In this document: piece after piece, positions 1 through 33,615 of the stretch
Position numbering within the stretch: position 1 is the first letter of the stretch
How the letters are laid out: each line of letters opens with the position of its first letter
NCBI GenBank assembly: GCA_944326125.1
Contig: CALVCR010000002.1
Location: 1 to 33,615 of the forward strand
Direction: 5' to 3'
DNA: 33,615 nt
Source of the DNA: Candidatus Gastranaerophilales bacterium
GTDB lineage: Bacteria; Cyanobacteriota; Vampirovibrionia; Gastranaerophilales; Gastranaerophilaceae
The notes under the pieces: generated by a model
What the model was told of the DNA's origin: nothing
The model's input: only the letters and a program-made list of their open reading frames with translations
The model's database searches: none
Translations under genes and position numbers: made by a program

Positions 1-145
1 TTTCAAAATCTGAAATAACATCCTTCAGAACCTTAACTTCACTAACAGAACCCCAGGATGAAAAAACAATCTCCTCTTTAGGATGCTCTTTGGTACATCC
101 GCTCAATAAAAATATACACACTAAAAAAATAATCAGCTTTTTCAA
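1..145 (-). CDS. Solute-binding lipoprotein, N-terminal part only
   Basis: The minus-strand frame opens with a TTG whose last two bases are the first two of the TGA stop of the upstream 897-residue gene, suggesting translational coupling. The first 17 residues are a classic lipoprotein signal: two lysines, a hydrophobic stretch, then LLSGC with the acceptor Cys17. The mature start (about residues 25-35, EIVFSSWG) resembles family 1 extracellular solute-binding proteins of sugar ABC transporters, which would catch a ligand outside the inner membrane. The gene leaves the left edge after about 48 codons, so the family call rests on little sequence. No clear Shine-Dalgarno is visible. Lipoprotein is fairly sure, transporter role moderate. 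Confidence 0.6.
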   Translation of the reverse strand, partial: MKKLIIFLVCIFLLSGCTKEHPKEEIVFSSWGSVSEVKVLKDVISDFE

Positions 146-2835
146 GATAGATCCATTACATATTCAAGATTGTCTTTGTGTACATTAACAATAAACTTAT
201 GAATACCTATTCTGACAATATATCTCAACCCGCCGTCCGGAAGGTTTTCACTCAAACGAGCCTGAATTTTTTCACTCTTTAAAACAGGATATTGTTTAAT
301 TTTAAGAAGTTTATTGCCTATAAAACCAAGAATTGTATAACCATTTTCATTTTTAGCAAGGTGACATCCTATATTCCCTACCAAATCTACAGAACTTATT
401 ACCGTATAAACTTGATCATCCAGAACGCATTGAATTTGTTTATCAGACTTCGTACGTTCATCAGCATTCTTTTGCTCTTGCTTTTTGAGCATAATCCTTG
501 CTCTTCTTGCCAGACGCTCTTCTTTATCCTTCTCAAGTTTTTTTACAAGTTCACCGGATAAATTCTGTTTTTTAACCTCTTTAGAAGCAGATGTCTTTGG
601 CTGCAACGGTTTAGGAGAATCCGGTTCATCAATCGCAATTTCTTCTAACAGTTTATCAGAATTATCTTCTGCATCAGAAATTTTCTCATCACTTTTTTCT
701 TTAGCAAACTGTCTGTCTAAATCAACAAAATCATTACTGTATAGTGATTCAAAATCATCATAATCACTTTGAACTTCCGGAGCCACATCTTCTTCTTGAT
801 CAGAAATTTCAAAGTTTCCAAATTGGCTGAACTCTTTCTGAATATCTGATACACTCGGAGCATTAGAATCGTCAAAGTCATTTATAATTTCAAAACTTTC
901 ACTTCCGTCATAAAAAGGTTTAAATTGCACATTACTAATGTTTTTAAGTAACGCTTCCTCGTCGACAACAACAGGCTCCGGTTCAGGATCTTCATATTTA
1001 TCAGGATTTTTCAAAACATCAGCAAGATCCGGCAGCTGGTTAGAAATTTTTAACTGATCAACCTGATAGCTTGTATCAACCAACTGTATTTCTGCCGAAG
1101 GTTTTGAAACATAAGCATCCGCATTGTTTATTTCTTTTGAAAGATCAGGAAGAGCATCATCAAGTGAAAGCTTGGTATATTCATAACCTTCACTATAGTA
1201 AACAGTAACCGGTTTAACTTCAGATTCAATCCGTCTCCCGCCTTGTTTTCTAAGCGCTTCAGATAAGTCCGGAAGCATATCCTTAACATTTAATGTTAAA
1301 ATTTCAGAAGTTTTATGCGGCTTGTCTTTCTGACGTTCAATTTCAGCCTGCATCGCTTTCGCACGTTCAGGGTTTGTACGTAAATCCGTAAGAAAATCAG
1401 GATCTATTTCAACATTAATCAGTTTATTTAAAGCTTCAATATCTTCTTTGGTGAAAATTATATTTTGTGAAACAGCATAAGTAGTAACTAAATCCTCAAG
1501 AATTTCTTGTTTTGTAGGAATCTTTTTAATCGGATCCGATACCGCATATTCTTCTATATTTCTTAGGGTCGAATCGCTAATTTCAGTACTTAACAGCTGA
1601 TTTACTCTGTCAGTATCATCTTCCGTAAAAGTAAGTTCATCATTATGAATAGTCTTTTCATAATACTCTTCATCATAGCCCGGAGTCTCTTCCTCCGTGT
1701 TTTCGTCTTCAAATGCATCTTCATCAAATGAAAAACCGCTTAAGAAATCCTCAAGAGCCTGATTTTCATCATCTTCCGCAGTAGTTTCCTGTTCGGGGGC
1801 AGCTTGTGAAGCAGTTTTTCCCTGATATAATTCATCCAAATCAACAACATTAATTTCTTCCTTTTCTTCATCAGCCGGAGAAATTGGTGCAGAAGAAGTA
1901 TACTCGCTGTTTTTAGGCATAGAAACAGGATTTTTATACTTGGTATCCAGATTTTTGATTGCACTTTTAATTTTCTTGGTTTTTTGGGCTTCAGGCTTGT
2001 TTTTTTTATCAGCCTTTGGCTCATCAACCTCAATAACAATTTGCTCGCCAGCAATTTCTGCCAGTTTATTTTTTGCTCTTACAAAGAAATATATAGAAGC
2101 AGTCAGAACAAAAAATATTCCCAGCACAAGCAAAAATGCTTCGGTAGAATCTTTTGGTTCAGGAGGCTGTGAATCCATTTCAGAAGAGAAATCGGGGACA
2201 GAACCTGCTTGCGGAGTATTATCAGGAGACGGTGAAGATTCCACACCCGTTCTTTGCGGAACTCGTACAGGTTTTTCCGGGCGATAGTGCTCTCCGGAAT
2301 TTTCTCTTTCTTCAGCCTGAGATTCCTGCTCGGAATTTTCTTCCTCAATATTCTGAGGTTCTGGCTCAACAACCGTTTCCGAAGGAGAAGGCTCTTCCTC
2401 TTTGACCGTTTGAGGTGCAGGTAATGCTTGCTGTTGAGCAGAGGCAACATACAGAGCTTTATCGGCAGTTAATACCGTATTCTCGTATGCTTTAACGGTA
2501 ATTCTCGTATATCCGTTTCCGCTGTTTGTGTATGGCATAGTCCTTACGGAAACCGATTCTATATTAGATGATACATCTTTTAAATCCGGAGTAGGAGCTT
2601 CACTGTTAAATTCCGGAAGCATTATAACATAAGTGGTTCGATCTTTTTTTACAAGAGAAACATTGCCTGAATAATTTGCTTTGGTTTGAAGTGTCATATT
2701 AACGGAACCGTCTTCGTTATGTTTAAACGACAGCCCCATAAGACTGTTTTTGTAATTTTCAGCGGCAAAAGACCCTGCCACTGTGATTACGCTCGCTAAA
2801 ACCAGTGCAATTGTTCTCTTCTTAAACTGCTTCAT
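142..2835 (-). CDS. Large single-pass membrane protein with acidic cytoplasmic region, unknown function
   Basis: 897 residues. Residues 1-24 look like a Sec signal. Residues 28-130 form a compact beta-rich periplasmic domain that could be AMIN-like. Residues 140-230 are Pro/Glu-rich linker, 233-252 a transmembrane helix followed by basic residues, and 260-800 a long acidic cytoplasmic region. Inside it, residues 403-427 and 461-485 are an imperfect duplication (FTxED...LNxLI/L...EI), and the motif LPDL recurs at 521, 562 and 601 at about 40-residue spacing. Residues 750-795 are highly charged and helical. Residues 800-897 look like a separate folded domain. The layout (export signal, linker, one helix, acidic tail, conserved C-terminal domain) recalls FimV/TspA, but I see no LysM and claim no homology. 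It is followed by a coupled lipoprotein gene. Confidence 0.75.
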   Translation of the reverse strand: MKQFKKRTIALVLASVITVAGSFAAENYKNSLMGLSFKHNEDGSVNMTLQTKANYSGNVSLVKKDRTTYVIMLPEFNSEAPTPDLKDVSSNIESVSVRTMPYTNSGNGYTRITVKAYENTVLTADKALYVASAQQQALPAPQTVKEEEPSPSETVVEPEPQNIEEENSEQESQAEERENSGEHYRPEKPVRVPQRTGVESSPSPDNTPQAGSVPDFSSEMDSQPPEPKDSTEAFLLVLGIFFVLTASIYFFVRAKNKLAEIAGEQIVIEVDEPKADKKNKPEAQKTKKIKSAIKNLDTKYKNPVSMPKNSEYTSSAPISPADEEKEEINVVDLDELYQGKTASQAAPEQETTAEDDENQALEDFLSGFSFDEDAFEDENTEEETPGYDEEYYEKTIHNDELTFTEDDTDRVNQLLSTEISDSTLRNIEEYAVSDPIKKIPTKQEILEDLVTTYAVSQNIIFTKEDIEALNKLINVEIDPDFLTDLRTNPERAKAMQAEIERQKDKPHKTSEILTLNVKDMLPDLSEALRKQGGRRIESEVKPVTVYYSEGYEYTKLSLDDALPDLSKEINNADAYVSKPSAEIQLVDTSYQVDQLKISNQLPDLADVLKNPDKYEDPEPEPVVVDEEALLKNISNVQFKPFYDGSESFEIINDFDDSNAPSVSDIQKEFSQFGNFEISDQEEDVAPEVQSDYDDFESLYSNDFVDLDRQFAKEKSDEKISDAEDNSDKLLEEIAIDEPDSPKPLQPKTSASKEVKKQNLSGELVKKLEKDKEERLARRARIMLKKQEQKNADERTKSDKQIQCVLDDQVYTVISSVDLVGNIGCHLAKNENGYTILGFIGNKLLKIKQYPVLKSEKIQARLSENLPDGGLRYIVRIGIHKFIVNVHKDNLEYVMDLS

Positions 2836-2845
2836 ACTTATTATT

Positions 2846-2860
2846 TTAACATAATGTTAA
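2846..2860. promoter_or_regulatory. Perfect 15-bp palindrome, possible operator
   Basis: TTAACATAATGTTAA has 7-base arms around one central base. It lies 11 bp upstream of the minus-strand start at 2835, between that start and AT-rich -10-like sequence near 2868-2877 on the minus strand. A dimeric repressor site there would act on the 897-residue protein gene. AT-rich palindromes also arise by chance, and no regulator is known for it. Confidence 0.3.
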
Positions 2861-2933
2861 AAAAGAACCTATATAATGTAAAGAAAAATCATTAATTTGT
2901 ATCAGTTATAAATTAAAAATTTTTGGATATCTA

Positions 2934-2962
2934 TTGTAAAGATTAAAGTAAAATGCTAGAAT
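2934..2962 (+). promoter_or_regulatory. Candidate sigma-70 promoter for the glycosyltransferase-bioD-bioA run
   Basis: TTGTAA (2934-2939), a 17-bp spacer, and TAGAAT (2957-2962). The start site would fall near 2969, only a few bases before the ATG at 2973. No Shine-Dalgarno lies before that ATG, so the message may be nearly leaderless. Confidence 0.45.
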
Positions 2963-2972
2963 ATTAAAAATT

Positions 2973-3911
2973 ATGAAAAAGAAGAGTGTTTTAGCAATAT
3001 TACCGATAAGCATCGGAGGAAGATTAACAACCAGCAGTATTATTGACGGATATCGCCAAAACGGCTGTAACGTTACGGTTTATGACGAATTGTTTGATAA
3101 CAATTTAGAGACTCTTCTAAATAACAAAAAATACTCCCAAATTATCGGATACGATTTTTCCGGACTAAAAATAAAAGTGGATAACAAATTAAAAATGCCG
3201 TCCGTTAACTATTTTTCTGATGATATAAGAAGTAAGACCTCCGGCCCCGAGTGGGAAAAATACCTTCCATACCTTGAAGATGAAGATAATTATACCTTTT
3301 ATTGGGATAAAGTATTAACAAGCTACGAAACATTTAAAAATATTCATTACATGCCGCATTTTGTAAACTTTGATATATACAAAGATTACGGAACACAGCC
3401 GGAATTTGATATTATGTTTGCCGGCCGGTTAGATACCGACTACAGGTTAAGTTTTTTTGAGGAACTCGTTATGAAACTTCCTCACCTGAAAGTTGCCTGG
3501 TATGCTATTGAAAAACATCACGAAGATGCCAGAAATCGTGCAAATTATCCTGAAATCATAGATCTTTGTTATCAGGGATTTATTGACAACGAAGAAGATA
3601 TGGCAAAAGCAATTAACAATGCTAGAATTCTGTTTAATATGAATTCTCAGGGAATATCATCCTTAAATTACCGGACATTTCAGGCTGCTGCCTGCAAACG
3701 GCTTATGATAAGCGATTATAGAGAAGAACTGGCATTGTTTGAAGGGCATATGCCTTTCTATGAAGATTTTTCCGACCTGATTTTCAAAATTGAAAGTTAC
3801 CTTGTAGACAGCGAAGCTTATAACAAAGTAGTAAATGCGTGTTATGAAATTGCTCGCAGATGTCATAATTCCAAAGATTGTACAAGATATATGCTAAGTG
3901 TTGTTAAATAA
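2973..3911 (+). CDS. CgeB-like glycosyltransferase (GT-B fold)
   Basis: 312 residues, no signal peptide. The N-terminal half begins with a Rossmann-like strand and a Gly-rich loop (ISIGGR, residues 12-17), as in GT-B enzymes. The C-terminal third matches the 'glycosyl transferases group 1' type found in CgeB proteins: an RILFNMN segment, then a YRTFQAAAC block, then MISDYREELALF, in which the domain usually contacts the nucleotide sugar. It probably transfers a sugar in the cytoplasm to an envelope glycan or protein; donor and acceptor cannot be read from sequence. It precedes bioD by 37 bp on the same strand, but a functional link to biotin is unlikely. Confidence 0.65.
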   Translation: MKKKSVLAILPISIGGRLTTSSIIDGYRQNGCNVTVYDELFDNNLETLLNNKKYSQIIGYDFSGLKIKVDNKLKMPSVNYFSDDIRSKTSGPEWEKYLPYLEDEDNYTFYWDKVLTSYETFKNIHYMPHFVNFDIYKDYGTQPEFDIMFAGRLDTDYRLSFFEELVMKLPHLKVAWYAIEKHHEDARNRANYPEIIDLCYQGFIDNEEDMAKAINNARILFNMNSQGISSLNYRTFQAAACKRLMISDYREELALFEGHMPFYEDFSDLIFKIESYLVDSEAYNKVVNACYEIARRCHNSKDCTRYMLSVVK

Positions 3912-3948
3912 AATTTAAGTGCTACCCTTTTTATGGGGAAGGATTTTT

Positions 3949-4620
3949 ATGTCAAAGAATATTTTTATTACAGCAACCGGCACTGATATCGGAAAAACTT
4001 ATGTTTCTGCGCTAATCGTAAAAAAGATGCGCGAAGCGGGTTTAGATTGCGGATACTTTAAACCTGTTTTGAGCGGGGTTGAAGAAATCGAAGGAAAACT
4101 TACAAAAAGTGACTGCAATTACGTTGTAAAAACAGCAGGACTTCCGGTTTCGGCAGATGATTGTGTAACCTATTGGTGGAAAGAAGCTGTATCACCGCAT
4201 CTGGCAGCAAAAAGAGCCGGAGAAGTTATTAATACAAATAAAATTCTTGAAGATTATAAAAAAGCCTCACAAAAATTTGACTATCTTTTAATTGAAGGCG
4301 CTGGCGGAATCACTTGCCCTCTAAGGCTTGAAAACGGAGAAAAATACCTTCTTAAAGATTTAATAAAAGATTTAGGAGTAAATATACTTATTGTAGCGGA
4401 CGGAGGTCTGGGAACCATTAATTCTATAGTCCTAACCGTTGAGTATGCAAAAGCTAACGGGATAAATATTGAAGGAATTATTTTAAACAACTACGAACCT
4501 GAAAACTTTATGCATCAAGATAATCTAAAGCAAGTAGAATATCTTACAGGTGTTAAGGTTGTCGCAACAGTGGGAAAAGAGCAAAAAGATATTTTGCTTT
4601 TAGAAAAAGTTTTTTCATAA
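3949..4620 (+). CDS. bioD: Dethiobiotin synthetase BioD
   Basis: 223 residues. BioD closes the ureido ring of 7,8-diaminopelargonate with CO2 and ATP to give dethiobiotin, the penultimate step of biotin synthesis. The N-terminus FITATGTDIGKTYVSA is the BioD form of the P-loop; YFKPVLSG (about 32-39) and IEGAGGI (about 114-120) are the other family blocks. An upstream in-frame ATG at 3919 adds ten atypical residues; I chose 3949 because GGGGAAGGA lies just before it and the product then starts as BioD normally does. bioA follows after 18 bp, giving a small bio operon; no bioB or bioF is in the window. Nothing looks damaged. Confidence 0.93.
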   Translation: MSKNIFITATGTDIGKTYVSALIVKKMREAGLDCGYFKPVLSGVEEIEGKLTKSDCNYVVKTAGLPVSADDCVTYWWKEAVSPHLAAKRAGEVINTNKILEDYKKASQKFDYLLIEGAGGITCPLRLENGEKYLLKDLIKDLGVNILIVADGGLGTINSIVLTVEYAKANGINIEGIILNNYEPENFMHQDNLKQVEYLTGVKVVATVGKEQKDILLLEKVFS

Positions 4621-4638
4621 GATTAGAAAGGTAAAACT

Positions 4639-6129
4639 ATGGACTGGCAGAAAGAAGATTTAAAATATATATGGCACCCTTGCTCACAAATGAAGGATTA
4701 TGAAACACTTCCTCCCATTGTTATAGAAAGAGGAGAAGGAATTAATCTTTATGATATTAACGGAAAGTGCTATAAGGATGTTATAAGTTCATGGTGGTGT
4801 AACCTCCTCGGACACTGTAACCCGAGAATCAGCAGAGCGGTAAAAAAACAGCTCGATACACTGGAACATGTTATTTTTGCTAATTTTTCACACAAACCCG
4901 CAATAACTCTCTGTCAAGAACTTATGAAAGTCTTACCGGAAGGTTTGTGTAAATTTAACTTTGCAGACAACGGATCTTCAGCCATAGAAATGTCTTTAAA
5001 AATGAGTTTTCAGTACCATTACCAGACCGGAAATCCCCAGAAAAAAAGATTTATGGCACTCTCTGATGCATATCACGGAGAAACACTGGGAGCACTTGCC
5101 GTAGGCGGAGTTGATTTATACTCAGAACTCTACAAACCGCTCCTTTTAGATGTAATAAGAATTGACGGTCCGGATTGTTTCCGCTGCCCGTACGGGAAGC
5201 ATTGTGCAGGGCACTCCGAAGAAATTGACACCTCACCCCAGCCCTCTCCTGTAAGGAGAGGGGAGCTCTCATCCGCTCAGCCACTCAGTCACTCAGTCTC
5301 CGATTCACGACTCGCGGCTCACAGTTCACGAAGTATTGACACTCAAGAAGAGGGAACCTTCTGTGCTTGCGAATGCTTCAAAAAAGCTGAAGAAGCTTTT
5401 GCAAAACATGCAGACGAAACAGCTGCAATAATAGTAGAGCCGCTGCTTCAAGGCTCTGCGGGAATGAAAGTTTATCCGCCTTTGTATTTGAAAAAATTAA
5501 GAGAACTCTGCGATAAATACAACGTTCACTTAATAGCTGACGAAATTGCAACAGGATACGGCAGAACAGGCAAAATGTTTGCGTTCGACCATGCCGGAGT
5601 AAGCCCTGATATTATGTGTCTTTCCAAAGGTTTAACCGGAGGTTACATGCCGATGGCAATAGCCATAACAACCCAAAAGATTTATGACGCATTCTATGAC
5701 GACTATCTTAAGGGGAAAGCCTTTATGCACTCCCACACTTATTCAGGAAACCCTCTTGCCTGCTCGGCTGCAATAGAAGTTTTAAAAATCTTGAAAGATG
5801 AAAATGTTATAGAAAAAGCCAACAAAAGGGCAGTTTATTTCAATAAAATTATTAAAGAAAAGTTCCTCCCGCTTGAAAATGTCGGAGAAGTCCGCTCTAT
5901 CGGTTTAATTAATGCAATTGAACTTGTTAAGGAGAAGAATACAAAAAAACCTTTAGATTACACGAAAAGAACCGGATACCAGATATACAAAAAAGCGCTT
6001 GAAAAAGGTGTGCTCTTAAGACCTCTAGGGGATGTAATCTACTTTAATCCTCCGCTCATTATAGAAGAGGATGATATGGATCTTGTCACTGATATTGCAT
6101 TAGAATGCACTAAGAAAGTTTTGATTTAA
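4639..6129 (+). CDS. bioA: Adenosylmethionine-8-amino-7-oxononanoate aminotransferase BioA, with an in-frame insertion
   Basis: 496 residues. BioA is the PLP enzyme that moves the amino group of S-adenosylmethionine to 7-keto-8-aminopelargonate, producing the BioD substrate. Family blocks are clear: WHPCSQM near the start, SSWWCNLLGH, the LIADEIATGYGRTG block and the PLP lysine in LSKGLTGGY (Lys330). RBS GAAAGG precedes the ATG. Odd point: after a Cys-rich stretch (CFRCPYGKHC) the protein has about 37 extra residues from 5224-5342, low-complexity and Ser/His/Arg-rich, encoded by a repeat-family insertion; removing 111 bp restores a 459-residue enzyme and joins EEIDT directly to QEEG. The PLP site is downstream and intact, so activity is plausible but untested. 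The 3' end overlaps the convergent reductase gene by 20 bp. Confidence 0.93.
   Translation: MDWQKEDLKYIWHPCSQMKDYETLPPIVIERGEGINLYDINGKCYKDVISSWWCNLLGHCNPRISRAVKKQLDTLEHVIFANFSHKPAITLCQELMKVLPEGLCKFNFADNGSSAIEMSLKMSFQYHYQTGNPQKKRFMALSDAYHGETLGALAVGGVDLYSELYKPLLLDVIRIDGPDCFRCPYGKHCAGHSEEIDTSPQPSPVRRGELSSAQPLSHSVSDSRLAAHSSRSIDTQEEGTFCACECFKKAEEAFAKHADETAAIIVEPLLQGSAGMKVYPPLYLKKLRELCDKYNVHLIADEIATGYGRTGKMFAFDHAGVSPDIMCLSKGLTGGYMPMAIAITTQKIYDAFYDDYLKGKAFMHSHTYSGNPLACSAAIEVLKILKDENVIEKANKRAVYFNKIIKEKFLPLENVGEVRSIGLINAIELVKEKNTKKPLDYTKRTGYQIYKKALEKGVLLRPLGDVIYFNPPLIIEEDDMDLVTDIALECTKKVLI
5224..5342 (+). repeat. In-frame repeat-family insertion inside bioA, flanked by 8-bp direct repeats
   Basis: ATTGACAC occurs at 5224-5231 and again at 5335-5342, 111 bp (37 codons) apart. 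The insert contains a perfect 9-bp hairpin (CCCTCTCCT at 5242-5250, AGGAGAGGG at 5254-5262, loop GTA) followed by short TCAC/ACTC-rich repeats. Two other fragments in the window are related: 24873-24910 matches 5224-5261 at 30 of 38 positions without gaps, and the reverse complement of 23558-23577 matches 5295-5314 at 16 of 20. The flanking repeat may be a target duplication or may be part of the element, because the 24.87-kb copy also carries ATTGATAC. Confidence 0.7.
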
Positions 6130-7459
6130 GAATTCTTGCTGCGGAGAGAAGAATATCCACACTGGTAGAAAAAGGGGGAGCATAAGTTAAATCCACATCA
6201 AGAAGTTCCTCAACAGTCATACCGTCAACAAGCCCGACTGATACCGTATTAACCCTCTTATCAGCGTCGCCGCAGCCTATTGCTTGTGCCCCGAGAACTT
6301 TATGCGAACGCCTGTCAGCTATGAGTTTAATGGTAACATTTTGAACTTCCGGCATATAACCGGCTCTGTCTTTTTTGGTTAGCACAACAGAAACAGTATC
6401 GTACCCCAGTTTCTGTGCCATTTTTTCCGAAAGTCCTGTCATTGAAATATTTAAGTCAACAAATCGGGTTACAGTTGAACCTAATACCCCTTCAAAATCT
6501 TCACTGCCTCCGCAAAGATTAACAGCAGCAACTCTTCCTTCTTTGTTTGCAGTAGAACCCAGCGGTATCCAGACTGGGGTGTGTGATATTATATTAACTT
6601 TTTCAGCACAATCACCGCAAGCGTATATATCCGGAATATTAGTTTCCATCCTGCTGTTTACTTTTATTGCGCCTGTAATCCCAAGATTAATTCCCGCATC
6701 GGAAGCAATATCCACAACAGGTCTTACACCGGCTGCCAGAACTACCATTTCGGTTTCAAAACCGGAACCTTTTGCAGTCAAAACTCCGCTCACTTTATCT
6801 TCCCCGATAAACTCACTTACAACATCATCCGTTATAATTTTTACCTGATTATTGGAATTTTCCAATATATAACTTTGAATAAGAGATGAGATATCTTCAT
6901 CAAAAACAGAAAGAATGAACGGAGCACGTTCAATCAATGTAACATTTTTACCGTTTTTTACAAATGCTTCAACAAGTTCTATACCAATATACCCGCCGCC
7001 AATAACTGTTATATTATTAACTTTTTGCATCGTAGATTTAATTGCAATTCCATCATGCAAATTTTTCAATGTATAAATATTTTTTAAATTATCCTTCGGA
7101 AGTTCCGGCAGATACGGAATTGAACCTGTCGCAATAACAAGCTTGTCATAGTTTACGAAAAAGAGTTCATCCGTCTCCAAATTCTTTACCATAATTTTTT
7201 TATCAACAGGAAGAATTTTTGTTACCTTATGAAGGGTATGAATACTAATTCCGCTCCTTTCAAACTCTTCTTTTGAACGGACAATAAGTTTCTGCCAGTC
7301 TTCAAAATTGCCTTCAATATAATAAGGAAGTCCGCAAGCTGAATAAGAAACATGCGTATCCTGTGTATAAATATGTATCTCAGAATCCGGCAAGATTCTT
7401 TTTGATTTTGCCGCAGCTTTTGCACCCGCCGCAACTCCGCCTATAATAACTATCTTCAT
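6110..7459 (-). CDS. CoA-disulfide reductase-like / NADH oxidase-family flavoprotein
   Basis: 449 residues, full length for the pyridine nucleotide-disulfide oxidoreductase class with one redox cysteine. FAD site: IIGGVAAGAKAA at the N-terminus. Cys42 in SYSACGLPYYI is the single active-site cysteine typical of CoA-disulfide reductases and water-forming NADH oxidases. A second dinucleotide site is VIGGGYIGIE (about 153-162), and the FAD-binding IYACGDCAE follows. The C-terminus carries the dimerisation-domain signature YAPPFS. It would reduce CoA disulfide, other disulfides or O2 with NAD(P)H in the cytosol; sequence alone does not decide which. It lies 50 bp downstream of rseP on the same strand and overlaps bioA tail-to-tail. 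Confidence 0.82.
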   Translation of the reverse strand: MKIVIIGGVAAGAKAAAKSKRILPDSEIHIYTQDTHVSYSACGLPYYIEGNFEDWQKLIVRSKEEFERSGISIHTLHKVTKILPVDKKIMVKNLETDELFFVNYDKLVIATGSIPYLPELPKDNLKNIYTLKNLHDGIAIKSTMQKVNNITVIGGGYIGIELVEAFVKNGKNVTLIERAPFILSVFDEDISSLIQSYILENSNNQVKIITDDVVSEFIGEDKVSGVLTAKGSGFETEMVVLAAGVRPVVDIASDAGINLGITGAIKVNSRMETNIPDIYACGDCAEKVNIISHTPVWIPLGSTANKEGRVAAVNLCGGSEDFEGVLGSTVTRFVDLNISMTGLSEKMAQKLGYDTVSVVLTKKDRAGYMPEVQNVTIKLIADRRSHKVLGAQAIGCGDADKRVNTVSVGLVDGMTVEELLDVDLTYAPPFSTSVDILLSAARILKSKLS

Positions 7460-7509
7460 ACCGGAATTGTCAGTTAATTTATCAGGGTTTGCAATTAGAC
7501 ACCGGGAGA

Positions 7510-8871
7510 TTATTTGCTCACCAGTAATGTAATATCATTGAATACAATAAATATCATTAAAATTATTAATAAAGAGAAGAAGACTGATGAAATTCTTTCA
7601 ATAATTTTTTCATCAAGCGGTTTCCCCATTATTTTCTCTACAATAAGGAAAATCAAATGTCCTCCATCCAATGCAGGTATAGGAAGAATATTCAATATTG
7701 CAAGGTTCATGGATATCAGCGCCGCAAGCAGAATTCCTGAAGATTTTCCGGCTTTTTCTATCATATCACCGCCGATTTTAGTAATCGCCACAACCCCATG
7801 CATTTCTTTAAGCGGAATATTTCCGGTGAATAACTGGCCGAGAGAATACATCATCATATATGTATTGTCCCAGAGATACTTGCTTCCGCCTTTAATAATC
7901 TTCACCGGAGTATTGGTTTTAATCATGGTCTGTTTGGCAGCAAGTCCTATTCCTATTAAACCTTTTTCATCCGGGTAAATAGGATTAAGTTTAACAACTT
8001 TTCCTTCTCGCAAAACATTAATGTTTATAGGATGAACCCCATCTGAAAGAACTTGAGCTATCTCGTACATCGTATACTTGCCGTCAGAAGTGTAAACAGA
8101 TTTACCCTCAATTTCTTTTTTCAGACTTTTAAGTTCAGGATTAAGCTTTATTCCTTCATTTTTAAAATATTTTGCCCCTTTTGCAGCATACTTATCCATA
8201 GTTATAACATCCCTGGAGGGCTCCCGCGGAATTCTTATTGACAAATCTGCCGGAATAATTTCATCTTTTTCAAGCCCCGGATTAAGAGCTTTTAATTTTT
8301 CATAGTTTTTATCAATAGTTTCCTGAGACATTATACCGTTATCTTTAGCACTATTTTTAACAATGGTTACAAAAGAATAAACATTTTTTATATCACAGCC
8401 GTTAGCGGATAAAATCCTGTCTCCGGTCTGTAAACCTGAGTCCCATACACTCGCATCCTTTGGCGCGCTTATTCCGGCCGCATAAATCTCATAGTTTCCG
8501 GAAGGAAGCTGTTTTGTCCATGCTGCCACAAAAAATACGAGAGCAAATGCACAAATTACATTAGCAATTACACCCGCAGAAACAACCACGGCTCTTTGCC
8601 AGACGGGTTTATTAATAAACCTGTCTTCGGAATCCATCGGTAAATCACAATCTTTATCATCATCCGGAAAAGAAACATAACCGCCAAGTAAAAATGCATG
8701 GACTAAAATTTCTACATCCCCGCACTTTGTCCTGAAAAGAGTCGGTCCCACAGGAAGTCCGAATCCGAATTTTTCTACCTTTATCCCGAATGCTCTTGCA
8801 GCAAGAAAATGCCCTGCTTCGTGAACAAGAATTAATAAACTCAGTAAAAGTATCATTATAATTATTGACAT
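7510..8871 (-). CDS. rseP: RseP-type site-2 zinc metalloprotease
   Basis: 453 residues. Site-2 proteases cut transmembrane segments of anti-sigma factors or clear signal-peptide remnants in the inner membrane. The first helix contains HEAGH (17-21) with the zinc ligands and catalytic Glu18; a further membrane segment precedes a PDZ-like region (about 150-200, DRILSANG), and the C-terminal helices carry the NILPIPALDGGH motif with the third zinc-ligand Asp. A longer frame begins at 8940, but the ATG at 8871 has a good GGGAGAGAAG site just upstream and puts the HEAGH helix at the expected place. The central region (about 200-310) is longer than the cyanobacterial form. Divergent from coaD. Confidence 0.9.
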   Translation of the reverse strand: MSIIIMILLLSLLILVHEAGHFLAARAFGIKVEKFGFGLPVGPTLFRTKCGDVEILVHAFLLGGYVSFPDDDKDCDLPMDSEDRFINKPVWQRAVVVSAGVIANVICAFALVFFVAAWTKQLPSGNYEIYAAGISAPKDASVWDSGLQTGDRILSANGCDIKNVYSFVTIVKNSAKDNGIMSQETIDKNYEKLKALNPGLEKDEIIPADLSIRIPREPSRDVITMDKYAAKGAKYFKNEGIKLNPELKSLKKEIEGKSVYTSDGKYTMYEIAQVLSDGVHPININVLREGKVVKLNPIYPDEKGLIGIGLAAKQTMIKTNTPVKIIKGGSKYLWDNTYMMMYSLGQLFTGNIPLKEMHGVVAITKIGGDMIEKAGKSSGILLAALISMNLAILNILPIPALDGGHLIFLIVEKIMGKPLDEKIIERISSVFFSLLIILMIFIVFNDITLLVSK

Positions 8872-8900
8872 TATCTTCTCTCCCGATTTGTGCTGTGTTA

Positions 8901-8929
8901 ATTTTAACATAAAAGAATCCATGTTATAA
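8901..8929 (-). promoter_or_regulatory. Candidate extended -10 promoter for rseP
   Basis: On the minus strand TG-T-TAAAAT (8909 down to 8901) forms an extended -10; a weak TTATAA lies at 8929-8924, 17 bp upstream. It overlaps the coaD promoter on the other strand, each -10 covering the other's -35 area. Confidence 0.4.
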
Positions 8930-8930
8930 T
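8902..8930 (+). promoter_or_regulatory. Candidate extended -10 promoter for coaD
   Basis: TG-T-TATAAT with a perfect -10 at 8925-8930; the -35 is poor (TTTAAC near 8903). A start near 8937 leaves a leader of about 26 bases with AGAAGG before the ATG. Confidence 0.55.
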
Positions 8931-8962
8931 AGTTGAGCATTAGGAAATTAAGAAGGTAAAAA

Positions 8963-9439
8963 ATGACAACAGCTATATATCCGGGAAGTTTTGACCCTAT
9001 AACAAACGGACATCTTGATATTTTAAAAAGCGGCTCAGAAATCTTTGATAAAGTTATTATTGCAGTATCTTATAATATTGAGAAAAAAGGATTTCTTTCC
9101 GTAGAAAAACGTGTTGAACTTATTAAAGAGAGCGTAAAAGATTTAAAAAATGTTGAGGTCGATTCTTTTGAAGGTCTCACGGTAGACTACGCAAAAAAAC
9201 GAGGAACTCATGTTCTTCTTAGAGGACTTAGAACATCTTCCGATTTTGAATACGAACTTCAGTTATCTCAGACAAATAACTATCTTTCCAAAGATATTAA
9301 AACCGTTTTTCTTATTACAAAACCGGAATATAACTTTATATCTTCATCTATGGTAAAAGAAATTATGAAGAATAACGGTGATTTTAAACAATTCGTTCCG
9401 GATCCTGTTTACAAATATCTATCTAATTGTGATATTTAG
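8963..9439 (+). CDS. coaD: Phosphopantetheine adenylyltransferase CoaD
   Basis: 158 residues, the usual length. CoaD transfers AMP from ATP to 4'-phosphopantetheine, the fourth step of coenzyme A synthesis. The N-terminus YPGSFDPITNGHLDI contains the nucleotidyltransferase T/HxGH motif (TNGH, 14-17); RGLRTSSDFEYE in the middle and the ISSSMVKEI block near the C-terminus complete the family signature. It stands alone with its own promoter, divergent from rseP. Its last 17 bp overlap the 3' end of the convergent cheA gene, so the two messages are complementary at their ends. Nothing unusual in the protein. Confidence 0.96.
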   Translation: MTTAIYPGSFDPITNGHLDILKSGSEIFDKVIIAVSYNIEKKGFLSVEKRVELIKESVKDLKNVEVDSFEGLTVDYAKKRGTHVLLRGLRTSSDFEYELQLSQTNNYLSKDIKTVFLITKPEYNFISSSMVKEIMKNNGDFKQFVPDPVYKYLSNCDI

Positions 9440-12374
9440 TTAAAATCACTTTTATCATATTAACAAACTGAGTTTGATCAAATGTATCTTTTTGCAGATA
9501 GCCTTCAATATTAAATTGTTTTAGTTTCTTAGAAGCAGCTTCTTTTTCTAATGAACTCATTACAATTATCGGAATATCCATGTACATTTCATCATTTTTC
9601 AATCTCTCAATAAACTCATAGCCGTCAATTTTAGGCATTGTGATATCTGTTATAATCAAGTCATAATGATTCATTTTAAGTTTTACAAGAGCCTCTGTCG
9701 CATCAAGCACAGCATCAACTGTATACCCGATATTTAAAAGAATATTTTTAATCATAGTTCTTGTAGTTACCGAATCATCTACAACAAGAATCTTTTTATA
9801 TGAAAGAATATCTGTTGAAAGAAGCTTAGGATTATTACTAGTACTAAGTGTTTTATTAAAATCATGATGCAGAATATCCTGCATATTCAAAATAAGACAC
9901 AATTCTCCGGAAGCAAGATTAGTAATTCCGGAAATATTTTTAACTTTATACAATGGCGGAGATAATTTCTTCTGTAAGATATCCTGATCACCCAAAAGTC
10001 TGTCAACAACAAGTCCGACAGTCTTTTCATCCGCTTCAATAATAAGAATGGTCTCTTTATCTCCTCTCGGCAGAGGCTTCAAGCCCAGAATGTCCGCAAG
10101 ATAATAAAGCGGAATAATTTTATTATTGTATAAAATTGAACGAACCCCATTATTGGTTTTAATCTCGCTTTGACGTTTAAGAATAAACGTGGTAATCATT
10201 TGAATAGGAATCGCAAATGTCTGCTCCGAGATTTTAACCAAAAATACTCTTAATGTAGTTAAAGTAACCGGAATTTCAATATGTACACAGCTGCCTTTTC
10301 CAAATTCAGAAATAACTTTCACTTTACCGTTAAGCTGAGAGATTTTTGTTTTAACTACATCCAAACCGATACCGCGGCCGGAAATACTTGTAATAGAATC
10401 CCCGGTCGTAAATCCCGGCCAGAAGATTATATTCATAATGGCTTCATCAGTCATTGACTCTATATCTTCCTGAGTTAAAAACCCTCTGGATACAGCTCTG
10501 TCTTTAATTTTTTCCAGATTAAAACCTTGTCCGTCATCAACAACTTCAATTATAACTTTATTATCATCCTGTTTAGCTGACAGAAGAATTCTTCCCACAG
10601 GATCTTTACCGGCAAGAATTCTCTCTTCTTTTGATTCTATACCGTGGTCAATTGCATTTCTCAGAATATGAATAAGCGGTGTTTTAATTTCTTCAATAAT
10701 CTTTTTATCCGCACATGTGTCTTTACCTTCTATTACAAAATCAATATCCTTGCCCTTTTCTGTTGCAATATCCCTTACCATTCTGGAGAAAGAATTAAAC
10801 ACCGTAGATATAGGAAGAACTCTGATATTTTTTACCATTGATTCCATTTCATCAATAATAAGCCTCATTTTCATATCGTCTTCTTTATAGGCCCTGTATA
10901 ATGAATTTAAATCATAAATAGTTCTTGATACATTCTGTGTAATATCAGAAAGAAGCGAAAAAACCTGCTTAACAAAAGCACCGGTATATTGATCAGGATT
11001 TCCGCCCTGCAAATATTTTCTGTTATAGTATCTTAAATAGTTAGAAGTCTTTAACAAATCTTTCTGGCAGTTTTCATTAGCATTTTTTATAGCATCTATT
11101 TTATCCAGATTTTTTTCGGTTTTGATTTTTGTAATAATAAGTTCGCCAAGCTGATTTACAAGTAAATCGAGTTTTTGGGCGTTAACGTGAAGAGTTTTAA
11201 TCTCTGTTGAAGAACCGCCTTTGCCGGAAACGGAAGTTTGAGTTGTAAGATTCTTTATCTCGCTGACACCGGAATCTTTTTTAAAGTTTAGTTCCAGGAG
11301 CTGCTTCATAATCTCAAGCTGCTGAACAATTAAATCACCGTCAATACTTTCATCAGGAGATGCACAGTACTCAAGCCCGCTGCGAAGCGTTTGTGTCATT
11401 TGTTCTTCCAGCTGAACGGAATTTTCCTGAATAAAATCCAGAATATCAATAATCATATTGATTATTTCAAGAATTCCGTTATCATAGACACTGTCTTTTA
11501 AGGCTAAAATGTCATCTTTAATTTCCTGAGCATAAACACTGCTCCCCTGAAGCATCGGAATTTTTTCCGCAATATCAAAGAATGTGGAACCGGAAGACTC
11601 TGTATCGATACAGGAAGTATTAAACTTGGCCGCAGCCGAACTCAGTTCATTTCTTAACTCAAGAATTTCACTTATTGTAAAAGTATTTGTGGCATTCATT
11701 ACAAAATCGAGTTTTGCAAGAACGTTTTCCAGAGAAGTTTTAACCTCATAAAGATTAGAATCTTTAATAAAATCATAAATTTTACCGACTTCTTCTCGAA
11801 GAATTACAATTTCCTGAGATTCTTCTTCCGGCACGATTCCATCAATGATTTCAAAACAGTTATTAAAAGTATGATTTATTACTTCCTGATTAGCCTGAAG
11901 TTCAGAATTGGCAGCAGGTTCTTCTTGAATAACGGAATTAATCGGTTGACTGAAATCTTCATTTAATTCGACATCAACAATATACTCCAGACTTGAAAGA
12001 GTGGGAGTAAATTCATCCCCTATTATTTCTCTTTTGTTAACAATTGATTCTTTTAAATATTTTGAAACCAATTCAAGGGACTTAGTTATTAGAATGAATT
12101 TTTCTTTATCCAAAAACACATTTCTGGTATTAACAGCATCAAAAATATCTTCAATCTTATGAATAATAAGCTGGATATTATTAAATCCAACCATTCTGAT
12201 TGCACCTTTTATACTATGCAAATCTCTGTATAAGGCCGCACTTAACTCTTTGTTAGAAGGATCTTTTTCAAAAGCTTCAAGATTTTCAAAAATCCGCTCC
12301 AAAATCTCTTCCGACTCTGACTGGAAGATTGTGAGTAAATCCGTTATATTGTTATCATTATCTTCAAAGCTCAA
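9423..12374 (-). CDS. cheA: Hybrid chemotaxis histidine kinase CheA with C-terminal receiver
   Basis: 983 residues. Domains in order: Hpt (1-105) with the phosphorylated His53 in LHSIKGA; a long acidic, helical middle (about 150-390) without an obvious P2; dimerisation helices (395-530); HATPase with N-box ILRNAIDHGIE (570-580), G1 DDGQG (613-617) and G2 GRGIGLDVV (666-674); CheW-like adaptor domain (about 705-840); receiver (858-983) with acidic pair VVDDS and phospho-acceptor Asp910 in ITDITMP. This Hpt-kinase-CheW-REC order matches PilL/PixL-type kinases of cyanobacterial and pilus chemosensory systems more than flagellar CheA. It lies directly downstream of the MCP gene (5-bp gap). The internal receiver may act as phosphate sink or output. 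Confidence 0.92.
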   Translation of the reverse strand: MSFEDNDNNITDLLTIFQSESEEILERIFENLEAFEKDPSNKELSAALYRDLHSIKGAIRMVGFNNIQLIIHKIEDIFDAVNTRNVFLDKEKFILITKSLELVSKYLKESIVNKREIIGDEFTPTLSSLEYIVDVELNEDFSQPINSVIQEEPAANSELQANQEVINHTFNNCFEIIDGIVPEEESQEIVILREEVGKIYDFIKDSNLYEVKTSLENVLAKLDFVMNATNTFTISEILELRNELSSAAAKFNTSCIDTESSGSTFFDIAEKIPMLQGSSVYAQEIKDDILALKDSVYDNGILEIINMIIDILDFIQENSVQLEEQMTQTLRSGLEYCASPDESIDGDLIVQQLEIMKQLLELNFKKDSGVSEIKNLTTQTSVSGKGGSSTEIKTLHVNAQKLDLLVNQLGELIITKIKTEKNLDKIDAIKNANENCQKDLLKTSNYLRYYNRKYLQGGNPDQYTGAFVKQVFSLLSDITQNVSRTIYDLNSLYRAYKEDDMKMRLIIDEMESMVKNIRVLPISTVFNSFSRMVRDIATEKGKDIDFVIEGKDTCADKKIIEEIKTPLIHILRNAIDHGIESKEERILAGKDPVGRILLSAKQDDNKVIIEVVDDGQGFNLEKIKDRAVSRGFLTQEDIESMTDEAIMNIIFWPGFTTGDSITSISGRGIGLDVVKTKISQLNGKVKVISEFGKGSCVHIEIPVTLTTLRVFLVKISEQTFAIPIQMITTFILKRQSEIKTNNGVRSILYNNKIIPLYYLADILGLKPLPRGDKETILIIEADEKTVGLVVDRLLGDQDILQKKLSPPLYKVKNISGITNLASGELCLILNMQDILHHDFNKTLSTSNNPKLLSTDILSYKKILVVDDSVTTRTMIKNILLNIGYTVDAVLDATEALVKLKMNHYDLIITDITMPKIDGYEFIERLKNDEMYMDIPIIVMSSLEKEAASKKLKQFNIEGYLQKDTFDQTQFVNMIKVILTKYHN

Positions 12375-12379
12375 TTAAG

Positions 12380-13426
12380 CTATCCTTCTGTTGCTGAGAT
12401 TTTGATATCATTTGACAGGCTATTTAATTTTGCCAGTTTTTCTGAATTCGCATTTAGCGTTTGTACAAGATTTTCAGAAATAGTTTTGCTTTCTTCATAA
12501 ATCACATTAAGCCGTTCAATAATATCATTTTGCTTTTCTGCATTTTGGTTCAAGATTTCAAGAGATTCAAGCACGTCTCCAATAAGATTCATAAGTGTTT
12601 CTGAATTTGAAGAGACAAAATTGATATCTTTTACAACATTTTCAATCTCTTTAGAACCTTCTTCGGTTGCCATTACGGTTGAATTAGTTGTGTATTGTAT
12701 ATTACTTGTAAGAGAAGTTATCTTTGTAATAGCCTGTTTGGATTCATCGGCAAGCTTTCTGATTTCACCTGCAACAACAGCAAAACCTTTACCGTGCTCC
12801 CCTGCTCTTGCAGCTTCAACAGCAGCGTTAAGAGCAAGCATATTTGTTTGTTCTGCAATATCGTCAACAACGCTGATTGTACTTCCGATTTGCTGGGTAT
12901 GTTCGGAAAGTTCAAGAATTAATTCAGCTATCATTTGAATTTTTTGTCTCAAAACAAGCATTTTATCCGCATTTGCAGAAATAGCTTCGTGTTCTTTTTG
13001 TGAAAAAGTGATTGATTGTCCAACCTGTTTTTCAGTATTTTTAGATGTTACAAGCACTTCATCAGAAAGTGTTTTTAATTTATCAACCAAACTAAAGGTA
13101 TTTTTAGCGTTAGAACACAGATTTTCAAGCGTTCTTTTTTGGTCATTCAAAGTATTCATTATTTCTAATGTCGTTTCAGACAATGTTTCCGACTGCATAG
13201 TCAAAGACTTTTTAATGGCACGGGCAATCCACTGTTTGGTAAAAAAGTGTGCCGGCAAAAATACAACTACCAAAAAGGCAAAGTAAGTCAAAAAACTGTA
13301 CACCGGTATATTATTTCTGAATGCAAAAATAATAAATACAATACATATTAAGCCAAATACTGTTATATCAATGCCGCATTTTATATTAAATCTTTGTTTC
13401 AGATTAATTTTCAAATCGTTATCCAC
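12380..13426 (-). CDS. Methyl-accepting chemotaxis protein without a periplasmic sensor domain
   Basis: 348 residues. Two transmembrane helices at about 20-37 and 42-62 are separated by only a few residues, so there is no periplasmic ligand domain. The rest is a cytoplasmic coiled coil with the highly conserved MCP hairpin tip at about 187-228 ([19 protein letters not shown]), which binds CheA and CheW. Without a HAMP or a sensor domain I can identify, input may come from the membrane itself or from a partner. The start is a GTG at 13424-13426, supported by AGGAGA six to seven bases upstream. It forms an operon with cheA; no cheR or cheB is in the window. Confidence 0.9.
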
Positions 13427-13509
13427 TTCTTCTCTCCTATAGTTTTTTTTAGTGATTTATTATATAATCATTTTATAATAAAACTGATAAAATTGGAATA
13501 TATGAATAT

Positions 13510-14973
13510 ATGGCAACTAAGATTTTACTGGTAGAAGACAGCGATACCCAGCTTAGGTTTTTAAAAGAAGGGCTTTTGCAAAACGGTTTTGAAGTAGAAA
13601 CCGCAACAAACGGTGCAGAAGCTTATAAAAAAGTATATTCTTTCCTGCCTGATATAATTGTGTCAGACATTATGATGCCTGTTATTGACGGTTATCAGCT
13701 GTGCAGAATGATTAAGAACGTTGAGGAAACAAAAAAAATCCCTATTATTCTGCTTACGGTTCTTGACAAAAAGATAGACGGATTCTGGGGCAAAAAAGCA
13801 GGCGCACAACTATTTTTATCAAAGTCTATTGACTTAAAAGAACTTGTTTCTAATATAAATTCAACAGTACGCCGCTATCCTTTGACTGAAGAATACAAGC
13901 AGGCTATAGCAGCAAAAGCTGACACCGAAAACTCTGCTCAATTAAGATTGAACTCTGTTTTAAACGATTTGTTAATGAAATCTGTATTTTCAAATGAATT
14001 TAGAAATTTGAGCGACTTTTTAAACTACGAGAGAATTCTGGTTGAAAAACTGTTTTCTCTGCTCAGTTCATTTGTTGAATACCATGTTGCAGGAATATAT
14101 TTTGCCTCACCGGATGATTTTGCGGAAAACATTCTTTATGTAGATACCCTCGGCAGAAATTTATCTAAAAATTTATTATCTGATATCAGCTACGACTTTT
14201 TCAGAAAAATGGAAGAACATAAGGATATCAAAAATTCCAAGTTTGAAGTTGTAAGAATGCTTCTCGGAAAAGAACTCGATTATCAATTTGGCGACCTAAC
14301 CTCAAAAATTATTATACCTATGATTTTTGATAAAAAGCTGATAGGCGGAATCTGTTTCTATACAAGACAAGACATTGATTATTCTTCATTTAGATTTTTC
14401 GATATTATGATAAGCGAGCTTCTGGCTATATTCAAAATGAAATATCAATATACCGAAAAAGAATTCATGTCGGTTCTTGACGGTTTAACAGGATTATATA
14501 ACAGACGCCAGTTTGAAATTAGTTTGGAACAGGAATGCAACCGTACAAAACGCCATCCGTCAGACTTCTCGCTGGCTATTCTGGATATTGATTTCTTCAA
14601 AAAGGTTAACGACACATACGGCCACCAGTACGGCGATTATGTACTAAAAACGGTAGCTGATTTAATGAAACAATCATTCAGAAAAACCGACCTTCTTTAT
14701 CGCTACGGCGGAGAAGAATTGGTTATGATTATGCCGGAAACTAACATTGAAGGGGCTATTATACCGGTTCAAAGACTCAGAAGAATGGTTGAAGATTACG
14801 ATTTTGACTATAACGGAGTTAAAGCAAAAGTAACAGTAAGTATTGGTCTGACAATGAATTACCAGAATTTAAATACGTCGGCTGATATATTAAAATCCGC
14901 AGATGAAGCTTTATACAAAGCTAAGGAAGGCGGAAGAAACAGGGTAATTTTATATGAACAGCAATTATCTTGA
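13510..14973 (+). CDS. Response regulator with GGDEF output (diguanylate cyclase)
   Basis: 487 residues. Receiver at 1-125 with acidic residues VEDSD, phospho-acceptor Asp53 in VSDIMMP and a late Lys in FLSKS. A middle region (about 165-315) looks GAF-like in layout. The GGDEF domain (about 325-485) starts with DGLTGLYNRR and has the active site GGEEL at 400-404, so catalysis should be possible; the product-inhibition I-site RKTD (391-394) is exactly five residues upstream. It would make c-di-GMP when phosphorylated, most likely by the adjacent CheA. It is divergent from the MCP-cheA pair and overlaps the next gene by 20 bp. Confidence 0.92.
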   Translation: MATKILLVEDSDTQLRFLKEGLLQNGFEVETATNGAEAYKKVYSFLPDIIVSDIMMPVIDGYQLCRMIKNVEETKKIPIILLTVLDKKIDGFWGKKAGAQLFLSKSIDLKELVSNINSTVRRYPLTEEYKQAIAAKADTENSAQLRLNSVLNDLLMKSVFSNEFRNLSDFLNYERILVEKLFSLLSSFVEYHVAGIYFASPDDFAENILYVDTLGRNLSKNLLSDISYDFFRKMEEHKDIKNSKFEVVRMLLGKELDYQFGDLTSKIIIPMIFDKKLIGGICFYTRQDIDYSSFRFFDIMISELLAIFKMKYQYTEKEFMSVLDGLTGLYNRRQFEISLEQECNRTKRHPSDFSLAILDIDFFKKVNDTYGHQYGDYVLKTVADLMKQSFRKTDLLYRYGGEELVMIMPETNIEGAIIPVQRLRRMVEDYDFDYNGVKAKVTVSIGLTMNYQNLNTSADILKSADEALYKAKEGGRNRVILYEQQLS

Positions 14974-15952
14974 ACAGAAAAAAAATTCACATCTTTGCTT
15001 TTTAATCGGCGGGAACAAGTATGCGGTTAATACCGGTAATGTTCTCGAGATTATGAAACTTCCTGCGCTCGATTACCCGCAAAAACTTGCAAATAATATT
15101 GTAGGACTTTTAAAATACAATAATTTTGTTATAAATGTTGTAGATATTCGTTTTTATTTAAACATGGAAGTTCCTCCGTACAGTGCAAACAATGAACTGT
15201 TAATTGTCAAGACAGATGAAGTTATCTTTGGAATTATTACCGATAAAATACTTGGTATTTCATCATTTGACAGCACAAGCGTTGACCCGATTCCTTTTGT
15301 AGACAATAAAATGGTCGTAGAATCGCTGTACAAACAAGAAAACGAAACGATTTTCATTGTAAACATATATGCATTAGAAAATCTTCTGAAACAACATGAT
15401 TTGCAATATACCGAGGTTGATATTCCTTCACTTTTCCCTAAAGATGAAGCTTCTAAAATGACTATGAAGCTTAGAACCCAGGCAATTGCGGAGAAGTCGG
15501 CGCTAAGACTTGTTCCCAGCGAACTACACGCCAAGAACAAGTATATTTCGTTTAATCTTAATGATGATTATTATTGTATTTCACTGGATTACGTAAAAGA
15601 AGTTTTAAAAGATACGTCCATCACAAATGTTCCGGGGACTCCAAATTTTGTTGAAGGGATTATGAATTTGAGAGGAGACTATATCACCGTTTTAAACCTC
15701 AAAAAATTTCTTGAAATTCAAGATGATGCCAAAAACGATAAACACCCTGTTATCATTATTAAATGTAACGAACTTAAATTAGCGCTGCTAATTGATAAAA
15801 TTAATGAATTATTTGAATTTCAGGAAAGTGAAGCAAATGAGATTACAGATAGTTATTACGCCGGAGAATTTATTTATAACAGAACCTTATACACTGTTTT
15901 GAATATAGACAAAATAACTTCTGATAAAAGAATTATTGTAACAGAGATGTAG
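14954..15952 (+). CDS. Tandem CheW-domain coupling protein
   Basis: 332 residues made of two CheW domains, about 10-150 and 185-330, joined by a linker. CheW couples receptor tips to CheA. The second copy keeps the EGIMNLRG block typical of CheW; the first is more diverged (NIVGLLKY at the same place). Two CheW domains in one chain could bridge receptor arrays or bind two kinases. The start overlaps the GGDEF gene by 20 bp in another frame, so the two are probably co-translated. A 6-bp hairpin (AGAGAT/ATCTCT, 15943-15959) spans the stop codon but has no T-run, so it is not a convincing terminator. Confidence 0.88.
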   Translation: MNSNYLEQKKNSHLCFLIGGNKYAVNTGNVLEIMKLPALDYPQKLANNIVGLLKYNNFVINVVDIRFYLNMEVPPYSANNELLIVKTDEVIFGIITDKILGISSFDSTSVDPIPFVDNKMVVESLYKQENETIFIVNIYALENLLKQHDLQYTEVDIPSLFPKDEASKMTMKLRTQAIAEKSALRLVPSELHAKNKYISFNLNDDYYCISLDYVKEVLKDTSITNVPGTPNFVEGIMNLRGDYITVLNLKKFLEIQDDAKNDKHPVIIIKCNELKLALLIDKINELFEFQESEANEITDSYYAGEFIYNRTLYTVLNIDKITSDKRIIVTEM

Positions 15953-15962
15953 TATCTCTATA

Positions 15963-16026
15963 CAGGTTGACGAGCGGAGATGTCTTATTTTACAATTGAA
16001 TAACAAATTTGCGCTTGTAGCTCAGT
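15963..16026 (+). repeat. Duplicated tRNA promoter and 5' end, upstream copy
   Basis: This 64-bp segment recurs at 16114-16177 with few changes, offset 151 bp. It carries TTGACG (15967-15972), an 18-bp spacer, TACAAT (15991-15996), a short leader, and then the first 16 bases of the tRNA (GCGCTTGTAGCTCAGT, 16011-16026). After that the tRNA sequence is replaced by 87 bp of GC-rich DNA (16027-16113) containing GCGGG-GTA-CCCGC and CCGC-GTT-GCGG hairpins. It reads as a promoter-bearing tRNA fragment that can no longer give a tRNA. Confidence 0.7.
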
Positions 16027-16117
16027 GCCATGCGGCGAGCAATGGGCAAGCCGAGCGGGGTACCCGCGAGGTGGAGTCGAGTCAACAGCGCCGCGTTGCG
16101 GGAGCAATGCGGGCAGG

Positions 16118-16147
16118 TTGACGAGCGGAGCCGTCTTAATCTACAAT
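16118..16147 (+). promoter_or_regulatory. Promoter of the tRNA-Arg gene
   Basis: TTGACG (16118-16123), an 18-bp spacer and TACAAT (16142-16147). Transcription should start about 8 bp before the tRNA, typical for a tRNA gene. The same two boxes at the same spacing occur 151 bp upstream. Confidence 0.6.
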
Positions 16148-16161
16148 TAAATAACAAATTT

Positions 16162-16240
16162 GCGCTTGTAGCTCAGTAGGATAGAGCGGAGGTTTCCTAA
16201 ACCTTGTCTGCCGTGGGTTCGACTCCCTCCAGGCGCACCA
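16162..16240 (+). tRNA. trnR: tRNA-Arg (anticodon CCU)
   Basis: 79 bases with encoded CCA. Acceptor GCGCTTG pairs with CAGGCGC, discriminator A. D-arm GCTC/GAGC. Anticodon stem GAGGT/ACCTT encloses TTCCTAA, anticodon CCT at 16196-16198, reading AGG. T-arm GTGGG/CCCTC holds the invariant TTCGA, with one T-T mismatch in the stem, and the variable loop has about 7 bases, slightly long. It has its own promoter and an immediate strong terminator. It is the only complete tRNA among several copies of its ends at this locus. Confidence 0.88.
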
Positions 16241-16275
16241 TTAAAAAAGACCGGATATCCGGTCTTTTTTAATGG
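16227..16275 (+). repeat. tRNA 3' end plus terminator, first copy of a 49-bp direct repeat
   Basis: CTCCAGGCGCACCA plus the palindromic terminator is repeated exactly at 16538-16586, offset 311 bp. A shorter third copy of the tRNA end (CTCCCTCCAGGCGCA) lies at about 16410-16425. Direct repeats of a tRNA 3' end are what site-specific integration into a tRNA leaves behind, although here no integrase lies between them. Confidence 0.75.
16240..16273 (+). terminator. Intrinsic terminator of tRNA-Arg
   Basis: A perfect 34-bp palindrome beginning at the last base of CCA: an A-run, GACCGGAT, ATCCGGTC, then a T-run. Being symmetrical it can stop transcription from both sides. An identical copy lies at 16551-16584. 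Confidence 0.85.
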
Positions 16276-16309
16276 TTGTCTTCTGATTGCAAGAATAGAA
16301 GCCACACAA

Positions 16310-16425
16310 AGCACAGCTTTGTCCGTGGGTTTGAGCGCGAGGCGGCAGAGAGCGTAGGTTCTTTGCGCAGCAAAGAACGAAGACTCGTTTAACGCCGCCG
16401 AGCAAGACACTCCCTCCAGGCGCAT
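16310..16425 (+). pseudogene. tRNA 3'-half fragment interrupted in its T-loop by a hairpin-rich insert
   Basis: CTTTGTCCGTGGGTT (about 16317-16332) resembles the tRNA variable loop and T-stem, and the sequence resumes as CTCCCTCCAGGCGCA at about 16410-16425. Between them are about 75 bp with nested symmetry: outer arms GGCGGC (16341-16346) and GCCGCC (16394-16399), inner perfect 9-bp hairpin GTTCTTTGC (16358-16366) and GCAAAGAAC (16370-16378) with loop GCA. The break falls in the T-loop. This could be a small mobile repeat or a structured RNA. Confidence 0.5.
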
Positions 16426-16498
16426 TTTTATTTTCTTTATCTTTCAATTGGGAGTCGAACCGCATTCTTGTTCCACAAGAAAGGGGTTCTTACCTCTC

Positions 16499-16527
16499 AG
16501 CAAACGTGACATTTAGTCACCTTTGCT
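16499..16527. repeat. Long hairpin between the tRNA-end repeats
   Basis: AGCAAACGTGAC (16499-16510) pairs with GTCACCTTTGCT (16516-16527) with one mismatch and a 5-base loop. A second perfect 7-bp hairpin (TTCTTGT-TCC-ACAAGAA) lies just upstream at 16465-16481. A stretch GGGAGTCGAACC (about 16451-16462) looks like an inverted T-arm. No full tRNA folds from these pieces. Confidence 0.5.
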
Positions 16528-16537
16528 TCGGCAGAGT

Positions 16538-16586
16538 CTCCAGGCGCACCATTAAAAAAGACCGGATATCCGGTCTTTTTTAATGG
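16538..16586 (+). repeat. tRNA 3' end plus terminator, second copy
   Basis: Exact copy of 16227-16275, including the palindromic terminator at 16551-16584. No tRNA body precedes it. It probably still ends transcription before the gene at 16624. Confidence 0.75.
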
Positions 16587-16623
16587 AAGAGCAAATTTTT
16601 TTATTACGAGGTTTCCAGTTAAT

Positions 16624-17880
16624 ATGAACACTCAACCTGTTTCAATAACTACATTTAAAGGATATGATGCGCGAGTTCTTAAGGGTTTCTTTATGAACAC
16701 AAATTGCTGCAATATTGCAAAAGAAATGCAAGCCATAGGGCAAAAGGAAGGATTTAAGATATTTTCTATTCATTCCGGACAAGGACATGCCAGATGTTTA
16801 GAAAAGCTGCCAGAATACAGGAGTGATTCCAATGATGCATGGGCACAAGACTCATGGACATTTTTGAAAGACAAACTTTTAGCTTATGAATTCTCTTCAC
16901 ACAGCAATGCCGTAAAAAAATTTTTTAAACTTAAATATGACGTCATTCAAAAAAATGAACGGAATATTCCATTTGTTCAAGACATAGCTAGAAAATTATA
17001 TGTTCTTCATAAACAAATACAGGGAAACAACTTTGATACAAATTATAACCCGCTTGAACGAGTCACATTAATGCAAGAATATAATAATACCAAGGATACT
17101 TACAAGACTTTTATGGATTCGACCCATATTCCGGGCGGAAACATTTTTATTACTCGGGATCGACTCCTCATAGGAGAAAATGAGCTAAAAAAATTCACCC
17201 AGGACGAACTAAAATCCATGTTCAATACAAACAAAATAACCGTATTGCCTCAGATGGATTTTCATTTAGACTTATTTATTCGTCCGCTTGATAAAAAAAG
17301 AATTCTTCTTACTGATGACAACCTTTCGCTTCAAACTGTACGAGAAGGGTACAGAAAACTTTGCGGATACCTGCTATCGCAGCCGGAAGAAGTAAGGCTC
17401 AAATATATGGAACCCGTATGTAAGATGGCATCTATACATGATAATTTTATGAAAGTAATAGAAAACAATAAATTTGCAAAAACAGAAGATGTTGAACAAA
17501 TACTTAAAAATAACGGATTTGAAGTAATAAAAGTTCCGGGAAGAATGTACAGTATCTGTGTAGATACGCTGGGCAAAAAAAGACTGAAACATTACTGCAA
17601 TTACATTAATGCAAATGCATTAATAAATAAAGACGGAGATTTAGTCTATATAACCAATAAATCTAATATTGATAACATGATGGGACTAACGCCGGAACTT
17701 TCAGAAAAAATAGGGTTTAGTTTTGAAAACACTTTTATAGAATCTATTTCACCTTATATAAAAAAAGATAAGATATATTTTATAACAGGTGATAATAACT
17801 TTATTGCATCGGAAATGCTGCCGGAGTTTCAGGGCGGAATCCATTGTACATGTGCAGAAATACCGGAGGACTTGGGATGA
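16624..17880 (+). CDS. Divergent agmatine-deiminase/PAD-fold (guanidino-modifying superfamily) protein
   Basis: 418 residues. Several blocks line up in order with agmatine deiminases and bacterial peptidylarginine deiminases: NDAWAQD (70-76) for the usual NDxWxRD, PGGN (170-173) for EGGN, HLD (214-216) for the catalytic His-x-Asp, a CNYINANALI segment (about 327-336), and GGIHCTC (404-410) for GGxxHCxT, placing a candidate nucleophile Cys at 408. Enzymes of this fold attack guanidino carbons. The Arg of WxRD is Gln, and the usual Glu before GGN is Pro, so the substrate has probably changed or activity may be lost. No signal peptide. The RBS (ACGAGG) is rather far from the ATG. It overlaps the next gene by ATGA. 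Confidence 0.6.
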   Translation: MNTQPVSITTFKGYDARVLKGFFMNTNCCNIAKEMQAIGQKEGFKIFSIHSGQGHARCLEKLPEYRSDSNDAWAQDSWTFLKDKLLAYEFSSHSNAVKKFFKLKYDVIQKNERNIPFVQDIARKLYVLHKQIQGNNFDTNYNPLERVTLMQEYNNTKDTYKTFMDSTHIPGGNIFITRDRLLIGENELKKFTQDELKSMFNTNKITVLPQMDFHLDLFIRPLDKKRILLTDDNLSLQTVREGYRKLCGYLLSQPEEVRLKYMEPVCKMASIHDNFMKVIENNKFAKTEDVEQILKNNGFEVIKVPGRMYSICVDTLGKKRLKHYCNYINANALINKDGDLVYITNKSNIDNMMGLTPELSEKIGFSFENTFIESISPYIKKDKIYFITGDNNFIASEMLPEFQGGIHCTCAEIPEDLG

Positions 17881-18122
17881 GCCGGATTCAAAAAGCAGGA
17901 ATTGATAACAATCAAACAATCAGCAGAAAACAAATCCTGACACCGCGAAATACCGGCTGGGCTGCAGCTGCCGGTATGACAATTTGTACAGTCAGAGCTA
18001 TTACAAATAAAAAACCAATCACAAAAACTCACAAAACTATCGGATGGATTACCGCAGGATTAACCCTTCTTCATATAATACTTGTTGAGACAAGACACCT
18101 CAAACACAAGAATAACAGGTAA
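17877..18122 (+). CDS. Small two-helix membrane protein, unknown
   Basis: 81 residues. Its ATG overlaps the TGA of the preceding deiminase-like gene (ATGA), a sign of translational coupling; a longer frame from 17844 would overlap far more. The basic N-terminus (1-30) is followed by two hydrophobic segments, about 33-45 (GWAAAAGMTICTV) and 57-72 (IGWITAGLTLLHIILV), separated by a Lys/Thr-rich turn, with a basic tail. I do not recognise a family. The tight coupling suggests it works with the upstream protein, perhaps tethering it to the membrane; that is inference only. Confidence 0.6.
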   Translation: MSRIQKAGIDNNQTISRKQILTPRNTGWAAAAGMTICTVRAITNKKPITKTHKTIGWITAGLTLLHIILVETRHLKHKNNR

Positions 18123-18146
18123 ATGTAACAAATTTTTATCCGGTCA

Positions 18147-18174
18147 TTACATTTTTTTATCTTTGTCATATAAT
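18147..18174 (+). promoter_or_regulatory. Candidate promoter for nrtR-secG-tcdA
   Basis: TTACAT (18147-18152), 16-bp spacer, perfect TATAAT (18169-18174), followed by GAGGTGA just before the ATG at 18192. The -35 also forms the right arm of an inverted repeat ATGTAA (18123-18128) / TTACAT, which could be an operator or a weak terminator of the upstream gene. Confidence 0.5.
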
Positions 18175-18191
18175 AATTTCTGAGGTGAGAT

Positions 18192-18866
18192 ATGTTTAAC
18201 GAAATTAAAACTCATGAAATTACTGTTGACATTGTTATTTTAACCATCAGAAATAATGCCCTCCAGGTTCTTCTTGTTAAACGTAATAACGAACCTTTTA
18301 AAGATAAATGGGCAATACCCGGCGGTTATGTAAGAATGTCTGAAAATCTTGACGAAGCTGCAATCAGAGTACTCAAAGAAAAAACAAATGTTGATAACAT
18401 TTATCTTGAACAGCTTTATACATTTGGTGACCCGTTGAGGCACCCTGTATCAAGAGTAATAACCTGTGCATATTTTGCCCTGATAAGAGATGAAGATATT
18501 GAAGTAGCTTCGACTCCAGACATTGGCTGGCACAAGGTTTCCGACCTTCCGCCTCTTGCGTTTGACCACGCGGAAATTATTCAATATTCACTTAAAAGAA
18601 CTCGTGAAAGATTGGAAATGTGTCCGGTTGCTTATCAGCTTCTCAATGAAAAATTTACTCTTACGGAAATGCAAAGAGCTTACGAAATTATTATGGAAAA
18701 GAAACTTGATAAACGTAATTTCCGTAAAAAAGTTATCACAACAGAAGGCTTAAGAGAATTAAACGAGTTTTCAAAATCCACCTCAAAACGCCCGGCAAGG
18801 CTATATACTTTTGACAGTATAAAATTAAACTCAAAAAGAGCCCATTTTATTAAAAAAGGAGATTAA
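18192..18866 (+). CDS. nrtR: NrtR-like Nudix-domain transcriptional regulator
   Basis: 224 residues. An N-terminal Nudix fold (about 10-145) with YTFGDPLRHPVSRV, and a C-terminal winged helix (about 155-215) with FTLTEMQRAYE and LDKRNFRKK, the layout of NrtR, the repressor of NAD synthesis genes that senses ADP-ribose. The Nudix box is degenerate: after GYVRMSE and the seven spacer residues, RE is RV, EE is EK and the final Gly is Asn. Lost catalytic glutamates fit a regulator rather than a hydrolase. No NAD gene adjoins it; it is followed 2 bp later by secG. An active pyrophosphatase is less likely. The DNA targets cannot be read from this window. Confidence 0.78.
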   Translation: MFNEIKTHEITVDIVILTIRNNALQVLLVKRNNEPFKDKWAIPGGYVRMSENLDEAAIRVLKEKTNVDNIYLEQLYTFGDPLRHPVSRVITCAYFALIRDEDIEVASTPDIGWHKVSDLPPLAFDHAEIIQYSLKRTRERLEMCPVAYQLLNEKFTLTEMQRAYEIIMEKKLDKRNFRKKVITTEGLRELNEFSKSTSKRPARLYTFDSIKLNSKRAHFIKKGD

Positions 18867-18868
18867 TT

Positions 18869-19093
18869 TTGCTTACACTAGTTTGGACTATCCAGGTCAT
18901 CTCATCATTATTATTAATAGTTTTAATCCTTATGCACTCACCTAAAGGCGACGGAATCGCAGGAATAGGTAATGCTGCACAAATGTTTTCTTCTCAGAAA
19001 AGTGCGGAAAAGGGTTTGAATAAACTTACCGCTATTGTTGCCGCAGTTTTTATTGTATGCGTATTTCTTTTAGGATTCGGCATTGTTAAATAA
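18869..19093 (+). CDS. secG: Preprotein translocase subunit SecG
   Basis: 74 residues, two transmembrane helices (about 3-22 and 53-71) with the SecG loop HSPKGDGIAGIGNAAQMFSS between them. SecG assists SecYE in moving proteins across the inner membrane. The start is TTG at 18869-18871, chosen because AAAGGAG lies about 8 bases upstream and the protein then begins at the first helix. It lies between nrtR and tcdA with gaps of 2 and 3 bp, so the three are likely one transcript. Confidence 0.9.
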   Translation: MLTLVWTIQVISSLLLIVLILMHSPKGDGIAGIGNAAQMFSSQKSAEKGLNKLTAIVAAVFIVCVFLLGFGIVK

Positions 19094-19096
19094 TTT

Positions 19097-19831
19097 ATGA
19101 ATAAAATTTTTTCAAGAAACATTTTGTATTGGGGAGAAGAAGCCCAAAATAAGCTTCTTAACTCTCATGTTACAGTGTTCGGGCTGGGCGGAGTCGGCGG
19201 ATATTGCGCGGAAGCCCTTGCCAGAAGCGGTGTCGGAAAGCTGACCCTTATAGATTTTGATACTGTATCAGAATCAAATATTAACCGGCAGATTATAGCT
19301 CTTAAATCAACCGTTGAGGAAAGTAAAACATCTCTTTTTGAAAAAAGGCTTAAAGATATTAATCCGGATATAGAACTTTATCTTATTAATGATTTTTATT
19401 CGGAAAATTTCGATTTTGAAGGAGTTGATTTTGTCTCAGATGCAATAGATACAATGAGATCCAAAATTAACCTCCTTGTAAAATGTTATGAAAACAAAAT
19501 CCCCGTAATATCTTCAATGGGTGCAGGAAACAGAATTGCCCCCGAAAAACTCTATATTTCAGATATTTCAGAAATCCATGATAAAAAAGCCCCGTTTGTC
19601 TCAAATATTATTTACCAGCTTAAAAAAAGAGGAATTGAATCCGGAATAACTGTTATAGCAAGTGACGAAAAGCCTTTTGTTCAAGAAAAATTATCAGAAT
19701 TTGAACAAATAAAAACAAAATCCGGAGAAGAAATAGAGTTTAATAAAATAATCCCTTCGTCCACCCCGTTTGTAGCTCCTGCTGCCGGTTTAATAATGGC
19801 AAGTTATATAGTAAGGAATCTTATTAAATAA
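19097..19831 (+). CDS. tcdA: tRNA threonylcarbamoyladenosine dehydratase TcdA (E1-like)
   Basis: 244 residues. TcdA uses ATP to cyclise t6A37 of ANN-decoding tRNAs to ct6A. The ATP-binding GLGGVG (29-34) is followed by the YCAEALARSGVG block and the DFDTVSESNINRQI block with the conserved Asp and Arg of E1-like enzymes; VSDAIDTMRSK and the SSMGAGNRI block follow. This matches the CsdL/YgdL type rather than MoeB or ThiF, which usually have paired CxxC zinc motifs that are absent here. The C-terminus ends with a hydrophobic helix. It follows secG by 3 bp. Confidence 0.87.
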   Translation: MNKIFSRNILYWGEEAQNKLLNSHVTVFGLGGVGGYCAEALARSGVGKLTLIDFDTVSESNINRQIIALKSTVEESKTSLFEKRLKDINPDIELYLINDFYSENFDFEGVDFVSDAIDTMRSKINLLVKCYENKIPVISSMGAGNRIAPEKLYISDISEIHDKKAPFVSNIIYQLKKRGIESGITVIASDEKPFVQEKLSEFEQIKTKSGEEIEFNKIIPSSTPFVAPAAGLIMASYIVRNLIK

Positions 19832-19843
19832 AAAATTTTTCCA

Positions 19844-19852
19844 TGATAAAAT
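19844..19852 (+). promoter_or_regulatory. Candidate extended -10 for mtnP
   Basis: TG-A-TAAAAT in the 58-bp gap after tcdA, with AAAGGGG before the mtnP start. No good -35 is seen. Confidence 0.35.
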
Positions 19853-19889
19853 AATAAAAAGATCGATAAAAAAGAAAGGGGTTAATTAA

Positions 19890-20687
19890 ATGGAAAAATT
19901 AGCAGACATCGGCGTATTTGGCGGTTCAGGATTTTATAAATTCTTAGATAATATTAAAGAAGTAAAGGTCGAAACACCTTACGGAATGCCTTCTGACAGT
20001 TTGTTTATAGGCGAAGTCGGCTCTCATAAGGTAGCTTTTATGCCGCGTCACGGAAGAAGCCATACAATTCTTCCGCATTTAATTAACTACCGTGCAAACG
20101 TTTGGGCAATGAAAGAAGTCGGTTGTAAAAGAGTAATTTCACCTTGCGCAGCAGGCAGCCTGCAAAAACATGTTGCACCGGGCGATTTTGTTATTTGTGA
20201 TCAGTTTGTTGATTGGACAGACGGCAGAAAAACAACTTTCTTTGAAGGCCCTATCGTAACCCACCCGTCTGCAGCAGAAACTTATTGTCCGGAACTAAGA
20301 AAACTTGCTATTGATACGGCAAAAGAACTTGGTATCAAGGTTCACGAATCAGGTACTGTTATTGTAATTAACGGTCCAAGATTCTCAACCAAAGCTGAAT
20401 CTAAATTCTTTACTAATCAAGGATGGGAAGTTATCAATATGACAGCATTCCCGGAAGCTTACCTTGTTAAAGAAATGGATATGTGTCCGCTCAATATTTC
20501 ATTAATTACCGATTATGACGCAGGTCTTGTCGGAGACGTTCCTCCTGTATCACACCACGAAGTTATTCAGGTATTTGATAAAAACCTCGATAACCTGAAA
20601 AAACTTCTCTTTACGATGATTGAACGTATTCCTGCAGAAAATAATAATTGCGAATGCTCAAAAACAAGAGCTAAGTCTCAGGGTTAG
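19890..20687 (+). CDS. mtnP: S-methyl-5'-thioadenosine phosphorylase
   Basis: 265 residues. It splits methylthioadenosine with phosphate into adenine and methylthioribose-1-phosphate. Phosphate and ribose site blocks are visible: GGSG (11-14), PRHGR (52-56), GPRFSTKAES (162-171) and NMT (183-185). The base site ITDYDAG (206-212) has the two Asp (208, 210) that select 6-aminopurines, so MTA rather than inosine or guanosine is the likely substrate. The C-terminal tail is Cys/Asn-rich and unusual. yggT follows after 26 bp. Adenine made here could feed the adenine deaminase encoded at 25.7 kb. Confidence 0.93.
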   Translation: MEKLADIGVFGGSGFYKFLDNIKEVKVETPYGMPSDSLFIGEVGSHKVAFMPRHGRSHTILPHLINYRANVWAMKEVGCKRVISPCAAGSLQKHVAPGDFVICDQFVDWTDGRKTTFFEGPIVTHPSAAETYCPELRKLAIDTAKELGIKVHESGTVIVINGPRFSTKAESKFFTNQGWEVINMTAFPEAYLVKEMDMCPLNISLITDYDAGLVGDVPPVSHHEVIQVFDKNLDNLKKLLFTMIERIPAENNNCECSKTRAKSQG

Positions 20688-20713
20688 AAGGATAAAAGCC
20701 AAAGGAAACAATA

Positions 20714-20995
20714 ATGGATACAGATATTTCACTTTCTAGAGCGGTTAGCTTATTATTCTATTTTTATTACCTTTTGATAATTATAAGAATCTTTTTAACC
20801 TGGATTCCGAATATTGACTGGGACCAGCAGCCATACAGATGGACTCGTTCGGTAACAGATCCGTTTTTAAATATATTCAGAGGAATAATTCCGCCTATTG
20901 GAGGCGTACTTGATATATCACCTATTCTGGCAATTATTTTGCTTCAAATACTGCAGGGAATTATTGTAGGGTTCTTATCAGGTATAGGATTATGA
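20714..20995 (+). CDS. YggT family membrane protein
   Basis: 93 residues, two hydrophobic helices (about 10-30 and 68-90). The blocks IRIFLTWIPN, TDPFLNIFRGIIPPIGG and DISPILAI are the YggT (CCB3/YlmG) signature. In cyanobacteria and plastids relatives are linked to cell division, nucleoid distribution or cytochrome maturation; the exact biochemical role is not settled. Its TGA overlaps the ATG of the next gene (ATGA). Confidence 0.88.
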   Translation: MDTDISLSRAVSLLFYFYYLLIIIRIFLTWIPNIDWDQQPYRWTRSVTDPFLNIFRGIIPPIGGVLDISPILAIILLQILQGIIVGFLSGIGL

Positions 20996-22590
20996 TTGAT
21001 TTAAGTCGGTTAAACAAGGCTCTTTTATTAACTCAGGAAGGCAAAATCAGCGAGGCTGAAGAAATTTATCAGGAACTCTTAGCAAAAGATAGTGATAATT
21101 ATCTTTTGTTGTCTTCCGTCGGACTTTTTTATGTCAGCTTGAGAAATTTTGAAAAAGCAGAAGAATACCTGAAAAAATCGTGCGAAATTAAAGAAACATT
21201 AGGAAGTGTTTCTGCTCTTGGTTTTTGCGAATTTGAAAAAAGAGATTTTGAAAAAGCTGCCCAAACGCTTGAACACGCCTTAAGTCTCGGTGAAAACAAA
21301 GATATCTACAACAAAATTGTTTTAAGTCTTTTTCAGATAAAAAGCTATAAAAAAGCAGTTGAATACGCAGAAAAAATGTTTGAACTTTACCCTGATGATC
21401 CGGACTCTACCGCAAATATGGTAAAAGCTCTTACTCAATCAGGAAAGTTAATGGAAGCGGAAAAAATGTGCGTGGAATATTTAAAGAAACATCCGGACAA
21501 ATCATCACTCTGGTTTCATTTAGGTTTTTTAAAAGAACTTATTTATTCGGATGACAGACAGGCCCTAGAATGCTACAAGGCAGCCGCAGAGCTTGGAAAT
21601 AATGAGGCTTTTTACAATATTGCGGTTAGTTACCAAAAAACGGGCGACTTTGAAACAGCCGAAGAATATTATCACAAAATGCTTGAAATATACCCGAATG
21701 ATATTGATACCATGACTTCTTTAGGGATGTGCCTTTTGAGCCAAAAAAGATTTAAGGAAGGATATGAGTACTTTTTCCATCGCGATAAATCCGCTCTGGA
21801 TAAAAAAACAAATAATCCTTACAAGATAGGAGAAGAAATTCCTGAGGAAGTCGTCGTAATGTGCGATCAGGGATTTGGAGACCATATTCAGTTTGTAAGA
21901 TACCTTCCGTTTTTGCAGCAAAAAGCTAAAAAAGTTTATTTAGCCGTGAGCGACAATTTACGAGGACTTCTGGAAAAGAATTTTTCCGGAATCAATTATA
22001 TTACTTACGATGAAATTGATCCGGAGATGAAATCAATGAGGATTACGGATCTGGCCTATATTTTGGATATAGATTTTGATCATATTCCTTATTCTGAAGG
22101 GTATATAAAGTCAAAAACAGCCGAAATAGTATCGGATAAACCGAAAATCGGTTTATGCTGGGAAGCAGGAAATGCCGGCATCAGAACAATGATTAACCGT
22201 ACAATTAATATCAAACTGCTTGAACCTATTTTAAATATGGAAACTATACAAATATATTCTTTCCAGCTTAGAGATACGCTAAAAGGTAACGAAAGATATC
22301 CGCAGATGATAAATCTGGCTAAAGATTTTAAGAGTTTTGAAGATACCGCAAAAGCTATTAATGCAATGGATATAGTAATAACGGTTGATACGTCTGTTGC
22401 ACACCTTGCAGGAGCAATGGGGAAAAAGACATTTCTCATGCTTCCGTATGCTTCTGACTGGAGATGGTTTAGTGATACAAAAACAACTCCATGGTATAAC
22501 AGTATAGAAATCTTTAAACAAACCGATCCAATAAGCTGGGAAGAACCAATAAAGGAAATTATATGCAAAATAAACGAATTTTATTCATAA
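20992..22590 (+). CDS. TPR-repeat protein fused to a GT9-like glycosyltransferase domain
   Basis: 532 residues. Residues 1-270 are tandem tetratricopeptide repeats (about seven), with typical pairs such as AEEIYQELL, AEEYLKKS and AEEYYHKMLEIYPND. Residues 285-530 resemble the heptosyltransferase/GT9 fold: CDQGFGDHIQF, KIGLCWEAG, and VDTSVAHLAGAMGKKTFLMLP near the C-terminus, the nucleotide-sugar region. Such fusions modify proteins or envelope glycans and use the TPR part to choose partners. It starts with an ATGA overlap to yggT and overlaps the next glycosyltransferase by 28 bp, so all three are probably co-translated. Cytoplasmic; acceptor unknown. Confidence 0.8.
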   Translation: MIDLSRLNKALLLTQEGKISEAEEIYQELLAKDSDNYLLLSSVGLFYVSLRNFEKAEEYLKKSCEIKETLGSVSALGFCEFEKRDFEKAAQTLEHALSLGENKDIYNKIVLSLFQIKSYKKAVEYAEKMFELYPDDPDSTANMVKALTQSGKLMEAEKMCVEYLKKHPDKSSLWFHLGFLKELIYSDDRQALECYKAAAELGNNEAFYNIAVSYQKTGDFETAEEYYHKMLEIYPNDIDTMTSLGMCLLSQKRFKEGYEYFFHRDKSALDKKTNNPYKIGEEIPEEVVVMCDQGFGDHIQFVRYLPFLQQKAKKVYLAVSDNLRGLLEKNFSGINYITYDEIDPEMKSMRITDLAYILDIDFDHIPYSEGYIKSKTAEIVSDKPKIGLCWEAGNAGIRTMINRTINIKLLEPILNMETIQIYSFQLRDTLKGNERYPQMINLAKDFKSFEDTAKAINAMDIVITVDTSVAHLAGAMGKKTFLMLPYASDWRWFSDTKTTPWYNSIEIFKQTDPISWEEPIKEIICKINEFYS

Positions 22591-23567
22591 ATTTTGGCGG
22601 TCTGGGAGATGAAATTCTATTTCTCCCTGCAATTATCTCAGTAAAAAAAGAATTTCCGGATTCCGTAATCACATTGGCTCTGGAAAAAAGAAGCAGCGGA
22701 ATAGCAACATTAACGGATGTTATAGACAAAACCTTGTATGCCAATATTAAACAGGGCAAATTTAGTAAGTACATAGAGCTTTTTAAGCTTCTGACTAAAA
22801 TCTGGAGCGGCAAATATGATATTGTTATTTCATCCGGTTCAAACAAATTTATTTCAATCTTTTTATTTATGACCTTTATTAAAGAAAGATACGGATATAA
22901 TACCGGAAAATTAAGCCAAAAACTCTTAACCAAAGCTGTCGATTTAAACAAAAATCAGTACGCAGCCCTTATGTATCACGATTTGGTCAAACCGCTCACA
23001 AATATTAAGACTGAGCTTCCTGTTTTAAGTATCAAAAAGAAACCGGTTATTCCAAATTCGGTTCTAATCCACCCGGGAGTAAGCAAATTAAGCATCCAAA
23101 AAGGTATGATTAAGACTATACCGACAAAAGAGTGGGCAAAGGTTGTTGAGGGTCTTGCTGATAAAGGAAAGCGGGTATTTTTATTAGGCGGACCGGAAGA
23201 CAAGGATTGTATTGAAGAAATTCAAAAGCTTGTTCCTCCTGAAAAGTATGAAAATTTGTTTGGCACAACTAAGAGTTTGGTTGAGCTTGCAGAACTCATA
23301 TCAAGCGCAGAAATCTTTTTATGCAGCGACTCGGCGCCATTGCACATTGCCTCTGCGCTTGGAGTAAAGACTTATGCTATTTTCGGCTCAACGGACGATA
23401 AGAAACTTATACCGCCAAACGGTACCGTTACACCTATAAAAGCTTTAAATTGCGACTGTCCGCTTAAGCCATGCCTGTGGGAAAGACGGCAGATGACCTG
23501 CGAAGAATTATCCTGCCTGAATATCCCGCCGGAACAGATTGTAAATACGTTGATAATGGAATCGTGA
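22563..23567 (+). CDS. Heptosyltransferase-family (GT9) glycosyltransferase
   Basis: 334 residues. N-terminal INFGGLGDEILFLPAI is the GT9 acceptor-side loop, LIHPGVS the inter-domain region, and CSDSAPLHIASALG the conserved donor-binding block. Family members add heptose or related sugars to lipopolysaccharide core. The C-terminus is Cys-rich (CDCPLKPC, CEELSC), as in some GT9 enzymes. The last codons (QIVNTL then IMES and stop) use an 18-bp sequence repeated at 25032, where the same frame reads IVNTLTNS and stop. The current 3' end may therefore be a replacement caused by the insertion that follows. Confidence 0.85.
   Translation: MQNKRILFINFGGLGDEILFLPAIISVKKEFPDSVITLALEKRSSGIATLTDVIDKTLYANIKQGKFSKYIELFKLLTKIWSGKYDIVISSGSNKFISIFLFMTFIKERYGYNTGKLSQKLLTKAVDLNKNQYAALMYHDLVKPLTNIKTELPVLSIKKKPVIPNSVLIHPGVSKLSIQKGMIKTIPTKEWAKVVEGLADKGKRVFLLGGPEDKDCIEEIQKLVPPEKYENLFGTTKSLVELAELISSAEIFLCSDSAPLHIASALGVKTYAIFGSTDDKKLIPPNGTVTPIKALNCDCPLKPCLWERRQMTCEELSCLNIPPEQIVNTLIMES
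23536..23553 (+). repeat. 18-bp direct repeat, left copy (inside the GT9 gene end)
   Basis: AGATTGTAAATACGTTGA, identical to 25032-25049. It codes for the C-terminal QIVNTL of the heptosyltransferase. The two copies bound about 1.48 kb with one opposite-strand gene. Confidence 0.8.
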
Positions 23568-23577
23568 GTCGGTGACT
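23558..23577 (-). repeat. Fragment of the bioA-type repeat family, inverted
   Basis: The reverse complement matches 5295-5314 in the bioA insert at 16 of 20 bases. It begins 4 bp after the left 18-bp repeat and contains the stop codon of the heptosyltransferase gene. The match is short, so moderate confidence only. Confidence 0.4.
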
Positions 23578-23615
23578 AAGAGGTACCATAGTAAACTTAA
23601 ATGGCAATTAATTCT

Positions 23616-24686
23616 TTATGCTTGCAAGGAATTAAGCTCATCGGATACAGATTTTAATTGAGCGAGCAGTTTTTTTAGTTGTTTTACGTTTTCGCTTTCT
23701 CTTGTTTCCTTAGCCAACGCAACCGAAATATCATGATACTTAGCTTTTAATTCATCAACTCCTGCGATTCTTGCTTTTATTTCAGGTATGCGTTTATAAT
23801 TTTTAATTACAGAATCAGCATTTTTACTAAAATATGATACGTAAAATGGGGAAGAACGGACATCTGGAGCTTCTGTAGCATTTTTAAAATAAGATAATTT
23901 ATTATCTCTTAAGTATTTCCTAATCGCATCACTATCATAATTAGGATCTTTGATCATTTTAATGGCATCATCAATAGGTAATTCTTTACCATGAAAAATT
24001 ATAGGTTGTCCTGTTAGTTTTGATTTAATTACTTCGTTGGCTAAACCTAATTTAAGTGTACAATCCCTGCCTGCTACAACATAACAATTGTTAGAGGAGT
24101 TTTTAACATAGAGCCTTCTTAGTTTTCTAACTTCTTTCCAAACAGGGTCGTCAAGCAAACCTCCTTGATAAACTTGTTTGCCATTAGTATTCTTGACCAA
24201 ATTCCCTTTAAATTTATCTCTTGTTCTCTGAGATAATTCTGCCATATCGACTTCATAACGAGTTATTTCATCATAAGCACTTTTCAATGCTGATTCATTA
24301 CCGTTAGCAACTACGTGCTGGAAATTATTATATCCCACCCCGACTTCTTCTCTTGCTGAAGATTTTTTCTTTAAATATTCAGATCTTATATCTGTTTTTA
24401 ATTTAGAAATCTTTTCTGTCAAATCAGATTTTTGTGAAGTTAATTCGTGAATACGCTCAATAAGACTACCATTTTGCTTTATGTTAGAATTAGTTTTTTT
24501 GCGGGATAAAATAGCAAATGTTGCCAATCCGATAACCGCCAATGCCGTAACACCTGCTGCTGTATATTTTGCGACATCAGAATTTGTTTTATTGGATACC
24601 TCTTTACGATTATCGTTATTTTTCGGTAAGGGCTTATCAGACTTATAAACCGGAGCCGTTGAATCCGCATTATAAATTCCTTGCAT
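23616..24686 (-). CDS. Single-pass coiled-coil protein of unknown function
   Basis: 356 residues from the second of two adjacent ATGs (24686); AAGGTG is too close to the first. Residues 1-38 are polar, about 40-62 form a transmembrane helix (TAAGVTALAVIGLATFAIL) followed by RKK, then a coiled coil to about 125, a middle region (about 160-300) with a YVVAGRD segment and LPIDDAIKMIKDP, and a C-terminal Lys/Glu-rich coiled coil. I recognise no catalytic motif and no transposase or toxin signature. It is the only gene in the block between the 18-bp direct repeats and points against its neighbours. Probably lineage-specific. Confidence 0.65.
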   Translation of the reverse strand: MQGIYNADSTAPVYKSDKPLPKNNDNRKEVSNKTNSDVAKYTAAGVTALAVIGLATFAILSRKKTNSNIKQNGSLIERIHELTSQKSDLTEKISKLKTDIRSEYLKKKSSAREEVGVGYNNFQHVVANGNESALKSAYDEITRYEVDMAELSQRTRDKFKGNLVKNTNGKQVYQGGLLDDPVWKEVRKLRRLYVKNSSNNCYVVAGRDCTLKLGLANEVIKSKLTGQPIIFHGKELPIDDAIKMIKDPNYDSDAIRKYLRDNKLSYFKNATEAPDVRSSPFYVSYFSKNADSVIKNYKRIPEIKARIAGVDELKAKYHDISVALAKETRESENVKQLKKLLAQLKSVSDELNSLQA

Positions 24687-24861
24687 CATTCACCTTAATT
24701 TACATAATTCATATATTTATATTAAAACAAAAATTTATATAAAATTGCCCCATCATATAATATTATATAGCAGATTAGACCTAGGTTTGAGGCAGATTAA
24801 GAACCATATTTACAATTCGTAATATTTGAACTTTTGTTAGGTTTTCGCTGCATTTATTTTG

Positions 24862-24912
24862 AATCACGAAGTATTGATACCTCATCTCTGCCCTGTTCTA
24901 TTAGGAGAGGAA
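24862..24912 (+). repeat. Second copy of the bioA-type repeat family
   Basis: TCACGAAGTATTGATACCTC and following bases match the bioA insert: 24873-24910 agrees with 5224-5261 at 30 of 38 ungapped positions, and the segment ending in ATTGATAC also matches the right end of the insert (5325-5342) at 16 of 18. The CCCTCTCCT/AGGAGAGGG hairpin is partly decayed here. Confidence 0.65.
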
Positions 24913-25031
24913 GAATGTCGGGCATTTTTCGTAAGAAAAATGCAGCAGCGCGTGCTTTCTTTTTCTTTTCGTCCTTTTCTTTTTTCTTTGCCTCGCAATT
25001 AAAGAAAAAGAAAAGGGCAAATCCTACGCAT

Positions 25032-25049
25032 AGATTGTAAATACGTTGA
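25032..25049 (+). repeat. 18-bp direct repeat, right copy
   Basis: Identical to 23536-23553. In the heptosyltransferase frame it continues to ACT AAC TCA TAA, a plausible original gene end. Its last bases form part of the -35 box of the next gene. Confidence 0.8.
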
Positions 25050-25074
25050 CTAACTCATAATGTTAATCTAAAAT
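25046..25074 (+). promoter_or_regulatory. Strong sigma-70 promoter for the 25.1-kb gene and ade
   Basis: TTGACT (25046-25051), 17-bp spacer, TAAAAT (25069-25074). The leader is about 25 bases and contains GGGG before the ATG at 25106. The -35 overlaps the 18-bp direct repeat. Confidence 0.65.
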
Positions 25075-25105
25075 GTTATAAATACAATTGTTAGGGGAAT
25101 AAATT

Positions 25106-25687
25106 ATGACAACCGACCAGCATGAAGGATTAGAGTTTGATCCGGGTTTTGCACCGTATATATTAGCTTTCAGAGGTGCTGTTGAGTACTTGTATTATGA
25201 TGTAAACAAGTTCAAAAACTTCTCTCAGAAAAAAATGAGATTCAGACAGTACCATAAAAAGATTCTGGATATTTTTTACAACAATATGGGATTTTATGCA
25301 GGTTGTCTTATGTGGGCAGCTTATATTAAGACCCAGCCGAAACAAAAAATTCTCTCTAACCATTGTTTCGGAAAACCTTATAATGAAGATGAAAACAAGT
25401 CAGAAACAATGTTTTGCGCTGAATTTGTAAAGCTTTTCCCTAAAGATATGAATTATTTCTTAGGCGAAAGCTTTGAATTTAAGCCTGAAATCCCTAAACT
25501 TGTTGAAACTTACGAAGAATTTCTTGTATCTAATAAAGGTTTTGTCGAAACAGAATATAATACCGATATTATTATTCCGGATTGCGTAATCACCGAAAAT
25601 GCCGAAAAATACAAAGAGATTATTGACAAAGCTTTAAAAGATGAAAATCTTTCCGAACTTTTAGAAACCCCGATTATTCAGGAGTAA
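25106..25687 (+). CDS. Unknown 193-residue soluble protein upstream of ade
   Basis: 193 residues, acidic, no signal peptide. The first two thirds are aromatic-rich (GAVEYLYYDVNKF, FYNNMGFYAGCLMWAAY) and probably helical; the last third is acidic (ITENAEKYKEIIDKALKDE). Cysteines at several places do not form an obvious metal site. I do not recognise a family. It has its own strong promoter and good codon use, and ade starts 3 bp after its stop, so the two are co-transcribed; a role beside adenine metabolism is possible but cannot be shown from sequence. Confidence 0.7.
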   Translation: MTTDQHEGLEFDPGFAPYILAFRGAVEYLYYDVNKFKNFSQKKMRFRQYHKKILDIFYNNMGFYAGCLMWAAYIKTQPKQKILSNHCFGKPYNEDENKSETMFCAEFVKLFPKDMNYFLGESFEFKPEIPKLVETYEEFLVSNKGFVETEYNTDIIIPDCVITENAEKYKEIIDKALKDENLSELLETPIIQE

Positions 25688-25690
25688 ACA

Positions 25691-27421
25691 ATGACACAGC
25701 AAAGAATTATAAATGTAGCAAGAGGACTGGAAAAAGCCGATTTAGTAATAAAAAATGCTAATATTGTAAACGTTCTCTCGGAAGAAATCCACAAAGGCGA
25801 TATCGCTATAGCAGACGGAATTATAGCCGGAATCAGCGAATTCTATGAAGGAGAAAAAGAAATTGACGTAAACGGAGCTTACGTAACCCCTTCATTTATC
25901 GACGGGCACGTACACCTTGAAAGTGCAATGGTTCTGCCGAAAGAGTTTGCAAAGACGGTACTTCCCGCCGGAACCACTACAGTTATAATTGACCCGCATG
26001 AAATTTCAAACGTTTTCGGTCTGCACGGAATAAGCTTTATGCATGAAGCAATAAAAGATTTACCGCTTGATGTATACACAATGCTTCCGTCCTGTGTTCC
26101 GGCAACTCCTTATGAAACATCCGGATTTGACTTAAACAGCTATGATTTATCACTGTTAATTGATAAACCTTGGGTACTCGGAATAGCAGAAATGATGAAC
26201 TTTCCGGGAGTATTAAATCTTGATAAAAATGTTATGGCAAAGCTTGAACTTGCCAAACAAAAAGATAAACGAATTGACGGACATGCCCCTATGCTTTCCA
26301 GCAAGGATTTATGCGCGTATATTGCAAGCGGAGTAAAATCTGACCATGAGTGCACAACCACTGATGAAGCAGTTGAAAAACTTCGTCTCGGAATGTATCT
26401 AATGATAAGGGAAGGCACCGCGGCAAAAGATTTGGATGCACTTCTTCCTGTCTTAAAGAAATGCAACACCAGAAAATGTATTTTTGTCACAGACGACAGA
26501 CACCCGTCAGATTTAAAAGAACACATTAACGGCATGGTACGGCGGACTGTTGAAGCAGGAATTGACCCTATTAAAGCAATCCAGATAGCAAGCCTTAATA
26601 CTGCAGAATATTTTGGCCTAAAGGATTTAGGCGCAGTTGCACCGGGGTATAAAGCAGATTTACTGGTACTTCCGGACTTAAAAAGCTTCACCCCGGCTCT
26701 TGTAATGAAAAACGGTAATATTATTGCACAAGAGGGCAAACTCACATGCCGGATTGATGATAATGAAATCCCATCCATGAGAGGTTCTGTTAACGTAAAA
26801 TGGATAGAACCTGACGATTTTAGGATAGAAGCAAAATCTGATATTGCAAGAACAATTGAAGTTATTCCGCGCCAGCTTGTAACCAAATCTGTTTATTCAA
26901 AAATAAAAATTGAAAACGGAAATGCGGTAAGTAATACAGATACGGATACTTTAAAAATATGCGTCATAGAAAGGCACCGCGCAACAGGAAACGTCGGAAA
27001 AGGCTTTGTTAAAGGATTTAACCTCAAATCAGGAGCCATAGCTTCAACCGTTGCGCATGATTCTCACAATATGATTGTCATAGGAACAAATGATGAAGAC
27101 ATGTACACTGCAGCCGTTGAGCTTGTTAAGTCTCAAGGCGGCAAAGTCGTTGTACAAAACGGTCAGGTTCTTTCAAAACTTCCGCTTCCTATTGCGGGTT
27201 TGATGTCAGATAAAGAATTCGGTTACGTACTTGAAAAATGCGCCGAGTTAAACAATGCCGCTCATTCAATCGGATGCACCCTTGAGGATCCGTTTATGAC
27301 ACTGGGATTTTTATCACTTCCGGTTATTCCGGAGCTTAAAGTAACGGATAAAGGTGTATTTGATACAAATACTTTCAACTTTGTTAATATTTTTGAAAAA
27401 ATACCCGTAAATATAAAGTAA
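25691..27421 (+). CDS. ade: Adenine deaminase (Ade)
   Basis: 576 residues, normal for the amidohydrolase-type adenine deaminase. It converts adenine to hypoxanthine and ammonia for purine salvage. The N-terminal beta-sandwich is followed by FIDGHVHLESAM with metal ligands His73 and His75, IIDPHEISNVFG, the IDGHAPMLS segment, the DDRHPSDL segment and SLNTAEYFGL; the C-terminal region with HRATGNVGKGFVKGF and VAHDSHNMIVIG is the Ade-specific part. It is the second gene of an operon and ends in a strong terminator. MtnP at 19.9 kb produces adenine, so the two can work in sequence. Confidence 0.95.
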   Translation: MTQQRIINVARGLEKADLVIKNANIVNVLSEEIHKGDIAIADGIIAGISEFYEGEKEIDVNGAYVTPSFIDGHVHLESAMVLPKEFAKTVLPAGTTTVIIDPHEISNVFGLHGISFMHEAIKDLPLDVYTMLPSCVPATPYETSGFDLNSYDLSLLIDKPWVLGIAEMMNFPGVLNLDKNVMAKLELAKQKDKRIDGHAPMLSSKDLCAYIASGVKSDHECTTTDEAVEKLRLGMYLMIREGTAAKDLDALLPVLKKCNTRKCIFVTDDRHPSDLKEHINGMVRRTVEAGIDPIKAIQIASLNTAEYFGLKDLGAVAPGYKADLLVLPDLKSFTPALVMKNGNIIAQEGKLTCRIDDNEIPSMRGSVNVKWIEPDDFRIEAKSDIARTIEVIPRQLVTKSVYSKIKIENGNAVSNTDTDTLKICVIERHRATGNVGKGFVKGFNLKSGAIASTVAHDSHNMIVIGTNDEDMYTAAVELVKSQGGKVVVQNGQVLSKLPLPIAGLMSDKEFGYVLEKCAELNNAAHSIGCTLEDPFMTLGFLSLPVIPELKVTDKGVFDTNTFNFVNIFEKIPVNIK

Positions 27422-27429
27422 AGAATAAA

Positions 27430-27464
27430 AAGGGCGGGATGGCAAATTTTGCCATCCCGCCCTT
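27430..27464. terminator. Bidirectional terminator between ade and the EF-hand-like gene
   Basis: A perfect 16-bp GC-rich stem (AAGGGCGGGATGGCAA and its complement) with loop ATT, placed between two convergent genes 57 bp apart. A-rich sequence before and T/A-rich after fit termination in both directions. Confidence 0.85.
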
Positions 27465-27478
27465 CTATAAAAATATTA

Positions 27479-28360
27479 CTATGCCAGATATAATGAATTC
27501 AAATCCCTGACACAAGTTTCAACATTAGGATATTTGGCTTGTATTTGTTTTAAATCCGCCATTGCTTTATCATAGAGTTCCTTATCTTCCGGCCGCAGCA
27601 TAGGGTATATTTCCCGCTCCCATAGTATTGCTCTGTTCTCTTTTCTATGAGGATTATTCTGATCTTCACAGGCTATATCCCACAGCAGCTCATTATTATG
27701 TTTAGAGACTCCGTCTTCCGGACTGTTTATGCTCCGCCACAAGTCAATATACCGATCCTCTATGATTTTTACAAGATTAGAAGCTTTGACATAATTATAA
27801 CCGTTATCACCCTTAAAATTAAGAGCTTCCTTTCTTTCTGCATCTGTTGTTGTTATTTTTCGATTATAAGTATCCAGAGGTACTCCATAATTAAAAAATG
27901 CGCGGATTTCTTCCCAGTCATTATCATAACCTTCCATTACCGCAGCACGTTTTGCGGCTGCTTTTTCAAATTTAGCTTTATCGCAAGTCAAATATCTAAT
28001 ACTGCCGTCTTTCATCCGTAACCCCACGGACATAGTTTCACTACCCGATTGTTCACCACTTACCGGAGCAGAATCCTGAACCTTACCGGTTTCACCGGGC
28101 TTTGTTTCTTGAATTTTAATGTTATCTAAAAAACCTGAAACATTTTCCTTCACTTCCTCGGAAGCATTTGCAAGATAACGGCCTATTGCCTTGATAGCAT
28201 TATCTTTCTCAATATAATTTTTAATCTGGTTTCCACCGGCAGCCTCTGCAAAAGCGTTCCATACTGATTTATCGATTTTACCATTTGCTTGCCCGTCTGC
28301 GGCATCTAATTTTGCAAATATATCTGATGCATTTAATGAGCTTGGATTAATTTTTGTCAT
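27479..28360 (-). CDS. EF-hand-like protein of unknown function
   Basis: 293 residues starting at the ATG at 28360, which has AGAGGTGAT a few bases upstream; the longer frame from 28465 adds a doubtful hydrophobic leader. Residues 15-35 (FAKLDAADGQANGKIDKSVW) resemble a calcium loop, D-x-x-D-G-x-x-x-G-K-I, but with non-standard spacing and no final Glu. A Pro/Ser/Gly-rich linker (about 80-110) leads to a C-terminal domain (about 110-290) rich in Trp, Glu and Lys (EGYDNDWEEIRAFF, IDLWRSI, NRAILWEREIYPML) for which I know no family. No export signal is seen with this start. Confidence 0.6.
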   Translation of the reverse strand: MTKINPSSLNASDIFAKLDAADGQANGKIDKSVWNAFAEAAGGNQIKNYIEKDNAIKAIGRYLANASEEVKENVSGFLDNIKIQETKPGETGKVQDSAPVSGEQSGSETMSVGLRMKDGSIRYLTCDKAKFEKAAAKRAAVMEGYDNDWEEIRAFFNYGVPLDTYNRKITTTDAERKEALNFKGDNGYNYVKASNLVKIIEDRYIDLWRSINSPEDGVSKHNNELLWDIACEDQNNPHRKENRAILWEREIYPMLRPEDKELYDKAMADLKQIQAKYPNVETCVRDLNSLYLA

Positions 28361-28501
28361 AATAATCACCTCTTTCTTTATACAATCTTTGTTAACATGA
28401 TAGATTAACGGCAGCACGATGATAATCTTTAATATTTTGTGCAGAAATTTTACAAAATTTAACAATTATAATTCCTATTTGTTTTTGCATTTGTTATTAT
28501 T

Positions 28502-28529
28502 TTGGATTTTAATTTCTGTATGATATAAT
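28502..28529 (+). promoter_or_regulatory. Promoter of ribE, probably leaderless
   Basis: TTGGAT (28502-28507), 16-bp spacer, TATAAT (28524-28529) preceded by TGA, an extended -10. A start seven bases downstream coincides with the ribE ATG at 28536. No Shine-Dalgarno exists, and there is no room for an FMN riboswitch downstream of this start. Confidence 0.6.
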
Positions 28530-28535
28530 TGAACC

Positions 28536-29162
28536 ATGTTCACGGGAATCATAGAAGAACTCGGCAAAATAACTAATCTAAGGTCTGATAGTGTTACAAT
28601 AAGCTGCAAAACCGTACTTGAAGGAACAAGAATCGGAGACAGCATTGCAGTAAACGGAGTTTGCCTTACGGTTGTTGATCTAAAACCAGATAGTTTTACT
28701 GCGGATGTTTCTCCGGAAAGCTTTCGTGTGTCCGCGCTGAAAGATTTGAAAAACGGAGATTTCGTTAATCTCGAAAGAGCTTTAGCTGTTAACGGAAGAC
28801 TCGGAGGGCATTTTGTTTCCGGTCATGTAGACGGCAGGGGAAAAATTCTTTCCGTCACTAAAAATCACGAGTTTTATGATTTAAAAATAGAGCTTGAAGA
28901 AGAGTTGATGAAATATTGCGTACACAAAGGTTCTGTTGCAATTAACGGAATCAGCTTAACAATTGCTAAAGTCGATTCAAGAACCATAAACAGCGCAATA
29001 ATCCCTCATACCGTCGAAAACACCAATTTGAAATACCTTAAAACGGGGTCTTTTGTAAACATTGAAACAGATATTCTGGCTAAATATGTTGAAAAATTTT
29101 TATTAACGAGAGATAATAAGTCAGGTATAGACCTTGAATTTCTACAAAGGAACGGGTTCTAA
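28536..29162 (+). CDS. ribE: Riboflavin synthase alpha chain
   Basis: 208 residues, two lumazine-binding repeats. It dismutates two 6,7-dimethyl-8-ribityllumazines to riboflavin. The N-terminus MFTGIIEELG is diagnostic; repeat one has GVCLTVVD and FVSGHVDG, repeat two GISLTI and IPHTVENTNL. The start cannot move because the family begins exactly here, and that ATG sits at the predicted transcription start. ribBA follows after 2 bp. ribD and ribH are not in the window, so the pathway is split over the genome. Confidence 0.95.
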   Translation: MFTGIIEELGKITNLRSDSVTISCKTVLEGTRIGDSIAVNGVCLTVVDLKPDSFTADVSPESFRVSALKDLKNGDFVNLERALAVNGRLGGHFVSGHVDGRGKILSVTKNHEFYDLKIELEEELMKYCVHKGSVAINGISLTIAKVDSRTINSAIIPHTVENTNLKYLKTGSFVNIETDILAKYVEKFLLTRDNKSGIDLEFLQRNGF

Positions 29163-29164
29163 TT

Positions 29165-30376
29165 ATGTCACACACGAATCAATTCAGCAAAATCGAGGAT
29201 GCTCTAGAGGATTTTAAAAACGGAAAACCTCTTATAGTTGCTGACGATGAGGATAGAGAAAACGAAGGCGATCTTATTTTTGCCGCCCAGTTTGTGACGC
29301 CGGAACTCATTAATTTTATGGCAAAAGAATGCAGAGGACTTATTTGTCTTGCGATTTCACACGAAATTGCGGATAAGCTTGAACTTCCTCAAATGGTAGA
29401 AAAGAATACCGAAAATATGCAGACAGCATTCTCTCTAAGTATTGATGCACACCCTAAGTACGGCGTAACAACCGGAATTTCAGCGTTTGACAGAGCAAAA
29501 ACAATAGAAGTAGCTATTGCCCCTGATGCCGTACCTTCTGATTTGAGACGCCCGGGACACTTATTCCCATGTGTTTCAAGAAAAGGCGGAGTCCTAAAAA
29601 GATGCGGTCATACGGAAGCAACCGTTGATCTGGCAATACTTTCAGGCTTAAGACCGGCTGGCGTTATGTGTGAAATCATGACAGAAGACGGTCACATGGC
29701 AAGAAGAGATGAACTGCACGAATTTGCACAAAAACACGGAATTAAATTCATTACGGTAGCTGATCTGATTGCTTACAGACTGAAAAAAGAAAGATTTGTA
29801 AAACGTGAAATAGAAGTTTTTCTTCCGACCCAATTCGGAGATTTTAATATAGTCGGATACACTGATACAATAACGGGGTGCGAGCATGTCGCGCTCGTTA
29901 AAGATGACGGCTCTGATAAAATTCCTCTAATCAGAGTTCACAGCGAATGCTTGACGGGAGATATCTTCCACAGCTTGAAATGCGACTGCAACTGGCAGCT
30001 CCATGAAGCGCTAAAAATGATTAACGAGTACGGGAAAGGCGCGCTGATTTATATCAGAGACCACGAAGGAAGAGGCATCGGTTTGATTAATAAACTTAAA
30101 GCCTACAAGCTACAGGAAGAAGGCCAAGATACAGTAGAAGCAAATGTATCATTGGGTTTTGCTCCTGATTTGAGAAACTACGGAGTCGGCGCCCAAATAA
30201 TTCTTGATCTCGGATTCAATAACTTTAACCTGATTACCAATAACCCGAAAAAGATTATAGGTTTAAAAGGCTACGGGCTTACAATCCACGAAAATATAAA
30301 TATAAAATCAGAAGTAAACAAATATAACGAGCGATATATTAACACCAAGAAAGAAAAAATGCATCACTTAATGTAG
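29165..30376 (+). CDS. ribBA: Bifunctional DHBP synthase / GTP cyclohydrolase II
   Basis: 403 residues. The N-terminal half (about 1-205) is 3,4-dihydroxy-2-butanone-4-phosphate synthase, with [21 protein letters not shown] and the GHTEATVDL block, all intact. The C-terminal half (about 210-400) is GTP cyclohydrolase [14 protein letters not shown] and KCDCNW supply the zinc cysteines, and [10 protein letters not shown] the catalytic region. Together they make both precursors of riboflavin from ribulose-5-phosphate and GTP. It is second in the ribE operon; a GNAT gene follows after 11 bp. Confidence 0.96.
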
Positions 30377-30387
30377 AAGGAATTTTT

Positions 30388-31383
30388 ATGGCGGAAACAA
30401 ATTATAAGGTAGAATTACTGGACAGCAGCGTATTTAAGATTTTTAAAGGCGTTTACAACGACTTTAGGTCAAAAGCTGTCAGCGAATACAAATTTGAACT
30501 TGAACCGCTTGAATATGAAGAATTTCTTAGCGCTATAGAAAACAACTACATGCAATGTATTATACTTAAAGAAAACGAAATTCCTACTGCATTTCTGGTT
30601 TATACAACTTCAATTTCAGAATCTATAGAACTTAACTTAATCCACTGTCTCGGAACAGAAGACGAAACAACTAAACAGAAACTGCTTGTGGAAAAATTTC
30701 TTGAACTTACGGAAGCCGAAAGGCAGAATAAAGTTGTATCCTACCCTATGATAGGCCACCAGTCAGTATTTACGGCAGACCTTGCAAAATACGGATTTAA
30801 GTTTGTAGGACTTGCTGTTTTAAGATTCTTTATGGGAAATGCTTCCTCCGAAAGAATTTTGGAAAATATGAAGCTTCCTGAAAAACCAGAAGATTACAAA
30901 GTTGTAAGATATGCAGATGAGTATTATAACGATGCAATAAGAGTTATACACGAAGCCTTCCGTGATACTCAAGACGCTCTGTATGATACAAGATTCAAAT
31001 CTATGGAAGGTACAACAGACGTAATTAATAAGATTGTTGAAAATATTTATGGAGAGTTTCTCCCTGAAGCAACATCCGTTCTTATTTATAAAGATACACC
31101 TGTTGGATTTGCTTTTGCAAACGTAACTGGCGGAAAAATTGCAAACCTGCCTCTTGTTGGAATAGAAAAAGAACACAGAGGCCACGGATTTTCAGAACTG
31201 CTCCTTAACCGCACGGTCAAAACTATTGTTGACTGGGCGAAACTGGGAGAGAGAGAGTTTAGCGAAGTTAATGTAACAACAGAAACAAATAACTATAAAG
31301 CTTTAAAAATGTACAGAAAAATAGGCTTTAGAGAAGATTACTGCTATCCGCAGGCATATTTAATGCAAAAACGCAAAAAGTAG
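30388..31383 (+). CDS. GNAT-family N-acetyltransferase, possibly two GNAT units
   Basis: 331 residues. The C-terminal half (about 170-330) is a clear GNAT domain: VVRYADEYYNDAIRVI at its start, VGIEKEHRGHGFSELLL with the acetyl-CoA RxxGxS loop, and TETNNYKALKMYRKIGF at the end. The N-terminal half (about 1-165) has a similar strand-helix order with AFLVYTTS and KYGFKFVGL but no good acetyl-CoA loop, suggesting a degenerate second unit. Substrate unknown. It lies 11 bp after ribBA and may be co-transcribed, though a riboflavin role is not implied. Confidence 0.78.
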   Translation: MAETNYKVELLDSSVFKIFKGVYNDFRSKAVSEYKFELEPLEYEEFLSAIENNYMQCIILKENEIPTAFLVYTTSISESIELNLIHCLGTEDETTKQKLLVEKFLELTEAERQNKVVSYPMIGHQSVFTADLAKYGFKFVGLAVLRFFMGNASSERILENMKLPEKPEDYKVVRYADEYYNDAIRVIHEAFRDTQDALYDTRFKSMEGTTDVINKIVENIYGEFLPEATSVLIYKDTPVGFAFANVTGGKIANLPLVGIEKEHRGHGFSELLLNRTVKTIVDWAKLGEREFSEVNVTTETNNYKALKMYRKIGFREDYCYPQAYLMQKRKK

Positions 31384-31392
31384 TGTGAGAGC

Positions 31393-31409
31393 GGCAGTTT
31401 AAGACTGCC
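31393..31409 (+). promoter_or_regulatory. Short hairpin before the SLH gene
   Basis: GGCAGT-TTAAG-ACTGCC, a 6-bp stem 21 bp before the SLH start codon and just after the GNAT stop. It lacks a T-run, so it is more likely an mRNA end-stabilising or processing hairpin than a terminator. The RBS AAGGAG follows at 31421-31426. Confidence 0.35.
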
Positions 31410-31430
31410 AATAAAAATGAAAGGAGAAGT

Positions 31431-32843
31431 ATGAAGATTTCAAAAGAGATCCTAATGGCAATGGGGCTTATCTGCCTTACTTCAGGTGCTGTAATGGCAT
31501 GTGATTCAATTCAGGCATATGCTCACCCGACTTTGTTCGGTTCACAAGGACATTCCCTTGTGACTACACAAAACGATGTTATTATCGGCGGTAAAATCTG
31601 CAAACCATGTCACGTAAAAACTATTCAGGAAAAACAAAACGTTGTAGTAGACAAATTTGCAAAAGACAAATTATGCAAAATGAAAGACAAAATGGATAAA
31701 AACAGAGCAAATCTGTTCAATCCTAAAATGCCTGTTCTCCGTTCAGAACTCGCATTCATCCTTTCTGACGGTCTTGAATTAAAAGACGTAAAAGCTAACA
31801 GCTACACAGATATTCCTTCTGAATACTGGGCTAAAACAGAAATTGACAGAGCTTTAACAGCAGACGTAATGATTGGTTACCCTGATTCAACATTCAAACC
31901 TGATCAGGCTATTACCAAAGCAGAAGTTTTCGCAACTTTTGCTAAGTTAATGGATGTATCAGCTGACAAAACAGCAGCACCAGTTTTCAACGGTCAGAAC
32001 GTAAAATATGTTCCTGCTTGGGCATACGGTGCAGCTAATGAAGTTATCGCTTCAGGATTATTAAAAGATGCTCCTAACGCTGACAAAATCGTTAATGATG
32101 AGTACCTTTCAAAAGAACAGGTTGCTTATATGCTGGGCGCTCTTAAAAAAGGATTCATGATTGATCTTTCAAACGGTGCTGAAAATTGCGCAACTAAATA
32201 CGAACCTGTTGCAGTAAAAATTAAATTAAGCGAAAGATTAAGCGCAAGAGTTTCTAACGTAGGTGATACATTCACTGCTAAAACTACTGAAGAAGTAACT
32301 CTTAAAGGAACTTGCTTCCCTGCAGGTTCAACCGTTAAAGGTAAAGTTAAATCTGTTGCAAGACCTGGTATCAAAAAACCTGGTTATATTGAAGTACAGT
32401 TTGACAGCATCACAAACGGCGATACTTGCGTAGAATTCCCTAAACACCTTGCAAGCGCTCAAGCAGAAGTATTGAAAAATCCTAACATTGTTTCAAGACT
32501 TCTTGGTGCTCCGTTCTCAATGGCAGGAAGAGTTGTAGGTGTTGCAGGAAGAACTGCTTCTGAAGGTGTTGAAGTAGTTGCAAACGGTGTTGAAGAATTC
32601 GGCGGCAACTGGTCAGATGCATTTGTTGATACTTGCTCACTTCACCCGCTCAAAGGCTTGAAGAGCGTTGGCAGCAGCTTTATCACTGTTGGTAAAGGTG
32701 TATACAACGTAGTTAAATTAGTTGGCAGCGGCGTATTCGGCGTATGCTACGAATTCGTTGATGAAGTAAAATACCTCATCGTTCCTAACACAACTAACGA
32801 TTCAAGCTTGAACCCTGATGAAGAATTGACAATTATTTTCTAA
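31431..32843 (+). CDS. Exported SLH-domain envelope protein
   Basis: 470 residues. Signal peptide 1-23 (cleavage near VMA-CD). A Cys pair CKPC (57-60) lies in the N-terminal region. Residues 100-175 form one good SLH unit (SYTDIPSEYWA, GYPDSTFKPDQAITKAEVF), with a weaker second at about 185-240; SLH units bind cell-wall polymers. Residues 262-330 (SARVSNVGDTFTAKTTEEV, PAGSTVKGKV, GYIEVQFDSI) resemble a small beta-barrel seen in other exported proteins. The C-terminal part (350-450) is Gly/Val-rich. No porin barrel of the SLH-OprB type is evident. Codon choice is more restricted than in neighbours (ggt, gct, gtt, aaa), as in highly expressed genes. Strong RBS and strong terminator. Confidence 0.82.
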   Translation: MKISKEILMAMGLICLTSGAVMACDSIQAYAHPTLFGSQGHSLVTTQNDVIIGGKICKPCHVKTIQEKQNVVVDKFAKDKLCKMKDKMDKNRANLFNPKMPVLRSELAFILSDGLELKDVKANSYTDIPSEYWAKTEIDRALTADVMIGYPDSTFKPDQAITKAEVFATFAKLMDVSADKTAAPVFNGQNVKYVPAWAYGAANEVIASGLLKDAPNADKIVNDEYLSKEQVAYMLGALKKGFMIDLSNGAENCATKYEPVAVKIKLSERLSARVSNVGDTFTAKTTEEVTLKGTCFPAGSTVKGKVKSVARPGIKKPGYIEVQFDSITNGDTCVEFPKHLASAQAEVLKNPNIVSRLLGAPFSMAGRVVGVAGRTASEGVEVVANGVEEFGGNWSDAFVDTCSLHPLKGLKSVGSSFITVGKGVYNVVKLVGSGVFGVCYEFVDEVKYLIVPNTTNDSSLNPDEELTIIF

Positions 32844-32867
32844 TAATCCTAGGGTAAGAGATTTAGA

Positions 32868-32910
32868 GGAGGGGCGGAGCCTAAAGGCTCCGCCCCCTCC
32901 TTATTTTTTA
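32868..32910 (+). terminator. Strong intrinsic terminator after the SLH gene
   Basis: AGGAGGGGCGGAGCC (32868-32882), loop TAAA, GGCTCCGCCCCCTCCT (32887-32902), with one bulged base, followed by TATTTTTT. About 14 GC-rich pairs in an AT-rich genome make it very stable. Confidence 0.9.
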
Positions 32911-32998
32911 TTGAATAATAAATTTTATAATATCTTTTATTACTTCTCTATCATTTATATCCTAGCCTGTGTCATATATTTTTATTTACCTTCAAGCG

Positions 32999-33060
32999 TT
33001 ACTTCATATTTCTCAAAATTCTTTCAAGCTCTTCCTTGGTTATCGTAACCGGACGAAGAA
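32999..33060 (-). pseudogene. Possible 3' remnant of a gene
   Basis: One minus-strand frame reads FLRPVTITKEELERILRNMK and a stop (TAA at 33001-32999), a convincing amphipathic protein end. It has no start codon and an in-frame stop a few dozen bases upstream, so it is either a decayed gene tail or chance. It lies just downstream of the membrane protein gene in a different frame. Confidence 0.25.
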
Positions 33061-33062
33061 AG

Positions 33063-33615
33063 CTATATTTTATTATCCTGATTAAAAATTTTTATCCTGA
33101 AATGATCTCCCCACGGAAACAACCCGGCATACGCAAGATAACAAAATACAATTATACCTATACACCCGAGATTTAGAAAATATACTAAATCAAATAAATG
33201 GGTTTTCATATAGAAATCAATATAAAACTTGATAAAAATGCCGGAGTAGATTATTGCTGCAATAGTTTTAACAGAAAAATTTATCCAATTAATTTTTACA
33301 TTACAAAATTTTTCATATTTAATTATACTAATTGCAGCTTTTAGTGCTAAAGCCATAACTGTTACAAAGAAAATACCCTCCAGAGAGAATCCATGCCCAT
33401 CTGACCTATGCGGAGCACTGGGATAGTCTAGATAAAAGAGTTGAAGGGAGTAAGAAAGAATAGCCGCAATAAATATAGAAAAAGCAGTGTATAAAAATAT
33501 AGCCAGTACAATAAAAGGTTCGCGATACTTTTTTAAAGTAAGACACATAATAAATATAAAGATATAATTAACTATCAAATAAGAACGCATTGTAAAATCA
33601 AAAAACGAAAGCCCT
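33063..33615 (-). CDS. Multi-pass membrane protein, 5' end cut by the window
   Basis: At least 175 residues, with about five hydrophobic helices (roughly 3-17, 25-50, 72-90, 105-125, 133-160 counted from the Met at 33590). That Met has no Shine-Dalgarno, opens straight into a helix, and the frame stays open to the window edge, so the true start probably lies outside. Between helices 2 and 3 is a polar loop PSAPHRSDGHGFS, and the tail is polar. I recognise no family. It is convergent with the SLH gene beyond the terminator. Confidence 0.6.
   Translation of the reverse strand, partial: GLSFFDFTMRSYLIVNYIFIFIMCLTLKKYREPFIVLAIFLYTAFSIFIAAILSYSLQLFYLDYPSAPHRSDGHGFSLEGIFFVTVMALALKAAISIIKYEKFCNVKINWINFSVKTIAAIIYSGIFIKFYIDFYMKTHLFDLVYFLNLGCIGIIVFCYLAYAGLFPWGDHFRIKIFNQDNKI

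Follow-up and report, generated by a model that had tools for sequence, protein, structure and literature searches.

The bioA gene in the stretch of DNA analysed here (33,615 nucleotides, hereafter the window), which derives from a Candidatus Gastranaerophilales (Vampirovibrionia) genome, carries a palindromic segment in frame, raising the question of what this segment is, how it entered a conserved enzyme and whether it represents tolerated junk or a new protein segment. The same alternative has accompanied in-frame palindromes since those of Rickettsia, and their entry route has been a puzzle. Placement of the window in this group was drawn from related loci, most of which bear the name Candidatus Gastranaerophilales, Melainabacteria or Cyanobacteria bacterium. 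All genomes are metagenome-assembled drafts, their frames were read by computer, and the results are known from sequence alone.

The window BioA scored 545 bits against the TIGR00508 bioA profile, for which the cut-off is 405. The preliminary description had proposed an in-frame palindromic repeat in this gene, and its components were all found again, namely two copies of ATTGACAC at 5224-5231 and 5335-5342, a perfect 9-bp hairpin with a 3-nt loop, and a stop-free offset of 111 bp (Table 1). Codon 196 begins at 5224, and the 37-residue peptide encoded by the unit reads IDTSPQPSPVRRGELSSAQPLSHSVSDSRLAAHSSRS; the unit itself is composite, made up of a REP-like hairpin and, 3' of it, TCAC octamers and heptamers. 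Without the 111 bp the protein would have 459 aa, a length inside the 447-472 aa range of its nearest relatives, as expected from the earlier suggestion that deletion gives a BioA of normal length. Folded as RNA, the 111-nt unit was unremarkable (z -1.0), and the short hairpin alone gave z -1.9 for the bioA copy and z -3.7 for the copy in ilvC described below.

Table 1. Features of bioA and of its variable loop in the window
Feature	Position	Strand	Basis
bioA, adenosylmethionine-8-amino-7-oxononanoate transaminase, host gene, 496 aa	4639..6129	+	ORF; TIGR00508; PDB homologues 6zhk, 3dod
BioA variable loop hosting insertions, between invariant C180/C183 and C242/C244/C246	5176..5376	+	39-sequence alignment, loop alignments
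Composite unit 1, in frame, 111 bp encoding residues 196-232 (37 codons); most relatives without it	5224..5334	+	
REP-like core TTGACACCTCACCCCAGCCCTCTCCTGTAAGGAGAGGGGAG, encoding DTSPQPSPVRRGE; stem 5242-5250 / 5254-5262	5225..5265	+	Fold -16.5 kcal/mol
Octamer-like TCAC module CTCAGCCACTCAGTCACTCAGTC, also seen 3' of other REP copies	5266..5301	+	Alignment of copies
Heptamer array GATTCACGACTCGCGGCTCACAGTTCACGA, also seen 5' of or between other REP copies	5302..5331	+	
Putative second REP unit relic TTGACACTCAAGAAGAGGGAACC, left arm lost	5336..5358	+	Loop DNA; inferred from alignment by eye

The columns of the five cysteines that bound the loop were invariant in the 39-sequence alignment. 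Given the variability of the loop and its position between the two invariant cysteine groups, the insert is presumably exposed at the surface of BioA. In the AlphaFold model built with the 39 sequences, which is of low confidence (mean pLDDT 63.8), residues 184-242 fell below 50 and the insert was modelled as disordered. The invariant cysteines resemble a metal-binding knuckle, with the insert lying between their two groups. The only Rfam match within the window was a tRNA gene at 16162-16237.

In the preliminary description, conservation of the segment in BioA orthologs, or a lack of other copies in the genome, had been named beforehand as an observation that would speak against an inserted repeat. 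Among 81 BioAs (the window and 80 loci), 61 had only a short loop such as CPYGKCRDNCNCECF, and 20 had longer loops. Nine of these 20, the window among them, carried the REP peptide in one common frame, as TSPQPSPQGEGE or a variant of it, and at two further loci (L070 and L072) the repeat lay in the opposite orientation with the frame open (APSPQGEGWGEGA). On a BioA tree computed without the loop, the forward REP required five changes (gains or losses), at least three of them forced by well supported branches. Carriers also decayed to relics, as in L061 and probably L069. As a separate observation, the bioA genes of L067 and L080 were 91-100% identical in all windows outside the loop, while the loop read HCEGHSSLCKQELSPC in one and CRDNC in the other, as though only the loop had been swapped.

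Other copies in the genome likewise proved to be numbered in dozens, one of them in frame in ilvC. A 126-bp query returned at least 51 matches in the same genome at E<=10 and about 30 at E<4e-4; the REP core was found 22-24 times among the matches listed, against none for a reversed-pattern control, and copy numbers vary with the pattern used. Only two of 28 copies examined in this genome lay inside conserved genes. The core was present in 34 of 65 genomes of the same genus, with up to 40 copies per genome, and across the class in three of 89 sampled genera. A consensus built on 31 copies extends from TTRACACCTCACCCC across the hairpin to GGGAG, and TTRACAC forms the conserved left end of the repeat, with A, C, A and C at positions -23 to -20 conserved at 77-94%. 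Many copies are followed by octamers (CTYAATCACTYAGTCACT), and heptamers (GATTCACGACTCACGGCTCACG) occur 5' of or between copies. As a short palindrome in many, mostly extragenic copies with a shared consensus, the repeat agrees with the definition of a REP (PMC12306157). By inspection, neither a GTAG nor a CGTC tetranucleotide was found at the element ends, which read TTRACACC and GGGAG. In addition, the repeat does not fit the description of a MITE, having no inverted repeat at the unit ends and with the flanking ATTGACAC belonging to the element itself.

Conserved genes holding in-frame copies, besides bioA, number about ten, and the copies occupy all three forward frames. In the ilvC gene of the window's own genome (L028), a second in-frame copy encodes AVHTPADTSPHSSPQGEEAFQIALSYA, about 9 residues longer at that place than the solved enzyme; in its 97% identical relative in G063 the segment is shorter and probably decayed (HTPATTTPQREEAFQ), and a short form (about EKDFSGNSKELALSYA) was found in most of the genus examined. 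In sister genomes of the same genus, long open frames cross copies in ilvD, an M24 aminopeptidase, alaS, lpxK and hydF, and further long open frames do so in genes for a PepT-like peptidase, a glycosyltransferase (GT2), an AsmA-like protein and a phage-portal-like protein. When solved homologues were aligned, the element fell at an insertion in ilvC, ilvD, alaS, M24 and the PepT-like peptidase; in hydF it fell at a length difference, and in lpxK and LdcA no clean gap stood opposite it. Within the genus, orthologs free of the REP were aligned for bioA, ilvC, ilvD and M24. Comparisons including a carrier gave dN/dS of 0.03-0.21, showing the host genes to be under purifying selection. That sister species have such in-frame copies in other conserved genes strengthens the reading of the bioA segment as a palindromic insertion. 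It is uncertain whether the copies in L319 (LdcA), L330 (RibF, antisense), L361 and L374 lie in genes.

The ilvD gene shows several states at one place. At the site between LHILA..N and DFEELS, with loop states called by eye in 30 species, the loop was empty (nine residues) in 11, held a forward REP in five, a reverse REP in two and a decayed REP in one, and was occupied by a GGGGTAAATGCA repeat (GVNAGVN) in five and by other sequence in six, for which the ilvD tree required 12 changes (gains or losses). The GGGGTAAATGCA units lie in frame in ilvD of G061, G062, G077, G018 and G064 (L445-L447, L449 and L444). Since the GGGGTAAAT repeat of ilvD complements ATTTACCCC repeats that stand beside REPs in the window's own genome, two repeat families share this one site. 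Among the contents of the loop are unrelated sequences of many lengths.

In the M24 aminopeptidase, a REP occurs at the same place in six species scattered on the tree, requiring six changes (gains or losses), of which at least five are forced. Identity among these six carriers is 86-100% in the REP core and 73-84% over the 300 bp of the gene that precede it. Carrier G059 is 91-100% identical to its REP-free sister G020 over most of the gene and 66% and 64% identical in the two 60-bp flanks, whereas with the distant carrier G010 it shares 48-86% elsewhere and 100% and 93% in these flanks. The excess of flank identity was 0.08-0.28 among carriers G059, G064, G010 and G063, against a mean of -0.02 and a maximum of 0.10 between carriers and non-carriers. 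At the M24 loci L408, L410, L415 and L421, distant species have in common some 60 bp to either side of the element, a short transferred tract centred on the repeat. For this one gene, these identities show that the element-bearing allele moved between species together with its flanks. Co-conversion of flanks as a general rule was rejected, as no shared-flank tract surrounds the element in bioA or ilvD, and the two other M24 carriers, G061 and G072, showed little or no flank excess.

With high probability, these observations are best explained by the spread of a REP-like repeat with tolerated in-frame copies. A non-autonomous REP-like palindromic repeat would have been amplified within one Gastranaerophilales genus, mostly between genes, and would also enter permissive loops of conserved enzymes, where the surviving copies would be those with a length that is a multiple of three and a loop without a stop codon. 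The tolerated product would be a flexible peptide rich in Ser, Pro, Gly and Glu, reading TSPQPSPQGEG, LTPTLSCKERE or PHPDPLPQGA depending on the frame, and is presumably expressed. The changes in each lineage probably reflect insertion rather than repeated loss, and the element is presumably maintained as selfish or neutral DNA. In the window, bioA on this reading holds a tandem pair, a full unit of REP, octamers and heptamers and, downstream of it, an older relic of a REP.

An alternative history, in which a 103-bp element entered bioA once by clean transposition and duplicated the 8-bp target ATTGACAC, accounts for the two exact flanking copies, whose offset is a multiple of three, but it is very unlikely given the structure of the repeat. 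Since TTRACAC constitutes the element's own left end, conserved genome-wide, the ATTGACAC pair marks the starts of two successive units, and a target-site duplication was rejected in favour of a tandem composite whose second unit is a relic. Moreover, the second ATTGACAC follows the heptamer array, as REP starts do in L005 and L014, and the sequence downstream of it resembles the right arm of a REP; in the sister genome L061, an intermediate relic (TTGACACTTCTCCTCAAGGAGAGGGGGAA) stands where the window has TTGACACTCAAGAAGAGGGAACC. Tandem REP units also occur elsewhere, at spacings of 156 and 153 bp on contig C12 of the same genome and 129 bp on contig C7 of G010. It is even less credible that the carriers are pseudogenes or assembly artefacts with a frame open by chance. 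All data do come from draft metagenome assemblies and the REP is poor in stops in most frames, but the window bioA is under purifying selection (dN/dS 0.03-0.06 against its nearest relatives), the genes are whole and open on both sides of the element, and the sites are common to independent assemblies.

Selection might instead favour the insertions at these loops, either through an action of the mRNA hairpin or through tuning of the enzymes by the peptide, as the repeated use of the same loops, the higher identity of the M24 core than of the sequence preceding it and the transfer of alleles between species could suggest. This is nevertheless rather unlikely, considering that most species lack the element, that the ilvD loop is filled as well by unrelated sequences, that BioA carriers decay to relics and that the 111-nt fold is not significant. 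Regarding the agent behind the spread of tolerated in-frame copies, the repeat is small, mostly intergenic and does not itself encode a protein, and was therefore probably moved in trans or by recombination. Mobilisation by a RAYT (REP-associated tyrosine transposase), as in classical REP/REPIN systems, would suit the REP-like shape and the presence of Y1_Tnp/RAYT-type genes (PF01797) in 36 of the 65 genomes, including one in the window's own genome. Their number, however, was not correlated with REP copy number (Spearman 0.18, p 0.15, 65 genomes), three of the nine genomes with at least five copies have no Y1_Tnp, and no Y1/RAYT-type gene was found in G063, which with 40 copies is the genome richest in the repeat. 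The PF01797 count across the 65 genomes tied no transposase to the repeat, and a RAYT as its driver has a low probability. A broader proposal, offered tentatively, is that certain core-enzyme loops of this genus serve as standing landing pads for several unrelated short repeat families, in frame and in either orientation, with element-bearing alleles spreading in addition by short co-conversion tracts; if so, repeat-derived peptides would be exchanged genus-wide as loop modules.

Protein-coding palindromes in frame are known already from Rickettsia (Ogata 2000, 2002) and Wolbachia (PMC2229807), the Rickettsia palindromic elements (RPEs) being 105-146 bp long stem-loops with terminal inverted repeats, and gmk bearing an RPE was found to be active (PMC2229807). 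The Gastranaerophilales repeat is likewise a short palindromic repeat, partly intergenic, that lies in frame in conserved protein genes and whose peptide is apparently tolerated; it differs in its core of about 41 bp with a 9-bp stem, 3-nt loop and TCAC arrays in place of a long stem-loop with terminal inverted repeats (z -1.0), in its phylum, and in that a single loop took up the element repeatedly, in various species and in either orientation. Compared by mode and description, it can be said to work like the RPEs. Intragenic REPs with GTAG/CGTC ends, of 20-40 bp in ORFs, have also been reported in Opitutus terrae, Thauera, Xanthomonas, R. conorii and others, and in recB of two Xanthomonas species they occupy about the same site (PMC3733652). 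These too encode short peptides and sometimes form dimers or tandem groups, whereas the present repeat lacks the GTAG/CGTC end tag and resides mainly in biosynthetic genes (bioA, ilvC, ilvD, alaS and lpxK), many of the former being in DNA repair genes. The grouping of REPs with spacer modules recalls BIMEs and REPINs, but the window units stand head-to-tail in the same orientation with octamer and heptamer spacers, while BIMEs alternate in orientation (PMC2817692). The core of the preliminary description, a palindromic repeat inserted in frame, tolerated and resembling RPEs in an unrelated lineage, is thus supported; the likeness in mode stands, and the record of in-frame REPs outside Rickettsia precedes this case. 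Literature searches found no paper on such repeats in this group and nothing relevant for the letters of the element, and no earlier description was seen of enzyme loops that are used again and again throughout a genus, in both orientations and by more than one family of repeats.

The phenomenon is hereby extended to Vampirovibrionia, far from Rickettsia, and one genus offers the same loop empty, filled, reversed, decayed and replaced across dozens of species. The hosts are ordinary soluble enzymes, amenable to expression and assay, so that the question of tolerance versus use becomes directly testable, providing a natural test of selfish DNA becoming part of proteins.

Open frames through the copies in L015, L162, L194, L196, L272 and L391 were discarded as probable chance ORFs with unconserved flanks. 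In L272 (G041 contig C19, 14529-14861), six REP cores stand in tandem at 60-bp spacing and are open in two frames for more than 120 codons, an array that may be due to chance or may be a repeat protein. Furthermore, closely similar palindromes with a TCACCCC..CCCTCTCC stem occur in the E. coli cpsG-wcaJ spacer, on a Methylobacterium plasmid and in cas10d of Stanieria cyanosphaera, where the palindrome lies in frame on a plasmid (L498, 1501-1534; LPLPQPLSYKERGERQGEG); these are short sequences and could be either homologous to the Gastranaerophilales REP or convergent with it.

Follow-up and report, generated by a model that had tools for sequence, protein, structure and literature searches.

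Why should a tRNA gene be surrounded by pieces of its own two ends? The window considered here is the whole stretch of DNA that was analysed, 33,615 nt from contig CALVCR010000002.1 of a Candidatus Gastranaerophilales bacterium (contig C2 of genome G000, an assembly of 1.72 Mb in 145 contigs with 38 tRNA matches).

Partial copies around one intact tRNA-Arg(CCT)

The only intact tRNA in the window is tRNA-Arg(CCT) (Table 1). A 64-nt direct repeat, at 15963-16026 and 16114-16177, is 59/64 identical (92%), with 151 nt from start to start. Only the second copy leads into a complete gene, and the first runs into the 87 nt that separate the copies, a segment of high GC content with a strong fold. 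An earlier note on this DNA had described these features, and each was confirmed. It had overlooked that the 3' end of the gene is also duplicated, and twice: once as a 16-nt copy and once as a 49-nt copy (16538-16586) that, terminator included, is 100% identical to 16227-16275. One partial copy thus lies 5' of the intact gene and two lie 3' of it. This arrangement is best explained as a stack of three structured, gene-less inserts at a single tRNA gene, with one 5' and two 3' of it. For the first partial copy the earlier note had offered a small RNA, a failed duplication or an element inserted in the D-loop. The last of these fits, which leaves the note's interpretation partly supported: the insert joins the tRNA sequence at position 16/17, and it is one of a family of structured inserts present at many tRNA genes and also at tmRNA.

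Table 1. Positions of the tRNA-Arg(CCT) gene, its partial copies and the inserts in the window
Feature	Position	Strand	Evidence
Element tail and leader, first copy, with TTGACG-18-TACAAT	15963..16010	+	64-nt repeat; present once at the corresponding position in G040
tRNA-Arg(CCT) bases 1-16, copy	16011..16026	+	Repeat; own-end copy score 16
5'-side insert, core-2 family; closes with the second element tail	16027..16145	+	21 aligned relatives, compensatory changes
Aligned core-2 portion of the 5'-side insert	16034-16130	+	Core-2 alignment
Element tail and leader, second copy, immediately 5' of the intact tRNA	16114..16161	+	Repeat; leader motif analysis
tRNA-Arg(CCT), intact	16162..16240	+	ARAGORN; Rfam RF00005, 56.5 bits
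Terminator-like hairpin, first copy	16237..16276	+	Repeat analysis
T-arm-like piece (CCGTGGGTTTGA) 5' of the 3'-side core	16323..16334	+	Direct repeat
3'-side insert of the core-3 family, with a long GC stem and CGAG ends	16335..16408	+	Sequence; relatives judged by eye
Last 16 nt of the tRNA preceding CCA, copy	16409..16424	+	Direct repeat
T-arm copy, inverted (GGGAGTCGAACC)	16450..16461	-	Inverted repeat
Core-1 hairpin (ACTCTGCCGA...GAGAGG, minus-strand reading)	16493..16537	-	Pattern search, contig C2 of G000
tRNA 3' end, second copy (CTCCAGGCGCACCA)	16538..16551	+	Direct repeat
Terminator-like hairpin, second copy, 100% identical	16548..16586	+	Direct and inverted repeat

Recurrence at stable-RNA genes

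Copies of a gene's own ends are not peculiar to this locus but recur in one group of gut bacteria. Among 159 tRNA records from four same-genus genomes, with 153 usable upstream and 147 usable downstream flanks, the gene's own 5' end was copied upstream at 32/153 genes and its own 3' end downstream at 30/147. When the ends of other isotypes were sought in the same flanks as a control, the corresponding counts were 8/1224 and 8/1176. All eight GACTAAATGTCAC sites found in G000 with at most one mismatch lie beside tRNA genes. Nor are tRNAs the only hosts: tmRNA loci carry units of the core-2 type, at one of them a tandem pair of 160 bp each, and core-1 is present at 5S-bearing loci. Units also stack in tandem and in mixed order (L450, L452), with two core families upon one tRNA at L452.

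The units are gene-less and ~100-215 bp in size, and the intervals bounded by the copies span ~80-400 nt. Judged by eye, the order from the outside inward is a copy of the gene terminus, the core, often a resumed piece of the arm with a small hairpin, an inverted arm, a leader or trailer, and then the full gene. The terminus copy measures 11-20 nt at tRNAs and is longer at tmRNA. Units on the 5' side carry a substitute leader, and those on the 3' side a substitute trailer or terminator. An inverted copy of the gene's own D-arm (score at least 10) was present in 13/32 5' units, against 13/384 when the D-arms of other isotypes were used; for the T-arm in 3' units the counts were 6/30 and 7/360.

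In 80 of the 115 stretches that contain core-1, this core was directly abutted by a terminus copy in 40/47 cases, against 7/399 in the comparison, and was oriented toward the tRNA at 38 of the 42 sites lying within 130 nt of one. It is read in the sense direction on the 5' side and in antisense on the 3' side. Within the same 80 stretches, no tRNA was detected less than 600 nt away from 43 of the 99 core-1 copies; 13 of these copies lie near the end of the stretch, and others lie at 5S or at intergenic repeats.

Certain genomes show a spread of core-1 into intergenic CCTCCC/GGGAGG inverted repeats (L129, L178, L185). At three further places (L138 at 2085, L147 at 449 and L179 at 2198) it sits within a conserved stretch shortly 5' of a protein start, which resembles a structured 5' leader and is possibly a riboswitch.

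Structure and covariation of the cores

The inserts fall into a small number of families marked by strong compensatory base changes. The core-1 set comprises 96 distinct sequences, 49 of them 45 nt long, with 35 distinct stems; its variable stem is paired at 88.1%, against 65.7% in shuffled controls (maximum 70.7 in 500) in which sequence relatedness remains. The GCCGA/GA element of core-1 may be k-turn-like. No significant tendency of core-1 to lie at hairpin tips was seen (p 0.10 and 0.14). For core-2, 21 distinct sequences share 25 predicted pairs, 14 of which have compensatory changes on both sides. Paired cells reach 95.2%, against 80.0% in shuffles that retain relatedness (0/500 as high) and 30-44% in slid controls. 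By this measure core-2 is under structural selection.

Promoter-like and leader sequences

The two copies of TTGACG-18-TACAAT, reported as a promoter in the earlier note, are present (at 15967 and 16118), and a consensus scan of 15900-16640 found four promoter-like sites against 0.6 expected. The promoter assignment is doubtful. In most other core-2 copies the position of TTGAC is taken by TTTC, TTTTT or TCGG. Stem B, formed by TCAAC/GTTGA in the window, appears elsewhere as GAAAC/GTTTC, AAAAAC/GTTTTT, CCGAC/GTCGG or AAAAGC/GCTTTT, so that TTGACG coincides in part with the 3' strand of a covarying stem. The downstream part resembles a leader motif, 'ACAATTnAATA', that is found 5' of other tRNAs too. 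This motif preceded 17/32 occupied tRNAs, against 11/117 empty ones and 2/700 background windows.

Occupied and empty sites

We compared occupied and empty alleles wherever flank homology extended for at least 40 nt, which was so for 23/45 pairs on the 5' side and 9/51 on the 3' side; the remaining 22/45 and 42/51 lacked such homology and were unusable. In ten pairs, both flanks matched up to the exact tRNA terminus with zero gap on each side. Seven are 5' pairs (ArgTCT twice, LysCTT twice, AsnGTT, MetCAT and ProCGG) and three are 3' pairs (AsnGTT twice and LysCTT).

The window site itself differs between genomes. The 5' unit is present in G000 and G053; at the syntenic site of G040, where the cheW neighbour is kept, the insert is missing and there is a single tail and leader. 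This is the comparison with relatives that the earlier note had proposed. The cheW-tRNA order is kept in both G053 and G040. Orthology through cheW was also sought at cheW loci in 20 same-genus genomes in which the gene is conserved (L048 to L067), which include neither of these two genomes, and was abandoned there, no tRNA lying in the 1.5-kb flank. Where tRNA-Arg(CCT) lies elsewhere in the genome, G004 has a 5' unit and no core-3 unit, and G014 has neither.

Units at the same isotype are in many cases alike across genomes, with a mean likeness of 0.65 and a maximum of 0.93, against 0.53 for other isotypes, and the ProCGG site is occupied in G000 and G040 and empty in G053. Because of this likeness and this pattern, it is as possible that old inserts were precisely lost as that new ones were recently gained.

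Several tRNAs of G000 lie within ~360 nt of a contig end (contigs C9, C17, C30, C45 and C85), which suggests that the repeats break assemblies.

Distribution of core-1

We searched for core-1 with the pattern ACTCTGCCGA-N18-34-GAGAGG, using the reversed pattern as a control. In the genus, all 58 genomes matched, with 371 copies, and the reversed pattern gave 0 matches. The pattern was present in 164/170 genomes of the family and 168/192 of the order. In a phylum sample it occurred in 125/131 genomes of the order and 0/161 outside it (subtotals counted from rows); outside the order, the reversed pattern matched singly in a few cases. Copy numbers per genome reached 78 in G144, 61 in G099 and 54 in G206, and six family members had none.

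Interpretation and alternatives

The reading that we favour, with a probability of about 0.6, is that these are small, gene-less, site-specific elements, each carrying its own RNA-gene end together with a substitute leader or terminator. It brings together the recurrence at tRNA genes and tmRNA, the covariation of the cores, the duplication of each gene's own terminus beside an intact gene, and the precise occupied and empty alleles. Under such a mechanism the terminal gene segment would act like an attachment-site core, and the unit would enter or leave through recombination between the two terminus copies. The RNA gene would stay functional because the unit brings with it a gene end, leader or terminator of its own.

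An unlikely alternative, though the strongest of those considered, is that the units are REP-like palindromes mobilised by a REP-associated tyrosine transposase (RAYT) through single-stranded hairpins. G000 encodes one intact RAYT (178 aa, NF047646, 148.9 bits; L024 1686-2222, G000:C42 7173-7541), directly after a tRNA-Met(CAT) that has a 5' unit and a core-1 variant. PF01797 was found in 10/18 high-copy and 1/18 low-copy genomes (Fisher p 0.0027, phylogeny uncontrolled), and 4/16 RAYT places in these high- and low-copy genomes had core-1 no more than 1.5 kb away. Within the genus, however, PF01797 is present in 33/58 genomes and missing from 25/58, whereas core-1 is in all 58; core-1 copy number showed no difference by RAYT (p 0.36; rho 0.26, p 0.047); and genus RAYTs had core-1 nearby in 2/30 cases by a strict count and 3/30 by a loose one. 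Repeats flanking a RAYT gene, which mark membership of REP/RAYT systems, are thus not the rule in either sample. Another such mark, a GTAG or CGTC tag at the palindrome end, is likewise not general here, TAG following GAGAGG directly in only 64/210 core-1 copies. As a dedicated mobiliser, RAYT was set aside, being unsupported in the genus and weakly supported across the extremes of copy number; as a candidate mobiliser it has mixed evidence.

Slightly less probable still is that the units are host RNA elements, active in leader or trailer processing or as regulatory RNA, and that they owe their spread to ordinary tandem duplication and gene conversion. A structure conserved through compensatory changes, a leader motif enriched before occupied tRNAs and the commonness of tandem arrays would all suit such elements. 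An element of the tRNA transcript would hardly be expected in antisense, as core-1 is on the 3' side, and units are absent from most tRNA genes. Folding at 29 loci gave no support for the idea that a unit insulates the tRNA fragment: pairing within the unit was 0.20, the same as in shuffles (0.20; p 1.0), and the acceptor was paired less than in shuffles.

That fold-back template switching at the hairpins of RNA genes produced the units during replication, with no enzyme involved, is improbable: it would account for the inverted D-arm and T-arm copies inside the units but leaves unexplained why conserved core families are common to several tRNAs and genera. Least credible is a one-off failed tandem duplication of this tRNA-Arg(CCT) followed by decay, which agrees with the partial tandem form of the 64-bp repeat and which is contradicted by the same core at other tRNAs and tmRNA, each with its own ends, and by core covariation, with core-2 under structural selection.

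Relation to known elements

Matches beyond the tRNA were sought in several collections. In the insert region the tRNA alone passes the Rfam gathering score; viral contigs gave 0 matches to the insert, and phage and plasmid records match over the tRNA only. Origin from an Rfam family, a phage or a plasmid was rejected, the matches being limited to the tRNA. SDR-type repeats of cyanobacteria, attributed to Elhai et al. 2008, are reportedly ~24 nt, tiny, gene-less and mobile, without duplication of RNA-gene ends. By this description, they are like the present units in being tiny gene-less mobile repeats of the same phylum, and unlike them in that the units duplicate RNA-gene ends.

Integrating islands and phages leave tRNA fragments (attR), and the elements described in PMC9897764 are ~9-23 kb and encode genes. 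Like these tRNA-integrating islands, the units place a partial beside a complete tRNA, leave the target intact and are bordered by a duplicated gene end (PMC9897764); a complete gene and a partial copy bound the insert, and a precise empty site is seen in the ten pairs above. Unlike those ~9-23 kb islands with genes, the units are ~100-215 bp and gene-less and occur on both 5' and 3' sides (PMC9897764). The ~80-400 nt intervals are too short for an integrase gene.

With REP/RAYT systems, as presented in PMC3733652, the units share the character of short palindromic non-coding repeat families, here order-wide and with RAYT in some genomes. They differ from those systems in having no universal GTAG/CGTC tag and a low copy number in many genomes, in their tie to RNA-gene termini with terminus duplication, and in an inconsistent link to RAYT (PMC3733652). 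Rickettsia palindromic elements, mentioned in the same source, are similar as palindromic inserts in genes that remain functional; unlike the units, they are in-frame inserts in protein genes (PMC3733652).

Among known kinds, REP-like repeats and islands that integrate at tRNA genes come nearest, and the units lack some defining features of each. A search of openly licensed literature with limited terms found no description of these elements. There is a fair chance that they represent a new kind. A fuller proposal, which we advance tentatively and at somewhat less than even odds, is a new kind of element on stable-RNA gene ends, built of its own terminus copy, inverted arm, structured core and replacement leader or terminator, and capable, through a putative enzyme, of precise, cost-free entry and exit at tRNA and tmRNA genes across the order.

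In practical terms, the units place false tRNA ends beside true ones. If they are mobile, they would be a system in which a new recombination specificity could be tested, and a parasite of ~100-200 bp could occupy essential single-copy RNA genes harmlessly.
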